A stretch of DNA of 64,000 nucleotides from an uncultured Flavobacteriaceae bacterium (GTDB lineage: Bacteria > Bacteroidota > Bacteroidia > Flavobacteriales > Flavobacteriaceae), in NCBI GenBank assembly GCA_947494715.1, contig CANLWG010000012.1, positions 124,001 to 188,000 on the forward strand, read 5' to 3'. The notes under the pieces are model-generated. The model saw nothing but the letters and a program-made list of their open reading frames with translations, did no database searches and was not told where the DNA came from. Below, one piece after another: positions 1 to 64,000 of the stretch (position 1 is its first letter; each line of letters starts with the position of its first letter). The position numbers and the translations under genes were made by a program.

Positions 1-1
1 A

Positions 2-565
2 ATAGTGGGCTTCAAACCGGAAATAGGTTATGCAGGGGCGATGGCATTTGAACGTAGTCTAAATAGCTTTATTCGGGAAAAGAAATATATAAACCCTAAA
101 GATCAGAACGGAATTTTTATTCGTAATGTGGCGGATCAGTTGAAACAGAATCAGCAATTTGCACGTGTGCTCCAGATTATTGTAGGATTTGTTGCTTTTG
201 GTACCATTATAGCTGGTATCATAGGGATAAGCAATATTATGGTCTTTGTAGTAAAGGAGCGAACCAAAGAGTTGGGTATACGCAAAGCCCTGGGCGCAAC
301 CCCCAAATCTGTTATCGGCACTATTTTGTTGGAGTCCGTATTTATTACAACTATTTCTGGATTTATTGGCATGTTGATCGGGATAGCCGTATTAAGCTCA
401 TTTGGTGAAAAGTTAAAGGACTTTTTTATCACCAATCCCTATATAGATTTGACTATGGCCACTGTTGCGACTATAGTTTTGATAATTTTTGGAGCAATTG
501 CCGGTTATGTACCGGCGAGGCGGGCGGCAAGAATAAAACCTATTGTAGCACTAAGGGACGACTAG
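2..565 (+). CDS. MacB-type ABC exporter permease, 3' part
   Basis: C-terminal 187 residues of an FtsX/MacB-family permease; the gene enters from the left edge, so the GTG at position 5 is not a true start. Visible are a first long hydrophobic helix, the family signature VKERTKELGIRKALGATP, two more helices, and a basic tail ending PARRAARIKPIVALRDD. The same signature occurs in the next gene, which starts one base after this stop, so the two permeases are tandem paralogues in one operon with an adaptor and a TolC-type channel. The ATP-binding subunit is not visible and is probably upstream. Family call is firm; substrate is unknown. Confidence 0.9.
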   Translation: MVGFKPEIGYAGAMAFERSLNSFIREKKYINPKDQNGIFIRNVADQLKQNQQFARVLQIIVGFVAFGTIIAGIIGISNIMVFVVKERTKELGIRKALGATPKSVIGTILLESVFITTISGFIGMLIGIAVLSSFGEKLKDFFITNPYIDLTMATVATIVLIIFGAIAGYVPARRAARIKPIVALRDD

Positions 566-566
566 T

Positions 567-1829
567 ATGCGATTTATATTCGATAGAAATACCTGGCAAG
601 AGATTTTTGGTTCCATTAGCAAGAACAAGATACGGACCATTATTACCATAATAGGGGTATTATGGGGCATTTTTATCTATATAGCTTTATCCGGGGCCGC
701 CAAGGGGATGGATAATGGTTTTGAAAGTATGTTCGAGAGTATTGCGAGAAATAGCATGTTCGTATGGGCGCAGAGTACAAGTATGCCCCATGAGGGATAT
801 AAAACAGGCAGACAATTGCAATTAAAATTGGAAGATGCTACAACAATGGAGAACAGGATTCCCGAGCTACAATATATTGCCCCAAGAAATGTTAAGGGAT
901 TCTTTGGGTCAACCCCGGCCAGTATTGGCAGGGCGAATAAATCTGGGAGTTATCCGGTATTTGGGGATTTTCCGGTATTTACTAAAATAGCTCCAAAGAA
1001 AATATACGATGGTGGCCGCTTTATAAATGATGAGGACATTGATCAAGCAAGGAAAGTGGCCGTGATAGGTGAACGTACCCAACAGGAACTATTCGAAAAA
1101 GATGAAGATCCCATAGGTGGATATATAAAAATTGACGATGTTTATTTTCAGGTGGTCGGCGTCCACAAATTTGATGCCAGTGGTGGATTTGGAGGCGATG
1201 GAGATATTTTTATTCCGTTCACCACTTTTAGAAGATTGTACAACACGGGTGATGATGTGGGCTGGTTTTCCATAGCGGCGCATGATGATGTGGATGTGGT
1301 AAAAGTAGAAGAAAATATAAAGGCGCTTTTAAGGAATTTGCATAGGGTACACCCGGAGGATGAAAGAGCGTTTGGTTCGTTCAACCTGGGAGAGGCCTTC
1401 AATAGGATTATTGGTTTCTCCAAAGGCATTACCTTCTTATCTCTCATAGTCGGTATTGCTACAATTTTGGCCGGCGTCATAGGAATTGGTAATATCCTTT
1501 TGATTTCGGTAAAGGAACGTACCAAGGAATTGGGTGTTCGGAGGGCCTTAGGGGCCACTCCGGCTGAGGTAAGGAATCAAATTATCCTGGAATCTGTTTT
1601 TTTGACCATGATTGCCGGAATCATTGGAATTATTTTGGGAGCAGCAACGCTGAGCCTCATCAATAGTTTTACCCAGAACATAGATTTTCCGTACACTAAT
1701 CCTACGGTTCCTATTCCTTATGTATTGGGAGCTTTGGCCATAATGGTAATATTGGGAACATTGATCGGTTTAATACCCGCCCAGAGGGCCGTAAGCATAA
1801 AACCCATAGACGCGTTGCGAGAAGAGTGA
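567..1829 (+). CDS. MacB-type ABC exporter permease
   Basis: Full-length 420-residue inner-membrane permease of the MacB/FtsX type. Residues about 20-45 form the first membrane helix, about 50-260 the large periplasmic (MacB_PCD-like) domain, and about 285-410 the FtsX domain with three helices and the signature VKERTKELGVRRALGATP. It begins one base after the stop of a paralogous permease and is followed 69 bases later by a HlyD-type adaptor, then a TolC-type outer-membrane protein. In MacAB-TolC systems such permeases transmit conformational change rather than forming a channel. Two permeases in series suggest a heterodimer (inference). No ATPase is fused to it. Confidence 0.92.
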   Translation: MRFIFDRNTWQEIFGSISKNKIRTIITIIGVLWGIFIYIALSGAAKGMDNGFESMFESIARNSMFVWAQSTSMPHEGYKTGRQLQLKLEDATTMENRIPELQYIAPRNVKGFFGSTPASIGRANKSGSYPVFGDFPVFTKIAPKKIYDGGRFINDEDIDQARKVAVIGERTQQELFEKDEDPIGGYIKIDDVYFQVVGVHKFDASGGFGGDGDIFIPFTTFRRLYNTGDDVGWFSIAAHDDVDVVKVEENIKALLRNLHRVHPEDERAFGSFNLGEAFNRIIGFSKGITFLSLIVGIATILAGVIGIGNILLISVKERTKELGVRRALGATPAEVRNQIILESVFLTMIAGIIGIILGAATLSLINSFTQNIDFPYTNPTVPIPYVLGALAIMVILGTLIGLIPAQRAVSIKPIDALREE

Positions 1830-1898
1830 TAAATTGGAGTAGTATTGCTGTAACAAAAATGAAAATAGTATAACCAACGGATAATAAACATATGTAAA

Positions 1899-3041
1899 AT
1901 GAACAAAATTGTAAAATATATTCTTATTGGTGTTTTGGTGCTGGGAGCACTTTGGGCTGCGGCATTTTTTATCAAATCCAATAGCAAATCGGCCATAGAA
2001 TATGAAACGAAAACTCCTTTTATAGCCAATATCGAGAAAAAGACAGTGGCTACGGGTAAAGTGGTACCGGAAGATGAAGTTGAGATCAAGCCTCAGATTA
2101 CCGGTATTATTGATAAAATATTCATGGAAGAAGGAGCGGATGTAAAAGCCGGTGATTTGATTGCAGTAATCAAGGTAGTGCCCAATGAGCAATCTTTGAA
2201 TCAGGCTCAGGGCAGAGTCCGAAATGCAGAAATAGCACTTAAAAACACCGTTATTGAGTATGACAGGAACAAGAAGCTGTTTGAAAAAGGGGTGATATCC
2301 AGCCAGGACTTCAACAATCTGCAACTGCAATATGATCAAGCTGTACAGGAACTGGACAACGCCAAGGCGGATTATAGGATTATACGTATAGGTTCTGCCG
2401 GGGGCTCTGCCAGTGCTAATACGGATATACGGGCCACCGTCACCGGAACGATTTTGGAAATTCCCGTTGAAGAAGGCGTTCAAGTCATTCAGAGTAACAA
2501 TTTTAACGATGGGACTACCATTGCCACCATTGCGGATCTGGGCAAGATGATTTTTGAGGGAAAGGTAGATGAGGGGGAAGTTGCCAAATTGGAACTGGGC
2601 ATGCCTTTAAAGATTAGTCTAGGAGCGATTGAGGACAAAGAGCTTGATGCGGAACTACGGTTTATTGCACCCAAGGGAATAGAGGAGACCGGAGCAGTAC
2701 AGTTCAAGATCGAAGGGGAGGTTCAGGTTCCTGATGATTTTATGATCAGGGCAGGCTATAGTGCCAATGCCTCCTTGGTTTTGGAAAAGAAAGATAGCGT
2801 TATGGTAATTCCAGAAGCACTGCTCCAATTTGACAAAAAGACGGATGAACCCTATGTGGAAGTAGAGACGGGGGAACAGAAATTTGAGCGTAAGGATATT
2901 GAAATAGGTATTTCCGATGGGGTAAACGTAGAAATAGTTTCCGGGTTGTCCATGGAGGATAAGGTGAAGGAGTGGAACAAGACCGAACCCATAAAGAAAG
3001 GCGAGGAGGAAGAAGATGAAAATGGAGAGGATACAGAATAA
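1899..3041 (+). CDS. HlyD/MacA-type periplasmic adaptor protein
   Basis: 380-residue membrane fusion (adaptor) protein bridging inner-membrane permease and outer-membrane channel. Residues about 6-25 are one hydrophobic anchor helix. Then come a split lipoyl-like domain (ATGKVVPEDEVEIKPQITG and the later EEGVQV half), an alpha-helical hairpin of about 95-155 rich in Q, E, N and K, and beta-barrel and membrane-proximal domains. The C-terminus is very acidic (GEEEEDENGED), unusual but seen in the family. The order permease-permease-adaptor-TolC supports a MacAB-like tripartite exporter. Substrate unknown. Confidence 0.92.
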   Translation: MNKIVKYILIGVLVLGALWAAAFFIKSNSKSAIEYETKTPFIANIEKKTVATGKVVPEDEVEIKPQITGIIDKIFMEEGADVKAGDLIAVIKVVPNEQSLNQAQGRVRNAEIALKNTVIEYDRNKKLFEKGVISSQDFNNLQLQYDQAVQELDNAKADYRIIRIGSAGGSASANTDIRATVTGTILEIPVEEGVQVIQSNNFNDGTTIATIADLGKMIFEGKVDEGEVAKLELGMPLKISLGAIEDKELDAELRFIAPKGIEETGAVQFKIEGEVQVPDDFMIRAGYSANASLVLEKKDSVMVIPEALLQFDKKTDEPYVEVETGEQKFERKDIEIGISDGVNVEIVSGLSMEDKVKEWNKTEPIKKGEEEEDENGEDTE

Positions 3042-3068
3042 GAATAACATCAATCAAAAAGAGAATAC

Positions 3069-4439
3069 ATGAAACCATTTGCAATTGCAGTACTCATCTT
3101 GTTTTCAATAGGCATTACGAACGCCCAACAGAAAAAGTGGACCTTGGAAGAGTGCGTTACCTATGCGGTAGAGAATAATTTGACCATTGAACAATTTGAA
3201 CTGGATCTGGAAAATGCTGTAATCGACAAGTCGGATGCATTGGGGGCCTTTTTACCAACCCTTAATAGCAATGCCAGTGTAAGTGAAAGATCGGGTTTGG
3301 TTACCAATCCGAACACCAACATTATAGAGCCCGGTCAAATTTTTTCTACTTCCGCGGGCATTAATAGTGGCATGCGGATTTTTGATGGGCTAAGGAACAT
3401 CCATCAGTTGAACCGGGCTAAACTGAACACCTTGGCCAACCAATACCGTTTGGACGATTTAAAGGACGATATTCGTCTAAACGTGGCAAATTCTTATTTG
3501 CAGGTTATTTCCAATAAGGAGTCCCTAAAGGTCTTTAGGGCCCAGTACGCCGTTACGGAACAAGATGTTAAACGGACTAAGGAATTAGTAGAATCCGGAG
3601 TACTTCCTCGGGGTGATTTACTGGAGATCGAGGCAACGGCGGCCTCTCAGGAGCAACAGATTGTAAACGGGGAAAACCAAGTACTTTTGTCCCGTATTGC
3701 GCTAGCGCAGTTGCTCCAGATTACGGATTATGAGAATTTTGATGTGGCCGATGAGGAGTTCAATATTCCACCTTCGGATATCTTGAACAACTCGGCAAAA
3801 GTTATTTTTGACAAGGCCCTGACTTTTCGGAACGATATTAAGTTTTCCGAGACCAATGTAAAATTGGCGGAGAAAGACCTGCAGATTGCCAAGGGGGCCA
3901 ATTATCCCACAATAGATGCTTTTTTCAACTACAACACCTTTTATACCAATCAGTTTCAGTCTATCCCAGATCCCATTGATCCGGTCAACAATCCCCCGGT
4001 TGCATTTAGGGCGGATTTTATAGATCAGCTGTGGCTAAATGATGGAATTTCCTATGGTTTTCAAATGAATATCCCAGTATTTAATGGTTGGGCTACCCGA
4101 AACAATGTAAGGCGATCAAAAATAAATTTAGAGCGTAACAAATTGCAATTGGAACAGGACAAATTGAACCTGGAGACCGATATCAACCAAGCCTATGTAG
4201 ATGTCTCCAATTTTTTCAAGGCCTACGAAGCGGCACAAAAAACCTTGGATGCCAGGCGTTTAGCTTATGTATACGCCAAGGAACGCTATGATGTGGGGCT
4301 GATGAATGCCTTTGACTTTGGCCAGGCGCAGGCCAGGGTAGATGATGCCGGGGCAACCGTAATCCGTTCTAAATATGATTACATTTTTAGGTTAAAGGTA
4401 TTGGAGTTCTATTTTGGGATTCCTATAGCCTTGGATTAG
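3069..4439 (+). CDS. TolC family outer-membrane efflux protein
   Basis: 456 residues with a signal peptide (cut after about residue 19, ...GITNAQ) followed by two outer-membrane-efflux-protein repeats. The mature start KKWTLEECVTYAVENNLTIE and the alternating long amphipathic helices are typical of TolC homologues, as is a second repeat from about residue 245. It forms the outer-membrane exit duct for the tripartite exporter encoded just upstream, 27 bases after the adaptor gene. A strong intrinsic terminator follows at 4465-4500, so it is the last gene of the operon. Length is normal for the family. Confidence 0.94.
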   Translation: MKPFAIAVLILFSIGITNAQQKKWTLEECVTYAVENNLTIEQFELDLENAVIDKSDALGAFLPTLNSNASVSERSGLVTNPNTNIIEPGQIFSTSAGINSGMRIFDGLRNIHQLNRAKLNTLANQYRLDDLKDDIRLNVANSYLQVISNKESLKVFRAQYAVTEQDVKRTKELVESGVLPRGDLLEIEATAASQEQQIVNGENQVLLSRIALAQLLQITDYENFDVADEEFNIPPSDILNNSAKVIFDKALTFRNDIKFSETNVKLAEKDLQIAKGANYPTIDAFFNYNTFYTNQFQSIPDPIDPVNNPPVAFRADFIDQLWLNDGISYGFQMNIPVFNGWATRNNVRRSKINLERNKLQLEQDKLNLETDINQAYVDVSNFFKAYEAAQKTLDARRLAYVYAKERYDVGLMNAFDFGQAQARVDDAGATVIRSKYDYIFRLKVLEFYFGIPIALD

Positions 4440-4464
4440 GTCGGTTGATGTGAATTGAATAGCA

Positions 4465-4500
4465 GACCCGTCAGGTTTTTAAAACCTGACGGGTCTTTTT
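4465..4500 (+). terminator. Rho-independent terminator of the efflux operon
   Basis: A perfect 15-base inverted repeat (4465-4479 against 4481-4495; its GC half reads GACCCGTCAGG) is followed by TTTTT. It lies 25 bases after the TolC-type stop and just before the tsaB promoter box, separating the two transcription units. Confidence 0.9.
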
Positions 4501-4511
4501 AGAAATCGACC

Positions 4512-4519
4512 TATCTTTG
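4512..4519 (+). promoter_or_regulatory. Bacteroidota-type -7 box for tsaB
   Basis: TATCTTTG matches the TAnnTTTG -7 consensus of Bacteroidota sigma factors. Its last base is only 8 bases before the ATG at 4528, so transcription should begin at or a few bases before the start codon, giving a leaderless or near-leaderless mRNA (inference). No clear -33 TTTG is seen; the upstream space is occupied by the preceding terminator. Confidence 0.65.
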
Positions 4520-4527
4520 TGCCCGTT

Positions 4528-5199
4528 ATGGCAGTAATCCTAAATTTGGAAACGGCAACGACCAATTGTTCCGTTAGTGTGGGGAAAAATGGCAATATTC
4601 TTGTGCTTAAAGAAGATAACACTCCAAACTATTCGCATTCCGAACAATTGCATGTTTTCATAAAGAACGCCATGGATATCGCTTCTGTGTCATTTTCGGA
4701 TTTGGATGCCATAGCGGTTAGTAAGGGCCCTGGTTCATACACAGGATTACGGATTGGAGTTTCTGCCGCGAAAGGCCTGTGTTTTGCTTTGGACATTCCT
4801 TTGATTTCCATTGCAACTTTGGAAAGTATGGCGCATCAAGTAAGAGCGGGGACATCGGATTTTATTATCCCAGTTTTGGATGCACGTCGAATGGAAGTCT
4901 ATTCAGCCGTGTTCGATTCAAATTTTGATCAAATTAGGGAAACGAAGGCTGAAATCATTACGGAAAGTTCATTTTCCAGATATGCCGAAAGAGGCAAAAC
5001 TAGGCTATTGGGGCCTGGTGCCAAAAAGTGCAGTGAAGTGCTTAACCATGCCAACTTGGTTTTTATGGATACCGTAACCCCATCGGCTAAGGAAATGAGC
5101 AAACTTTCCTTTACAAAATATCAAAAATCCGATTTTGAGGATGTTGCCTACTTTGAACCCTATTATTTAAAAGACTTTATTGTTCAAGGAAAAATATAG
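4528..5199 (+). CDS. tsaB: tRNA threonylcarbamoyladenosine biosynthesis protein TsaB
   Basis: 223 residues of the ASKHA-fold TsaB/YeaZ family, the partner that works with TsaD and TsaE to put the threonylcarbamoyl group on A37 of ANN-decoding tRNAs in the cytoplasm. The N-terminus LNLETATTNCSVSVG is the phosphate-1-type strand, and SKGPGSYTGLRIG at about 65-77 is the family hallmark. An in-frame GTG at 4519 overlaps the -7 promoter box, so the ATG at 4528 is preferred. The gene stands alone between a terminator and a convergent gene. Confidence in family and role is high. Confidence 0.95.
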   Translation: MAVILNLETATTNCSVSVGKNGNILVLKEDNTPNYSHSEQLHVFIKNAMDIASVSFSDLDAIAVSKGPGSYTGLRIGVSAAKGLCFALDIPLISIATLESMAHQVRAGTSDFIIPVLDARRMEVYSAVFDSNFDQIRETKAEIITESSFSRYAERGKTRLLGPGAKKCSEVLNHANLVFMDTVTPSAKEMSKLSFTKYQKSDFEDVAYFEPYYLKDFIVQGKI

Positions 5200-5209
5200 A
5201 ACTCTATAA

Positions 5210-5956
5210 TTATTCAAAGGTTTCCTCCTTCCCTTGTTTCGACAGTAGGGAATTATAGTAATCCAAAACTTGAATCACTTCTTCTTCGGTACGCATACGC
5301 AATTTGTTCTCCCGTGTATATTTACGAAGATCGGAATAGTGCTCCCATAGTACGGCAAAGATTTCCTTTCTGCTTAAATCGTTCAAGGGAATTGCAGGTC
5401 TGTTCTTTCGTTTTAAATAATACGATGTTTTAAGTATAAATTTGGGAGGTACAAAAGACTCATACCCATTTTCAGGAGTTTTATAAAAAACGGTTTTTGC
5501 ATTTCGGAGATATAACACGGTTTCTCCTTCATTTAATGGATTGAAAAATCCGGATTTTATATTACCCCTATCAAAATAGTCTATGAACTGATATAACATG
5601 GAATCAATACTGACTTCCAGATGCCCGCTCTTCTGAAAAAGCATCCGTTTACCATCATCCAGATATTCAATTTCATCCGAGTAAGCATCATATCTGAGTG
5701 ATAATTCCTCGTTTTTGTAACCATTCACAAGGGCATAGCCCTTTTTGAACTGCTGGTCCAGATAAACGGTTCCATCGACCGGCCATTCGTCCAAAGTACC
5801 GTTTCTCCATAACGTCATTTTAACTTCCTTTTCCGGAATTTGTGCAATTAGGGTAAAGGAAAAAAAGAAAAGTAGGATTGATACCCAAAACTTTGGATAG
5901 GCAAATATCTTTTTCGTCCAAAAAGAGATTTCGAAAAGATAGTTATTGGAACGCAT
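5210..5956 (-). CDS. Exported or membrane-anchored protein of unknown function
   Basis: 248 residues; I do not recognise the family. A hydrophobic stretch at about 25-40 (WVSILLFFFSFTLIAQ) ending in a possible signal-peptidase site suggests export or a single anchor. The rest is soluble, rich in Y, E and K, with beta-like segments in the middle (GTVYLDQQFKKGYALVNG) and a helical C-terminus. The ATG at 5956 is preferred to a TTG five codons earlier. It is convergent with tsaB, with only 10 bases between stops, and lies 39 bases downstream of the mscS-type gene on the same strand, so it may be co-transcribed with it. Confidence 0.7.
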   Translation of the reverse strand: MRSNNYLFEISFWTKKIFAYPKFWVSILLFFFSFTLIAQIPEKEVKMTLWRNGTLDEWPVDGTVYLDQQFKKGYALVNGYKNEELSLRYDAYSDEIEYLDDGKRMLFQKSGHLEVSIDSMLYQFIDYFDRGNIKSGFFNPLNEGETVLYLRNAKTVFYKTPENGYESFVPPKFILKTSYYLKRKNRPAIPLNDLSRKEIFAVLWEHYSDLRKYTRENKLRMRTEEEVIQVLDYYNSLLSKQGKEETFE

Positions 5957-5995
5957 GGCTACTTCATTCAATGGCAGGTTTCACTGAAGTAGAAT

Positions 5996-6829
5996 TTACG
6001 AAAAAGTTTCCGTTTTCATATGAATATCCCTTTGTGGGAATGGAATTTCTATGCCCGCTTCATCAAATCGAAGTTTTATTTCTTCCATCACATAAAAATG
6101 CGCCGCCCAAAAAACATCATTGTTCGCCCAAAAACGCAAAGTAAGGTTTACGGAACTATCTGCAAGTTCCCCTACATAGACTTCGGGAAGCGGATCTTTT
6201 AAGATGTTCTCATTTTCGGAACATATTTGTAGCAGGATATCCTTTGCTTCTTTTATGTTAGATCCGTATCCTATACCTATGTCTATTTTGTCCCTTCGCG
6301 TACTTTCCGCATTGTAATTGATAATGTTGTTATTGCTCAACTGCCCATTTGGGATAATGGCCACCTGATTACCAAAGGTGTTGAGTTTTGTAGTAAATAT
6401 GGATATTTCCTTTACCGTACCATCCACTCCTTGGGCAGAAATAAAATCCCCCACCTTAAAAGGCTTGAACAACAGAATAAGTACCCCGCCTGCAAAGTTG
6501 GACAACGAACCCTGTAACGCAAGACCAACGGCAAGACCTGCCGCACCAACTATAGCTACTAAAGAGGAAGATTTTACCCCTAATTGGGTGACGACCAATA
6601 CAAAAAGAATAACCTTGAGCGCAATCCGTATAAAACTCTGTAGGAAGGTTTCCAAGGTGGGATCATAATCCGCTTTATCAAAAAACTTTCGTACCAGGCG
6701 GTTAATGAATTTAATGATCCATAGGCCAAGGACTAGAATAATAATAGCCATTACGAGGGATGGAAGAGTATTCCATATCCAGTTGGTGGCTTCGTCCATA
6801 TGTGTTTGCCAATCTGTTAATTTTTCCAT
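5996..6829 (-). CDS. Small-conductance mechanosensitive channel (MscS family)
   Basis: 277 residues, close to the minimal MscS length. Three membrane helices are visible (about 18-42, 62-85 and 90-115). The pore-lining TM3 and the hinge carry the family segment ALQGSLSNFAGGVLILLF followed by KPFKVGDFI. The remainder is the cytoplasmic beta and alpha/beta vestibule (GIGYGSNIKEAKDIL, ending FPQRDIHMK). It is an inner-membrane tension-gated channel that protects against hypo-osmotic shock. Upstream is an 86-base gap to the DUF255 gene on the same strand. Confidence 0.95.
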   Translation of the reverse strand: MEKLTDWQTHMDEATNWIWNTLPSLVMAIIILVLGLWIIKFINRLVRKFFDKADYDPTLETFLQSFIRIALKVILFVLVVTQLGVKSSSLVAIVGAAGLAVGLALQGSLSNFAGGVLILLFKPFKVGDFISAQGVDGTVKEISIFTTKLNTFGNQVAIIPNGQLSNNNIINYNAESTRRDKIDIGIGYGSNIKEAKDILLQICSENENILKDPLPEVYVGELADSSVNLTLRFWANNDVFWAAHFYVMEEIKLRFDEAGIEIPFPQRDIHMKTETFS

Positions 6830-6915
6830 TTTAAGAGCATTTTTGTTTTTCGAAACATAAAAAATTGAAAATTCCCAATCAAAAAGAAAGGATTAAACTA
6901 TTGTTAATATTGATT

Positions 6916-9021
6916 CTAAAATTGCAATTGGGTTAAAACCTCTTTCGACCGTAACACGGGGAGTTTACAGGAACCTTGCTCACAGACATAATATAAGGTT
7001 TCTTTTGATTTAAATCTATTTTGTAACAATAGCAATTTACTTTCTCTTTTTGTGGCAGCCAAGACTATATTAGGCAAATAGCGGGTATACAATTCTTTAG
7101 CCTTTTCTTGATATTGCTCTCCCACAATGGCTACTTCGTAGAAAGGGCTGTTAAAATATAGTGCCAGTTGCATCCAATTGGCATGGCTTTGGGCATTTTT
7201 TTCAAAGTTTTCTTGAATGTTTTTAAGCATTTGTTGGGCAATATCTTCATAGTTTGTCTCAAAAAGGATTTTGGACAATCTAAAAAGGTTCTTGGCCATT
7301 ATGGAATTGGACGCTGGTACAACATTGTCAGAAGTTTCCAGAGTTCTACGAACAAGTTGAGGTTCTTCCTTGGAAGTAAAAAAGAATAGACCACTTTCCT
7401 CATCCCTGAAGTTTTCAAGGCAGTAATCGGTCAATGCTTTGGCTCTTGTCAACCATTTCTCGTCAAAGGTTATTTCATATAGGCCCATAAATGCATCACT
7501 AACAGAAGCATAGTCTTCTAAATATCCATTTATGGTACTGGTGCCATTCTTGTGATTGTGATAAAGTCCACCGTCTTCCTTGGTCAATTCCGATTCGATA
7601 AACTTGGCATTTTTTAAGGCCAGGTCCAAGTATTCCCTTTTTCCAAAATACCGGTATGCGTCCACCAATCCCTTTAGCATAAGGCCGTTCCAGGAAGTAA
7701 GTATTTTATCGTCCAATCTGGGCCTATTTCTTTTACCTCTTACCTTTTCCAATAGTTGAAGGCAATCTGCAATAACACTTTTCAAATGCTTTAGGTCGAT
7801 GTCGTGTTTTTTTGCAATTTCCGCATCAGGCTCATCACGGATCAACACATAGTTCCCGTGCTCCCAGTGCCCATAACCATTAATATTGAAACAATCCTTA
7901 AATAACGCGAAGTCTTTTCCCAGGACTGATTTCAACTCGTCCTCTTGCCAAACATAATAGGCACCCTCTTCCAGACTACCACTTTCGTTAATGCTATCGG
8001 CATCCAGGGAAGAATAGAACCCGAAGTTTTCACTCATCAGTTCCTTTTCTACGAATTGGACGGTTCTTTCGACAACACTTTTGTAAAGCTCATTTTTTGA
8101 GGACGCATAAGCCTTTGTATAGAGACTTACCAATTGGCCATTGTCATAGAGCATCTTTTCAAAATGGGGTACATGCCATTTGGCATCCACGGAATATCTG
8201 GAAAACCCTCCGCCTACGTGATCAAAAATTCCGCCCCATGCCATTTTGGTAAGTGAGGTATGTACATAATCCAAAATATCTTTGTCATCTCGCACTGTGC
8301 CGTAATGCAAAAGGAAATTGAGGTTAACGGGCATCATAAATTTTGGTGCGCGCCGGTAACCGCCCATTTTTTTATCAAAAAATTGCGACCACTGTTTTAC
8401 GCCTTCACCTAAATCCTTGGAAGTAATGATATTCAAATCCGGTTTGTTTTCGACCAAATTTATCGCTTGCAAGCCCTCTGCCAGATTTTGGGCATATTCC
8501 AAAACTTTCGAAGGGTTTTTTTGGTATAGATCGGATAATTGTTCTAATACTTTGATCCAATTGTCCTTCTTTACAAAAGTAGCGCCCCAAAAGGGTCTAC
8601 CATCTGGTAGGGCTACAATATTCAACGGCCAACCTCCACTACCCGTCATAATTTGTAGGGCATCCATATAGATTTGATCAATATCGGGACGTTCTTCCCT
8701 GTCTACTTTAATATTTATGAAGTTTTGGTTCATAACTTCGGCCACTTCTTCATCCTCAAAACACTCATGTTCCATAACGTGGCACCAATGGCAGGCAGCA
8801 TACCCGATGCTTATGAGCAACAATTTGTTCTCTTTTTGGGCCGTTTTAAGACTTTCTGGATTCCATGCTCGCCAGTCAACCGGATTATGGGCATGTTGTA
8901 ATAAATAGGGGCTCGTTTCATGGATCAGGGAATTGGTATAGGCATGGGTCATCTTTTGGGTTTTTTGGGCAAGCCCATTTAAGGTGAAAAACAACAATAG
9001 CATATATCTAGAGAAAGACAT
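6916..9021 (-). CDS. DUF255 thioredoxin-domain protein (YyaL/spermatogenesis-associated 20 family)
   Basis: 701 residues from the ATG at 9021. The N-terminal thioredoxin-like domain (DUF255) begins [20 protein letters not shown] and carries the family pair of cysteines in [10 protein letters not shown]. The C-terminal two-thirds resemble an (alpha/alpha)6 N-acylglucosamine 2-epimerase-like barrel (e.g. [16 protein letters not shown]). The biochemical role of the family is unsettled. An upstream in-frame GTG at 9060 is disfavoured. The stretch before MTHAYTN looks like a signal peptide ([12 protein letters not shown]), so the protein may be exported; a start at MTHAYTN would make it cytosolic. 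Confidence 0.9.
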
Positions 9022-9098
9022 ATCCAAAGGTAGTGCAAACAGGGCACAAAAAACGCCCACCTATTGGCGAGCGTAATTCCGTATACGGTAAAAGATAT

Positions 9099-9299
9099 TT
9101 ACTTTACCTCAAAGGTGATTTTTACGTTTACCCTGTATTCCTTTATTTTTCCATCGTCCACAGTAGCACTCTGCTCATTGACGTATACTGAACGTATGTT
9201 CTTTACGGATTTAGAGGCCTCTGCCACGGCCTTTTTCGTAGCTTCTTCCCAACTTTCATTGGAGTTTGCCAATACTTCTATTACTTTTAAAACTGCCAT
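9099..9299 (-). CDS. Dodecin family flavin-binding protein
   Basis: 66 residues, the standard length of dodecins, which form hollow dodecamers that store riboflavin, FMN or coenzyme A. Recognised by the opening VLKVIEVLANSNESWEEA, the helix TKKAVAEASKSVKNIRSVYV and the closing strand YRVNVKITFEVK. Single-gene unit between the DUF255 and NifU genes on the same strand. A weak -7-like box (GATCTTTG on the minus strand) lies about 50 bases upstream. Confidence 0.93.
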   Translation of the reverse strand: MAVLKVIEVLANSNESWEEATKKAVAEASKSVKNIRSVYVNEQSATVDDGKIKEYRVNVKITFEVK

Positions 9300-9369
9300 A
9301 ATGATTGTGTTTTTAAATTCTATTAAAGTTAGCGAATATAAACCGGAATCAAAGATCGATTGTCAAAAA

Positions 9370-10272
9370 TCAGCCGTTCAGGGCAACGACCTCGTTAACT
9401 TTATCCCCCATCATATTTTTAAGCATAGTTTCAATCCCATTCTTTAAAGTATAAGTGGAAGATGGGCAACCACTACATGCCCCTTGAAGGATTACGTTCA
9501 CGGTTTTGCTTTCTTCCTCATAGGATTTAAAAAGAATATTTCCTCCATCACTGGCTACGGCCGGTTTCACATATTCCTCCAAAATATCTATGATTTGCAA
9601 GGAAATGTTATCCAAATTTTCCTTGATTTCCAGTTCTTTTGGAGTGTTCCCTGTTTTCGTGGCGCTGGCATTTACTGATACCGCTTCTTTCCCATCGGCG
9701 ATGAAATCCCGTATAAACTCTCGAAGTTCCATGGTAATTTCGTCCCATTCGGCCATTTCGTATTTGGTAATGGAGACATAATTTTCATCCAAAAAAACCT
9801 GTTTCACAAAGGGAAAATGAAATAGTTGTTTAGCTAGTTCGGATTCCGTTGCTTCATCAATATTTTTAAATTCAAAAGCCTCCGCAACAATTTTTCTGCT
9901 CGCCACGAATTTCATTGTGGAAGGATTGGGGGTAACTTCGGCATAGACCGTTATAGGAACTTTTTTCCCACTTGCTTCTTCCAGGACAACAGGCTCGCCT
10001 GCATTAAGATATTCTACCAATTGCTGGGCCACCTCGTCCTTTACATCCTCCCATTCCACAATATCAAACCGCTCCAAGGCTATAAAGTTTCCCGAAACAT
10101 ATACGGTTTTGATAAAGGGTAGGTAAAACAGTTGCTGCGCCAATGGTGATTTTTTGGCTTCATCTATGTTTTTGAATTCATAGCTATTTCCTTGGGTAAG
10201 TAATTTATTGGTCTCAAATTTTAAAATGGCAGGGTTTTGGGTGGGCACTACAGTAATGTTATACTCCTTCAT
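9370..10272 (-). CDS. NifU-family Fe-S scaffold with two Nfu_N domains
   Basis: 300 residues. Two consecutive Nfu N-terminal domains are visible: about 5-100 (TQNPAILKFETNKLL, ending with the valine-rich KVPITVYA) and about 108-200 (TPNPSTMKFVASRKI). A C-terminal NifU domain (about 215-297) has the cluster-binding CxxC in QGACSGCPSSTYTLKNGIE. Nfu proteins carry 4Fe-4S clusters to target enzymes in the cytoplasm. Duplication of the N-domain, with conserved ELAKQLFHFPFVKQVF-type segments in both copies, exceeds the usual one-domain architecture. A good TAnnTTTG box lies upstream at 10289-10296. Confidence 0.93.
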   Translation of the reverse strand: MKEYNITVVPTQNPAILKFETNKLLTQGNSYEFKNIDEAKKSPLAQQLFYLPFIKTVYVSGNFIALERFDIVEWEDVKDEVAQQLVEYLNAGEPVVLEEASGKKVPITVYAEVTPNPSTMKFVASRKIVAEAFEFKNIDEATESELAKQLFHFPFVKQVFLDENYVSITKYEMAEWDEITMELREFIRDFIADGKEAVSVNASATKTGNTPKELEIKENLDNISLQIIDILEEYVKPAVASDGGNILFKSYEEESKTVNVILQGACSGCPSSTYTLKNGIETMLKNMMGDKVNEVVALNG

Positions 10273-10288
10273 TGCTACTTATTTTTTC

Positions 10289-10296
10289 CAAAAATA
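10289..10296 (-). promoter_or_regulatory. Candidate -7 box for the nifU-like gene
   Basis: On the minus strand this reads TATTTTTG, matching TAnnTTTG, with its 3' end 17 bases before the ATG. No convincing -33 element is seen. Sequence match only. Confidence 0.45.
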
Positions 10297-10392
10297 CAAC
10301 CATTTTCTCGGTATTTGCATATATAATAATGTAGCGTTTCGTTCGTTATATGTTATATTTAGTCGATATTAATTCATATCCCCCCAAATTTG

Positions 10393-11385
10393 ATGAAACT
10401 TCGTTTACTGCTTTTATGCTTCTTTCTTGCTTTTGGCTTCAAGTCATTTGCTCAAGAAGGGATTCCTGTATATTTTGATTATTTATCGGATAATTACTAC
10501 TTGGTATACCCCTCTATGGCCGGTATTGGTGAAGGTGGAAAGATAAGGGGAACTATAAGAAAACAGTGGTTTAGTGTGGACGAAGCTCCTAATCTCCAGA
10601 CCTTGAATGCTCATTTTAGGCTTGGTGAAAGTAACAGCGGGGTTGGAGCCATATTCTTTAATGATGCCAATGGGTATCATTCCCAAACAGGTTTAAAATT
10701 AACCTATGCGCACCATTTAAAGTTGGGAGGTGATATTCGGTATTTGAATCAATTGTCCTTTGGCCTTAGTGGAGGTCTTATTCAAAGTAGTTTGGATGAG
10801 ACGGAATTCCGTTCCGTAATTCCTGATCCTATTATTACAGGAACCAAAAATAGTGTTAGCTATTTCAATATGGATTTGGGCATGTCTTACAACCTTATGG
10901 AGTTTTATGCACATTTTTCGGTGCTCAATATTTTGGGCTCTGGACGTGATTTATATACGGCTATAGAGTTTGATAATCTAAGACGTTATCTAATTTCCGC
11001 TGGATATATATTTGGCCGTAACGAATGGCAGTATGAACCTTCGGTACTATTTCAATTGACTGAATTTACCGAGGAAAAGACTGTGGATATCAATGCCAAG
11101 GTGTATAAGGATGTAAGTTTTGGACGTATCTGGGGCGGTCTATCCTATAGAAGAAGTTTTGATGGAGCACAATTCCAGACCGATGGTAGTTTCGGCGAAC
11201 AAAGATTACAACTGATTACTCCCATTATAGGTGCTAATATTAAAAATTTTATGGTATCCTATAACTATTCCTATCAAATGGGTGACATCCGTTTTGACAA
11301 TGGTGGGTTCCACCAGATTACGGTTGGTTATGATTTTGGACAATCTGAAAGGCGTTACGACTGTTATTGTCCGGCAGCGCAGTAA
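10393..11385 (+). CDS. PorP/SprF family outer-membrane protein (type IX secretion-associated)
   Basis: 330 residues; ATG at 10393 (a TTG directly before it is ignored). Signal peptide to about residue 20 (FGFKSFAQ), then a transmembrane beta-barrel pattern: alternating aromatic/polar strands, YPSMAGIGEGGKIRGTIRKQW near the N-terminus, and a C-terminus HQITVGYDFGQSERR. The PorP/SprF family supports type IX secretion of large adhesins, usually encoded beside its partner. This copy is an orphan: no adhesin gene adjoins it. Followed by a convergent terminator. Confidence 0.88.
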   Translation: MKLRLLLLCFFLAFGFKSFAQEGIPVYFDYLSDNYYLVYPSMAGIGEGGKIRGTIRKQWFSVDEAPNLQTLNAHFRLGESNSGVGAIFFNDANGYHSQTGLKLTYAHHLKLGGDIRYLNQLSFGLSGGLIQSSLDETEFRSVIPDPIITGTKNSVSYFNMDLGMSYNLMEFYAHFSVLNILGSGRDLYTAIEFDNLRRYLISAGYIFGRNEWQYEPSVLFQLTEFTEEKTVDINAKVYKDVSFGRIWGGLSYRRSFDGAQFQTDGSFGEQRLQLITPIIGANIKNFMVSYNYSYQMGDIRFDNGGFHQITVGYDFGQSERRYDCYCPAAQ

Positions 11386-11398
11386 GATTGTAAAACGG

Positions 11399-11440
11399 AT
11401 ACGCCTTACCCACTATAAACAATTGAATAAGGCGTATTTT
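11399..11440. terminator. Likely bidirectional terminator between convergent genes
   Basis: Ten-base perfect inverted repeat ATACGCCTTA (11399-11408) / TAAGGCGTAT (11428-11437) with a 19-base loop, followed by a T tract on the plus strand. It sits in the 68-base gap between the PorP/SprF gene (+) and the VWA lipoprotein gene (-). Confidence 0.65.
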
Positions 11441-11453
11441 CGAAAGACCTATC

Positions 11454-12629
11454 TTATTCCCATTTATAGTTCTTTAGGGCTGCTTGCTTTTCAATGGCTT
11501 TCAACATGGCCCCTTCCAAATCACCCTTGGAATTTTCCTTTTGGTTGTTGGCGATGTACACTTCTCGTTTGGCATTGAGCTCCTGAATTTCTTTTTGAAT
11601 CTTTTTTCGCTCTTCCTTTTTTTCCAAGATATAGGATTCTATTTCCTTGGGGGTTTTGTTTTTTAATTCGGCAGGCAATTCATCCGCGCTAATATCGGAT
11701 ACTGCTACGGTTCCTTCCTCATAGGCATCCACCAAATCCCATTTGGAATTTTTATACAATCGGGAACTTTTGCTCACGGCACGTTTTACGGCCACGGCTT
11801 CTTCCATCGCCATCGCGTTATCATCTTGATCTAGTTGAATTTGTATTTTTTCCTTTCCGAGGGCACCATAGGAGATATATGTACGGTTTAATTTGGAATT
11901 CAATTTAATAATGATATCGTCATAAGGGGTGTCTATGTGCACCACCTTTCTATTATGGTCAATGGCCGTATAATTCCCACCGGTGAGGGTTGCCCCGTGC
12001 TTCCATCTCGTATTGATTCCCTGTTCGTAATTCCCGCAAAAAATGGTATTCACGATTACATCCTTCTCCTTTGCATTGGTGGCAGCATCTTCATAGTTCA
12101 ATTTTCCTTGGGTAAAAGGCTCGTTTCCTGCAATGAACATCATTTTAAGATTATCTGGATTTTTACCCCAATCCAATTGCCTCAATGCGGTTTGGATAAC
12201 CTTTCCACAATACTCCTCCCCGCCGTTTGTGGTAAGGGAAAATAGTTTTTCCGAAATTTCATCCAGATCATCGCTAAAACCCAATACTTGTTGAATATAA
12301 CCTTCCCTGAAGGAAAGATCGTCGTTCCCATATTGGTATAGGGCAATTTGAAGGTTTGGTGCACCTTGATCCCCACATTTTGCATGGGTAAACTTGTTTA
12401 CAATATCCCATAATTGTGCTTTGGCCTGATTAATGAGTCCGTCCATACTATTACTTGTATCCAACAGCAACGCAATTTTTACGGTATTGTTAGATGGTTT
12501 TTCCTTGTCCAGTGTAGCCTGGGCAATAATAGTCTGCCTATTTGTGCTATTTTGTTTTGGCTCGCATCCATATAAGGTTGCTGCAAAAAGAGAAAGTCCT
12601 ATTCCCAATAGTTGTTGTGCAAATTTCAT
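11454..12629 (-). CDS. VWA-domain lipoprotein
   Basis: 391 residues from the ATG at 12629; the frame stays open upstream but the lipoprotein signal fixes this start (LFAATLYGC, lipobox Cys at about 20). The von Willebrand factor A domain follows at about 50-240 with the MIDAS motif DTSNSM and a later FIAGNEPF strand. The C-terminal third is charged and helical (KEIESYILEKKEERKKIQKE), probably a coiled coil. Likely anchored to a membrane on the periplasmic side. Partner unknown; some flavobacterial VWA proteins sit with envelope stress or TPR systems. Divergent from the TPR kinase gene, 207 bases apart. Confidence 0.87.
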   Translation of the reverse strand: MKFAQQLLGIGLSLFAATLYGCEPKQNSTNRQTIIAQATLDKEKPSNNTVKIALLLDTSNSMDGLINQAKAQLWDIVNKFTHAKCGDQGAPNLQIALYQYGNDDLSFREGYIQQVLGFSDDLDEISEKLFSLTTNGGEEYCGKVIQTALRQLDWGKNPDNLKMMFIAGNEPFTQGKLNYEDAATNAKEKDVIVNTIFCGNYEQGINTRWKHGATLTGGNYTAIDHNRKVVHIDTPYDDIIIKLNSKLNRTYISYGALGKEKIQIQLDQDDNAMAMEEAVAVKRAVSKSSRLYKNSKWDLVDAYEEGTVAVSDISADELPAELKNKTPKEIESYILEKKEERKKIQKEIQELNAKREVYIANNQKENSKGDLEGAMLKAIEKQAALKNYKWE

Positions 12630-12835
12630 TTCGTTTTTTTTAGGATTATGGACTAAAACTAGATTCAAACTTTTTCTTAAAAAATAGGGAATGAGCAAAA
12701 TGGTTTTTTGAATGCGTAAAGTGGCCTTTTGATCGATCAAGAGGTTAAAACACACACTTTCAAGTCTTGTTTTTGGGATTTTCCTGTTTTTCAATACCGT
12801 TTAAATCTCCTAAGTTTACATGGTATAATAGAACC

Positions 12836-15046
12836 ATGCGAAGCAATCTGTACATAATGTTTCTGTTTCTGATACTGTTTTCAACCGCACTTTCCCAGAT
12901 AAATGGGAATTCGACCCAGATGAAAATAAAAGGTTCGGTAAAAGGCAGGGAAACGGGTATACCCATATCAGGGGTGGAAGTTTCCACAAATGCCGGGGAG
13001 TATACCTTGACCAATGCTTTGGGGGAGTTTACAATACGTGTTCAAATGGGAGATAAACTTGTTTTTACAAGTTCCGAGTTTGAAACGGTACGTCATACCA
13101 TTACTAGTAACGAAGATGTGGATGTTTTGGTCGAGGGATATACCGGGAATAACAAGAAAATCAGAAAAAGCACTTTTTCCAAAACAGAAATGCCCGAACA
13201 CCAAACCTTTTTGGACTCGGCCGACCTGTATAAAAAAACCGATATTGAAAAAAGTATCGACTTCATTGCACAATCCATTTCCGGATTGGGTAAACGGGGA
13301 AATAGAAGGGAATTGGCCCAATCGCTGACCCTGCTCGGGGAAGTATATCTATACCACAGACAATATGACCTGGCCATAGATAATCTAAAGGATGCCAATG
13401 AGGCCAATAAGACCGTCAAAGCCTCTCTTTTATTGGGGGAGGCCTACTTGCAAAACAAGGAATTCGATGCGGCCCGAACCACACTTTTACCATTGATAAA
13501 AATCAAGCAATTGGAGCCTTATCAAAAAACGGAACTTTACGAATTTTTAGGAGATACGTTCCAAGGCCTTAAGCAATTGGATGAGGCCATCGCCTACTAC
13601 GAAGAAGGGTTGAAAGTGGCTCAAAAAAATCAGATTACCCCAAAGATGACCGACCTTACTTCCAAAATTGCGGATGCATATGCTGATGAAGACCGTTTGT
13701 TAGAGGCGGAAGGCTTTTATGGGAATTCGTTAGAGCTCGCCAGACAACAAGCACCTCAAAGAGCAATTCAGGAGAAAGAAAAAGTGGCTGATTTTTACAA
13801 CAAAAAAAACAGATATGACGAGGAAATTCAGCTTCGCAAAAGAACTCTGAACGAACTAAAGGAAATTTCGAGCCCTGTTGCTGATAATAGCAACTCAATT
13901 TTAACTAGAGCACCGGATACCATTACTTCCCAGCGTATCAATTACAAGATCGCCAATGCCTACATTGCCCAGGATAAGTATGATGAGGCCCTTCTATACC
14001 TGGAACGCAGTATCGTTGAGGCCGATTCCGAGGATGATCTGGTCGTGCAGAAAGATGCCACACGAAAATTGTCTGAAATCTATAAATACAAGGGGGATTA
14101 TTCCAAAGCTCTGGAAAGTTACCAAGATTATGTGGCCTTGGTAGATACCTTATATATTCGAAAGGAACAAGAAATTTCCAGAGCGGCAAGGTTTAATAGG
14201 GAGGTTGCCGCCAAACAGAGTAGGATAACCGGCTTGGAGCAGGAACGTGAACTTTCCCAAAGCAAGTATGATTTGGCCCTTACGGAACAACAACTGATTC
14301 AGGAGAGCAACAAACGGCAAAAGTGGATTATCTATTCCTTGATTTTCGGAATCGTCCTTACCGCTTTGGCCGCCTTTTTCTTTTATAGAAGCAATCAACA
14401 ACAGAAATTGGCCAATAATTTGCTTGCTCTAAAATCGTTGCGTTCACAGATGAATCCGCATTTTATATTTAATGCGCTAAATTCTGTAAATAACTATATA
14501 GCAAAGAGCGATGAACGAAGTGCCAACAGATATTTAAGCGAGTTTTCCACTTTAATGCGTTCCGTATTGGAGAATTCGGAAGAAGATTTTATCCCACTTT
14601 CCAAGGAACTGGAACTGTTGGAACTGTATGTAAAATTGGAACATTCCCGTTTCCCGGACAAGTTTGACTATGAGATAGTTTCAAGCGAACATTTGGATAT
14701 GGAGTCCTATCAAATTCCACCTATGCTGCTTCAACCCTATATAGAAAATGCTATTTGGCATGGTTTGCGATACAAGAAAGAAAAGGGTTTTTTAAAAATA
14801 AATCTAAGGCAGCTGGATAAAGGGACTTTGGAGATAACCATATCCGATAATGGGATAGGTAGGAAGAAATCGGCCGAGTTGAAGACCAAAAACCAAAAAA
14901 AACAGAAATCCAAGGGTATGGGCAATATTGAGAAAAGGATTGCCATTTTAAATGATATGTACAAGAATAGAATAACTATTCATATTTCAGATTTGAATAA
15001 GGACAGCACAGGTACCAAAGTGACCTTTACCCTAAAAAAGAAGTAA
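12836..15046 (+). CDS. TPR-containing LytS-type sensor histidine kinase
   Basis: 736 residues from the ATG at 12836. Order: signal peptide (1-21), a beta-sandwich resembling carboxypeptidase-regulatory domains (about 30-110, MKIKGSVKGRETGIPISGVE), tetratricopeptide repeats (about 120-440), coiled coil, one membrane helix (about 495-517), then a His_kinase domain with the phospho-acceptor block SQMNPHFIFNALNS (His about 541), N-box PYIENAIWHGL and G-box DNGIGR. So a periplasmic beta-sandwich/TPR sensor drives a cytoplasmic LytS-type kinase. Its stop overlaps the start of the response-regulator gene by one base (TAATG), meaning coupled translation of a cognate pair. Confidence 0.93.
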   Translation: MRSNLYIMFLFLILFSTALSQINGNSTQMKIKGSVKGRETGIPISGVEVSTNAGEYTLTNALGEFTIRVQMGDKLVFTSSEFETVRHTITSNEDVDVLVEGYTGNNKKIRKSTFSKTEMPEHQTFLDSADLYKKTDIEKSIDFIAQSISGLGKRGNRRELAQSLTLLGEVYLYHRQYDLAIDNLKDANEANKTVKASLLLGEAYLQNKEFDAARTTLLPLIKIKQLEPYQKTELYEFLGDTFQGLKQLDEAIAYYEEGLKVAQKNQITPKMTDLTSKIADAYADEDRLLEAEGFYGNSLELARQQAPQRAIQEKEKVADFYNKKNRYDEEIQLRKRTLNELKEISSPVADNSNSILTRAPDTITSQRINYKIANAYIAQDKYDEALLYLERSIVEADSEDDLVVQKDATRKLSEIYKYKGDYSKALESYQDYVALVDTLYIRKEQEISRAARFNREVAAKQSRITGLEQERELSQSKYDLALTEQQLIQESNKRQKWIIYSLIFGIVLTALAAFFFYRSNQQQKLANNLLALKSLRSQMNPHFIFNALNSVNNYIAKSDERSANRYLSEFSTLMRSVLENSEEDFIPLSKELELLELYVKLEHSRFPDKFDYEIVSSEHLDMESYQIPPMLLQPYIENAIWHGLRYKKEKGFLKINLRQLDKGTLEITISDNGIGRKKSAELKTKNQKKQKSKGMGNIEKRIAILNDMYKNRITIHISDLNKDSTGTKVTFTLKKK

Positions 15047-15774
15047 TGGAAATTAATGCGATTATTGTAGAGGATGAGGCCAGTAGCCGGGAAATTCTTA
15101 GAAACTATATAAACAAGTACACCAAGGAAGTCAATTTAAAGGGAGAGGCTGCTTCCATAAAGGAAGGATTGGACTTAATAAAAGAACATTCATTGGATTT
15201 GGTTTTTTTGGATGTGGAAATGCCTTTTGGTAATGCGTTCGACCTTTTAGATCAGGTTCCCGAGCGCACGTTCGAAACTGTTTTTGTCACTGCCTACGAC
15301 TACTATGCCAAGGATGCGTTGAACCAACATGCTGCATACTATTTGATGAAACCTATTAGCATTGATGAATTGGTCAAGGCCGTGGACTATGTGAGGGAAA
15401 TAAAACAACGTGAAGCCGACTTGGAAGATCGGGTGCTGCGACCAAAGCTAAAGGGGGTGAAAGGAAAAATTACTTTGCCCCAACAGGATGGTTTTCAGGT
15501 GTTGAACGTATCGGATATTCTATATTGCAAAGCGGACGACAATTACACGGAAATCTATTTGGAAAACAAGAAGATATTGGTGAGCAAAACCTTAAAATAC
15601 TTTGAAGAAGCCCTTTCGGGTTTTTCCTTTGCCCGTATCCATAAGTCCTTTTTGGTCAACGTTAATGAGGTGGTCAAATATAGAAAGGGCAAAGGGGGCA
15701 GCGTAGTAATTTCTAATGGGAAGGAACTTTTGGTATCGGCCTCCAAGAAAAAGGAATTGTTATCCTATTTTTGA
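15046..15774 (+). CDS. LytTR-family response regulator
   Basis: 242 residues. Receiver domain 1-120 with acidic pocket VEDE, phospho-acceptor Asp56 in LVFLDVEMP, and the conserved Lys in LMKPIS. C-terminal LytTR DNA-binding domain (about 140-240) with ILYCKADDNYTEIYL and FARIHKSFLVNVNEV. Translationally coupled to the TPR kinase, so the two form one signalling unit. Targets unknown. Followed by the long heptad-repeat gap. Confidence 0.95.
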   Translation: MEINAIIVEDEASSREILRNYINKYTKEVNLKGEAASIKEGLDLIKEHSLDLVFLDVEMPFGNAFDLLDQVPERTFETVFVTAYDYYAKDALNQHAAYYLMKPISIDELVKAVDYVREIKQREADLEDRVLRPKLKGVKGKITLPQQDGFQVLNVSDILYCKADDNYTEIYLENKKILVSKTLKYFEEALSGFSFARIHKSFLVNVNEVVKYRKGKGGSVVISNGKELLVSASKKKELLSYF

Positions 15775-15831
15775 TGAAAAGTAGGGATTCGGGAATTTAC
15801 CGATTTTTTATTTAACAGACATCAGAAATAT

Positions 15832-15881
15832 CATGCTGAGCGCCCGCCTGAAAGACATCGTCGGGCAGGCAGTCGAAGCAT
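15832..15881. repeat. REP-like palindromic element
   Basis: Outer ends ATGCT (15833-15837) and AGCAT (15877-15881) are inverted, and an inner pair GCCTG (15846-15850) / CAGGC (15866-15870) is inverted as well. The arms CATGCTGAGC and AGTCGAAGCAT resemble the intergenic palindromes common in many bacteria. It is far more GC-rich than its surroundings. A second AGTCGAAGCA occurs at 16093-16102, within the heptad array. Confidence 0.55.
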
Positions 15882-15910
15882 CAAATTCCAAAACTCAAAA
15901 CGTATCTCGC

Positions 15911-16197
15911 AGTGAACAATGATTAGTAAACAGTTAACAATGAGCAGTAACCAGTTGTAATTTGGCAGTAATTGGTAAAAAGCAAGTAGTTATGTTTAAC
16001 CGACAACCGACAACCGACAACCGACAACCGACAACCGACAACCGACAACCGACAACCGACAACCGACAACCGACAACCGAACACCAGACCGCAGTCGAAG
16101 CACCAGGTATCAAATCTTAAATTCCAAAACTCAAAACTCAAAACTCAAAACTCAAAACTCAAAACTTAACACTTAACACTTAACATTTAACGCCGAA
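15911..16197. repeat. Composite heptanucleotide repeat array
   Basis: 287 bases that divide into 41 consecutive heptamers without a phase break. A loose block with AGTRAAC/AGTTAAC-like units at 15911-15997 is followed by eleven perfect GACAACC units (16002-16078), a mixed stretch, five perfect AACTCAA units (16128-16162), then AACTTAA, CACTTAA twice and CATTTAA, ending two bases before the start codon at 16200. A 17-base segment ATTCCAAAACTCAAAAC occurs at 15885-15901 and again at 16121-16137. The gap 15775-16199 holds no believable gene; the minus-strand frame through it is a by-product of the repeat. Confidence 0.9.
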
Positions 16198-16199
16198 CC

Positions 16200-16712
16200 A
16201 TGCCTATTATAAAGACTATTAACAGAAAAACCCCACAAGTAGGAAAGGATTGTTTCATTGCTGAAAATGCTACCATAATTGGAGAAGTAAGCATGGGTGA
16301 CCAATGTAGTATTTGGTTTAACACCGTTATTCGGGGGGACGTTCACTACATAAAAATGGGAAATAAGGTAAATGTCCAAGATGGCGCTGTTATTCATTGT
16401 ACTTATCAAAAATCGCCCACTACTATTGGTAATAATGTCTCCATTGGCCATAATGCCATAGTTCATGGGTGCACTATTAAGGACAATGTATTGGTAGGTA
16501 TGGGAAGTATCATTATGGACGATTGCGTAGTGGAAAGTAATAGTATCATTGCTGCCGGGGCTGTTGTTACCAAAGGGACTCATATACCTTCTGGAAGTGT
16601 CTTCGCGGGCATGCCGGCTAAAAAAATTAAGAACATAAGTCCCGAATTAAGTTCTGGGGAGATAGATAGGATTGCCAATAACTATATAAAATATTCAAGT
16701 TGGTTTAAGTAG
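16200..16712 (+). CDS. Gamma-carbonic-anhydrase-like hexapeptide-repeat protein
   Basis: 170 residues forming a left-handed beta-helix: repeated hexapeptide units such as IGEVSMGDQCSIWFNTVIRG and IGNNVSIGHNAIVHGC, closed by a C-terminal helix. Histidines in VIHCT, SIGHNA and AIVHGC are placed like the metal ligands of gamma-class carbonic anhydrases (YrdA/CaiE/PaaY type). Enzyme activity in this subgroup is variable, so only the family is certain. The start codon is reached directly from the heptad array, which must therefore carry the leader or promoter. Confidence 0.9.
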   Translation: MPIIKTINRKTPQVGKDCFIAENATIIGEVSMGDQCSIWFNTVIRGDVHYIKMGNKVNVQDGAVIHCTYQKSPTTIGNNVSIGHNAIVHGCTIKDNVLVGMGSIIMDDCVVESNSIIAAGAVVTKGTHIPSGSVFAGMPAKKIKNISPELSSGEIDRIANNYIKYSSWFK

Positions 16713-16805
16713 TTGTACAAAAATGCTATTGCTAGTATTCGGGCAAAGCGCTAAGCTATGGTCCAAAAAACTAACGATTCAAATTAACCGAGAATCTTTA
16801 ATTCC

Positions 16806-16813
16806 TATATTTG
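16806..16813 (+). promoter_or_regulatory. -7 box for fabD
   Basis: TATATTTG fits the Bacteroidota TAnnTTTG -7 consensus and lies 19 bases before the fabD start codon. No clear -33 element is visible. Confidence 0.6.
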
Positions 16814-16832
16814 CGAGGTTAAAATTCAAACT

Positions 16833-17717
16833 ATGAACGCATACGTATTTCCAGGTCAAGGAGCGCAATTCGTGGGAATGGGATTAGACCTTTATGAAAA
16901 GTATCCCGCTGCTCAAGAAATGTTTTCACAGGCCAATGATATTCTTGGTTTTTCGATTGCGGATATCATGTTCGAAGGCACAGCAGACAACTTAAAACAA
17001 ACGAAGGTTACTCAGCCTGCTATCTTTTTGCACTCGGTCATTTTAAGCAAGGTTATGGGCGATGATTTTAAACCCGATTGTGTCGCAGGCCATTCTTTGG
17101 GCGAATTCTCTGCTTTGGTGGCCAACGGCACCCTAAGTTTTGAGGATGGTTTACGGCTGGTAGCACAAAGAGCTACTGCCATGCAAAAAGCTTGTGAACG
17201 AGTACCGGGCACTATGGCCGCCGTTTTGGGTTTGGAGGATAGTATAGTTGAAGGAATATGTGAGGAAACACAGGGAGTGGTGGTAGCCGCCAATTATAAT
17301 TGCCCCGGCCAATTGGTTATATCCGGGGAAGTTGAAGCAGTGAATATGGCCTGTGAAAAGTTAAAAAAGGCCGGTGCCCGAAGGGCTTTGGTACTTCCGG
17401 TCGGGGGGGCATTTCATTCCCCCTTAATGGAACCTGCACGTGAAGAATTGGCGGTTGCCATCGAAGCGGCCACCTTCAATACTCCTTTATGTCCTATATA
17501 TCAGAACGTATCTACTACAGCGGTTATACAAGCTGAGGAAATTAAGAAAAACCTCATTTCCCAATTAACGGCTCCCGTTAAATGGACTCAAAATATACAA
17601 AATATGGCTGGGGACGGTGCTTCCAAGTTCGTGGAAGTGGGTCCCGGAAAGGTATTGCAAGGGTTGATAAAGAAGATTGTACCTGATGCCGAGGCCTCGT
17701 CCGCAGAAATCCAATAA
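16833..17717 (+). CDS. fabD: Malonyl-CoA:ACP transacylase
   Basis: 294 residues, full length. FabD loads malonyl groups from CoA onto acyl carrier protein for fatty-acid synthesis in the cytosol. Seen: N-terminal FPGQGAQFVGMG, the nucleophile elbow AGHSLGEFSAL with the active Ser, and the catalytic His in GGAFHSPLMEPA. The C-terminal EVGPGKVLQGLIKKI is also typical. Single-gene unit with its own -7 box and a terminator after it. Confidence 0.97.
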   Translation: MNAYVFPGQGAQFVGMGLDLYEKYPAAQEMFSQANDILGFSIADIMFEGTADNLKQTKVTQPAIFLHSVILSKVMGDDFKPDCVAGHSLGEFSALVANGTLSFEDGLRLVAQRATAMQKACERVPGTMAAVLGLEDSIVEGICEETQGVVVAANYNCPGQLVISGEVEAVNMACEKLKKAGARRALVLPVGGAFHSPLMEPAREELAVAIEAATFNTPLCPIYQNVSTTAVIQAEEIKKNLISQLTAPVKWTQNIQNMAGDGASKFVEVGPGKVLQGLIKKIVPDAEASSAEIQ

Positions 17718-17755
17718 GTTGTGTTAATCCTTGAATATTGTATTTCATCCGAAAA

Positions 17756-17799
17756 AGCCCTATTTAATCCTTTAATTTAAGGACTGGGCTGTTTTTTTT
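17756..17799 (+). terminator. Terminator after fabD
   Basis: AGCCC (17756-17760) pairs with GGGCT (17786-17790), and an inner TCCTT/AAGGA pair extends the imperfect stem. A run of eight T follows. It lies 39 bases after the fabD stop. Confidence 0.7.
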
Positions 17800-17981
17800 A
17801 GTAATATTGAATCCATTTTCGGATAACCCATCCAACCCCACTTGAATTTGAATTTTCGGAATTCAAATGAATGTTTTATGCCGATGTAAATATGTGATAT
17901 AAATAATTACTTTGTCGGCAAATTGCGCCTGTCCCCTTAGGAAGGTGTAAAAAAAAATAAGAAGTGAAAAAGAAAGATACT

Positions 17982-20900
17982 ATGGATACCCCGTCCAAAA
18001 AAACCTATGCCCTGAAAGACTTTTGGTTGTCTTTTCTTTTTTTGTTTTTGGGTTTTGCTGTCCATTCGCAACTGGACAATCAGGCGAATCTTTCGGTTTC
18101 CGATGCAACTGCCTCTGAGTCCGCTATTCCAAATCCGGGACAATTTACCGTTACAATAACTGATGTCACTGTAGTTGCAAATAGGACTATAAACTATCAG
18201 GTTGAGGTTTCAAGTACCGCTACCGCAGGAACAGATTACACGGCACTAACAGGAACTTTGTTTCTTCCCGCTGGAACGGATCAGGGAACCATTGATGTTA
18301 CGGGAATTACTGATGATGGACTTATTGAGGGTGATGAAACGGTGACCATCACCTTAACTCCAGGGCTAGGTTATGCGCTGGATGTTATAGTGGCCAACAG
18401 GACACAAACAATTACCATTGGCGATAATGATCAAGGCTTGGTAAGCATTTCCGTTTCCGATGCGGATGCTTCAGAACCGAGCAACAATGGAGAATATACC
18501 ATTGACCTCGGAGGTGTTAATGGAACGGGAGGTCCTATTACCATTACCATTAGTGTTGGTGGAGCCACCACGGCTACCCAAGGTACGGATTTTAGTGCTT
18601 TTCCCCCATCCATTGATATTGTCAATGGGCAGCAGACCGCTACGGTACCCTTAGATGTTCTGGATGATACGGATATTGAACCAGAGGAGTTTGTAAGGTT
18701 ACGGATAGATGCTACTAGTGATGCCACCCTATTTCCAATCGATTTGGCCAATGATCGTGTGGATATTACCATTCAGGATGATGATTGTTTTGCCGGATTC
18801 ACGGCACCGACTATACTTGGAGGTAACCCCACGGAATTTTGTGATTCCGCAGGAGAAAGTCTGGATGGTTTTGTGCAAGGTGGTGCGGGAAGCGCGCCCA
18901 CAGGAGCTGAATTGCGTTGGAGCACGAATCCGAATCCAGCTGGTGGTGGGGATTTATTGGCTGCCAATCCGTCCGTTACGGTTTCGGACACCTACTACGC
19001 GGTCTACTGGGATGCTGCTAACGTCTGTTTTAGCCCAACTTCATCCGTAACGCTCACATTCGGTACAACCCCTTCGATAACAGGCACAACAGAGGATTCA
19101 CGATGTGGCCCGGGAACGGTTACATTGGGCGCTACCGCGAGTGCCGGTACCCTAGACTGGTATACGGTGCCCGCAGGCGGCACAAGTATTGGAACGGGTA
19201 CTAGTTTTGTAACTCCAAGTATAACCACCACTACAACCTACTATGTAGAGGCTTCCCTAAATGGTTGTACTTCAGCAAGAACAGCAGTAATAGCCACTAT
19301 CAATCCCATTCCAGTTATTACGGATACAACTCCCGACTCCAGATGCGGTCCCGGAACCCTTACCTTGGGAGCCTTAGCTGATTCTGGAACGTTAAGCTGG
19401 TTTGCTACTGATACGGGCGGTACAAGTATAGGAACGGGCACGAGTTTTTCTACTCCTAGTATAGCGACTACTACGACCTATTATGTCGAGGCTACCCTAA
19501 ATGGTTGTACCTCTCCACGGACGGCTGTTGTAGCTACCGTGAGTCAGCAACCCTCTGCTGGTATCACACAAAATGCCAACGCCTGTAGTGACGATAATTT
19601 TGGGGATACGGAGATAGATTTGGACGATTTGATTACCGGGGAAGATTCGGGCGATTGGTCTCAGACAAGTGGGACTTCCGTTGGTAATATACCAAATAAT
19701 AATGAGATAGATTTTGAAGGCTTACCCTTGGGCACCTATGAATTTACTTATACCACCGATGGTGCTGTTGCACCATGCACAAATGATACCTCTGTTGTAA
19801 TCATTCAGGTAATCGATTGCGACCCTTGTACTGCGGGAAATTTAGCGCCTACCTTAAATCCTAGTGCCCCGGATACTGATTACTGCGGGGACAGTATCGT
19901 TTTGGATTTGGACGATTTTGTTACTGGTAGCGGACCTGGAGGAACCGAATTGCGATGGAGTACGGTTTCCGATACTTCCGATGAAGCGGCTCATTTATCT
20001 TCAAGTGCTATAAATGTAGCCAGTGGGGGATCTTATTTTGGGTTCTATTGGGATGATACTAACAAATGTGCCAGCCCATTTTTGGAGATTGAATTGCGCC
20101 TAAATCCCATACCGGTCATAACCGGAACGACAGATAGGGAACGATGTGGTCCCGGTGCAGTGGAATTGCAAGTGACAGGAAATGTCCCCGGTCAAGCCCA
20201 ACCACCGACGTTTAATTGGTACACGGTGCCCACAGGAGGTACGGCCCTTTTTTCTGGATCAACTGTAATGCCAGATCTGAGTACAACAACTACGTATTAT
20301 GTAGAAGCTACGGCGGATGGTTGTACGTCTTCACCAAGAGAAGAAGTAACTGCCACGATTGTTCCTCAGGTTTCCGCAGGTATTCCCAACGACGGTTCTT
20401 CATGTAATGATACAACCTTTGGCAGTACAACTCTGAACCTTGCTGATCAGTTGACTGGCGAGGACGTGGGCCAATGGGTGGTTGCCACTCAACCCTCTGG
20501 AGGAACCATTGCAAATGGAATCAATTTGATTGATTTTGAAGGCCAGCCGACCGGAGATTACGTTTTCACCTTCACCACTACCGGAGCACAGGCGCCCTGT
20601 ATAAATGAGTCCTCCGTTGTAACTATTTCCGTAAGTGCTTGTGACACCGATGAAGATGGTGATGGGTTGCTGGGAGGCGAGGAAGCGGCCTTGGGAACAG
20701 ATCCAACCAATCCGGATACGGATGGCGATGGCATCAATGATGGTGTAGAAGTAGGCGGCGATGTTCAGAATCCTTTGGATGAGGATAACGATGGTATCAT
20801 AGATGCCTTGGATTCCAATATTCTGGATAGCGATTCCGATGGGGTCGTAGATCAATTGGATCCGGCAAATGACAATCCATGTGTTCCGTCAAGGCAAAAC

Positions 20901-22076
20901 GGCCAATGTGATTTTGACGGGGATGATATTTCGGACCCGGATGAGGAAGCCAATGGCTCCGATCCCGATGACCCTTGCGATCCCGATCCGGACCATCCCA
21001 ATTGTAATCCTACTCCAATAGATTTGGAGATTACAAAAGTTGTGGACAATGAAAATGCAGTTATCGGCAGTCAAGTAACATTCACGATTACGGTAACCAA
21101 TTTATCCGACAGGGATGCCAGTGGTATACTGGTAGGAGATCTTCTGGAAACCGGCTTCGAGTTTGTTTCCGATGAACCTTCAGCAGGCACGTATGATGAA
21201 AATACTGGGGAATGGACCATCCCGGCACTGGCGGCGTCCGAGCAGGCCACCCTTACCATCATTGCCAATGTTTTGGAAGGGGGCCCTTATACCAACACAG
21301 CAGAACTTTTGGATTCCTTTCCCCTGGACGACACTACGGCCAATAATAGTGCTACCGTTACCTTGAATATTGACCTTCCTGAAGGGATAGATCTGGTCAT
21401 GCAAAAATTGGCCCGTATAGGAAACGGCTCAAACTCCGCTAATATATATCCCTTAGTTGGACAAGAAATAACATTCGTATTAATCGTAACCAATGAATCT
21501 ACGGAGGGCGATGCGATTTCTAATATAGTTGTGGAGGACATTTTGCCCTCCGGTCCTGATGGCCGGATAAACAATATTTCAGCTAGTGCCGATATTGGGA
21601 CGTACAATGCGGAGAGTGGATTATGGCAAATTCCAAGCCTACAGCGAGGTCAGGAGGCCACCCTAGAGATTACAGGAACCGTACTTCCCGTTGAAGGTAC
21701 TTTTGCAAATACGGCAACCATTTTAAGATCTTCTCCTGCGGACGGAAACCCAGGCAATAACCAGGCCACGGCCACGGTTACCGTAAGCTTACCGACCGAA
21801 GCTGATCCTGGGTTTGTGTTCAATCAATTTTCGCCTAATGGGGATGGCACCAATGATTTCTTAAAAATAAGGGATGTTGGGACTTTTTCGAATACTTCGT
21901 TAGAAATTTTTAATCGTTACGGTAATCAAGTATTTGCTACCCAAAATATGACCGATGATAATGTCTGGGACGGCATGTGGAAGAATGAGCAGGCACCGGA
22001 TGGCACGTATTTTTACATATTAGATCTTGGGGACGGTTCCCAACCAAGAAAAGGCTGGATTCAGCTTATTAGATAA
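17982..22076 (+). CDS. Giant surface protein with gliding-motility/type IX sorting C-terminal domain
   Basis: 1364 residues from the ATG at 17982 (an in-frame GTG at 17964 is possible). Order: signal peptide to about 30; two Calx-beta-like domains (about 35-265, ATAGTDYTALTG ... GDETVTITL); CHU_C-associated Ig-like repeats, three of them sharing RCGPG and TTTTYYVEA; a calcium-binding thrombospondin-3-like stretch rich in DTDGDGINDG (about 885-1005); two DUF11-type domains (about 1010-1285); and a final type B type IX sorting domain starting FNQFSPNGDGTNDFLKIRD. It should be exported by type IX secretion and attached to the cell surface, probably in adhesion. Its partner SprF-like gene follows in 7 bases. 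Confidence 0.93.
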   Translation: MDTPSKKTYALKDFWLSFLFLFLGFAVHSQLDNQANLSVSDATASESAIPNPGQFTVTITDVTVVANRTINYQVEVSSTATAGTDYTALTGTLFLPAGTDQGTIDVTGITDDGLIEGDETVTITLTPGLGYALDVIVANRTQTITIGDNDQGLVSISVSDADASEPSNNGEYTIDLGGVNGTGGPITITISVGGATTATQGTDFSAFPPSIDIVNGQQTATVPLDVLDDTDIEPEEFVRLRIDATSDATLFPIDLANDRVDITIQDDDCFAGFTAPTILGGNPTEFCDSAGESLDGFVQGGAGSAPTGAELRWSTNPNPAGGGDLLAANPSVTVSDTYYAVYWDAANVCFSPTSSVTLTFGTTPSITGTTEDSRCGPGTVTLGATASAGTLDWYTVPAGGTSIGTGTSFVTPSITTTTTYYVEASLNGCTSARTAVIATINPIPVITDTTPDSRCGPGTLTLGALADSGTLSWFATDTGGTSIGTGTSFSTPSIATTTTYYVEATLNGCTSPRTAVVATVSQQPSAGITQNANACSDDNFGDTEIDLDDLITGEDSGDWSQTSGTSVGNIPNNNEIDFEGLPLGTYEFTYTTDGAVAPCTNDTSVVIIQVIDCDPCTAGNLAPTLNPSAPDTDYCGDSIVLDLDDFVTGSGPGGTELRWSTVSDTSDEAAHLSSSAINVASGGSYFGFYWDDTNKCASPFLEIELRLNPIPVITGTTDRERCGPGAVELQVTGNVPGQAQPPTFNWYTVPTGGTALFSGSTVMPDLSTTTTYYVEATADGCTSSPREEVTATIVPQVSAGIPNDGSSCNDTTFGSTTLNLADQLTGEDVGQWVVATQPSGGTIANGINLIDFEGQPTGDYVFTFTTTGAQAPCINESSVVTISVSACDTDEDGDGLLGGEEAALGTDPTNPDTDGDGINDGVEVGGDVQNPLDEDNDGIIDALDSNILDSDSDGVVDQLDPANDNPCVPSRQNGQCDFDGDDISDPDEEANGSDPDDPCDPDPDHPNCNPTPIDLEITKVVDNENAVIGSQVTFTITVTNLSDRDASGILVGDLLETGFEFVSDEPSAGTYDENTGEWTIPALAASEQATLTIIANVLEGGPYTNTAELLDSFPLDDTTANNSATVTLNIDLPEGIDLVMQKLARIGNGSNSANIYPLVGQEITFVLIVTNESTEGDAISNIVVEDILPSGPDGRINNISASADIGTYNAESGLWQIPSLQRGQEATLEITGTVLPVEGTFANTATILRSSPADGNPGNNQATATVTVSLPTEADPGFVFNQFSPNGDGTNDFLKIRDVGTFSNTSLEIFNRYGNQVFATQNMTDDNVWDGMWKNEQAPDGTYFYILDLGDGSQPRKGWIQLIR

Positions 22077-22083
22077 CTTATCA

Positions 22084-23076
22084 ATGGCATATAATACAGA
22101 TAAATCACTATACAAATACATTTATTTTTTCCTTGCACTTGCCGTCCTATGCAATACATATGAGGGCCTAGCCCAGAAGGAACCCCAGTACACACAATAT
22201 ATGTACAATATTGGGAGCTTTAACCCGGCATATGTGGGTAGTGTAGAAAACCCTGAGATTATTGGATTGTATCGGGCCCAATGGTTGGATATTCCCGGAT
22301 CGCCACGAACCATTCGTTTTGGGGTCAATTTTCCATTTGAAAACAAGAAACACGGTCTTGGGTTTAATGTAGTTAACGATCAATTAGGGCCGGTTACCCA
22401 GACTTACGTAGATTTATCTTATTCGTATCAATTCAATGTATCATATAACACAAAGCTATCTTTTGGAATGGATGTTGGGGGAGGTTTTCTGGATGTTGAT
22501 TTCTCCAAAGGAACATTTGAAAACCCAGGAGAACCGATATTGAATCGTAGTCCCCTCAACAATTTTTACCCTACTATTGGGGCCGGGTTATTTTTATACA
22601 GCGATGATGTTTGGTATTTTGGACTTTCCATACCTAATTTTCTAACGGACGGGATTTATGATGAGGACGTCGCCGCAATTGTGGATGACAACATACATCT
22701 AAATATTATTGGAGGATACGTCTTTGACCTGTCGGAAACCTTAAAGTTTAAACCAGCTTTTTTACTGAATTATGTTAGCGGGGCACCTTTAAATACAAAC
22801 ATTTCTGCAAATTTTTTAATCAATGATAGGTTTACGGCGGGAGCTTCCTATCGAGTAGATAATGCTATTAGTGGGTTGGCCGGGTTTCAGGTTTCAAGTA
22901 GCACGTTTATCGGCTATTCCTATGATTATAACACCAATTTACTCGGTGAATTCAATAATGGTTCCCATGAAATTATTCTTAAATTTTATTTAGGTAAAGG
23001 CAAGGGGCGTTCAAAAGATGAGAAACCTGATATTAAAGATCAACCTAAACAAATTGACACACCAAGGTTTTTTTAA
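22084..23076 (+). CDS. PorP/SprF family protein, partner of the upstream giant surface protein
   Basis: 330 residues from the ATG at 22084 (the frame is open further up but overlaps the adhesin). Signal peptide to about residue 32 (YEGLAQ). The hallmark EPQYTQYMYNIGSFNPAYVG follows, then a beta-barrel ending SHEIILKFYLGKGKG. In Flavobacterium, SprF is needed for secretion of the adhesin SprB encoded beside it; by analogy this protein serves the giant protein whose gene ends 7 bases upstream. The OmpA gene starts 11 bases downstream, making a three-gene operon. Confidence 0.94.
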   Translation: MAYNTDKSLYKYIYFFLALAVLCNTYEGLAQKEPQYTQYMYNIGSFNPAYVGSVENPEIIGLYRAQWLDIPGSPRTIRFGVNFPFENKKHGLGFNVVNDQLGPVTQTYVDLSYSYQFNVSYNTKLSFGMDVGGGFLDVDFSKGTFENPGEPILNRSPLNNFYPTIGAGLFLYSDDVWYFGLSIPNFLTDGIYDEDVAAIVDDNIHLNIIGGYVFDLSETLKFKPAFLLNYVSGAPLNTNISANFLINDRFTAGASYRVDNAISGLAGFQVSSSTFIGYSYDYNTNLLGEFNNGSHEIILKFYLGKGKGRSKDEKPDIKDQPKQIDTPRFF

Positions 23077-23087
23077 ATGATATTCCT

Positions 23088-25022
23088 ATGAAAACAAGGG
23101 TCTTATTATTGGCATTCTGGGCGGTATCAACTGTTTGCTTGGCACAAGAAAAGATGTCCAAGGCAGATAAATTGTTCTATAGTTATTCCTATGCGAATGC
23201 TATTACGGAATATCAAAAACAGATGCGGGATGGAAAATTGATGACCAATCATCAGTTTTTAAATCTTGCCGATTCATATTTTCACACAGGGGATTATCCC
23301 AATGCCTCGAAAATATATCTGCAAGTAAATTCCAAGGATACCATAATGTCTGCTCATCAATTTAATAAGATGCTGCAAAGTTTGGCCAAGAACTCGGAAA
23401 AAGATCGGATACAAGCTTTCCTGGAAACGAAAATAGATATGTTGCCCGGTCAATTATTGGAAAACGTAGACTTCAATTCCCAATTACTGAATTCCGAATC
23501 TGATACGGATAGGGATTTTCAAATTTTCAATATCAGTGCCAACAGTCCCCAAGCGGATTTTTCTCCCACTTTTTATAAGGATAGGTTGCTCTTTAGTAGT
23601 TCACGGATTCAAAAGTCAAAAAAGATATATGAACCCTCTGGAGATTCCTATTTGGATATTTACGTTGCCAGGGTTGGACCGGATGGGAATATTCTCAATT
23701 CGAGTCCATTTACCTTAATACCGGATTCTAAATATCACAAATCAACACCCTTTTATTCCAAAGGTTTGGATAGAATTTTTTATATCCTTTCCAATACAGA
23801 AGATGAACGACTCGCTTTTGATGAGAACGGTAAAAATTCTTTGGCAATGGGTATCCTTTATCCAAATGGCCTTTTTAGATTTATTCTAAAGGATTTGAGC
23901 ACTTCCTTCTACTATCCGTTTTTTGAAGAATCTACAAACAGAATTTACTTTGCTGCGAATTTTAAGGACAGTTTTGGGGGTACGGATATTTATTATGTAA
24001 ATACAAGTAACGGACAGATTATGTCCGAACCCTTTAATTTGGGCCCCCGGATAAACACTGCTGGAAATGAAATAGCACCTTACATTTTTGAAGGTAGTCT
24101 TTATTTTTCCTCTGATATTTTTTATGGATTGGGAGGTATGGACATTTATAAGACCAATATGCAGCCCGATGGGACCTTTAGTATTCCCATTAATTTAGGA
24201 AGCGGAATTAACTCGCCCTCTGATGATTTTGGTTTCATAATTGAAGAAAATGTTTTTGGCGGTTACTCTGGTTATTTTTCATCCAATCGCAAAGGCGGTA
24301 AGGGAAGTGATGATATCTATGGGTTTAAAATTAATCGTATCCCAGGCCTAAAAACTTTGGTCTTACGCGGAAGCATAACAGAGCTTGGAAAAAGACAGGG
24401 AATCGAAAAGGCATCCGTTAAGATTCTGGATAGGAATAAAATCTTGATCAAAGAGGTGTATACCGATGAAGAAGGAGCATTTCAAGCGGAACTTCCATGG
24501 CCAGATGGAATTGTTTTGGAAGTAGGTAAGGGAAGGTATTCCAAGTTTCACAGTGTATATGACGAAAACAAGCTCGAGGAAATTCAAAAAACCCCGTTGG
24601 ATATTGAATTATTATTCTTGGAAAATGTTGTGGAGAAGAAAGAAGGGAAAAGCGTTTTGAAGTTAGGGGGTTTTCTGTTTGCCAAAGGAAAGAGCAACCT
24701 ATCCGAAGATATGATGGCACAATTGGATAAAGCTGTTCAAATAGTACAAAAATTTCCTGAAATGCGTCTCCGTATTGAATCCTATACCGATAGTCGAGGA
24801 AGCGAATATTCCAACAAAAGAATTTCCCAACAACGGGCAGAGACGGTCAATAAATACCTTTTAGGGCAAGGTGTACCTTCCTCAAATATTTTATCGGTTG
24901 AAGGGTACGGAGAGGGAAAAATACTCAATAATTGTACGGACGGGGTGTATTGCTTGGAGTTTTTGCACAATCAAAACTTACGTACACTAATCGTTGTAGA
25001 AAATTATTCGGAACTGGAATAA
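23088..25022 (+). CDS. OmpA-family protein with TPR, PD40 propeller and C-terminal peptidoglycan-binding domain
   Basis: 644 residues: signal peptide (1-19), a TPR-like helical region (about 25-125), a PD40/WD40-like beta-propeller (about 145-410, with SSNRKGGKGSDDIYGF), a carboxypeptidase-regulatory-like domain (about 425-510), and an OmpA C-terminal domain (about 530-640) with RIESYTDSRGSEYSNKRISQ. This layout resembles PorE-type proteins that tie outer-membrane type IX components to peptidoglycan. It closes the adhesin-SprF-OmpA operon and is convergent with the Nramp gene, 33 bases between stops. Confidence 0.92.
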   Translation: MKTRVLLLAFWAVSTVCLAQEKMSKADKLFYSYSYANAITEYQKQMRDGKLMTNHQFLNLADSYFHTGDYPNASKIYLQVNSKDTIMSAHQFNKMLQSLAKNSEKDRIQAFLETKIDMLPGQLLENVDFNSQLLNSESDTDRDFQIFNISANSPQADFSPTFYKDRLLFSSSRIQKSKKIYEPSGDSYLDIYVARVGPDGNILNSSPFTLIPDSKYHKSTPFYSKGLDRIFYILSNTEDERLAFDENGKNSLAMGILYPNGLFRFILKDLSTSFYYPFFEESTNRIYFAANFKDSFGGTDIYYVNTSNGQIMSEPFNLGPRINTAGNEIAPYIFEGSLYFSSDIFYGLGGMDIYKTNMQPDGTFSIPINLGSGINSPSDDFGFIIEENVFGGYSGYFSSNRKGGKGSDDIYGFKINRIPGLKTLVLRGSITELGKRQGIEKASVKILDRNKILIKEVYTDEEGAFQAELPWPDGIVLEVGKGRYSKFHSVYDENKLEEIQKTPLDIELLFLENVVEKKEGKSVLKLGGFLFAKGKSNLSEDMMAQLDKAVQIVQKFPEMRLRIESYTDSRGSEYSNKRISQQRAETVNKYLLGQGVPSSNILSVEGYGEGKILNNCTDGVYCLEFLHNQNLRTLIVVENYSELE

Positions 25023-25055
25023 AAGTTCTCAAGACATTTCTATCAGTGGATTGTA

Positions 25056-26309
25056 TTAAAACACAATCATCCAAAAATAGAGCAGGGAAAAAAGAGATAG
25101 AAAAACGATTCCCAGATAGGTAAGGATTCGAAGCGCTCTTTTAGGGCGATGATTTTCCGGAATTTCTTCGCTCATAACGTTTTTGAGATTCATATATCCT
25201 ATAATTGGGGCTACTACGAAGGATACAAAAGTTGCCAAGGCTACCAGCTTTCCCATATTGGCGCTAAAAGTGGCGATTACTACAAAATTTACGGCAGCCA
25301 GCACAAGTACACCCAATGCGAAATAACCCTTCTTTCCGGTCAATTTAACCTTCGGATTCAATAAATCTATAATGTCCAAAGCTACACGTGTAACCGCATC
25401 ATGAGCAGTCATACAGGTGCTGAACATGGTTGCGAAAGCCGAAATGGCAATAAAGATATAGGCCCAAGGTCCAATATGGGTAGTGAATAATTGTACTACT
25501 TGATCGGCAAAGGTTATTGCATTTCCACTTAGTTGGGTATGGGTTCCATAAAGAGTCATGCAGCCAATCGTCAAGAAAAAGATAGCTAAAATGGCTGTCA
25601 TAAAATAACCGGTATTAAATTCCTGCAATGATTCCCTTAAAGAGGGTTTCCCGTGCTGTCCTTTCCATTTTTCAATACTCCATAGGCTTACCCAACTGGA
25701 TGCTTCTACAGTGGTCGGCATCCATCCCATAAGGCTTATCAAGAACAGGATTCCGATTTCGTTAAAAATTGGAGGTGGGGTAAAATTTTCTACTTCGGCT
25801 ACTTGTCCCCTAAAAACTACGAGAGCAGTGGTTACGATTAAAGCAATGAACAAAATTGAAACTACAAATTTCAGGGAAACCTCCAGGAATTTGTAACGAC
25901 CTATAATCAACAAGGAGCTAATAAATGCAAATAGTCCTAGAGCAACCATACTAAGCGAAATCCCTGAAATCTTGAAAAGATTGATGAAAAGCCCGGCCGT
26001 AACCGTATATAGAGCTGCTAAAATAGTGAAAGTGGTTATTAACGTAATGAAGGCGTAGAACCACAAATACCCCTTGCCACGGTTCAGATAGCCCTCTATC
26101 AAGGTCTTGTTGGTAACATTGGTATATCGTACGCCAAACTCAAAAAAGGGATATTTAAATATATTTGCCAATACTATTGGAATGACCATGATCCAACCAT
26201 ATTGGGCCCCTGCTTTGGTGGAAAGTACCAAATGAGAAGTACCAATGGCCATACTGGCAAACAAGAGACCTGGCCCAAGGTTTCTGAGCAGCGCTTTGAT
26301 TTTTGACAT
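25056..26309 (-). CDS. Nramp-related divalent-metal transporter, divergent metal site
   Basis: 417 residues with about eleven membrane helices. The N-terminal GPGLLFASMAIGTSHL aligns with the Nramp TM1 opening, but the usual DPGN metal-binding motif is replaced by IGTSH. The TM6 region reads GWMPTTVEASSW in place of the usual methionine-proline-histidine motif. The rest (LLRNLGPG start, helix lengths, STCMTAHDAVTRVALDI loop) fits the family. Fold membership is confident; the transported ion is uncertain because both canonical ligand positions differ. Single gene, next to a SanA-type gene on the same strand. Confidence 0.85.
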   Translation of the reverse strand: MSKIKALLRNLGPGLLFASMAIGTSHLVLSTKAGAQYGWIMVIPIVLANIFKYPFFEFGVRYTNVTNKTLIEGYLNRGKGYLWFYAFITLITTFTILAALYTVTAGLFINLFKISGISLSMVALGLFAFISSLLIIGRYKFLEVSLKFVVSILFIALIVTTALVVFRGQVAEVENFTPPPIFNEIGILFLISLMGWMPTTVEASSWVSLWSIEKWKGQHGKPSLRESLQEFNTGYFMTAILAIFFLTIGCMTLYGTHTQLSGNAITFADQVVQLFTTHIGPWAYIFIAISAFATMFSTCMTAHDAVTRVALDIIDLLNPKVKLTGKKGYFALGVLVLAAVNFVVIATFSANMGKLVALATFVSFVVAPIIGYMNLKNVMSEEIPENHRPKRALRILTYLGIVFLSLFSLLYFWMIVF

Positions 26310-26365
26310 AGTTTAGCAGTTATTGGGCCTAAAATACGGTATTTTGGACTAAACCAAGAAATGTA

Positions 26366-27001
26366 TTATTGTATCTCTATGGGTTCCCCATAGAATTTAG
26401 GTTGGGTATTGAACAAAAGATCAAGAAAGACTTTTACCCGAGCAAAATATTCTCGAAACTGTACCTTAAAGCCTTGTTGGCCAGCAATGTCCTTGGCATT
26501 ATAACCAATAGCGGTTAGCCCTTTTTTTTCCGCCAGATAAATGGCCCGCTCATTATGGAATTTTTGTGAAATAACCGTTACGCTATCCAGCCCAAAAACT
26601 ACTTTGGCGCGGACCATGGAATCCAAGGTACGGAAACCGGCATAGTCCAAAAATATTTTTTCTTTGGGAACACCTTTTTTTACAAGATCCTTTTTTATGG
26701 TCGAAGGTTCATTATAATAAATCGTTGCATTATCACCACTCACAAGGATGTAGTCGATTTTACCTGCCTTAAAAAGTCTTACTGTTGCCTCTACCCTAAA
26801 AGTGTAGTATGGATTTGCCTGTCCGTTGACCAATTTTTTTGAAGTTCCCAGTACCAATCCTACTCGATTTTTGGGAATCTCATCTACATTTGAGAATGTT
26901 TTTTCTTCGGCTGATGCATCTATGATAAAGTTACATAAGAAAATGAGCAGCAATGGGATTGAAATGAGCAAACTCAAAAACTTAAGGTATTTTCTTTTCA
27001 T
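26366..27001 (-). CDS. SanA/YdcF-like envelope protein (DUF218)
   Basis: 211 residues: an N-terminal membrane helix (about 7-28, LLISIPLLLIFLCNFII) and a DUF218 domain with GLVLGTSKKLVNGQANPYYTF, YILVSGDNA, the TLDSM segment and SQKFHNERAIYLAEKKG. This matches the SanA (vancomycin high-temperature exclusion) branch, linked in enterics to envelope barrier function; the reaction is unknown. Single gene. Confidence 0.9.
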   Translation of the reverse strand: MKRKYLKFLSLLISIPLLLIFLCNFIIDASAEEKTFSNVDEIPKNRVGLVLGTSKKLVNGQANPYYTFRVEATVRLFKAGKIDYILVSGDNATIYYNEPSTIKKDLVKKGVPKEKIFLDYAGFRTLDSMVRAKVVFGLDSVTVISQKFHNERAIYLAEKKGLTAIGYNAKDIAGQQGFKVQFREYFARVKVFLDLLFNTQPKFYGEPIEIQ

Positions 27002-27221
27002 CTTGGGTAGGAAGGAATGGTAGGTAAAGTTACGGAAATGAAGGAAATTTAGGTGTTGAACAGTACAAAAGCACTATCGAAATAAACTCAGAAGTGAAAA
27101 TAGAAGTGCTGGATTCCGTCTTTTGCTCAACATATTCTCTTTTGCAAAAAGTCCCAACCTCGGTCTTTGGCAATCGGTAGCGCATAGGATTACTCCTAAT
27201 CCTAATTTTTATTTTATCCGT

Positions 27222-27800
27222 TTATTTTTTGTTGACCAATCCCTTGGTGAACTCGTTTAAAGTCTCCACTTTTTCCTCAAAATCACCTTTGATCATTTTC
27301 CGGTACTCGTTTAGGTTTTTTACAAGATCATCAATATTATCAGGAATAACATCTTCGAAAAATTGACGTAAGCGCTTGGCCGTGGTAGGTGATTTCCCAT
27401 TGGTGGAAATGGCCACCTTTACATTACCTTTGGTCACAATACCGCCCATATAAAAATCACAAAACGGAGGGTTGTCCGCCACGTTGACCAAAATATTCCG
27501 CTTTCTACAATCATGGTAAACCAACTCGTTTACGGAAATATTGTCCGTGGTGGCTATTACAATGTGCTTGCCTTCCAAATAGCGGTCGTTATAGGCGGCC
27601 TCAATCGTTTCCACATTAAATTCCCTGGCCAATGCAATGGTGTCTTCCCGAAACATCTTGGAGACCATTTGAACTTTGGCATTTGGGCTCGACTTTAATA
27701 AAAAGGTAAGTTTTTCCAGGGCTACATTGCCCCCTCCCACAATAAGGACGTTCAGCTGGGATACTTTTAGGAATATGGGATAGAGTTCATTTCGTTCCAT
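27222..27800 (-). CDS. Precorrin-2 dehydrogenase / siroheme synthase N-terminal-type protein
   Basis: 192 residues of the CysG-N/Met8 family: NAD-binding LNVLIVGGGNVALEKLTFLL, IVIATTDN, ILVNVADNPPFCDFYMGGIV, and VAISTNGKSPTTAKRLRQF with the C-terminal dimerisation helix. It oxidises precorrin-2 to sirohydrochlorin, and some members also insert iron, giving siroheme for sulfite/nitrite reductases. No methyltransferase domain is attached, so uroporphyrinogen methylation must be done elsewhere. Preceded on the same strand by a DUF4202 gene, 56 bases away. Confidence 0.93.
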   Translation of the reverse strand: MERNELYPIFLKVSQLNVLIVGGGNVALEKLTFLLKSSPNAKVQMVSKMFREDTIALAREFNVETIEAAYNDRYLEGKHIVIATTDNISVNELVYHDCRKRNILVNVADNPPFCDFYMGGIVTKGNVKVAISTNGKSPTTAKRLRQFFEDVIPDNIDDLVKNLNEYRKMIKGDFEEKVETLNEFTKGLVNKK

Positions 27801-27856
27801 CTAACATTGCTTTAATCGTTTCATCCATATAATTCTCTCATACCTACTTTCTAAAT

Positions 27857-28447
27857 TCATTTTTTAATGGCTTTGGAAACCAATTCGTACGCCTTTTTTG
27901 AAAGAGGTAAGCGCAATGCAGCCTCCTGTCCCTTTTCAGACATTTTGCGCCAGGTTTTTTGAAGAATTTCTATGCTCTTTTCTTCCGGGTGTTTTTCGGA
28001 GAAGGGTTCAAGATAGAATTCCAAAAACACCAAACATATAACATCTTCCAAGGTTTGGGTGTCCTCATTTTTCTTTAGTTGCTTCTTTTCCAACAGAAAG
28101 GAAACCTTATCAATAATATCCCTTCCATACCCCACTTCTTGTAAAATTTCAGAGGCTTTTTTAGCATGGAACTTTTTTAATTCCTGTCGCCATTTTAAAT
28201 ACCCTATTCGATCCATGGGATAGGATTCCCTAGGTATTTCCCACCGTCGGATATGCTGGCAACGGGCGGTTAATCGTAAGGCATCGGGGGCATTTGGGGC
28301 AAAACTGTTCAATTTTTCGGTCATCCGGATGGCATACAACAATTCCTTGGGGTAGGTTTTGCCCAAATGCTCCTCCTTGTTCGGATCTTCGCCGTTGGCC
28401 TTATCAAATAATTGAAAAGCCTTCGATAATTTGTCGGGGTCGGACAT
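27857..28447 (-). CDS. DUF4202 family protein
   Basis: 196 residues, helical, recognised as DUF4202 from ALRLTARCQHIRRWEIPR, the SYPMDRIGYLKWR block and VCLVFLEFYL-like core. The arrangement of conserved His/Arg (CQHIRRW) and Asp/Glu hints at a metal-dependent HD-like helical hydrolase, but function is unknown. Adjacent to the siroheme-pathway gene, suggesting a link to sulfate/siroheme metabolism (inference). A near-consensus -7 box (TATCTTCG on the minus strand, 28463-28470) lies just upstream. Confidence 0.88.
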   Translation of the reverse strand: MSDPDKLSKAFQLFDKANGEDPNKEEHLGKTYPKELLYAIRMTEKLNSFAPNAPDALRLTARCQHIRRWEIPRESYPMDRIGYLKWRQELKKFHAKKASEILQEVGYGRDIIDKVSFLLEKKQLKKNEDTQTLEDVICLVFLEFYLEPFSEKHPEEKSIEILQKTWRKMSEKGQEAALRLPLSKKAYELVSKAIKK

Positions 28448-28538
28448 ACTGATAGTTTTGTTCGAAGATACAAAAAGACCGCTCTGGTTGTTTTTTAATG
28501 GGCAGGGTAGGCACTTCTTTGAGGAAACTTTTTAAGGT

Positions 28539-29237
28539 TTATATCAGGTTGATTTTTTTTATGAGGGCTTCCTTACTTGTTCTGCCAATAGGTATCCTTT
28601 TTTCATTGATGTAAATGGTATTCCCTACTATTTTGTCTATCATTCTCAAATTAATAATGTAGGACTTATGGCATCTAAAAAAGTCATCTTTTGGGAGTAC
28701 CTGCTGCCAAAATTTTAAGCTATAGGAAAGTAAGAGCTTTTTCTCCTGCAATATAAGGGTGGTAAAATCTGAATCGGACTTTATGAGAACGATATTTCTT
28801 AAGACGACTTTCATAATGTTATGACCATCCTTTACAAAAAGAAATTGCTTGGATTCTAAATTACCTGTAATAGCTGAAGATTCTTTATAAATAACTTTTG
28901 AGATCGCCTTAAAAAACCGATCAAACGATATAGGTTTGATCAAATAGTCAATTACATCCAGATCAAATCCCTCGATAGCATATTCACTATAAGCAGAAGT
29001 AATTATGACCGAAGTTTTGGGACGGAACGTTCTTAAAAAATCAATTCCGTTCAATTTGGGCAAATTGATATCTAAAAAAACAATATCCACTTGAGCGTTT
29101 GACTTAAGAAAATGCACTACATCCAAAGCATTGTTGAAAACTCCCAACAATGATAGATGACTTACATTGGATATATGCCTTTCCAAAACTTTTTGAGCTT
29201 GCAATTGATCCTCTATGATTATACAGGTAAAACTCAT
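28539..29237 (-). CDS. LytTR-family response regulator of the TonB-receptor locus
   Basis: 232 residues. Receiver domain with IIIEDQ acidic pocket, phospho-acceptor Asp56 in IVFLDINLP, and Lys in LIKPIS. The LytTR DNA-binding domain follows with FRCHKSYIINLRMIDKIVGN. Its start overlaps the stop of the kinase gene by four bases (ATGA), so the pair is co-translated. It is the last gene of a minus-strand run that also holds the kinase and, 161 bases upstream of the kinase gene, a TonB-dependent receptor, whose expression it may control (inference). Confidence 0.94.
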   Translation of the reverse strand: MSFTCIIIEDQLQAQKVLERHISNVSHLSLLGVFNNALDVVHFLKSNAQVDIVFLDINLPKLNGIDFLRTFRPKTSVIITSAYSEYAIEGFDLDVIDYLIKPISFDRFFKAISKVIYKESSAITGNLESKQFLFVKDGHNIMKVVLRNIVLIKSDSDFTTLILQEKKLLLSYSLKFWQQVLPKDDFFRCHKSYIINLRMIDKIVGNTIYINEKRIPIGRTSKEALIKKINLI

Positions 29238-30259
29238 TGAACAAGATTGATCGTTAATTGAACGGTAAATAAATCCGCCTCACTTCTAATAGTCAAAACA
29301 TGATTGTTGGGATACAATAGGGAAAGTCGTTGTTTCGTATTATTCAGACCAATACCATTGGGGGAAATACTGGCATTATTTGCCGGGGACACATAAGAAT
29401 TAACGCTTTTGAAAATTAAGGTGTTCTCGTTAATCTCGATCTTAAGATCAATACTAATGTTATCTATTTGTGTGTCCATACTATGCTTAAAGGAATTTTC
29501 AATAAACGGTAATAGCAATAGGGGAGCAATGGTATATCCCGCTGGGTTTCCCCGGACCTTATACTTTACATTCCCCCTGCCTTCAAGCTGTATTTTTTGA
29601 AGCTCCAAATAGTCTTCCAGATACTTCAGTTCCTTACTCAACAAGACATAATCCTCGGAACTTTCGTATATGACATATCTCATTAAATTAGATAATTTTA
29701 AAACACTGCCTGAGGTCCTGTGATCATTATGGATAGTAAGCGAATAGATGTTGTTCAAATTGTTGAAAAGAATATGTGGATTGATTTGAGACTTCAAAAA
29801 TTTCAGTTGACTTTCGGATTTTTCCCGTTCAAGCTGATCAATCAATCGTTGTTTTTTTTGTACTTGGATCATTTGCTTTATCCCAAGGAAAATTAGGGCC
29901 GTAGTACCATATGAAAATAGAATGGACAATGGGGGAGCCACAGGATGGGAGGAAACATCATTATCCAAATAGGGTTCAATGAAAAATTCTTCAATACCTC
30001 CAAAAAAAAAAGCACCTAATATAAGGGTAGTTATAAAACTTACTGGTCTACCATGGGAATAAAGTTTTGGTAATAAGATATAATTAATTGCAAAGAGATA
30101 CGCTATTTTATTTATTGATATTACAAGCTCGTATAGATGTAAATGATAGTAATTGTCCTTTCCAAAAGTCACGAAAAGCAAGAGCATCACCCAAAAAATA
30201 CCAAGTAAAAAGATATCCTTGGAAAGGAGATCCTCAAATTTTTTCTTAGTGTTCATCAT
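29234..30259 (-). CDS. LytS-type membrane sensor histidine kinase
   Basis: 341 residues. Four N-terminal membrane helices (about 15-32, 42-62, 72-90, 105-125), a short coiled coil, then a His_kinase block KSQINPHILFNNLNNIYSL with the phospho-accepting His. An ATPase-type C-terminus follows (PFIENSFKHSM N-box, GIGLNNTKQRLSLLYP G-box). No large extracytoplasmic domain is present, so the signal is probably sensed in or near the membrane. Coupled by overlap to the LytTR regulator. Confidence 0.93.
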   Translation of the reverse strand: MMNTKKKFEDLLSKDIFLLGIFWVMLLLFVTFGKDNYYHLHLYELVISINKIAYLFAINYILLPKLYSHGRPVSFITTLILGAFFFGGIEEFFIEPYLDNDVSSHPVAPPLSILFSYGTTALIFLGIKQMIQVQKKQRLIDQLEREKSESQLKFLKSQINPHILFNNLNNIYSLTIHNDHRTSGSVLKLSNLMRYVIYESSEDYVLLSKELKYLEDYLELQKIQLEGRGNVKYKVRGNPAGYTIAPLLLLPFIENSFKHSMDTQIDNISIDLKIEINENTLIFKSVNSYVSPANNASISPNGIGLNNTKQRLSLLYPNNHVLTIRSEADLFTVQLTINLVQ

Positions 30260-30420
30260 TTATAAAAGAATATAATGAAATTGGAAGAAATTATATGCTC
30301 TATTATTTGAACGACCTTTTTTTTGCCTTAAACTACTTGGTTAAGGAGGCGAACTGCTTATAGGCCTAAACTACTTTTTCTAATCGTAAGGTTTGGCCCT
30401 AATGATTCCTGGTCTTGGTT

Positions 30421-32832
30421 TCAGTTCACTCTCCGCCTTTCATCGTCGGCACCGGTTCTTCTATCTCGCGAAGCCTTTAGTTTCTTGTTGCCAAATGTCC
30501 TTGAGTAGGTGAGCAAAAAAGTCCTGTTGCTCATATTAAAGGTATTGCTGGTATTAATGTTTTGTTCGGGAATAATTGTATTTCCCGTAAATTCCAAGGA
30601 ATCCCAAATGTCGTTCACGTTAAATCGTAAGCGGCCTCCGGTATCACCAAAATCTATCTGAAGACCGGCATTCATAGCATAGGTTCCTTCGGTTTTTGTG
30701 GAGGCAAACAGGTTTGGGCCATAATAGTTGACACTTAATTCGGATGTAAGGTTTTTAAGTATCCTAAAAGTTTGGCTACTGAATGCCCTAAATGTATTTT
30801 GATTAAAAACTAAGTTGAGGTCATCAATACGATTTTCCACTTTTGTATTAATATACACTAGGTTATTTTGTATCTCCCACCAATTGGAAAACCGAAGCGG
30901 AAGTCCTAAGGTTAGGGAAAAAACCGTGACTTTATCAATATTTGTAGATTCGAATAGTAAACGGTCCGTATCACCATCGAATCTTGGCTGAAAACCCGAA
31001 ATCCCCTCCTTTATAATTCCATATTGTAATGTTATCAGGTTTCGTTTATAGTTTAAATCAAACTTGATGGAATTGGAAATGGAAGGTCTAAGCGATGGAT
31101 TTCCGGTTATGAAGGAGGTAGGGTCAATGAATATTACGAAGGGAGCGAGATTGTTTATTGTTGGTCTCCGGATTCTTTTGGAATATGCAAAATTATAATT
31201 TAAGGAGTCGTTTATTTTATGCGAAATAAATGCAGTTGGAAAGAAGGTTCCAAAATTCCTGTCGACTACTGTGCCCTCTGTTTGCGTAGTAACCTCTGTG
31301 TCCGTATGTTCATAGCGAAGCCCTGTTTTCAATGAGGTTTTATCACTTAATTGAAAATCAAGGGAAGTGTAAGCGGCAAAAATATTTTCGTTAAGGTTAC
31401 TTGTGTTGGTTAGTGTGGGATCTTCTTCAAAAACATCGTCAATGAGATTGGAAGCGGAAACCGCATTATCAAAATCTGAAAATGTGGCCTTCGCTCCAAT
31501 CTCAATGGCCAATTTCTCAGATAACTTATTGCTAAAGTCCGTTTTTGCTACCACAAAATTAATGGGAGTACTCTTATCGCTTTTGATGAATTCCTCACCT
31601 TCAAGCGAACCTTGGGAATCAAAGATCCTGTTTGTGTAATCCGTTGGGTTTTCATTGTTGTAGTAGAGGTAATCCAAATCAATGGTCAATGTTTTATCTT
31701 TATTAAAATTGTGCTTTAAGTTGACATTGCCGCTAAAATGCCGCCACTGGTTTAATTCGGTGTTTATCAATTCGGCACTTGTAGCACTAGGTAGGGCCTT
31801 GCTACTGTTGATCGCATCCATGGTCCATTGGTTATCGTAACCGTTTAAAAGAGCACCAACTATAGTTTTTGATGATATTTCGTAATCAAATCCTAAACGA
31901 AGATTATGATTTCTTCTAACCGGATCTCGCGTAGAAATGGTGTTTAGCGACTCCAATTCATTTTGTTCGTTCAACGAGCTTCTTCGGAATGTTATAATTT
32001 GACCCTGTCCATTTCTTAAAAAGGAATATGTACCAAAGAGATTGAACTTTGAAAACCGGTAGTTGAAGCTGATATTGTCCGAAGTAGTTGCCCCGTTACC
32101 ATAACCACCTGAAATTGAATAGGATCCATTTAAGCCAATTTCCGGGTTTTCCTTAAGGACCACATTTACAAAACCTGCATTACCTTCGGCATCAAAATTG
32201 GCCGGAGGTGTGGTGATCAATTCTATAGTTTCAATATTGTCCGACCCCATCCCCTCCAACAATTGTATGATGGAGGATTGAGGCATATTACTATTTCTCC
32301 CATTGATCAATATGACTACGCCACTTTTGCCTATTAGGGAAATTTCATTATTCCGCCTATTCACGATTACACCTGGGGAACGTTCCAATATTTCCAATGC
32401 GGAGCTGCCGGAAGATAAGATACTGCTTTCTACATTAATGACCATCCTATCTATTTTTTGTACAAATAGCGGTTTTGTTGATTTCACGACCACCTCATCC
32501 AGAGCAAGGCCTTCAATAAGGGCAATTATGGGAACCTCAAAACTTTGGCCATTTTCTATTTGGAACACTCCCGAGGCCTTTGATTCAAATCCGACCATAC
32601 TGGCTGAAATGTAATAGGAGCCATTTGCTATTTCCTCAAAAATATATCTTCCATCCATATCCGTAATCGAACCTTTTACAAAAGTGGAATCCGGTGCATG
32701 GTGTAGTAGAACATTGGCAAAAGCAAGAGATGTCCTATCATCGGATGAAATTTGACCTGAAATTGAACTTTGACCATTGACTGGAGCTGAAATACATAGT
32801 ATAAATACAAAAAGTAGGAGGCGTGCTATCAT
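30421..32832 (-). CDS. TonB-dependent receptor, PF14905-type outer-membrane beta-barrel
   Basis: 803 residues: signal peptide (1-20), a carboxypeptidase-regulatory-like domain (about 22-105, ISGQISSDDRTSLAFANVLL), a plug (about 115-225, SSALEILERSPGV and VVILINGRN) and a long beta-barrel ending FLLTYSRTFGNKKLKASRDR. The tail after the barrel is unusually basic (RRTGADDERRRVN). PF14905 receptors in Bacteroidota import poorly known ligands and are often next to LytTR systems. Immediately upstream on the same strand lies the array of 37-codon peptide genes, which makes peptide uptake or sensing worth considering (inference). Confidence 0.93.
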   Translation of the reverse strand: MIARLLLFVFILCISAPVNGQSSISGQISSDDRTSLAFANVLLHHAPDSTFVKGSITDMDGRYIFEEIANGSYYISASMVGFESKASGVFQIENGQSFEVPIIALIEGLALDEVVVKSTKPLFVQKIDRMVINVESSILSSGSSALEILERSPGVIVNRRNNEISLIGKSGVVILINGRNSNMPQSSIIQLLEGMGSDNIETIELITTPPANFDAEGNAGFVNVVLKENPEIGLNGSYSISGGYGNGATTSDNISFNYRFSKFNLFGTYSFLRNGQGQIITFRRSSLNEQNELESLNTISTRDPVRRNHNLRLGFDYEISSKTIVGALLNGYDNQWTMDAINSSKALPSATSAELINTELNQWRHFSGNVNLKHNFNKDKTLTIDLDYLYYNNENPTDYTNRIFDSQGSLEGEEFIKSDKSTPINFVVAKTDFSNKLSEKLAIEIGAKATFSDFDNAVSASNLIDDVFEEDPTLTNTSNLNENIFAAYTSLDFQLSDKTSLKTGLRYEHTDTEVTTQTEGTVVDRNFGTFFPTAFISHKINDSLNYNFAYSKRIRRPTINNLAPFVIFIDPTSFITGNPSLRPSISNSIKFDLNYKRNLITLQYGIIKEGISGFQPRFDGDTDRLLFESTNIDKVTVFSLTLGLPLRFSNWWEIQNNLVYINTKVENRIDDLNLVFNQNTFRAFSSQTFRILKNLTSELSVNYYGPNLFASTKTEGTYAMNAGLQIDFGDTGGRLRFNVNDIWDSLEFTGNTIIPEQNINTSNTFNMSNRTFLLTYSRTFGNKKLKASRDRRTGADDERRRVN

Positions 32833-33149
32833 AATGAAAGATTAGGTTTTCAATTTCTGAAACACCCCTTTCACCAGGAAAAGTAATCATTGAACAACTT
32901 GGTTTGTCATGTCAACGACCTAATAGTATGGGTTTGTTTTGTATTTAAATAGCAGAATTTGTGTTCCGAAAAGCAGTTCGATTTAGTTGAAAAAACTCAA
33001 ATGAAAAATGGGGTTAGCTAAGATTCTCTTTTGCGTTTTTCTTTGGTGGAGTCAAACAGGTTCGAAAAATCCCCGGAATTCCTATATATAAAGAAGGGGA
33101 TACATTGATGAAGTGTATCCCCTTTCCTTTCTATGTTTAGGCAGACCTT
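32833..33149. other. Leader region between the peptide array and the TonB receptor
   Basis: 317 bases without a gene. It holds a hairpin (33096-33122) and, nearer the receptor, two GGTTTGT words 30 bases apart (32901-32907 and 32931-32937). No TAnnTTTG box is seen on the minus strand, so the receptor promoter is not identified. Confidence 0.6.
33096..33122 (-). terminator. Hairpin between peptide genes and TonB receptor (terminator or attenuator)
   Basis: GGGGATACA (33096-33104) pairs perfectly with TGTATCCCC (33114-33122), loop of 9. On the minus strand the stem is followed by TTCTTTATATATA, moderately T-rich. It lies 28 bases after the stop of the last peptide gene, so it probably ends or attenuates the peptide transcript before the receptor gene. 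Confidence 0.6.
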
Positions 33150-33263
33150 TTAGTGAAGGCAATAGGTCTGATCTGTTCTACGAATCCGTTTACTGTCTTG
33201 TATATTGGCTAGAAAAACAAGCCTTCTGGATTCTGTTACTGATTGATTGATGAATGTTTCCAT
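33150..33263 (-). CDS. Small protein, diverged fourth member of the 37-residue peptide array
   Basis: Open frame of exactly 37 codons plus stop, the same length as the three identical neighbours, at nearly the same spacing (157 bases). Identity to them is limited but in register: M1, T10-E11-S12 and S24-K25-R26. About two-thirds of the first 35 bases of the frame also match. It begins METFINQSVTESRRL and ends YCLH, losing the aromatic C-terminus of the others and gaining a Cys. It may be a paralogue with a different role or a decaying copy. Moderate confidence that it is expressed. Confidence 0.5.
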   Translation of the reverse strand: METFINQSVTESRRLVFLANIQDSKRIRRTDQTYCLH

Positions 33264-33306
33264 GATATTGTTCGTTTTTTGATGATATGCCTTCACCTAA
33301 TTATGA

Positions 33307-33420
33307 TTAGCGGTTGAAGTTCCTGTACTGCGCCCATTGTGCCCTTTTGCTACCGCTAAAGGAAGAGAAGTACTGACCTGTTTTTGATTCTGTCGCTGTT
33401 TTTGTAAATGATGCTTTCAT
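33307..33420 (-). CDS. 37-residue peptide, array copy 3
   Basis: One of three frames encoding the identical 37-residue peptide. It starts MKASFTKTATESKTGQ, continues YFSSFSGSKRA and ends QWAQYRNFNR. It is basic (seven K/R, one E), Ser/Thr-rich, with aromatic residues at 5, 17, 18, 21, 29, 32 and 35, and has no hydrophobic signal segment. Compared with the other two copies all DNA differences are at third codon positions and silent, which is direct evidence that the protein is selected. A dibasic K25-R26 could be a processing site (inference). I do not recognise the family. Confidence 0.72.
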   Translation of the reverse strand: MKASFTKTATESKTGQYFSSFSGSKRAQWAQYRNFNR

Positions 33421-33466
33421 GATTTTTTTGTTTTTATGTTGTTGATAGTTGTTTTTTTAATTGGTA

Positions 33467-33580
33467 TTAACGGTTAAAGTTTCTGTACTGTGCCCATTGC
33501 GCCCTTTTGCTACCGCTAAAGGAAGAAAAGTACTGTCCTGTTTTTGATTCTGTCGCTGTTTTTGTAAATGATGCTTTCAT
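33467..33580 (-). CDS. 37-residue peptide, array copy 2
   Basis: Same 37-residue product as copies 1 and 3 with its own silent changes (for example F18 TTT, F35 TTT, A28 GCG, A30 GCA). It begins exactly 160 bases from each neighbour. The 46-base spacers are alike and carry the AT-rich stretch CTAGAAATC or a variant just before the ATG, probably the ribosome-binding region. No modification enzyme or exporter adjoins, so a classical RiPP cluster is not evident. Confidence 0.72.
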   Translation of the reverse strand: MKASFTKTATESKTGQYFSSFSGSKRAQWAQYRNFNR

Positions 33581-33626
33581 GATTTCTAGTTTTTTATGTT
33601 GTTGATAGTTATTTTTTTAATTGGTA

Positions 33627-33740
33627 TTAACGGTTGAAGTTTCTGTACTGCGCCCATTGTGCCCTTTTACTACCGCTAAAGGAAGAGAAGTACTGTCCTG
33701 TTTTTGATTCTGTTGCTGTTTTTGTAAATGATGCTTTCAT
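33627..33740 (-). CDS. 37-residue peptide, array copy 1 (promoter-proximal)
   Basis: First gene of the minus-strand array and same product as copies 2 and 3; its private silent changes are S24 AGT and A9 GCA. The upstream spacer keeps ACTAGAAAT before the ATG. No clear TAnnTTTG box was found in the 500 bases upstream, so the promoter is unidentified. Downstream on the same strand come two more identical frames, the diverged copy 4, a hairpin and the TonB receptor. Confidence 0.72.
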   Translation of the reverse strand: MKASFTKTATESKTGQYFSSFSGSKRAQWAQYRNFNR

Positions 33741-34246
33741 AATTTCTAGTTTTTAATATTTTTTAGTATTGTTTTTTAATTGACTTACAACTAATAGACG
33801 ACAAGAGATATTTTTTGTTACAGTACTATGCATAAAAAGGTACTATTTTATATAATATTTAACATTTGGTTTTGAAACACTAACGCTATTCAAAATTTAA
33901 ATAATTGAAAATCAATATGTTAAATGAACTTTGTATTTTTTGATATACAGAATAAAGACCACAGCCTTTTGAAAAAGTTACACTATATCTCGATTTTTTT
34001 GATTCATACCTAATCCTTCATTCAGAATAGTACGATGAATGTTAGGTCGAGGCTTCGGAGAATTTTAAAAAAGAATAGATAAGAGAGTGGTCATTTCATT
34101 TTTGAAAATAGAGAGGCTATGCTTCAAGGAAGGTAGGGTACATGCAACTGATATGGTGAAGTTTCTACCATATACCTCTAAAATTTGATGTCTTTAAATA
34201 ACCATTCTATGGAAAAGCAATCCACAAAGACGTTTCAATAGGAGCA
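33741..34246. other. Gap upstream of the peptide array
   Basis: 506 bases, strongly AT-rich at 33780-33960. I see no gene, no perfect TAnnTTTG box for the array, and no clear terminator. It must contain the array promoter and the 3' end of the minus-strand sugar operon, whose last stop is at 34247. Confidence 0.5.
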
Positions 34247-35140
34247 CTAATTAAATTCTGGCCAATACTTTTTTATTTTTTCCCTGAGGAACAAAACACT
34301 GCGTTCTAACTGATCCATACCATCCACACCGTCTTCGATGCTGATCCAGCCGTCAAACCCCACGCGCTTCAATTCGGTAAAAATGGCATCATAATCATTA
34401 AGTCCTTGGCCAATTTCCCCATGACGTAATCGTTTGGCATAACCTACGGAATCATTTTCCTCTTTCCTTAGATCTTCTATGGTCCCCTCAATGAGATAGC
34501 GATCACTGGCGTGCATCGTAACTACCCTGTCGGATACCCTATATAACAACTCCAAGGGGGCCTCTCCGGCCAGAAAGGTATTGCTAGGATCATAATTTAC
34601 GCCGAAATAGGGATGATCTATTTTATCCACTAGCTTACAGAACACATCCATTTGCTGTGCAAATTCCGGGTATTCCCAAAAATCGTCCTTATAGTGGTTT
34701 TCTAAAATTAGGGTAACACCCAATTTTTGGGCATGGGGCAAACAAGTCTCAATGCATTCGGCAGCTAGGTTTACACCATGTTCAATACTGAGATTGGGCC
34801 TTCGCTGACCGGATAATACCCTGCAATAGGATCCACCCAACGCATGGGTCATTTCTATCCAGTTCAGTTGCTTTTGAATTTCTTTTTGCCGAAAGGAGGC
34901 ATCGGGATGCGTAAAATCTGGAGAACAACAGAGCATGGGAATTACCTTTTTATAATTTTCTACCTGCTTTCGGAACAGGGGCCAGTTGGCCTTATTCTCC
35001 ATCTCTAAAAATCCGGCATACCATTCCAGTCCATGAACATCAAGACGGCCGGCCAGTTGTATCCATTCGGTAACCTTCATGGTTCCATCCTTACAAAGGG
35101 CCTGCATAAATGCTTTTGGAAAGACTGCTAGTTTTGGCAA
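34247..35140 (-). CDS. Sugar phosphate isomerase/epimerase-like TIM-barrel protein
   Basis: 297 residues of the xylose-isomerase-like (AP endonuclease 2) TIM-barrel superfamily. Metal-ligand positions are visible: Glu in TLILENHYKDD, Asp/Asn in GVNYDPSNTF, His in VTMHASDRY and Glu in GWISIEDGVDG. Members isomerise or epimerise sugars, inositols or hydroxypyruvate; the substrate is not predictable. The start is a TTG at 35140, chosen because an in-frame stop lies four codons upstream and the opening KLAVFPKAFM is the first barrel strand. Last gene of a four-gene minus-strand operon. Confidence 0.88.
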   Translation of the reverse strand: MPKLAVFPKAFMQALCKDGTMKVTEWIQLAGRLDVHGLEWYAGFLEMENKANWPLFRKQVENYKKVIPMLCCSPDFTHPDASFRQKEIQKQLNWIEMTHALGGSYCRVLSGQRRPNLSIEHGVNLAAECIETCLPHAQKLGVTLILENHYKDDFWEYPEFAQQMDVFCKLVDKIDHPYFGVNYDPSNTFLAGEAPLELLYRVSDRVVTMHASDRYLIEGTIEDLRKEENDSVGYAKRLRHGEIGQGLNDYDAIFTELKRVGFDGWISIEDGVDGMDQLERSVLFLREKIKKYWPEFN

Positions 35141-35231
35141 AGTGCTACGAATTTATGGTTTTTTATTTCTGATTATTTCAAACGTCCAGTCCTTCATTAT
35201 ATCGGATTCCCATTCTGACCGATTAAAACGC

Positions 35232-36011
35232 CTACCAGGTCTTTGAGACATTTCGCCCTATCATAGGATATTGTTCCAGTTCAATGACTTGTGCGCTAAC
35301 GGGACCACACTCGTCCGAAAGCAAAAAGACGGCAGCCGCAGCTATCTCCTCTGGTTTAAATAGCCTATTGGACGGTGCGAACATCTTTGGAATATCTTTA
35401 TCCCAACCCTCCTTCTTCCCTAAGGCCTTTTGATTGGCCAATTCATTTTCCGTTAATACCCATCCTGGATTTATCTGATTTACGCGCACCTCATTTTCCC
35501 GGAATAGGGTATCGCCTAGATTTCGGGTCAAAGTCATCAGTGCCCCCTTGGAAATACTATAAGCCAATAAATTGGGTTCACCGCTCCATGCATTTATGGA
35601 ACCAATATTTAAAATACAGCCTTTAGTCTTTATCAGATGGGGTAGGGTTGCCTTTATTACTGCAAAGGGCGCCAAGGTATTTACTGCCAACATTCGCTTT
35701 AGAAAATCCATATCGGTGGTGGCCATATTGGAAGATTGGATGATGGCAGCATTGTTGACCACGGCATCCAGCTTACCAAAAGTGTCAATTGCAATTTTCA
35801 CTAATTGTTCAGGAGCCGTTTCATCCGTAATGTCCTGTGTATGTACCACCAAATTTTCAGTACCCAATTCACTGATTACCTTTCTGGCTTTTTCTTCCCG
35901 TAAACCGTTGACGATTACACGAGCCCCCTCCCGCAGGCAAGCACGGACAATGGCGTAACCGATCCCTGTGTAGCCTCCAGTAATTAAAATAACCTTATTT
36001 TCTAATCGCAT
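35232..36011 (-). CDS. SDR-family NAD(P)-dependent oxidoreductase
   Basis: 259 residues, classical short-chain dehydrogenase: cofactor motif ITGGYTGIGYAIV, VNNAAI, catalytic Ser in NIGSINAWSG and YSISKGAL (Tyr-x-x-x-Lys), PG in INPGWVLT. Probably reduces or oxidises a sugar or sugar acid in the same pathway as the neighbouring zinc dehydrogenase, whose gene ends 3 bases upstream. Exact substrate unknown. Confidence 0.92.
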   Translation of the reverse strand: MRLENKVILITGGYTGIGYAIVRACLREGARVIVNGLREEKARKVISELGTENLVVHTQDITDETAPEQLVKIAIDTFGKLDAVVNNAAIIQSSNMATTDMDFLKRMLAVNTLAPFAVIKATLPHLIKTKGCILNIGSINAWSGEPNLLAYSISKGALMTLTRNLGDTLFRENEVRVNQINPGWVLTENELANQKALGKKEGWDKDIPKMFAPSNRLFKPEEIAAAAVFLLSDECGPVSAQVIELEQYPMIGRNVSKTW

Positions 36012-36014
36012 TGT

Positions 36015-37043
36015 TCATGAATTCGGTTGCAGAATACTCTTGATCACTTTTCCCGAATGCATGGCGGTAAAAGCGGTATGCCATTCTTCTACACCCCAAA
36101 TTCCACCAATAATCGGTTTCACATCAAGGCGACCGGATTGCATTAAGGACAGTACTTTCTCCCAGATAGGCCAGTTATGGCTAAAACTTCCCTGCAATCG
36201 TACATTTTTTTGAACCAAAGGATCTAAGGAGAATTTAAGTGGTTGCGGTCCCCAACCTACTTTTGTTATCTGACCATTGGGGCGAACCAATTGAAGGGCA
36301 ATTTGCATAGTTTGGCTTACACCGGCAGCATCGATTACACAGTCAACGCCCAACCCATCCTTTTCCTTTGACCATTCGGAAGCATCTCCGACTATGGCAT
36401 GGCAATTATACCGAAGTGCGGTTTTTAATCGTTCTTTATCGGACTCCAAACCTACTATGGCAACTTCGCCCCCACATAAAACGGCCATGGCGGCACAAAG
36501 GATACCTATGGTACCCGGACCTAAAACAATAACACGATCTCCGGGCCTAATATTCGAATTTACGATAACCGCATTGTAGGCCACGGAACAGGGTTCCGTT
36601 AAACAAGCATGCTCAAAAGGCAAATCTTTAGGTACGGTATGAAGGCATCTTGCCGGGACCCGGACAAATTGTGTCATAGCACCGTTTACCCCATAACCAA
36701 AACCTTTTCTATCCGGATCCAGATTATAAAGCCCTTGACGGGAGAGGGGGCTATCCGGATTTATTATAGCGGCGGTTTCACTGACTACCCTATCTCCTTC
36801 CTGCCAATCCTTTACACGATTTCCCAGTTCCACGACATGCCCTCCAAATTCATGGCCCAATACCACAGGATAGTTTACCGGCCAACTATGATCCGCCGTC
36901 CATTGATGTAGATCACTGCCACATACCCCGACATGGGACACTTTAAGCAAAACATCATCTTCCCCAATAGTGGGTTTTGGAATCTCCCTTACCTCAACAC
37001 TACCTTTTTCAGGTGCAAAATTAACGACTGCAGCAGATTTCAT
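36015..37043 (-). CDS. Zinc-dependent alcohol/polyol dehydrogenase (MDR family)
   Basis: 342 residues. Catalytic zinc ligands are seen in GVCGSDLHQW (Cys) and LGHEFGGHVVE (His-Glu). The Rossmann motif is VLGPGTIGILCA. The lobe that normally holds four structural-zinc cysteines reads VVSETAAIINPDSPLSRQG and has none, as in some sorbitol-type dehydrogenases. It probably acts on a sugar, polyol or sugar acid within the operon (HUMPS enzyme, SDR, TIM-barrel isomerase). 15 bases separate it from the HUMPS gene. Confidence 0.92.
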   Translation of the reverse strand: MKSAAVVNFAPEKGSVEVREIPKPTIGEDDVLLKVSHVGVCGSDLHQWTADHSWPVNYPVVLGHEFGGHVVELGNRVKDWQEGDRVVSETAAIINPDSPLSRQGLYNLDPDRKGFGYGVNGAMTQFVRVPARCLHTVPKDLPFEHACLTEPCSVAYNAVIVNSNIRPGDRVIVLGPGTIGILCAAMAVLCGGEVAIVGLESDKERLKTALRYNCHAIVGDASEWSKEKDGLGVDCVIDAAGVSQTMQIALQLVRPNGQITKVGWGPQPLKFSLDPLVQKNVRLQGSFSHNWPIWEKVLSLMQSGRLDVKPIIGGIWGVEEWHTAFTAMHSGKVIKSILQPNS

Positions 37044-37058
37044 AAATACACAATTTGT

Positions 37059-37757
37059 TTAGTTGGAAGGTTGTCCATATCTATGGATTTTTTCACAAAT
37101 GAGTCTAAGTGAACTTTCAAGATCGCCCTCTGCCGTTTTGAAGGCATCGGCATCTATAGTGAGCGGGGCACCAAGAACCACCATGGGGGCGCCATATTCC
37201 GGGCATTGAATGGCCTGTTCCAGGGAAAGTCCGCCTACAGCTTGCACGGGAACATTTACCGCAGCGACTATCTTTCGCAATTCGTCCAAAGGGCTTGGCA
37301 TGGGTAGTCCTGCCGCCGCTATACCTCTTCTTTCATCGTAGCCAATATGATGAATGATATAATCACAACCAAGCGCTTCCAGTTTTTTCGCTCCCTCCAC
37401 CATATCGGGGCAACCCAAATTATCGCCCATGACCTTTACATTAAAGTCCTTCCCTGCCTGCACCACTACCTTAATGGTCTCTTCATGTGCGCGTGCCATG
37501 ACAACCACATGGGTGGCACCGGCTTTTGCCATCATTTCAGTTTCCAGATACCCGCCATCCATGGTTTTCAAATCCGCCACAATAGGAACATCCGGGAAGG
37601 CGGCCCTTAGTTTTTTTACACCGTGCAGGCCTTCTGCCAAAAGTAGGGGAGTCCCGGCCTCCAGCCAATCCACGCCAGCACGTAACGCCATTGCTGCCGT
37701 TTCCAGGGCTTCATCAATATGGGTAAGATCTAGGGATATTTGAACGATAGGTTGCAT
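37059..37757 (-). CDS. HUMPS-family decarboxylase/aldolase (3-hexulose-6-phosphate synthase or 3-keto-L-gulonate-6-phosphate decarboxylase-like)
   Basis: 232 residues, OMP-decarboxylase superfamily TIM barrel: ISLDLTHIDEALETA strand, metal-binding IVADLKTMDGG (Asp-x-Lys-x-x-Asp), VMARAHEET, and the phosphate-binding VQAVGGLSLEQA. The superfamily members catalyse aldol or decarboxylation steps on keto sugar phosphates. First gene of the operon, so the pathway probably feeds a keto-acid sugar into pentose-phosphate intermediates (inference). Confidence 0.88.
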   Translation of the reverse strand: MQPIVQISLDLTHIDEALETAAMALRAGVDWLEAGTPLLLAEGLHGVKKLRAAFPDVPIVADLKTMDGGYLETEMMAKAGATHVVVMARAHEETIKVVVQAGKDFNVKVMGDNLGCPDMVEGAKKLEALGCDYIIHHIGYDERRGIAAAGLPMPSPLDELRKIVAAVNVPVQAVGGLSLEQAIQCPEYGAPMVVLGAPLTIDADAFKTAEGDLESSLRLICEKIHRYGQPSN

Positions 37758-38251
37758 ACAAAAAGATTATCCTATAAATATAGAAATTTAAGGGCAAGGA
37801 TGGTAAGGTAAAAGAAAAGTGTTCAGGAACTATTAACTAGGAGAACAAAAGAAAGTTTGGAGTTCAGATTCTTTTGAACGGTAAACAAGAGCTCTCAAAA
37901 CATAAAAAGTCAAAGCGTTTGCTTTGATTTTTTCTCCGTAATACTAGAGGCGGGAATTGAAATCTTCATCTGCATTCAACTTGTTTAAATAAAATATATT
38001 ATGATAACTACCTATAAATAATTACTTTATATATTCAGAATATTTAATATTGTTGATAATTATTGAGAACTATTGAATAGAATCGTGCAATAAACGTGCA
38101 AATATTGTAACCACATATAAAACTTATGCTAATTATTCCTCTTATGATGAAACTAATGCCCATAATACAGAGCTTTTTGTGGTTTAGTTTTTATCATAAC
38201 TCCATTATTATTGTTTGAAAAACCGTACTTTAAAAAATCAGAATCGTTGAA
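37758..38251. other. Divergent intergenic region holding a hairpin/core repeat module
   Basis: 494 bases between the divergent sugar operon and the Gfo/Idh/MocA gene. A terminator-like hairpin module at 37904-37961 has no gene to terminate, which supports its being a mobile or attachment remnant. The rest is AT-rich; no TAnnTTTG box was found for either gene. Confidence 0.6.
37904..37961 (+). repeat. Hairpin/core module, copy 1 (candidate attachment remnant)
   Basis: An A-tract, hairpin TCAAAGC-GTTT-GCTTTGA and T-tract are followed 14 bases later by TACTAGAGGCGGGAATTGAA. The core is a variant of CGTACTCGAGGCGGGA found at 39799 and 39963. Read on the minus strand it gives TTCAATTCCCGCC, resembling the T-loop/acceptor 3' end of a tRNA, but the 5' T-stem is absent, so it is not a tRNA gene. 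Confidence 0.6.
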
Positions 38252-39571
38252 ATGAGTAGTAGAAGAAAATTTATTAAAAATGTAAGTGCAGCCTCTCTTG
38301 CCACAGCTGTTTCTTTGGGCGAGGTGTCGGCCAAAAACCCAATTAAAGATAGGGAAGTGGTGAATGTTGGCCTCATAGGTGTTAGAGGGATGGGATGGGC
38401 AGACCTCCGTTCTTTTCTTAAAAACAAGGGAACAGCATGTATTGCACTTTGTGATGTGGACAGCGATTTGTTGGAAAAACGCGCAAAGGAAATAGAAACA
38501 AAAACAGGTCAACGCCCAAAAACTTTTAATGACCATCGTAAATTTTTAAAAATCAAAGAAATGGATGCCATTTTTATTGGTACTCCAGACCATTGGCACT
38601 GTATTCAGATGATCGATGCCTGTGTGGCAGGAAAAGATGTATATGTAGAGAAACCAATAGCCAATAGTATTCACGAGGCAGATTTGATGGTAAAAGCAGT
38701 ACGCAAGTACAATAGGGTAGTGCAGGTAGGCCAATGGCAAAGAAGCGACCCCCATTGGCATTCGGCCTTTGAATATTTGGATTCCGGTGCCCTGGGCAAG
38801 ATACGGCAGGTGAAAGCCTGGGCAAATGTAAATTACGGTCGTGGTTTTGATGTGGTAGAAGATACTGATCCTCCCCAGGAAGTGGACTACAACAGATGGT
38901 TGGGGCCGGCTCCGGAAAGACCATTTAATAAAAATAGATTTCATGGTACATTTAGGTATTTCTGGGATTATGCGGGGGGCCTTATGACCGACTGGGGAGT
39001 TCATATGCTGGATATGGTATTACTTGGCATGAATGCCACTGCGCCTAAATCTGTAGTAGCCATTGGTGGTAAAATTGCTTTTCCCAACAATGCAGCAGAA
39101 ACTCCGGATACGCTGACGACAGTCTATGATTTTGGGAATTTCAGCTTTATTTGGGAACAATTTATGGGCATGGGGACATCGCCGTATTTAGAAGAATCTG
39201 GTGAACCTGGAGTGGCTTTTATTGGTGAGAATGGTATTTTGGCCATCAACAGGGCAAGCTGGAAAGTGCTACCCCTTCAGCACGATGGTAAATACTTAAC
39301 AGAAGTATTACCACCCCGAAAAAGTCGTGTCAGCGGCCTGGATGCTCACACTGCAAATTTCCTGGAATGCATCAAAAATCGAAAAGATCCTAATTGTACT
39401 ATTGAAATGGGAAGAAATGCCGCTCTGGTAGCCCATTTAGGGAATATGGCCTACCGAACTGGTAAAAAGCTGCAATGGAACGATGTGGAAGGCATAGTCT
39501 CTAATGCATCTGAAGCCAATGCTTACATAAAACCAAATTATCGGTCGCCATGGCAATTGTGGGAGGGATAG
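38252..39571 (+). CDS. Tat-exported Gfo/Idh/MocA-family oxidoreductase
   Basis: 439 residues. A twin-arginine-like signal is clear (SRRKFIKNVSAASLATAVSLG), implying folded export to the periplasm. The Rossmann domain begins VNVGLIGVRGMGWADL, followed by ALCDVDSD, FIGTPDHWHC and the signature VYVEKPIANS. Family enzymes act on sugars with a tightly held NAD(P). It is divergent from the cytoplasmic sugar operon and framed by hairpin/core repeats at 37904 and 39761, so it may have been captured with them (inference). Substrate unknown. Confidence 0.92.
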   Translation: MSSRRKFIKNVSAASLATAVSLGEVSAKNPIKDREVVNVGLIGVRGMGWADLRSFLKNKGTACIALCDVDSDLLEKRAKEIETKTGQRPKTFNDHRKFLKIKEMDAIFIGTPDHWHCIQMIDACVAGKDVYVEKPIANSIHEADLMVKAVRKYNRVVQVGQWQRSDPHWHSAFEYLDSGALGKIRQVKAWANVNYGRGFDVVEDTDPPQEVDYNRWLGPAPERPFNKNRFHGTFRYFWDYAGGLMTDWGVHMLDMVLLGMNATAPKSVVAIGGKIAFPNNAAETPDTLTTVYDFGNFSFIWEQFMGMGTSPYLEESGEPGVAFIGENGILAINRASWKVLPLQHDGKYLTEVLPPRKSRVSGLDAHTANFLECIKNRKDPNCTIEMGRNAALVAHLGNMAYRTGKKLQWNDVEGIVSNASEANAYIKPNYRSPWQLWEG

Positions 39572-39760
39572 GTGTTTTTGTTGTAAACAGATTAGTTGAA
39601 AAGATAATACCCGAAGGATTTCCAGAAATTGTGTACCGTATTTTGAATTTGGGTATTCCTTTTTCAGTAGGGTAGGGAGTCTTGGCGTTAATAATTATCG
39701 AAGCCTTGTAAATAATTTAACCAAAGTGAGGGGTTTTTAAAATGGTTCATTTTGTTTCAT

Positions 39761-39814
39761 AAAAAAACCAAGGTTTTAGCCTTGGTTTTTTACGTATCCG
39801 TACTCGAGGCGGGA
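39761..39814 (+). repeat. Hairpin/core module, copy 2
   Basis: Stem AAAAACCAAGG / CCTTGGTTTTT (39763-39773 and 39780-39790) followed 8 bases later by the core CGTACTCGAGGCGGGA (39799-39814). The hairpin also serves as a bidirectional terminator after the Gfo/Idh/MocA gene. The 16-base core is identical to that at 39963-39978. Confidence 0.75.
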
Positions 39815-39850
39815 ATTACCTTTGGTGAGTCCCGCTCAAACGTGGTGAAG

Positions 39851-39882
39851 ACAAAAACCAAGACCAGAGGCTTGGTTTTTGT
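39851..39882. other. Hairpin between two core repeats
   Basis: Twelve-base perfect stem ACAAAAACCAAG (39851-39862) / CTTGGTTTTTGT (39871-39882) with an 8-base loop. Same A-tract/CCAAG/T-tract style as the other modules but with no core repeat after it. Confidence 0.65.
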
Positions 39883-39930
39883 TTTGTCCACATAGGCGCA
39901 AACAAGTTTGACCAAGTTCCCAAAACAAAA

Positions 39931-39978
39931 AACCAGTGCGAAAGCACTGGTTTTTATCTATTCGTACTCGAGGCGGGA
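39931..39978 (+). repeat. Hairpin/core module, copy 3, element boundary candidate
   Basis: CCAGTGC-GAAA-GCACTGG (39933-39950, GNRA-type loop) with A-tract before and T-tract after, then CGTACTCGAGGCGGGA at 39963-39978. It is the copy nearest the integrase gene (161 bases before its start), hence the best candidate for the left attachment core of the element. Confidence 0.65.
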
Positions 39979-40091
39979 GTACCATATATTCTAATTGCTC
40001 TTGAATCCCTTTAAATACGCTAGTATCGATATACAATGGGATTAGATACATCCCTTTAAACTAGATTATTTTAGTTTTATGAAGAATATTT

Positions 40092-40114
40092 CCCCCTATT
40101 TTGCCCCCTATTTT
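40092..40114 (+). promoter_or_regulatory. Tandem CCCCCTATTTT repeats upstream of the integrase
   Basis: Two identical 11-base direct repeats, 40092-40102 and 40104-40114, one base apart. They lie 26 bases before the integrase ATG and partly upstream of a near-consensus -7 box TATCTTTA (40126-40133). They could be arm-type integrase sites or an operator for the integrase promoter. Confidence 0.5.
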
Positions 40115-40139
40115 ATCAGATTTCGTATCTTTATAGAGT

Positions 40140-41375
40140 ATGCAAGTTTCATTTGATTTAAGAAGGGACAAGGTCGATAAACACGGGTTAATGCCCGTTA
40201 GGGCTTTGATTACCTTCGAGGGTTTTCGAATCCGTAGGGTAGTGCAGGGGGCAAAATCGGATGGGAAACATTGGAATGCGAAAAATGAACGGATAAAGCC
40301 GCCTTTGAAATCGGAAGCCTACAATTACCATTTGGAGTATAATGATAAGATCGAACGTTTCGAGCAGAAGGCAAAAGAATTATTTCGGTTTTACCATATC
40401 CATGAAATCGCCCCGACCAAGGAGGATTTTCAAATGCGCTTCGACTCCGACAGGGGTATAAATATCTCAAATGATTTTGTGACATGCTTTGATGAATTTA
40501 TCGAGACGGGCAGACTGACCAAGGCAGAACGGACTTTAAAGTCATATGTAACGGCGCTTAATGTTTTTAAGGATTTTAGTTTCAAAGAAGATTATCCTTT
40601 ACGATTCGATACCATCAATAATGAATTCTTCATTAAATTTCAGGAGTTCTGCTTCTTAGTAAAGAAAACCAAGAACAATTATTTTTCAAGACTGATTACC
40701 ACTTTGAAAACATTCATGAGGTGGGCCATGGAGAACGGGTATCATGAGAACGTTACCTTCCTCAAATTCAAAGCCCCGGAGGAAGAAATAGAGGTCATAT
40801 ACCTTACCCTTGATGAATTAATGACGCTATACAATCACGATTTCAAAACGGAAAAATTAAGACGGGTCAGGGATTTCTATTGCTTTGGATGCTTTACGGG
40901 TCTCCGATTTTCCGATTTAAAAAATCTTCGGCCGTCGAATATATCCGAGAATGAGATCAAACTGAATATTCAAAAGACCAAAACGATCGATCATCGTGTT
41001 CCCCTAAATGAATACGCTAAAGCCATATTAGTGAAGTATAAGGATACCATTTGGGAACCCTTGCCTCTAATCTCCTCACAGAAGTTTAATAAGTATATCA
41101 AGGAATGTTGCCAAATTGCAAAGATCGATACCCCGACTTCAATTACTCGATATATTGGCACGCGAAGGTTGGATAAGACCGTTCCGAAATATGAGCTGAT
41201 AACAAGTCACACCGCCCGTAAGACCTTCGTAACGAATAGTTTGGTTTTGGGCATGAAAGAAATGGTCGTAAGAAATATTACAGGCCATAAAAAAGAGGAG
41301 ACTTTTAGACGATATGTGAAAATTGCCGAAAGCCTTAAGCAAGAAGAAATGTCGAAGGCATGGAGCAAAATTTAA
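40140..41375 (+). CDS. Tyrosine-type site-specific recombinase (integrase)
   Basis: 411 residues with the standard Bacteroidota phage-integrase layout: N-terminal arm-binding domain (about 1-90), SAM-like core-binding domain (about 110-220), and catalytic domain (about 230-405). Catalytic residues are visible: Arg in CFTGLRFSDL, His-x-x-Arg in SHTARKTFV, His in ITGHKKEETF and the nucleophile Tyr in FRRYVKI. It should integrate and excise the element at the core repeats to its left. Apparently intact. Confidence 0.95.
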   Translation: MQVSFDLRRDKVDKHGLMPVRALITFEGFRIRRVVQGAKSDGKHWNAKNERIKPPLKSEAYNYHLEYNDKIERFEQKAKELFRFYHIHEIAPTKEDFQMRFDSDRGINISNDFVTCFDEFIETGRLTKAERTLKSYVTALNVFKDFSFKEDYPLRFDTINNEFFIKFQEFCFLVKKTKNNYFSRLITTLKTFMRWAMENGYHENVTFLKFKAPEEEIEVIYLTLDELMTLYNHDFKTEKLRRVRDFYCFGCFTGLRFSDLKNLRPSNISENEIKLNIQKTKTIDHRVPLNEYAKAILVKYKDTIWEPLPLISSQKFNKYIKECCQIAKIDTPTSITRYIGTRRLDKTVPKYELITSHTARKTFVTNSLVLGMKEMVVRNITGHKKEETFRRYVKIAESLKQEEMSKAWSKI

Positions 41376-41458
41376 GTAAATAAACAGCTGCCTTTTCCAT
41401 ATCGTACTGATTAGCAATTCGCTACTTCAACTATCAGTATAAGATTTTCCTTAAAAAA

Positions 41459-41486
41459 GCGTTTGAATAAAACGATTCCCAAACGC
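41459..41486. promoter_or_regulatory. Inverted repeat before the unknown 491-residue protein
   Basis: GCGTTTG (41459-41465) and CAAACGC (41480-41486) form a 7-base dyad with 14-base spacing, ending 8 bases before the presumed start. It may be an operator or a recombination-accessory site. Sequence symmetry is the only support. Confidence 0.35.
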
Positions 41487-41494
41487 AAATACGC

Positions 41495-42970
41495 TTGATT
41501 AGCTGCCTAAATATACAAGAAGCCTTAGACCCGATAAAGTTGTTTTTCTTCAGCGACTTTCAGACCAAGGAATTCAAAACGTACATCAGATTAAAAGTAC
41601 TGAAGCTTAGTCCCTATCAATATTATCATTTGTTAGCGTGGTTACTTGAAAATATAAAGGATGATGCACTGATATCAAATCTAGATGTCCTCTTTGATTT
41701 TTCAATATTGAACCCAAAGAAATATTTACCAAGGGAGGAACAGTCAATAGAAGCTTATGAGTCTGTAGAAGGTCTATTTCTCCCGAATCGATTTAATGAG
41801 GACTGTTTTAAGTTTTTCCATATGGATTTTGGTACCATGAAATTCTTGCTGGAGGAATTGGTTTCCCAAGACCGAATAAACAGATTTTTGTTTTATTTCA
41901 AATCAAGAAAGGCTATCAAGAAACCTGAAATTGACCTTGAACGATTATTAAACTTGATGTCGCTGGAGGAACGCCTTTGCTTCCCAATTTATGATTTGAA
42001 AGAAGGAGATCCGATTTCGTTTTATGGCCATGCCCTCAACTTTCTTAAAGGTTGTGTTGATCGAGAAGCCAAATCGTTAAAACACTCATTAGCCGAGGAA
42101 ATGGAAAAGGAAGGGAACAAAATCAAGAAATTGTTTGTCGGAAAAGGAAAGCAGGAATTACCTTATGCGGTAATGGACAGGTCAGTATTATTATGGCCTA
42201 TGCTGGTCGGTTTTGAAAAATGGAAGCGATTGGTCATCGATGCTTTAAAGAATAAGGAACACTTCAATCTATTGAAAACCAAATTTTTGTTCTCTTTGGA
42301 AGAGCTGGAAGAAATGATAGGGGAAGAATACTTTCAAGATATGACTGCTAACGTTCATGGTCGAACTATGATAGTTGAGGATAAAGAAACTGGAATAAAA
42401 ACGCTTAAGTCTATCTCATCACCTTTCGTTCATTCGTCCAAATTTTCAAACTGGTTAAAAAGTTTAAAATCGACAGATTTAAAAGTTACCATTAAAAAAG
42501 AAACGGAGGAAGCACCCAAAAATCAAATCATTATCTCTAAGAAGGGTTCACAAAAAAGGTTAATGAAAGCTCTTTTGGACTTTTTTGATTATCTAAAGCT
42601 TTGTCTTGATGAAGACCAAGAAAGGACCATGGAAAGTTTTCTGTATCGTAATTTTTCATTTGAATCCGATGACAAAATCGATTTTTCCAAGCGTACCGTC
42701 AACAATTATGGTTTCCGGCCCTTGGATTTTATCCCGTCCAAACACGCCAAAGATTTTGCAAAACTATTTTTATACCTCTCTGACAAAGATTACCTTCTTA
42801 GCAGTAAGACCCAAATCATTCGAACTTTGGACAAAGATATCCATGAGAAAAATGGTAAAGATGGGTTTAGTTATAGTTCTTTGATTCGGATTCCGACAGA
42901 TGAACACCATCTTTTCCCTGACAAGGAGATTAGAAGACGCATACGATCTATACTTAAGATAGGCGATTGA
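41495..42970 (+). CDS. Unknown 491-residue protein of the integration module
   Basis: I do not recognise a family. The protein is rich in K, E, L and F, mostly helical, without membrane segments, signal peptide or an obvious catalytic motif. Its middle has a lysine-rich linker (KETEEAPKNQIIISKKGSQK) separating N-terminal and C-terminal halves. The start is a TTG (no in-frame ATG until residue 109), preceded by a short inverted repeat. It sits between the integrase and the HTH/excisionase-like protein, so a role in element maintenance or regulation is likely by position only. Confidence 0.75.
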   Translation: MISCLNIQEALDPIKLFFFSDFQTKEFKTYIRLKVLKLSPYQYYHLLAWLLENIKDDALISNLDVLFDFSILNPKKYLPREEQSIEAYESVEGLFLPNRFNEDCFKFFHMDFGTMKFLLEELVSQDRINRFLFYFKSRKAIKKPEIDLERLLNLMSLEERLCFPIYDLKEGDPISFYGHALNFLKGCVDREAKSLKHSLAEEMEKEGNKIKKLFVGKGKQELPYAVMDRSVLLWPMLVGFEKWKRLVIDALKNKEHFNLLKTKFLFSLEELEEMIGEEYFQDMTANVHGRTMIVEDKETGIKTLKSISSPFVHSSKFSNWLKSLKSTDLKVTIKKETEEAPKNQIIISKKGSQKRLMKALLDFFDYLKLCLDEDQERTMESFLYRNFSFESDDKIDFSKRTVNNYGFRPLDFIPSKHAKDFAKLFLYLSDKDYLLSSKTQIIRTLDKDIHEKNGKDGFSYSSLIRIPTDEHHLFPDKEIRRRIRSILKIGD

Positions 42971-43124
42971 TTGCACTGCTTTCCTTTGGTTTGCGCATTA
43001 TTTGCCACCGTATAGGTATATATCAGCTCATACAATGCACTAACCTAAAAGGTGCAAGCGCATTTTACGAATTTATCCCCAATTTAGTTATCCGGCTTTT
43101 TGTTCCGGTTTAAATACGTTAAAT

Positions 43125-43424
43125 ATGGGAAATGTACTTTTTTACACGCACACGAAAGAAGATTTGAAAAGAACCGTTAAAATGGTCTTGGAAGAATTAC
43201 GGAAAACGGAATTTATAAACGAGAGTTCGATCAACCCAGAAGATGATCGATTAAGCCAACAAGAGGCCGCTAAATTCTTGGGCATCTCCGTGACTTCATT
43301 GATTAATTGGAAGAAGAAAAAAATTGTTCCTTATTACCAAATTGGTCGAGCGATATTCTACTCTAAAAAAGAATTACTTGATTTGGCTAGAAAAAATGCC
43401 TTTGTTCGAAGGTCTAGATATTGA
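43125..43424 (+). CDS. HTH-domain DNA-binding protein, excisionase-like
   Basis: 99 residues. The C-terminal half is a MerR/excisionase-type helix-turn-helix (HTH_17): LSQQEAAKFLGISVTSLINW, the wing KKKIVPYYQIGRAIFYSK and the helix KKELLDLA. The N-terminal 35 residues are helical and charged. Such proteins in Bacteroidota elements act as excisionases or regulators beside the integrase. Likely helps control excision (inference). Confidence 0.88.
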   Translation: MGNVLFYTHTKEDLKRTVKMVLEELRKTEFINESSINPEDDRLSQQEAAKFLGISVTSLINWKKKKIVPYYQIGRAIFYSKKELLDLARKNAFVRRSRY

Positions 43425-43485
43425 TTCATTATTCGTTAGTTATTTATATTTTTTTGAGGGCAAAAGTGTCCCCTAAGTCTTTAAG

Positions 43486-43549
43486 TAACGAAACAACTAA
43501 AAATAACCACGTGTGGGACAATCCCACTCAATTGTTATCATTTTCGTTA
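43486..43549. promoter_or_regulatory. Nested dyad after the excisionase-like gene
   Basis: Three nested inverted pairs share nearly the same centre: TAACGAAA (43486-43493) / TTTCGTTA (43542-43549), ATAAC (43503-43507) / GTTAT (43534-43538), and GTGGGA (43513-43518) / TCCCAC (43522-43527) with loop CAA. It sits in the 267-base gap before the cargo. It could be a terminator-like RNA fold, an operator, or a recombinase binding site. Confidence 0.45.
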
Positions 43550-43691
43550 GTTTATCCCGCAAAAAAGCCGTTTTATTAGCCGGAAGAGCATCATTCAACC
43601 AAATAGCAAAATTAATCACAAAAGAAGAAAAGGGACAAATATATGCTACCCCCTGATTCCTTAAAAAACTGAACTAACTCAACAAAATGTT

Positions 43692-45824
43692 CTATTCTTG
43701 ATCCAACCAGAGAACTTGATAGGGTTTTAGTTCGGTACGGCCAGATACCACCTTTTCGTCCATGCGATTTTTGAAGGTGCCTTTTAGGGAAATGTCTGCT
43801 TTATCCTTTGAGGTATTTATAATAAATCGACTTCCGTCGGAGCGAGGCACGATGTAAATACCTTGGCTGGGTTTTTCTGAAATAATTAAATATTCGTCCA
43901 GAACTTCTGACATTAATGAAAATAGAAATTCGTCGTTCGGCCAAAAGGCTAGTTTTATCACTTCCCCTTTCTTGATTCTATTTCGTGTAATGGCAGGATA
44001 TCCTTCCAAGACGGTATTTTCACTTTTGAACTCCGCCAAAATCTCAACCCCATCGCTCGACGACAGAAACTCAGCCAACCCATCCATATCCATCGTGGGA
44101 AATGCCAGGTTGCTGTTTTTCATCTCGACATACGGTAGCCTATAATCGACTGCGGTCGGCCCGCCGAACATGCGGGTAGTGAGAATTTTGGAGCCGGTAA
44201 GCGCTTGTATATTAAGGCCTAACTGCTTCTGAAAAATTCCATTTTCGGTGAGGTAATCCGTTAACGGGGAGACCATTAGCTTTCCGCCATTTTCCACATA
44301 AGTGCGAAAAGCATTGACTATCTGAGTATCGGCCATTATCGATGCTGTTGGGATTACTATCAGTGCATATTGGGCCAGCTTATCCTTTTTCAATATTTGT
44401 TCACTATTGAGCGCATCGACACCGACCCCCATTTTATGAAAAATATCAAAGACATCGACGGTAATATCGTTGCTATTTTCAATATGATTTATGACCTCTA
44501 AGGCGGCACGCTGGTCATAGTCCGTGAAGACCGCTACTGCGGCCTCGACCGGTTCGGCAATTAACTTCTCGCCCCATTTTTTATAAAATCTACCGACCTC
44601 CTGTACCCATGGATATTCCAGTTCCGGTTCGCCGTTCCATCCTACTACTCCGCCATAATATGGGGCATGACTGCCATGGATTCGGTTTCCTGTCCAATAG
44701 AGCAGGCCGGTCGCCCCGAAGGCCGCCGGAAAGATATTCTGCATAAAAAACCGGTCTTTCTGGATCATTGCGCCACCCGCCCAGTCAATGAATTGGTTCA
44801 TCGAGTTGTTACCGGTAACGCCCAGTCCGGTTTCCATCACTAGAAAACCCTTTTTTTCCTGTATCGAGCGGTTCAGGTCAAGTTGATAGCCCAGATGTTT
44901 CCAATGGCCCGGTTTGCTGTCCGATGGATGATAGAAGTCGATGCCCGACACATCAAGTACTTTTCCTGCCCTCGGGTCGTTGGTCAAAGCTTTCCAGGGG
45001 CCGGTCCAGTTTGTGGTTATCCACTGGCCTGTTCCCCCTAAGTTCAAGGCCTGCCTTTGTCTATCGAAAAAATCGAATATCATGTCCCTTCGGTATTGCC
45101 AATAGTTAAAACGGATACCAACGGGGGACCAATTCTCATGTTTTGAGCGTATAAGCGGAATCTGATTAAAACTGCTTACCCGCAGGCCAAAAATATCAAG
45201 TTGAAATTTTTCGCTCAGCTCACTTGGCGCATCAAATTTGTTGGCCAGCCAATTATGCCAAGCCTTTTGTGCACTCCCGTTCTCGATATATGATTTCAGG
45301 CCGATATCGATTTCATTGTCCAACTGCCAGCCGATTACGTTCTTGTTGTTTTTGTACCTATCCGCAATTCTTCCCGTATATTCCAGTACATATCGTTGAT
45401 ATATGAGGTTGGTTATTTCGGGGTTCTTTTTGACAAGCGGATAATCGCGCTGGCCTTCCCTGACCGTTATGATTTCAGGATGTTCGTTTATGAGCCATAG
45501 CGGGGGTACGTATGACGATGTTCCCAAAATCGATTTGATTCCCTTGTCTTCGGCATCTTCCAAATAGTGGTCCAACCATTGAAAATCATATTCTTCAGGT
45601 GCCGTGTGGATAACGCCCCAAGCCGACTCTGCCACTCGCATTACGTTCATAGAGGCCTTTTTCATGTAATCCAACATCGACTGCCACTCATGCCTTTCCA
45701 TTATTTCAGGATAGATACACGCCCCGTACAAAAACTCTTTAGAGATTTCCTGGGCATTCAAGCTAAAGTTAGAAAGTGTAACGATGATAAGAAAACAAGC
45801 ATACTTTGTGCCCAAGTATTTCAT
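43692..45824 (-). CDS. GH42-type beta-galactosidase, secreted
   Basis: 710 residues from the ATG at 45824 (an ATG 11 codons earlier is possible). Signal peptide FLIIVTLSNFSLNAQ, then the glycosidase (beta/alpha)8 barrel: FLYGACIYPEIMERHEW, acid/base Glu in GWQLDNEIDIG and likely nucleophile Glu in FLVMETGLGV. A GH42-trimerisation-like domain follows (IPTASIMADTQ) and a C-terminal beta-domain. It should release terminal galactose-type sugars in the periplasm or outside. First gene (by position) of the minus-strand cargo; substrate of the whole locus is not determined. Confidence 0.88.
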   Translation of the reverse strand: MKYLGTKYACFLIIVTLSNFSLNAQEISKEFLYGACIYPEIMERHEWQSMLDYMKKASMNVMRVAESAWGVIHTAPEEYDFQWLDHYLEDAEDKGIKSILGTSSYVPPLWLINEHPEIITVREGQRDYPLVKKNPEITNLIYQRYVLEYTGRIADRYKNNKNVIGWQLDNEIDIGLKSYIENGSAQKAWHNWLANKFDAPSELSEKFQLDIFGLRVSSFNQIPLIRSKHENWSPVGIRFNYWQYRRDMIFDFFDRQRQALNLGGTGQWITTNWTGPWKALTNDPRAGKVLDVSGIDFYHPSDSKPGHWKHLGYQLDLNRSIQEKKGFLVMETGLGVTGNNSMNQFIDWAGGAMIQKDRFFMQNIFPAAFGATGLLYWTGNRIHGSHAPYYGGVVGWNGEPELEYPWVQEVGRFYKKWGEKLIAEPVEAAVAVFTDYDQRAALEVINHIENSNDITVDVFDIFHKMGVGVDALNSEQILKKDKLAQYALIVIPTASIMADTQIVNAFRTYVENGGKLMVSPLTDYLTENGIFQKQLGLNIQALTGSKILTTRMFGGPTAVDYRLPYVEMKNSNLAFPTMDMDGLAEFLSSSDGVEILAEFKSENTVLEGYPAITRNRIKKGEVIKLAFWPNDEFLFSLMSEVLDEYLIISEKPSQGIYIVPRSDGSRFIINTSKDKADISLKGTFKNRMDEKVVSGRTELKPYQVLWLDQE

Positions 45825-46108
45825 AGTGTACGGATTAACTGTTTTTATTTTTTTCATTGTAATGTGTTTCTGATGAATAGGCTAATTTCAAGTTATTCTT
45901 TCTATATAATCAAACGTACCCGTACTTACCCAATACTTCCTGTTATTTACTAATCGACTTTCATGGTCTCAATAGTTTTGCCGATACTTATTTTAGTAAG
46001 CTTTTAAATAGACAAATTTTGCTTTCTACAAGATGCTCTAGAATCCGAATAACCATATTCATAGTTAAAAAAACGTGGCCAATCCAAACAATGCTGAAAG
46101 GAAAAAAA

Positions 46109-49100
46109 CTAGTTATCTGCTGTATTTTCCTCTTCAACCTTTAAGGTTTCCAGATACGCTACCAGATCGACCAGATCGTCTTCCGACATGACTTTATGTA
46201 GGCCTTCGGTCATCAGCGATCTTTCCATGGCCTCTTGGCTGGCGATATCGGCCAGCGCAAGGTCTTTCTGGGTGCCGCCCATCATCTTTATCGTAATTTC
46301 ATCTTCGGTATGACTTAAGATATAGCCCGTATAGGTGGTGCCATCCTTCATTTTGAGGGTATACCCTTCGTACCCAAAGTTGATTCCGGCACTGGGATAG
46401 ATAATGCTGGAATACATAAATTGCTTCGACAGTTTGTTGCCGATGTCCGAAAGAGCGGGGCCGAATTCGGTACCCGTATCGCCCGCCACATGGCACGAAC
46501 TACAATAGGTACCATAAATTTCCTTACCATGGTCGGCATTTCCTGTTTTCTCGACCAGTGCCGCTATGTCTAAATCTCCTGTCGTATTATTTGTCAGGAA
46601 CTTCGGGGCATTTTCCTTGATCTTTACGTCCCAACTGGTCATGAGTTTGAGAACGGCAGCGGTTTTATAGCTGTCCGGTATTTTGCCTTCTTCCAATAAA
46701 CCGTATAGTTTATGTTGTCCCTGACCTGTATTTCCGAGCGATTCGACGGCTCTTTGTGTCAATGCGTTGCCCAGCTCGTTGCTCGTTACGAAATCGGTAA
46801 GCAACGCAATGGCCGTGGGATCAGAGACACTGTTCAACATTCCCAAAACTTCCATCTTGGAGGATTGCGGCGCATTTAATTTAAGGTAGTCCCTTACAAG
46901 GGGACTGCCCCCAAAATCGAACAATACGGTTATGGCCTCTTTTCGCAGGGCTTCGTCGGTACCGTTGACCACTACGTCGAACAGGGCCTTCGTCTGGTCT
47001 TTCAAATTTAATTTCTTGATGGCCATCAACCACTCCGGTGTACCTTTTATCTTGGGAAGAATATTCTTTACCAGATGTACGTTTCGTGGCGATCTGTTGA
47101 TAAAATCCTCGTCCATAGCCCCCAAGGCATAGGCCTGTATTTGTCGGCTCTGCGGGTGATCGATATTCAACAGGGCAAGTAGGGTCGCATTTTTTTGTGG
47201 ATGCTGCTTAAAATCAAAGGCCCTGAAATAAGAGGGCAGATTCGCTTCGGATATCTTTTGCTTCCGTATCATTTCGGCCAATAGGGGCATGGATTCCGAT
47301 GCCCGTGTACGCCATACGATTTCCTTGCCTTTTGCATCGCTCCAATCGTCGCCGGCCTTTTTCTTCCAAACATCGAAATATAGATCCGAGAAATTGTCGG
47401 AACCGATGCCCAAAGCCTCAAGATACCAACGGTCGCCGGGGGTATGCCGATCGGCGAGGGTCGCCCAAAGTTCGGCGGCTTTTGGAGTGCCAAGATGCGC
47501 CAAAGCGACGGCGGTTTCCCGACGCACTTGGGCGGAATCATCAATTACGACCTTGCCCAAATAATCTTCCAATCCGTCATTTGCCAGATACCGCGCCATA
47601 CGAATGCCTTGTATGCGAAACTTTGCATCGCTGTCGGAAAGGGCCAAATCGATATATTTTTCGGTTTTCGAGGGAATCTTGGCCGCGAGCCATAATGCCC
47701 GTGCCTTGGCAATACCGCCTTTTGCGATCAATTCTTTTAAAAACGGTTCTGCGGCCTCGCCCATGCCCTGTAGTTTTTGCCAAGATCGGTAGAACACGTC
47801 CATATTGTCCGATACCAATCCTTTTGAGGCTCCGGCTCCAGAAGTAAAATCGAAGGTTGGCGGTTCGTATGTTTCTTGTGTAGATAAACGATAGATCCTT
47901 CCGCGTTCGATATCCTCGGCTTTATGACCGCCTACCCCACCGTCGTACCAATCGGAAATAAACAAGGAACCATCAGGGGCCACGGTAACATCATCGGGGC
48001 GGAACCAATCGTCCTTACTTTTTACCAAATTTTCCATTTTTGCTTTGTATCCTGAACCTTCTTCTTCGACGATATAACTGCGCACTACATTATGGCCCGG
48101 TTCGGCATGGATCAGTTGGCCCCGATATTTTTTCGGAAGCAGATTATCTTCATAAACGATCATGCCACAAGGCGAGCCGGAGCCAGTCTGCAAAAGGTTC
48201 GGCACCGTACCCGGATCGTTCAAATGCCAATGGCGCTTGGGTATCTCCTCTTCCCAACCGGTCCTTCGCTCGCGCCAGTCCTGCCCGGTCAACAGGTCCT
48301 TGAAGCCGTAATTGCCATTTTCCATCAGATAATTGATACGGGTACCGCGATTGCCATCGTCGTCATTGTCCGATTGCCAGATTCCGCCATACGAATCCAC
48401 CGCCAGTTCATAGGGATTCCTAAAATTATGCCCCAGTACCTCGACATCCGAGCCGTCCATTTCCATGCGAAAGGCCATGCCCTCGCGATACGGACTACCA
48501 TTGGCCTTTATTTCTTTGCCATAAATATCCTTTATTGCATTTCCATCCGTATCCAACAACTGCCTTCCATTATTGCCATAATTAAAGTACAGCCGACCAT
48601 CGGGGCCGAATACGAAGGCATGTACGCCGTGGTCATGGTCTACGCCCTCTATCCCCGAAAATAGAACTTCTTTTGAGTCGGACACGTCATCGCCATTTTC
48701 ATCGGTAAAAACCAATACGTTCGGACTCACGGATACGATGACCTTATTGCCCAATACGGCAATGCCCAAGGCGGAATTCACATCCTTTCCCTGATAGAAC
48801 ACCGTGGAAGTATCGGCCAAGCCGTCACCATCGGTATCCTCCAAAATCAATATACGGTCGCCTTTATTGTCATACGAAATTTCAGGATTGGCAAAAGCCC
48901 TGTAATTGGTACCCTCACAGATCCATATTCTACCTTTGGCATCGATAGCCATGTTCGTAGGATTGGCCAGCATAGGCTCGGAGGCGAACAATTGAAGCTG
49001 CAATCCGTCGGCCACTTCCATAGCGGCCAAAGTGTTTTTGGGCTTTCGTTTTTCTGCTGCGGAAAGTGATGCATAATCGATTTCGGGTTTCTTTTTTTCT

Positions 49101-49171
49101 TTACAAGAAGTAAAGGATAAGGTCATGGGTAAAAAAAGGATGGCAAATAAGCATTTATAGAAAGTATTCAT
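46109..49171 (-). CDS. PVC-type heme-binding lipoprotein dehydrogenase
   Basis: 1020 residues. Lipobox TLSFTSC at about residue 23; then a six-bladed propeller domain (about 45-430, PTNMAIDAKGRIWICEGTNY, FGPDGRLYFNYGNNGRQLL), HEAT-like helical repeats (about 470-870), and a C-terminal cytochrome c motif CSSCH at about 900 with a methionine-rich tail. This is the architecture of the PVC-type (Planctomycetes-like) membrane-bound dehydrogenases, thought to oxidise sugars with electrons going to the heme. Its GC content is visibly higher than that of the SusCD genes, e.g. 38 of 60 bases at 47401-47460. Confidence 0.9.
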   Translation of the reverse strand: MNTFYKCLFAILFLPMTLSFTSCKEKKKPEIDYASLSAAEKRKPKNTLAAMEVADGLQLQLFASEPMLANPTNMAIDAKGRIWICEGTNYRAFANPEISYDNKGDRILILEDTDGDGLADTSTVFYQGKDVNSALGIAVLGNKVIVSVSPNVLVFTDENGDDVSDSKEVLFSGIEGVDHDHGVHAFVFGPDGRLYFNYGNNGRQLLDTDGNAIKDIYGKEIKANGSPYREGMAFRMEMDGSDVEVLGHNFRNPYELAVDSYGGIWQSDNDDDGNRGTRINYLMENGNYGFKDLLTGQDWRERRTGWEEEIPKRHWHLNDPGTVPNLLQTGSGSPCGMIVYEDNLLPKKYRGQLIHAEPGHNVVRSYIVEEEGSGYKAKMENLVKSKDDWFRPDDVTVAPDGSLFISDWYDGGVGGHKAEDIERGRIYRLSTQETYEPPTFDFTSGAGASKGLVSDNMDVFYRSWQKLQGMGEAAEPFLKELIAKGGIAKARALWLAAKIPSKTEKYIDLALSDSDAKFRIQGIRMARYLANDGLEDYLGKVVIDDSAQVRRETAVALAHLGTPKAAELWATLADRHTPGDRWYLEALGIGSDNFSDLYFDVWKKKAGDDWSDAKGKEIVWRTRASESMPLLAEMIRKQKISEANLPSYFRAFDFKQHPQKNATLLALLNIDHPQSRQIQAYALGAMDEDFINRSPRNVHLVKNILPKIKGTPEWLMAIKKLNLKDQTKALFDVVVNGTDEALRKEAITVLFDFGGSPLVRDYLKLNAPQSSKMEVLGMLNSVSDPTAIALLTDFVTSNELGNALTQRAVESLGNTGQGQHKLYGLLEEGKIPDSYKTAAVLKLMTSWDVKIKENAPKFLTNNTTGDLDIAALVEKTGNADHGKEIYGTYCSSCHVAGDTGTEFGPALSDIGNKLSKQFMYSSIIYPSAGINFGYEGYTLKMKDGTTYTGYILSHTEDEITIKMMGGTQKDLALADIASQEAMERSLMTEGLHKVMSEDDLVDLVAYLETLKVEEENTADN

Positions 49172-49495
49172 AATAGACTGGTTTTACAGTTTTAAATTTA
49201 AAAAATAGGATGCTCCAATATACTTTACCTTTTGTCTTGAATTAAATATATATTGATAGATTATAATTTTCAAATTTTGACCGCCTAATGATTTAAAGCT
49301 GTCTCTATAACTACATTAACCGCTATATGTCGGAGTTTCAATTTAATGCAGATTAGTTTAAATTAGTTCACTTAAAACTGTCGTAACTTTAACAGAAACA
49401 AGTATCTCACAAAATTTATAAAGGAAAAAGGGTAAAATTTCACCCTTACCCTTTTCCCATAATTAAACTAACTCAACAAACTGCTTTTGATATCA
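49172..49495. other. Gap between the cstA-like and PVC-type genes
   Basis: 324 bases, AT-rich, both flanking genes on the minus strand. Contains the cstA-side terminator (49423-49458) and a 15-base word AACTAACTCAACAAA (49466-49480) also found at 43672-43686. No gene is seen. Confidence 0.6.
49423..49458 (-). terminator. Likely terminator after the CstA-like gene
   Basis: GGAAAAAGGGTA (49423-49434) pairs with TACCCTTTTCC (49447-49457) with one bulged A. On the minus strand the stem is followed by TTTATAAATTTTG, T-rich. It lies about 40 bases after the stop of the CstA-like gene. Confidence 0.6.
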
Positions 49496-50941
49496 TTAAA
49501 TAATTTTTTTGATATTTAGTAGGATAGGTTTTTTTGTATGTTTCCAAAACAGATATACAATGTAGAACGTTAGCAAGAATCCACCTATATATGCGAAATC
49601 AATTTCCAATTGGAACCCTTCAGGTGCTATCAAGATATATGTACTGCAGACCATGGTCATGAATATAGCTGGAAGTAGGGTTATCCAGAATGTCTTTTTC
49701 TTTTGTATCAAGTATGCCGTAATCGTCCAGAGTACCACTGTAGCCAATGTTTGATTACTCCAAGCAAAGTATCTCCAGATTATAGCAAAATCTACTTGAG
49801 TCAAGGTAAAGGCTATCACGAATATAGGCACGCTCAGATAAACTCTATTCCTAATTTTCTTTTGGTTCGATTTAAATACATCCGCTAAAATTAATCGTGC
49901 TGACCGAAATGCGGTATCACCCGATGTAATGGGAGCCGCCACAATTCCGAGCAATGCAAGAATACCCCCGATACTTCCCAGCATATTAAGCGATATCTCG
50001 TTCGCCACCCAAGCCGCATTGTTATCGTTTGCTAACATAGCTCCATTCAATTCGGTCACATTCCCAAAAAAGGTCATAGCGGCTGCGGCCCAAATTAAGG
50101 CAACGACACCTTCGGTTATCATGGTACCATAAAAAATCTTTCGTCCCACTGTTTCATTTTTCATACAGCGTGCCATCAAAGGAGACTGGGTAGCATGAAA
50201 GCCGGATATGGCACCACAGGCGATGGTCACGAACAAAATGGGAAACAAGGGGGTTTCGTCCGGGTTGGTCGTCATATTTCGAATATTTTCAGGAACAAGT
50301 TCAGGAATGTGGTAATTCCCAAAAAAAAGTGCAAGAAGTAGCCCCACCGCCATCAGAAGCATAGCTACACCGAACACCGGATAGAGTTTGCTGATCATTT
50401 TATCGATGGGCAGCAAGGTGGAGAAAATGTAGTATACTAAAATGATACCGACCCACACCCAAAGATTCCACATATTTCCTGTCATACCATCAATTATCTT
50501 GGCAGGGCCCATCAAAAAAACGGTGCCCACGAAAATCAATAGGATTATTGTGAAGAAGCGCATGAAATGCTTCATCCTCGAACCTAGATAAATACCAACT
50601 ATTTCGCTAATACTAAGTCCGTCATGTCTAACGGAGAGCATCCCTGAAAGGTAATCATGTACCGCTCCCGCAAATATGCTTCCTAATACAATCCAAAGAA
50701 AAGCGGCAGGTCCGAACATAGCCCCAGCGATGGACCCAAAAATGGGGCCTAATCCCGCAATATTCAAAAATTGAATTAGAAAAATACGCCAAGTAGGCAG
50801 TGGCATAAAATCGATATTGTCTCGTAAGCGGATGGCGGGTGTTTCCCGATACTTGTCCGCACCAAAAATGCCCTCAATAAATTTACCATAGGTAAAATAG
50901 CCCAATATTAAAATGCAAATCGAAAGTAGAAAGGAAATCAT
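49496..50941 (-). CDS. CstA-family carbon-starvation/peptide transporter
   Basis: 481 residues, about twelve membrane helices, shorter than the 701-residue E. coli CstA but normal for short CstA homologues. Family segments: IQFLNIAGLGPIFGSIAGAMFGP, VHDYLSGMLSVRHDG, CGAISGFHATQSPLMARCMKN and ASVAPITSGDTAFRS-like AAPITSGDTAFRSAR. CstA-type proteins take up small peptides or pyruvate. Within this cargo it may import a product of the pathway (inference). Confidence 0.93.
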   Translation of the reverse strand: MISFLLSICILILGYFTYGKFIEGIFGADKYRETPAIRLRDNIDFMPLPTWRIFLIQFLNIAGLGPIFGSIAGAMFGPAAFLWIVLGSIFAGAVHDYLSGMLSVRHDGLSISEIVGIYLGSRMKHFMRFFTIILLIFVGTVFLMGPAKIIDGMTGNMWNLWVWVGIILVYYIFSTLLPIDKMISKLYPVFGVAMLLMAVGLLLALFFGNYHIPELVPENIRNMTTNPDETPLFPILFVTIACGAISGFHATQSPLMARCMKNETVGRKIFYGTMITEGVVALIWAAAAMTFFGNVTELNGAMLANDNNAAWVANEISLNMLGSIGGILALLGIVAAPITSGDTAFRSARLILADVFKSNQKKIRNRVYLSVPIFVIAFTLTQVDFAIIWRYFAWSNQTLATVVLWTITAYLIQKKKTFWITLLPAIFMTMVCSTYILIAPEGFQLEIDFAYIGGFLLTFYIVYLFWKHTKKPILLNIKKII

Positions 50942-51171
50942 GTTTTATATAAGCTTTTAATATCACAATCAGATAATTCTTGGAAATTTGAATACACTTC
51001 AAAAATTCGAATTTTTTTTCACTTCCATCCATCCCAAAAACTCGCTATTTAACTATTCTATACCTATTTTTAGAATTAGCATTTCTAGTTTTCATAAAAA
51101 ATTCTTTACGCCCTAACATACTAGCAGTTTGTAATCCACTACTCTATCTATATGTAAAATTCTAAGTTCTG

Positions 51172-53214
51172 TCATTCTACAAATTCAAATTTGAACGCAT
51201 CGGAAAACAGGGTTCCATTTACTCCAACATTTGATAATACGATTTCTGTATTTTGACCCGACTCAAAATTAAAAGTACCCAAGTAAAACCATGAATTACC
51301 AGTAGTTTTTTGATTTACTTTAACTGTATTGTCGGTATTTTTGGATATTATTTTAACAGAAACGTTTTTTGCTGCAGATTCGGATTTTGGCCACCAACCG
51401 TACAACTTGTATTTTCCCTTTCTCGGCAGATTGGGCCTATATGTTACCTTGGCTGCTTCTTTTGAATCTGTCTTCAAAAATGTAATGTCATGTCGGCCCG
51501 CTAATGGATCTTCGGAGACATGCCAATTCCCTTTTTTTTCTACAAAACGAGACATGTCATCGTCTATAACAACCGTATTCCCATTTTGAAAATATCCATT
51601 AGGGTTTTTCTCAAAACTAATGATTTGGCCCTGTTCCACTAATTTGGATTGTAATTCTTCAACAGAAACTTTATGCAGTTCTATATCAGCCTCGCTTGCC
51701 ATAGCCGCTGCCACACCTGCGGCATGCCCAGCTATCATATACTGTGGCTCCATTCGAAATGATGAATACGCCAAATTCGAACTCGAGATACAAATAGGTA
51801 CAATTAAATTGGTGCACTCCTCATATTTAGGTAAAAGAGACCTATATGGAATTTCATAAGGCTTTACCGGAATGCTTAGATACCCTTCATTAATTGTTTC
51901 CGGAATTAATTCTGGAAATCTTGAGACCCAATGAAAAGTCCTTTGGTTATGACGTATATCCATATTGTAAGACCCCATACCAATACCATCGAATTTTACA
52001 GCATTTTCCATCAAATCATGTTGGGTTAAAACGTACTCCCCGACCATTCTTCTGGCCTCTCGTACGTATAATTGATGTGGAAGGTGTCCCGTATCTGGAA
52101 ATTCATCTTTACAAAAACCCCATTTTTTTGCCTCCTCCCTTATTTTTTTTGGCAATGATTCATCACTTGTCGCAAAATATAATAGGCCCCTTGTATAACT
52201 AATGTGGTCATTCCAAATACTATCCCGTAAAGAATAATCTGCATCGGGATATTCCCAATTACTACCGTCGTATAGATTTGTCGATATTCCGCCACTCGAA
52301 TTAATTTCAGCTTTATTATTTGGAAGATTAATAAATGGCGTGAAAATTCCCGTTTCATGAAGGGTTGACGGGTTTAAATCTTTCATATACCTTCGAAGGA
52401 GTTCATATCTTTCCGGGTCGTAATCGTCCGGCTTAGTTATTGGAACAATATTTTCTGGATCATTTGTCATCAATAGTCTAAAACAATATGCCTGAACGGC
52501 CTTATCTTCTTCTCCAACAGGTGCAAGCGGAATAGGATTAATAAGTGGAAGCAATTCTCCCCCTTCCCCATCTACAAAAGGCGAAATCGGATTTTTAAAA
52601 TTATGACTTGATGCTATAAGTGGCTGCCTTCCTGCCCAAGATTCTCCATACTTGCTAACACCTTCTCTCCCTATAGTATATGAAATACCAGCTCGAGCCA
52701 ACAAATCTCCTTCGTAAGTACCATCTACAAATATTTTGGCCTCGTAAAGATTTCCATTCTGGGTTTCTATACTTTCAATTGTCCGATTCTTAATACTTAC
52801 ATTCTTTAGCCTATTAGCATATATTGTTTTTATACCTAATTTATCTAACCAATCTTTCAATATTTGCTCTCCAACATGAGGCTCCGGTCCGCGCCAAAAA
52901 TAAAGGTCGCTTTGGTAGTGGTCGGCCACTTTTTTATAGAATTCTAGAGATAGCCCTCCTATAACTGACCTGTCGCCAAAATCTGTGTTAGAGAGCCCTC
53001 CTGTTAACATTCCTCCGATGTGATTACCAGGTTCTATGATTATTACCGAAGCGCCTTCCTTAGCTGCCGCGATTGCGGCCATTACGCCCCCGGCCGTTGC
53101 CCCGTAAACGACAACATCGCTTTGCGTGGTTTGAATTAGACCCGTATTTGCTTTTACGATTGAGCATAAAAGACATGCAATGATGAGCAATCGTACATTT
53201 AATTTGTAATTCAT
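51172..53214 (-). CDS. FAD-dependent oxidoreductase with golvesin-like C-terminal domain
   Basis: 680 residues: signal peptide to about 22, then a Rossmann start VVVYGATAGGVMAAIAAAK and IIIEPGNHIGGMLTGGLSNT, the FAD_oxidored family pattern. A C-terminal beta-sandwich (about 540-680, RPNLPRKGKYKLYGWWP, ending FSDAFKFEFVE) is like golvesin/xanthan-lyase accessory domains. Probably secreted and acts on a carbohydrate; the exact reaction is unknown. It lies 113 bases downstream of the SusD gene on the same strand. Confidence 0.88.
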   Translation of the reverse strand: MNYKLNVRLLIIACLLCSIVKANTGLIQTTQSDVVVYGATAGGVMAAIAAAKEGASVIIIEPGNHIGGMLTGGLSNTDFGDRSVIGGLSLEFYKKVADHYQSDLYFWRGPEPHVGEQILKDWLDKLGIKTIYANRLKNVSIKNRTIESIETQNGNLYEAKIFVDGTYEGDLLARAGISYTIGREGVSKYGESWAGRQPLIASSHNFKNPISPFVDGEGGELLPLINPIPLAPVGEEDKAVQAYCFRLLMTNDPENIVPITKPDDYDPERYELLRRYMKDLNPSTLHETGIFTPFINLPNNKAEINSSGGISTNLYDGSNWEYPDADYSLRDSIWNDHISYTRGLLYFATSDESLPKKIREEAKKWGFCKDEFPDTGHLPHQLYVREARRMVGEYVLTQHDLMENAVKFDGIGMGSYNMDIRHNQRTFHWVSRFPELIPETINEGYLSIPVKPYEIPYRSLLPKYEECTNLIVPICISSSNLAYSSFRMEPQYMIAGHAAGVAAAMASEADIELHKVSVEELQSKLVEQGQIISFEKNPNGYFQNGNTVVIDDDMSRFVEKKGNWHVSEDPLAGRHDITFLKTDSKEAAKVTYRPNLPRKGKYKLYGWWPKSESAAKNVSVKIISKNTDNTVKVNQKTTGNSWFYLGTFNFESGQNTEIVLSNVGVNGTLFSDAFKFEFVE

Positions 53215-53327
53215 ATTTCTTTATTCAAAAGTGTTTCAAAATTTAGTTTCATAAGGGCAAAACCTCAAAATAAAAGCGCTATCCATTCAAATAGACACAT
53301 CCATTTTGATAGTGGAAATTAAAATCA

Positions 53328-54770
53328 CTAATAGCCCGGATTTTGATCTGCCTCCGTCAAAGCATCATTTGTATTTATTTCCGCTATAGGTAAAGGAAAA
53401 AGCACAACGCGAGGCTCAAAAGTGTAACCAGCTTGAGTGATTAATTCTTCGGCTTTTTCAAATCTGAGCATATCGAACCATCGTTTGCTTTCTCCCATTA
53501 ATTCCTTACCTCTTTCCAAAAATATTTCATCTAAGAGTTCATTTGTCGATAAAGTTGTAGGAATATCAATATCCGGAGCAGGAGTGTTAAAATCGCGGCC
53601 ATAACCCCTTCTACGCACCTGGTTCCAATATTCCCTTCCTTGTGGACTTAGATTTCCGTCATCACGAATATCCGCTTCTGCATATATCAGGTACGCTTCT
53701 GCTAATCTATAAATGGGGTAGTGGTACGATAATTCGAATGCCGAAATGGCGTTTGGGTCTCTAAATTTACCGAAGTGTATGGATTCACTATCAACAAAAA
53801 CGGTTTCGCCGTCTTGATTGATCAATGGAGTGTCCTTATCATAGATGTTCCACGATTTACGTAAATCATTATCATCCCAGTCCACGATAAATGTATTGCG
53901 ATTGCCTAGAAAAACGAAAAAACTACCGCTAAATTCAGGCCAATCAGCTGCATGATACCATGCGGGTACGTTAGTTCGAAAACCACTTTCTCGAGCATGT
54001 CTAATAAAAAAAATGTTTTCTTCTGAAGGATTTTCTGGATCGAAAACCTCGCCGTAAACTTGTTCCAATTGATAGGTTCTGGAATCAATTACCTTACTCG
54101 CGTTCTGAATCGCCAATTCTGTATTTCCCTGCCATAGATAAGCAACGGCCAACGCCATCTGCACAGAGCCCTTGTTAGCTCTTCCATAACTTGTAGTTTC
54201 AGGCAATAATCCTTCTGCCAATAGCAAATCTTCCACGATTTGCCCATAAAGATCGCTAACGGGAGACCGCTCGGCAGGAATCAACCCAAAGTCATCAATC
54301 GGCTCGATTCTGATTGGTGCTGGACCAAATAGTCGACCAATCTGCAGATGGCTAAATGCCCTTGCGAAATAGCATTCTCCCAATAACTTATCCCTTAGAC
54401 TCTCATCTTCAACTATTAGAGGAATATTTTCAATTGAAATATTGGCCCTACCGATTACCCGGTAAAAATCTGTCCAAATAGCTCCTTGTCTCTCCATTGT
54501 TACTGAATTCGAAGTAAAAGCACCTGACGGAACACGGGAACCTCTCCCGTCCATATAATCTGATTTAAGATTGATTTCACTGACAAGATTAATATCGTAC
54601 GTTTGCTTCAACGCGGCATAAATACTATTTACACTAGAAATGGCATCTTGTTCGTTCCTGAAAAAACTAGTGTTGGTCAATCTATCTTCGGGTACCTCGT
54701 CCAAAAAATCTTCACAAGAGGTAGTTATAAGAAAAATAAATATGGGTAGAATAATTTTTATCGCTTTCAT
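53328..54770 (-). CDS. susD-like: SusD/RagB-family surface lipoprotein
   Basis: 480 residues. Lipoprotein signal with LITTSCEDFLDEVPED (Cys at about 19), followed by the SusD helical start NTSFFRNEQDAISSVNSIYAALK and the TPR-type scaffold; the C-terminus FLERGKELMGESKRWFDMLRF is the family signature. It binds the glycan at the cell surface as lid of the SusC transporter, encoded 21 bases upstream. Ligand specificity cannot be read from sequence. Confidence 0.95.
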   Translation of the reverse strand: MKAIKIILPIFIFLITTSCEDFLDEVPEDRLTNTSFFRNEQDAISSVNSIYAALKQTYDINLVSEINLKSDYMDGRGSRVPSGAFTSNSVTMERQGAIWTDFYRVIGRANISIENIPLIVEDESLRDKLLGECYFARAFSHLQIGRLFGPAPIRIEPIDDFGLIPAERSPVSDLYGQIVEDLLLAEGLLPETTSYGRANKGSVQMALAVAYLWQGNTELAIQNASKVIDSRTYQLEQVYGEVFDPENPSEENIFFIRHARESGFRTNVPAWYHAADWPEFSGSFFVFLGNRNTFIVDWDDNDLRKSWNIYDKDTPLINQDGETVFVDSESIHFGKFRDPNAISAFELSYHYPIYRLAEAYLIYAEADIRDDGNLSPQGREYWNQVRRRGYGRDFNTPAPDIDIPTTLSTNELLDEIFLERGKELMGESKRWFDMLRFEKAEELITQAGYTFEPRVVLFPLPIAEINTNDALTEADQNPGY

Positions 54771-54791
54771 TTTATTAGTTTTTTAATATTC

Positions 54792-57700
54792 TTAAAGACT
54801 GAGGTTCAATCCGACAGAAAGGGTTCTTACCTGCGGATAGGAGTTTCTTTCAATGCCAAAGTTTAGACCACTATTGCCAAACGTGTTTACCTCAGGGTCA
54901 TACCAGGAATAATTTGTGATAGTAAATAAATTGACCGCCCTGGCATATACTCTGGCAGACTTCAAAAATTTCCAATTTAGTCTATCGGTATCAAAATTAT
55001 AACCGATCGTCAACTGCTTAAATCTAAGATAGGATCCATCTTCAACAAACTGATTTGATGGAGAAGGAAAGGTACTTGTACCCATTCTTGGATATAAAGC
55101 ATTTCTATCTGGATTGCTCGGAGTCCATCTATTCAGAACCTCCGTTGTCATGTTACCACCCTTGCTGAAAGTATCATTCAATTCCATTTTACTGATGTTG
55201 AAAATATCATTTCCTTGAGTGCCCTCCAATAGTAAGTCAATAGTAAAATTCTTATATTCAAAATTTGAAGAAAGTGAATATATAAAATCCGGATTAGGGT
55301 TACCTATTATTGTATTGTCGTCAGCTGTAATTTCTCCATCACCATTTATATCCTCAAATTCTATGAACCCATCTTCAGTTAGCTGCTCTTTACGAATTAG
55401 ACCCCAGAAAGATGAAATAGGGTCTCCTTCCCTAGAAACGGTAACAGGAGGGAAAACACTCTGACCACTTCCAAATATGGGGTCTTGATTAGCGGTTTCC
55501 AGTACTTCATTCCTATTCGAGGCAAATGTCAATGTTGTAGAAAAATATAGATCCGGTTTATCTGCGATTACTCCACTGGCCTGTATTTCAACTCCTTTAT
55601 TCTCAACAGTTCCGATATTTCTTAAAACATTTGTAAAACCACTCGATTGAGGTAAGTTCACGAATGCCAATAGATCTTCAGTTGTCTTATTGTAATAATC
55701 TACCGTGAAAACCAATCTATCTTTCAAAAATCCAAAGTCTAAACCTATGTCAAGTTGTTTCGTTTCCTCCCATTTTAATTCAGGGTTGGCTATGTTAGAC
55801 GGCGCAAAGCCTATCGCTAAATTGGTTGGTCCGTCAATAAATGATTGAGTTACCGAAAAGCCAGACAAAGATTGATATGGAGATATATTTGTATTACCCG
55901 TAATACCCCAACTTCCACGAAGCTTGAGCGTGGAGAATATATCCAAATTGCTAATAAAATCTTCTTCCACTAATCTCCAGCCTACAGCAAAAGATGGAAA
56001 AAAGCCATACTTGTTATCTGGGCCCAATCTTGATGAGCCGTCATAACGGCCAGTCACAGTAAATAAATATTTATCCAACAGTGAATAATTTACTCTACTC
56101 AAATAAGAAAGCAATCGGAATTTATTGATGTTAGATTCTGGAATTCCAGGAAACGCAGCACTCTGCAAGGACTGATTAGTTGTATTTTCGTTCGGGAATC
56201 CAGAACCGAAACCAACTAAAAACTTATCTTCTTGTTCTTCCGTCGTAAATCCAACTACAGCGGAAATTCTGTTATCATCATTTATTTGTTTATCATAATT
56301 CAGGGTACTCTGAAAAAGCCAATAGAATGACCTTTGACTTGCTATTGAACCAAAGTTATTACTAGCAGGATCAAGATTGTTAGACCTGAATTCATCGCTA
56401 CGACTATCAGTATAATTTATACCTCCCTTCAATTCAAATTTCAGTTCGTCCGTAATTGTGAAATTAAGGCCCGTCGTGCCAAAAATGTTATAACTATCAT
56501 CAAGGTCGGTACGCTCTCTGATTAATGCTAAAGGGTGTAAAATTTGCTCTATGAACGGAAATGGATTAAGGGAACTATAATCCCCATTCGCATCAAAAGG
56601 AGCGATTAAAGGTGGTGCGGCCAGTGCAGAAGTTATAGAAGTATTCCTGGAATTTCCCCCAATTTGTCCGGGCCGCCCTCCCTCTGTATTATTTGCAGAG
56701 GTATGGTTTAAGTTGTAATGATTTTCCAGCGTGAGCCAATCCTTAATATCGTTTTTGAGATTAAGCTGGAGACTCTGTCTTTCAAATCCTGTACCGCTTA
56801 CAACGCCATCAATATCTAAAATATCTCCGGTAATTGAATATGTAGATTTTTCGTTTCCTCCGGAAAAGGCAAGGCTGTAATTTTTTCTTACCCCCGAACT
56901 AAATAATAAGTCCTGCCAATCCGTGTCGGCGTTTTGTAGATCGTTCAAATCAAATGTAGGGTCCCGGCCATCATTTATGGCTGCTTCATTAGCGATCGTT
57001 GCATATTGAATCCCATTTAATACGTCTAATTGCTTAGTCACATTCTCTATCCCGGTATTTAACGAAATATCAATTTTTGATTCTCCATTTTTACCCTTTT
57101 TTGTTGTGACAATTACCACTCCATTTGCAGCGCGTGCGCCATAAATGGAAGTTGCGGATGCATCTTTTAACACCTCGATAGAACTTATACTATTGGGGTT
57201 AATGTTATTGAGTCCACCTTGGATAGGGAGGCCATCAATAACATATAAGGGACTGTTATTACCTTGAATCGAATTATTCCCTCGTATTCTAACGGTTACC
57301 TCGGCACCCGGAGCACCTGATGTTTGAATCACTCTGACACCTGCGGCATTACCCCTAAGTCCATCCTCAACTGTTGTCAATTGTAATTTTTCAAGAGTTT
57401 CGGAAGAAACGGATGAGACTGACCCGGTTAAATCTACTTTTCGTACAGATCCATAGCCAATTAGTACAACCTCATCAAGACCAGCTGCACTTTCACTTAA
57501 TTGAACGTTAATTTCGGTTTGCCCAGATATATTAACTTCCTGCGTTGCAAACCCTATGTACGAAATTACAATTATGCTGTTTTGACTACTAACGGCAATG
57601 GTAAAATTACCATCAAAATCAGACTGTGTTCCATTGGTCGTTCCCTTTTCTACAATACTGGCTCCTGGTAAGGGTGTTCCATTTACGTCTGTTATCGTGC

Positions 57701-58100
57701 CACTGATTTCAATCTCCTGAACTGAATCGTACGTAGTTTTCCTTCGGGTCAGAACGATTTGATTCTTATTGATTTTGAAATCAAAATTTGCCCTTCCCGC
57801 TAATTTGTCCATAACTTCCCTTATCGTCTCTTTATCTGCGCTAAGTGAGATTTTTTGTTTATCGTCAATTTCCTTCACGTTATAAAAAAACCTGTGGCCC
57901 GTCTGCGACTTTATTTCTTTCAAAATCCGTTTTAAAGGAACATCATCATAGTTAAATTCCATTCTTTCTTGCGACAAGACTGAATTTGCCGATAATTGGA
58001 AAAGCATTAAGGAAGCCAGAAGAAAACAACATTTCATCTTAAAATTTAATTTTTTACCACGCTTTTTCCATAGAGCATGGTCCTCATCACATTTTTTCAT
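54792..58100 (-). CDS. susC-like: SusC/RagA TonB-linked outer-membrane transporter with STN domain
   Basis: 1102 residues. N-terminus with long signal (about 20-45), a secretin/TonB STN domain (about 50-115, FNYDDVPLKRILKEIKSQTG), carboxypeptidase-regulatory-like domain (about 130-215, ISGTITDVNGTPLPGAS), plug with SIEVLKDASATSIYGARAAN (about 295-320), and a barrel ending RTLSVGLNLSL. The STN domain is the one used to signal to a FecR-type anti-sigma factor, and such a gene lies directly upstream. It pairs with the SusD gene 21 bases downstream. Confidence 0.96.
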   Translation of the reverse strand: MKKCDEDHALWKKRGKKLNFKMKCCFLLASLMLFQLSANSVLSQERMEFNYDDVPLKRILKEIKSQTGHRFFYNVKEIDDKQKISLSADKETIREVMDKLAGRANFDFKINKNQIVLTRRKTTYDSVQEIEISGTITDVNGTPLPGASIVEKGTTNGTQSDFDGNFTIAVSSQNSIIVISYIGFATQEVNISGQTEINVQLSESAAGLDEVVLIGYGSVRKVDLTGSVSSVSSETLEKLQLTTVEDGLRGNAAGVRVIQTSGAPGAEVTVRIRGNNSIQGNNSPLYVIDGLPIQGGLNNINPNSISSIEVLKDASATSIYGARAANGVVIVTTKKGKNGESKIDISLNTGIENVTKQLDVLNGIQYATIANEAAINDGRDPTFDLNDLQNADTDWQDLLFSSGVRKNYSLAFSGGNEKSTYSITGDILDIDGVVSGTGFERQSLQLNLKNDIKDWLTLENHYNLNHTSANNTEGGRPGQIGGNSRNTSITSALAAPPLIAPFDANGDYSSLNPFPFIEQILHPLALIRERTDLDDSYNIFGTTGLNFTITDELKFELKGGINYTDSRSDEFRSNNLDPASNNFGSIASQRSFYWLFQSTLNYDKQINDDNRISAVVGFTTEEQEDKFLVGFGSGFPNENTTNQSLQSAAFPGIPESNINKFRLLSYLSRVNYSLLDKYLFTVTGRYDGSSRLGPDNKYGFFPSFAVGWRLVEEDFISNLDIFSTLKLRGSWGITGNTNISPYQSLSGFSVTQSFIDGPTNLAIGFAPSNIANPELKWEETKQLDIGLDFGFLKDRLVFTVDYYNKTTEDLLAFVNLPQSSGFTNVLRNIGTVENKGVEIQASGVIADKPDLYFSTTLTFASNRNEVLETANQDPIFGSGQSVFPPVTVSREGDPISSFWGLIRKEQLTEDGFIEFEDINGDGEITADDNTIIGNPNPDFIYSLSSNFEYKNFTIDLLLEGTQGNDIFNISKMELNDTFSKGGNMTTEVLNRWTPSNPDRNALYPRMGTSTFPSPSNQFVEDGSYLRFKQLTIGYNFDTDRLNWKFLKSARVYARAVNLFTITNYSWYDPEVNTFGNSGLNFGIERNSYPQVRTLSVGLNLSL

Positions 58101-58156
58101 AATTTTGAGTGCTTTTGATCGTTAGTACTAATTGTATTAATGGTCTTTTTACTAGG

Positions 58157-58177
58157 GGGAGTGCTCCAACACTTCCC
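58157..58177. promoter_or_regulatory. Hairpin between fecR-like and susC-like genes
   Basis: GGGAGTG (58157-58163) pairs with CACTTCCC (58170-58177), one bulged T, in the 82-base gap. On the minus strand (the direction of transcription) it is not followed by a T-run, so it is not a classic terminator; it may be a leader structure or partial attenuator. Confidence 0.4.
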
Positions 58178-58182
58178 TTTTT

Positions 58183-59358
58183 TTACCTTGTTATTGTTAT
58201 TACGTCTTGATTTATCTCATATTCGAAGGGCGTGCTAAGAGCAATTGTTTTGAGAACGGTCTCTATATCCTCGTCCACAAATTCTCCTCTATAAATTTCA
58301 TCTCTCAAACTTTCGGCCTTGTTCACGAATTGTACGGCGTATTTTCTTTCAAGCTTGACCAGTATTTCTGAAAATTTCATATTATTAATTACAAGACGGT
58401 TTTGCATCCATGCGGTATACATATCGGTATCTACTTTTGTTCTATTAAAATTATTACCGAACTTATCATAGTTAGCTTGAAAACCCGGAGTCAGTTGTAT
58501 TCCATTCTCAGGTGTTCTAGTTTCATAAACCCTAACTGAACCTTCTGCTAATGTAGTTTCTGTATTACCATCTGTTTCATAAGATGAAATATTGAATTTG
58601 GTGCCGAGCACCTTGATATCTACCTCTTGCGTATTTACAATAAAGGGCTTGTCCTTGTTTTTAGCAACATCGAAGAAGGCCTCGCCCTCCAAATAGACAA
58701 TCCTATTATTGTCCGAATTGACAAGATTTTGGGGGAAGCGAAGTTTTGAACCTGCATTCAACCATACTTTCGTACCATCCGATAACTTTAGCTTGAAAAT
58801 CTGACCATGTGGAATAAAAACCTCATTATACACCGGTTTTTTATTTGAAAGATTTAAAGTCTCCTTATACGATAGCGTATTGCCTCCTTTGGTCGCTACC
58901 GTATTCCCTTTGGCATCCGAAACCAGTTCATCTCCTTCATGATGTAAGACTTTAGTCGACCCATCAGCCATCTTTATTATGACCTCATTGCTAAGAGACC
59001 TATTTTTTTCTTCTTCGGCTTCGACAACCTGTATTGAAGTTTGGGTAACATCAGGTAGTAATTGACGCTTTGCCAAAATACCGATAGTTAGTAAAATAGC
59101 GAGCACAGCTGCATATTTCAAGATAGTGGGAAGCAGCTTTCGAGCTTTCTTTTTTGATTTTAAAGTTTCTAAAAATCTTCGGTATGCCAAATCAGAATCA
59201 AAGTCGGCGGATAGTTCATAGTTCGACTTTTTGATTCGGTTCCTGAAAACAGCCTTATTGGCCTCATTTTTCAGAACCCATATCTCCAATGCTTTTCTTT
59301 CCTCAGGGGAGATTGTCCTATCGATAAATTTTTCAATGAGCAAATGATATTTGGACAT
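58183..59358 (-). CDS. FecR-family anti-sigma factor
   Basis: 391 residues. Cytoplasmic N-terminal helices (about 1-80), one membrane helix (about 80-100, ILKYAAVLAILLTIGILA), then the FecR periplasmic beta-domain (YNEVFIPHGQIFKLKLSDGTKVWLNAGSKLRFP) and the C-terminal STN-like domain (about 325-391, ILVKLERKYAVQFVN). It relays occupancy of the SusC-like transporter to the ECF sigma factor encoded divergently, 92 bases away. The unit is a canonical transenvelope signalling set. Confidence 0.95.
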   Translation of the reverse strand: MSKYHLLIEKFIDRTISPEERKALEIWVLKNEANKAVFRNRIKKSNYELSADFDSDLAYRRFLETLKSKKKARKLLPTILKYAAVLAILLTIGILAKRQLLPDVTQTSIQVVEAEEEKNRSLSNEVIIKMADGSTKVLHHEGDELVSDAKGNTVATKGGNTLSYKETLNLSNKKPVYNEVFIPHGQIFKLKLSDGTKVWLNAGSKLRFPQNLVNSDNNRIVYLEGEAFFDVAKNKDKPFIVNTQEVDIKVLGTKFNISSYETDGNTETTLAEGSVRVYETRTPENGIQLTPGFQANYDKFGNNFNRTKVDTDMYTAWMQNRLVINNMKFSEILVKLERKYAVQFVNKAESLRDEIYRGEFVDEDIETVLKTIALSTPFEYEINQDVITITR

Positions 59359-59450
59359 TCGGTCTTCTTTTTAATTAAAAGATGCAATAATCACAAAAAA
59401 CCCCTATGTATTTTTAATTATTCTTAGATTTAGTTTATTTTCCATTGAAT

Positions 59451-59984
59451 ATGAACGAGCAAAAATTGATAAATAACCTACGGAAAGGTGATCCAGGTGC
59501 ATATCGGTTCTTATTTACCGAATACCATGACTGGCTTTGTAACTATGTCTACAATCTATGTGGCGATAGGGCATTGGCAGAAGATATTGTTCAGGATGCC
59601 ATTGTAAACTTATGGGAAAAAAGAAAGGTCATCATCATTACTTCATCGCTCAAGAATTACCTGTTCAGAACATGCCATAATCAATTTTTGCAACATGTTC
59701 GAAGCCAAAAGATACATTTTGATACCTTGGATAAAATTAGATGGGAAGTTATCGCAGAGGTCGCTTTGGAAGAAAATATTCATCATCTGAAAATGGAAAA
59801 GCTGAATAGACTGATCGACCAGCTGCCCCCTAGGTGTAAGGAGGTATTCATTCAAAATAAATTGGAAAAAAAGAAATATAAAGAAATCGCCCTTGATATG
59901 GGAATTTCCGTGAAAACCGTCGAGAATCAAATGTCAAAAGCACTCCACTTTTTAAAGATGAATGCGACTACATTTATGTTATAA
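59451..59984 (+). CDS. ECF sigma-70 factor (FecI-like) of the SusCD locus
   Basis: 177 residues. Region 2 with RFLFTEYHDWLCNYVYNL and DIVQDAIVNLWEKR; region 4 with LPPRCKEVFIQNKLEKKKYK and the HTH KEIALDMGISVKTVENQMSKAL. The ATG at 59451 is preferred over a TTG two codons earlier. It is divergent from fecR, susC and susD and would activate them when the FecR-like anti-sigma is relieved. It is the last gene of the cargo before the transfer module. Confidence 0.95.
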   Translation: MNEQKLINNLRKGDPGAYRFLFTEYHDWLCNYVYNLCGDRALAEDIVQDAIVNLWEKRKVIIITSSLKNYLFRTCHNQFLQHVRSQKIHFDTLDKIRWEVIAEVALEENIHHLKMEKLNRLIDQLPPRCKEVFIQNKLEKKKYKEIALDMGISVKTVENQMSKALHFLKMNATTFML

Positions 59985-60495
59985 AATTTCTTGGCATCTT
60001 CAAAATTATAAGCTCTTAATTATTTTACTTCTGCAATTTTTTTAAATGATTTTTTTGGGACTCACTATATTTATTTACTCAAAATCTAGTTATCCAAATT
60101 AGAGCCCTCTTACAATCTTAAATTTAAGACTCTTTATTACTTCTCTCTAATCATAGAAATCCGTACAGGTCAAAGCGTATCTTTTTTCAAAAGATAGCGA
60201 GCGGGAATCATGCTGCGCAGTGATTCCCGCTCGCGCCTGCGGCGGGCAACCGCAGGCTACGCCTGCTCCGACATGGGATTTTGTAATTATAACACTTTAT
60301 AGAATTTTTATAGTGATATGTTTAAATAGGTGGTTTTCAACACCAAAAGCTATAAAACTCCCTGCATTCGTCTGGAATTCATTGATTTTCTTGAAGTTCT
60401 GAAAACTAGACATTTATGGCTTGCAGCATGCACCCTTTTTACAAGTGCAAAGGTTTCAAATACTTTACAAAGGATATTTGAACAAAGTAATCGGC
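59985..60495. other. Gap between the cargo and the transfer module
   Basis: 511 bases, mostly AT-rich, broken by a GC-rich hairpin cluster at 60197-60266. An open frame from 60421 runs into the mobilization gene, but the recognisable protein starts at 60496. Nothing else is seen. Confidence 0.6.
60197..60266. other. GC-rich hairpin cluster, candidate oriT
   Basis: Fourteen-base perfect stem GCGAGCGGGAATCA (60197-60210) / TGATTCCCGCTCGC (60221-60234) with a 10-base loop. Directly after it GCCTGCGG (60235-60242) pairs with CCGCAGGC (60250-60257). GCAGGC (60252-60257) could instead pair with GCCTGC (60261-60266), so two folds compete. Located 230 bases before the mobilization gene, the usual place for oriT. 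No nick site identified. Confidence 0.55.
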
Positions 60496-60834
60496 ATGAG
60501 GAAAAAGAGCATTATCATAAACGAAAGAAGCCATAAGGAACTTAAAAAAATGGCCATGGAATACAACCGAGACATCGGAAAGTTTACAGAGGAGATGATT
60601 CTGTATTTCCAGAAAACAGGAACAGATCCGCAAGCCATCAAAGGCAAAAATGCCACTGAAATGATAAAGGTAATCGATAGACGCATTGTGTCGTTTTTCA
60701 AAACTCAGGAGTCCGAAATTCTATATCCTATCCATAATCAATTGCTCAAAAACGGACAACGAACAGAGACCCTTTTTAAAAAACTTATTGACCAATTGAA
60801 TACGGTTTTTGAGCGGATGAAGTATCGAAATTGA
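60496..60834 (+). CDS. BfmA/BtgA-like mobilization accessory protein
   Basis: 112 residues from the ATG at 60496. A ribbon-helix-helix-like N-terminus (KSIIINERSHKELKKMAMEY, FTEEMILYFQKTG) and a helical C-terminus (ESEILYPIHNQLLKNGQRTE) match Bacteroides BfmA/BtgA relaxosome proteins, which bind oriT and aid the relaxase. Its stop overlaps the relaxase start (TGATG), so the two are translated together. The longer open frame from 60421 adds a sequence without resemblance to the family. Confidence 0.8.
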   Translation: MRKKSIIINERSHKELKKMAMEYNRDIGKFTEEMILYFQKTGTDPQAIKGKNATEMIKVIDRRIVSFFKTQESEILYPIHNQLLKNGQRTETLFKKLIDQLNTVFERMKYRN

Positions 60835-62471
60835 TGCCGGTCAGTATCGTCCATCAGACCTCTTCTGACAATAAAGGAAGCTGTTCGAAATATGGTCATT
60901 ATCTGAACAAGGAGAATAAGGAGCTGAGAAAAGAGGGCAATGGGCACCGACAACAATTTTTCTTCAACCAAGACCAAAATATGATGACCACGGTACAAGC
61001 GATTTCGATGGTAGATGATAACAATAAGAATAAGGGTCTGGCCAAAAAACAAGACAAGTATTTTACGTTGACCTTGAATTTCAGCCAAAACGAACAAGAA
61101 CATCTGACATCAACATTGGCAAAAAGACCGATCGAAAATGTAGAAGAATTGAACGATAAAGAATATGAAAACTACAACGAAGTCATAAAACTATTTACGA
61201 AACAGGCCATGCGAAACTATGCCGCCAATTTCAAGAAGGATATCGGGGAAAACCAAATTGTATGGTTCGCAAAAGTAGAACACAAAAGAAGGTATAAAGG
61301 AACCGATAAAGAAGTTATGACGCGCAGGGCAAAAAGCGGAGATCCGAAGAAAGGATTACAGACCCATGTGCATATAACCGTCTCACGGATGCATAAAGAC
61401 TACCGGATTAATCTTAGTCCGTTGGCGAATGCCAGAAGCAGCGAAAATCTTGTTCTAAACGGAAGGAAAGTCAAAGGTGGATTTGACCGCTCAAATTGGA
61501 AACAACTCAATGAAGATTCCTTTGATAAGATGTTCAAATATAAACGCAGTCTTGAAGAAAAATTCGAAACGCTCAGAAGACTAAAGCACGGGACATTGGA
61601 AGAGAAGCTGGCATTGAAGACCGAGATTCGACAGGAGAAACGAAAGAATCCCGAATTACAGAAAAAGGGCAAGCTAGTAATGGAACCGTCTTACTTTAAT
61701 CAAGAACGAAATAGGATTACAAAGTCAGAGGCCATTTCAATCATAAATGACAATGGAAAGGGTGTTGAAATTTCAAAACAAGAAGACCATTACTTTTCTT
61801 TCGCCCTAAATCTTACCCAAAACGAACAAGAACACCTAGTGTCCATTATTGCGGAACGGCCAATCGAGGATATTGAAGAACTGACCGTCAAAGAATATGA
61901 AAAATACAATCAGGCTTTGCAATTGTTTACCCAACAGGCTATTCGCAATCATGCACTCAGTTTGAAAAAGAATATTGCCGAAAAAAAGCTAAGGTGGACT
62001 GCCAAAATAGTACAATCGGAAAAGCAGAAGGACGTGACCAAAGAGTTCAATCATGGTAAACTGGAAAGCCAAAAGACCAAGCTAGGTTTACAAATTGAAA
62101 TACGTATTTCCGTTTCGCCGAAGCAAAAGGAGCATGGTATAGAAAATAAGCCTTTGAAAAATAATGAAGTCAACCAAAAACATGGACAAGAAGTGAAAAA
62201 GGTAATGGAGGATTTTAACTACTCCAAATGGAAGGAACTAAACCAAAATTCCTTTGATGAGCTATTTGGGTATGAACGTGCCCTTGAAGAAAAAAAGCAA
62301 TTACGGAGAACTCCTGAACGTCTGACATTTCGAAATAAAGGAGCATTAAAAGTTCAAAAAGCATTGGAGAAAAAGAAAAATCCAGGACAGCAAAAAAACC
62401 AGCAAACACAAAAGGAAACAGAGAAAGAGAAAGGTGCCAATAAGGGCAGGAATAATCAAATATCACTTTAA
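60834..62471 (+). CDS. MobB/DUF5712-like relaxase with a degenerate internal duplicate
   Basis: 545 residues from the ATG at 60834. The N-terminus has SDNKGSCSKYGHYLNKE, typical of DUF5712-type Bacteroidota relaxases, with candidate catalytic Tyr20/Tyr23, and the metal-binding pair H178-x-H180 in THVHITVSR. A second copy of the domain starts at about residue 283 (FNQERNRI, LTQNEQEHLVS, WKELNQNSFDELF), offset 242 residues from the first. There the HVHITVS element reads QIEIRISVS, so both histidines are lost. The first copy is probably the active relaxase, nicking oriT to start transfer. Confidence 0.8.
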   Translation: MPVSIVHQTSSDNKGSCSKYGHYLNKENKELRKEGNGHRQQFFFNQDQNMMTTVQAISMVDDNNKNKGLAKKQDKYFTLTLNFSQNEQEHLTSTLAKRPIENVEELNDKEYENYNEVIKLFTKQAMRNYAANFKKDIGENQIVWFAKVEHKRRYKGTDKEVMTRRAKSGDPKKGLQTHVHITVSRMHKDYRINLSPLANARSSENLVLNGRKVKGGFDRSNWKQLNEDSFDKMFKYKRSLEEKFETLRRLKHGTLEEKLALKTEIRQEKRKNPELQKKGKLVMEPSYFNQERNRITKSEAISIINDNGKGVEISKQEDHYFSFALNLTQNEQEHLVSIIAERPIEDIEELTVKEYEKYNQALQLFTQQAIRNHALSLKKNIAEKKLRWTAKIVQSEKQKDVTKEFNHGKLESQKTKLGLQIEIRISVSPKQKEHGIENKPLKNNEVNQKHGQEVKKVMEDFNYSKWKELNQNSFDELFGYERALEEKKQLRRTPERLTFRNKGALKVQKALEKKKNPGQQKNQQTQKETEKEKGANKGRNNQISL

Positions 62472-62473
62472 TT

Positions 62474-64000
62474 ATGGACACGACAACATTTATCGAATAT
62501 GTTTTAGGTGGAAGCAATATCTACTTACGAGTCGGATTGCTATTTCTTAGTTGGACGGTTTATACCATTGTTTTAAAAAGAAAATTAAGGACCCCGATTC
62601 TCATAGGCGGACCTATATCCTTTTTTATTGCCGCTGTTTTTCCATTGACTTTATCTCTACCGCTATGTTTGGTTTTATGGGCTGCCTACTGGATTTTGAA
62701 AATATTCCTCGGGTTGTTTCGAATTCCAAAAACTCACAATGTTAAAAAAAAAGTTAGTGATGAATGCTTCGCCTTTCAAGTAGATGACCATACGATTACA
62801 CTGGAAAACCCATATCGCGGTATCTACATCCAAGGAGGGGCGGGGAGTGGTAAATCGGTTTCATTGATACACCCCCTATTGAAACAAGCCGTTGAAAAAA
62901 ATTATTCCGGTATCTGTTATGATTTTAAATCTCCTGAACTGGCCAAATGTCTTTTTCAGCAGTCTGCAAAAAGCAGGTCGAATATCAAGCCCTATTTTAT
63001 TGATTTCAAGGACGCAAGAAGAAGTACAAGAGTTAATCCCCTGAATCCAAATTTGATGACCAAAACCGCCTACGCGAATGAATATGCCCAAACCTTAATG
63101 TACAATTTATCACCGCACAACATCAAGAATGAGGATTATTGGATTATGGAAGCCAAAAGCGTGTTGACTGGGCTTATCTGGTATCTAAAAACCGAACATC
63201 CGGAGTATTGTACTTTACCGTACATTATCAGCCTGATTCTGCATTCGGATATAAAAGAACTTATCGAAAAGGTTTCGGAGAACTATCAAACGGCGGGCTA
63301 TGTGGCCAGTTTACGGCAGGCCGTTAAAAATGAATCCACTAGACAAATTTCCGGAGTGGTCAGTACATTGCAAACTAACCTCGCCAAACTGAATACTCCC
63401 GATATATTTTGGGTACTTTCCGGAAACGATATCGATTTGGACATCAATAATCCGTTGGATCCTAAATTTCTAAGTATCGGAAATGAGAGCACCTTATCCG
63501 AAACCTATGCCCCTGTTATCTCCCTGATATTATCGGTAGCCTTGAAACAAATGAACCAGCCCGATAAGCACAAATCGATAGTGCTTGTGGATGAGTTACC
63601 GACCCTTTACATCAATAAATTAGAACAGACTCCTGCCACGGCACGAAGCAATAAAGTAGCGACCGTTCTGGCCTGTCAGGATTTCAGTCAATTGGTAGAC
63701 CGCTATGAAAGGGACAAAGCCCAAGTGATTCTGTCCAACATGGGCAACCAATTTTTTGGTAGAACGGTCAATAAGGATTCCGCCCAGATGATAAGTCAGC
63801 TATTCGGTAAGACAGACAGAACTTTTAAAACCACTAGCAAAGGCGATAATTATTACCAATCTTCCATTTTTGGAAAGCACACCAATTCTTTGAACAAAAG
63901 CACCAACGAAACCGTTCAAGAACGTGATCGGGTAAAAACCACCGATATAATGAATCTTCGACCAGGGGAATTCTATGGTCTAATAGCTGAAGGCAACGAG
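62474..64000 (+). CDS. VirD4/TraG-type coupling protein, 5' part
   Basis: First 509 residues; the gene runs off the right edge. Two N-terminal membrane segments (about 15-35 and 45-75), then the P-loop ATPase: Walker A GGAGSGKS at about 121-128, Walker B IVLVDELPTLYI at about 369-380, and VATVLACQDFSQL as the later helicase-like motif. Such proteins connect the relaxase-DNA complex to the conjugative channel. It starts 3 bases after the relaxase stop, completing a mobilization operon with the BfmA-like protein and relaxase. Confidence 0.92.
   Translation, partial: MDTTTFIEYVLGGSNIYLRVGLLFLSWTVYTIVLKRKLRTPILIGGPISFFIAAVFPLTLSLPLCLVLWAAYWILKIFLGLFRIPKTHNVKKKVSDECFAFQVDDHTITLENPYRGIYIQGGAGSGKSVSLIHPLLKQAVEKNYSGICYDFKSPELAKCLFQQSAKSRSNIKPYFIDFKDARRSTRVNPLNPNLMTKTAYANEYAQTLMYNLSPHNIKNEDYWIMEAKSVLTGLIWYLKTEHPEYCTLPYIISLILHSDIKELIEKVSENYQTAGYVASLRQAVKNESTRQISGVVSTLQTNLAKLNTPDIFWVLSGNDIDLDINNPLDPKFLSIGNESTLSETYAPVISLILSVALKQMNQPDKHKSIVLVDELPTLYINKLEQTPATARSNKVATVLACQDFSQLVDRYERDKAQVILSNMGNQFFGRTVNKDSAQMISQLFGKTDRTFKTTSKGDNYYQSSIFGKHTNSLNKSTNETVQERDRVKTTDIMNLRPGEFYGLIAEGNE

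What the first reader, a model, noticed from the sequence alone, without database searches (positions are those of the whole stretch)
33307..33740. Three identical 37-residue peptides kept by purifying selection
Three tandem frames encode exactly the same peptide. The 114-base coding units differ at nine positions, and every one is the third base of a codon and silent. This is strong direct evidence that these short frames are real genes. They are absent from typical annotations because of their size. The peptide is basic, Ser/Thr- and aromatic-rich, has no signal sequence, and ends YRNFNR.
Basis: seen in the sequence. Interest (0 to 1): 0.92.

Follow-up and report, generated by a model that had tools for sequence, protein, structure and literature searches.

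The report
Tandem microprotein operon in marine flavobacteria
A stretch of DNA that looks empty encodes several copies of a tiny positively charged protein behind one strongly conserved stress-type switch, and related arrays of tiny proteins behind the same switch occur in many relatives of this bacterium, with no known function.

Summary
On the minus strand, 33307-33740, three tandem ORFs encode the same 37-residue peptide; 9 of 9 variable sites are silent third bases. A fourth, diverged homologue follows (33150-33263). One promoter module precedes the array (33795-33864): TGTTAA, two TAGTAC boxes 17 bp apart, then TGTAAC-N16-CGTCTA, an ECF-sigma layout. In the 5.97-Mb genome the core TGTAACA-N(10-20)-CGTCTA occurs twice, each time before an array. 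In 397 family genomes the module is in 157, peptides of this or a sister 28-residue class in 178, both in 144. Same-length ORFs within operons give dN/dS 0.175 (190 pairs) and 0.047 (95 pairs chosen at 90% protein identity or more). Pfam, NCBIfam, PHROGs and PDB gave nothing credible. A sigma gene of a DUF4252 operon has the same -35/-10 in 26 of 30 fetched loci and was found in 178 of 178 peptide genomes, but also in 160 of 219 without. I read this as an ECF-controlled operon of basic microproteins, dosage raised by tandem copies, perhaps binding RNA or a regulator. Gene status and operon are well supported; sigma identity is inferred; molecular function is a guess.

The parts
33859..33864 (-). 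TGTTAA half-site, distal element of the promoter module (the second half-site seen in many relatives is degenerate here)
   Evidence: sequence; logo of free positions over 116 loci
33840..33845 (-). distal TAGTAC box
   Evidence: sequence; its TAC is 92-100% conserved at positions not fixed by the search pattern, 116 loci
33823..33828 (-). proximal TAGTAC box, 17 bp from the distal one
   Evidence: part of the search pattern
33817..33822 (-). TGTAAC, -35-like element of an ECF-type promoter
33795..33800 (-). CGTCTA, -10-like element, 16 bp from the -35 (start of transcription expected near 33788, inferred)
33627..33740 (-). microprotein ORF copy 1, 37 aa MKASFTKTATESKTGQYFSSFSGSKRAQWAQYRNFNR
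33467..33580 (-). microprotein ORF copy 2, same protein
33307..33420 (-). microprotein ORF copy 3, same protein
33150..33263 (-). diverged terminal homologue, 37 aa METFINQSVTESRRLVFLANIQDSKRIRRTDQTYCLH, found again in two sister species
33093..33125 (-). stem-loop after the last ORF, terminator-like; the scan scored it on the + strand only
   Evidence: minus strand 33065-33150 folds at -24.5 kcal/mol, z -2.16

Best explanation
This is a self-contained operon of microproteins. One ECF-type promoter with extra upstream activator-like boxes precedes three copies of a 37-aa basic peptide and one diverged relative, and a stem-loop closes the unit. Shown by sequence: the frames are under protein-level selection; the promoter module, tandem layout and peptide classes recur across Flavobacteriaceae. 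Inferred: one transcript; the promoter is used by the ECF sigma factor of the DUF4252 operon, whose own promoter has the same -35 and -10, together with a second regulator at the TAGTAC/TGTTAA boxes. Guess: the peptides (median net charge +6, conserved Trp and Lys/Arg-rich C-terminal part, hydrophilic) stay in the cytoplasm and act by binding RNA or a regulatory protein under envelope or nutrient stress, with tandem copies setting dosage.
For: Coding. Promoter: TGTAACA-N(10-20)-CGTCTA has 2 matches in 5.97 Mb, both directly before peptide arrays; its reversed control has 1; with TAGTAC in front, 2 and control 0. GTACTGTAACA-N(14-20)-CGTCT is in 157 of 397 family genomes, mostly once. Of 176 distinct regions downstream of the N15 form, the first small ORF belongs to one of four peptide classes (motifs written by me) in 152; by eye 13 more carry such peptides. 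Over 397 genomes: 144 promoter and peptide, 13 promoter only, 34 peptide only, 206 neither. Free positions of the promoter are conserved over 116 loci. Sigma: 26 of 30 fetched sigma loci have GTAAC-N-CGTC before the gene; of 30 sigma loci fetched from this genome (of 49 matches) one, this one, has it in the sense direction and one other (L231) has it on the opposite strand. Sigma found in 338 of 397 genomes, 178 of 178 with peptide, 156 of 157 with promoter. Peptides: median pI 11.1 (37-aa class) and 11.6 (28-aa class), charge +6 in both; GRAVY medians -1.15 and -1.51. No RNA consensus structure in 20 aligned units.
Against: No transcript, protein or phenotype data. The sigma is also in 160 of 219 peptide-negative genomes, and 18 of the 20 sigma-negative genomes listed (of 59) are under 3 Mb or under 90% complete, so co-occurrence may reflect genome size or completeness; two listed negatives, G004 and G033, are large and complete. 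G399 has the promoter without a detected sigma (76% complete). The boxes are missing from the sigma's own promoter: TAGTAC and TGTTAA within 50 bp of the -35 in 0 of 26. 11 of 30 array loci printed and 34 of 178 peptide genomes lack the strict promoter. 4 of the 157 promoter genomes (G016, G093, G211, G375) match only with a 19-bp gap, probably by chance inside a gene; G093 is counted among the 144. 5 of 176 promoter regions lead to a protein of 151-188 aa instead. Nothing tests RNA or protein binding; the AlphaFold model is poor (mean pLDDT 67.9, pTM 0.28). No signal-peptide or membrane predictor was run.
Confidence: 0.55

Rival explanations
1. Regulatory RNA: the repeat units act as a small RNA or sponge and the frames are incidental.
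For: Tandem repeated short unit behind a stress-type promoter. The F. psychrophilum ECF-type motif SM6 precedes, among others, a putative regulatory RNA, Rfp11 (PMC9723704, passages read); no link of Rfp11 to this array was tested.
Against: dN/dS 0.175 and 0.047; third positions most variable and no gaps in the ORF; no consensus structure, 0 predicted pairs over 20 units; no Rfam match in the window at gathering thresholds.
Confidence: 0.08
2. Leader peptides that control a downstream gene by attenuation.
For: In some clades a gene that looks like exbD (label recalled, not searched) lies near the array: 22 of 117 loci, 15 of them downstream.
Against: No neighbour cluster covers more than 34 of 117 loci, and that one is on the other strand and mostly upstream; a stem-loop follows the window array; up to five tandem copies (L207) fit no attenuator known to me.
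Confidence: 0.05
3. Secreted peptides: RiPP or bacteriocin precursors, or toxins with repeated identical cores.
For: Identical tandem precursors are typical of some RiPPs (recalled); the peptides are cationic.
Against: No neighbouring gene shared across clades; hydrophilic, GRAVY median -1.15; the window peptide and one 28-aa peptide have no match in the plasmid and phage collections.
Confidence: 0.07
4. Structural or housekeeping role, for example a ribosome- or nucleoid-associated peptide, with the promoter serving growth control and not stress.
For: Very basic, Trp-containing, multi-copy, which suits dosage.
Against: Detected in 178 of 397 family genomes only; no ribosomal chain among the PDB hits at E up to 10 for the 37-aa profile and one 28-aa peptide.
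Confidence: 0.2

Closest known systems
Small DUF1127 proteins (CcaF1, YjiS, Agrobacterium small DUF1127 proteins)
   Same: Very small, several per genome in some species; reported to bind RNA (CcaF1, PMC10253847, abstract read) or the sensor kinase PhoR (PMC12501420, abstract read). Their arginine-rich character and stress-sigma control are recalled.
   Different: No DUF1127 match in Pfam for the peptides scanned; different motif, phylum and promoter; several tandem ORFs in one unit.
SM6 promoters of Flavobacterium psychrophilum (PMC9723704; passages and section 17 part 1 of 5 read)
   Same: ECF-type -10 region with CGT; includes an ECF sigma/anti-sigma operon and a small transcript; induced under low nutrients.
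   Different: SM6 also precedes type IX secretion genes; the module here has TAGTAC and TGTTAA boxes and few targets. Whether the two sigmas are the same was not tested.
DUF4252 ECF sigma operon (PF14060)
   Same: Own promoter GTAACA-N-CGTC in 26 of 30 loci, same -35/-10 type and spacing as the peptide operon.
   Different: Upstream boxes absent in 26 of 26; function unknown to me; such an operon appears in a P. gingivalis iron stimulon table (PMC10434189, one passage read).
Type I toxin peptides in tandem (Ldr, Ibs; recalled)
   Same: Tandem short ORFs in intergenic DNA.
   Different: Those are hydrophobic membrane peptides with antisense RNA (recalled); these are hydrophilic and cationic.

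Membership tests
ECF-sigma-dependent promoter | AAC-containing -35 and CGT-containing -10 with about 16-17 bp spacing (recalled definition) | tested here: met
   TGTAAC-N16-CGTCTA, recurring in 157 of 397 family genomes
ECF-sigma-dependent promoter | Transcription depends on an ECF sigma factor | not testable with these tools
   only shared -35/-10 and co-occurrence with the DUF4252-operon sigma
DUF1127 small proteins (PF06568) | Match to the Pfam model | tested here: not met
   no DUF1127 hit for the window peptide or for one member each of the other classes scanned
DUF1127 small proteins (PF06568) | RNA or PhoR binding | not testable with these tools
   needs bench work
Type I toxin | Hydrophobic single-pass peptide | tested here: not met
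   GRAVY medians -0.77 to -1.51 over four classes; no membrane predictor run
RiPP precursor | Modifying enzyme or transporter alongside | tested here: inconclusive
   no neighbour cluster shared across clades in 117 loci of up to 8 kb; neighbours were clustered, not identified one by one
Attenuation leader peptide | Conserved regulated gene directly downstream | tested here: not met
   stem-loop after the window array
Known protein family | Match in Pfam, NCBIfam, PHROGs or PDB | tested here: not met
   only weak hits (best E about 0.05 to 0.3), read as chance

The most novel reading that the evidence does not exclude
A previously undescribed, family-wide class of microprotein operon: one strongly conserved compound ECF promoter, usually one or two per genome, dedicated to tandem arrays of 24-44 aa basic peptides of several sequence classes that share a Trp and Lys/Arg-rich end, making the peptides the main dedicated output of a conserved sigma plus second-regulator input in Flavobacteriaceae.
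Probability: 0.4. Interest if true: 0.85.

Novelty: new variant of a known kind. Interest (0 to 1): 0.73.

Why it matters
It turns an intergenic gap into a conserved regulon detected in 178 of 397 sampled Flavobacteriaceae, a family important in the sea. The promoter is specific enough that a 31-bp pattern leads to the genes in many genomes, so the regulator, the inducing signal and the peptide target can all be sought directly. It also gives a concrete candidate output for the widespread DUF4252-operon sigma factor, whose role is unknown to me.

Tried and rejected
Pfam, NCBIfam, PHROGs and PDB sequence searches of the peptides gave no credible match. Rfam gave no match in the window at gathering thresholds. 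Plasmid and phage collections gave none for the window peptide and one 28-aa peptide. A search for a shared neighbour gene found only clade-level synteny. A conserved RNA structure was sought and not found. A reading of the TGTTAA pair as an 11-bp PhoB-like box was considered: exact TGTTAA-N5-TGTTAA occurs in 5 distinct peptide promoters and at 2 other places in the 1.59 Mb held, the spacing seems to vary between 10 and 11 bp, and a paper on the Flavobacterium PHO regulon had no Pho-box passage (PMC8115612, passages), so it is not claimed. TGTAAC-N16-CGTC has 12 sites in this genome against 6 for the reversed control; apart from the sigma operon and the two arrays they precede unrelated genes or none, so a wider regulon is not claimed. 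AlphaFold on 63 aligned peptides was too poor to search folds with. Literature: seven full-text searches on small-ORF arrays, the promoter or flavobacterial transcriptomes listed no title or abstract describing these arrays, and two more were on DUF4252 and DUF1127. I read listings except where passages or abstracts are named; only open-access PMC papers are held, so this is weak evidence of absence.

Full report
Observation. The window array lies on the minus strand. Three ORFs of 114 bp (33627-33740, 33467-33580, 33307-33420) in a 160-bp tandem unit encode one and the same 37-aa peptide. Nine columns vary; all are silent third positions. The chance of nine of nine without protein-level selection is about 6e-7 to 6e-6. 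Spacers differ at 5 of 46 positions, so the units have had time to diverge.

A fourth ORF (33150-33263) encodes a diverged homologue, found again in two sister species. The same genome has a second array on another contig (L002) with a 40-aa leader peptide followed by a 37-aa and a 38-aa member. A stem-loop follows the window array.

Family. With a profile of 19 members (A2) the 37-aa class is found in 66 of 397 genomes of the family at E up to 0.01. A 28-aa class with consensus MRTLNxNQxTxxxxxSKSxxWNxKRRYR (A3) is in 146 of 397 at the same limit, though not in this genome. I dropped 7 and 21 weak genomes (E above 1e-3 and 1e-4) before combining: 59 and 125 remain, 178 in union, 6 with both. 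Other peptides seen in these operons are a leader with a GFGWNTDR-like motif, terminal peptides of about 43-45 aa, and a 24-aa form repeated four times. Often one to five copies of a main peptide are followed by a different terminal peptide.

Selection. Over all pairs of same-length ORFs (up to 50 aa) within operons that share at least 50% of residues, 190 pairs, counting synonymous and nonsynonymous sites gives pS 0.375 and pN 0.086, ratio 0.175; for the 95 pairs with at least 90% identity the ratio is 0.047. Forty pairs have identical protein and different DNA, and one pair had identical DNA and was left out. Pairs are not independent, and choosing pairs by protein identity lowers pN; the 50% figure is the fairer one. 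Across 20 arrays entropy by codon position is 0.49, 0.65, 1.14 with no gap in the ORF. Between the window and G001 the copies differ by 1-3 amino acids, one of them shared by all three G001 copies.

Promoter. Upstream regions share TGTTAA..TAGTAC-N11-TAGTAC-TGTAACA-N15-CGTCT; 19 of the 30 array loci printed have the GTACTGTAACA form, 11 do not. TGTAACA-N(10-20)-CGTCTA has two matches in this 5.97-Mb genome, both before arrays, and one in the reversed control. GTACTGTAACA-N(14-20)-CGTCT is in 157 of 397 family genomes; I saw one match in the reversed control, in G085. In a phylum sample of 277 genomes 6 match the 15-bp form, all 6 among the 28 family members, 0 of the other 249. At positions not fixed by the pattern, TAC of the upstream box is 92-100% conserved over 116 loci.

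What the promoter leads to. In 176 distinct downstream regions (identical 150-nt starts merged; near-identical species from two collections may remain, so not independent) the first small ORF falls in one of four classes, by motifs I wrote, in 152. Of the other 24, read by eye: 13 carry such peptides with a variant leader, truncation or motif; 5 lead to a 151-188 aa protein with a hydrophobic-looking N-terminal segment; 3 are cut by the locus end; 3 show nothing. Over 397 genomes: 144 promoter and peptide, 13 promoter only, 34 peptide only, 206 neither; G093 is among the 144 and G016, G211, G375 among the 13.

Regulator. This genome has 49 matches to sigma region 2. Of the 30 fetched, only the gene at C1:738094 has TGTAAC-N16-CGTC in the sense direction just upstream; one other locus (L231) has a match on the opposite strand. 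It is an ECF-type sigma (PF04542, PF08281) followed by a 143-aa protein without a Pfam family and a DUF4252 protein. Among 30 genomes its gene is preceded by the element in 26. It is found in 338 of 397 genomes at E up to 1e-40, in 178 of 178 with peptide and 156 of 157 with promoter, but also in 160 of 219 without peptide. Of the 20 sigma-negative genomes listed, 18 are small (under 3 Mb) or under 90% complete. So this is consistent with a link and does not prove it. In 0 of 26 sigma promoters is TAGTAC or TGTTAA found within 50 bp upstream of the -35, which suggests a second regulator for the peptide operon, or else a different sigma.

Function. The peptides are strongly basic and hydrophilic; no signal-peptide or membrane predictor was run. 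They have no neighbour shared across clades and no credible database relative. The most conserved positions of the 37-aa class are TE, FS, KR, W and R; those of the 28-aa class are MxT and WNxKRR. The nearest working precedent is the DUF1127 group, tiny proteins reported to bind RNA (PMC10253847, abstract) or PhoR (PMC12501420, abstract). These peptides are not members of it. I therefore propose, at low confidence, RNA or regulator binding under stress, with copy number as a dosage device.

Known context. In F. psychrophilum an ECF-type motif, SM6, is induced at low nutrients and precedes an ECF sigma/anti-sigma operon and a putative regulatory RNA, among other genes (PMC9723704, passages). 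Whether that sigma is this one was not tested.

Noticed in passing
window 33957-33982 (-): A second TGTAAC-N16-GGTC element about 160 bp upstream of the promoter, same orientation; similar sequence is visible in the upstream regions of L003, L005 and L006. In the window scan with one mismatch, 3 matches against 1.99 expected, it is not above chance.
   Followed up: partly
L089, L118, L158, L196: The same promoter module leads to a 151-188 aa protein with a hydrophobic-looking N-terminal segment instead of tiny peptides; L089 has two such copies.
   Followed up: partly
L215, promoter at index 2191 of the reverse complement: Four tandem copies of a 24-aa peptide MRTTIFNNSKRVRWSAHRNYAIKS, a minimal form that keeps the SKRxxW..R core.
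   Followed up: no
117 loci L091-L207: In 22 loci an exbD-like gene (label recalled) lies near the array, 15 downstream on the same strand; in 34 loci a protein of about 220 aa is encoded on the other strand, in 27 of them upstream of the promoter.
   Followed up: no
window 53328-59984: ORFs that look like an ECF sigma, FecR, SusC and SusD in a row, as in a polysaccharide utilisation locus (by eye from the ORF list).
   Followed up: no
window 40140-41375 and 60421-62471: A tyrosine-recombinase-like ORF and mobilisation-like ORFs, perhaps an integrated element (by eye from the ORF list).
   Followed up: no
L270-L299: The sigma promoters share their own upstream stretch, AAATTTACTTACAT-like, about 30-35 bp before TGTAAC in many of the 26 loci.
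   Followed up: no
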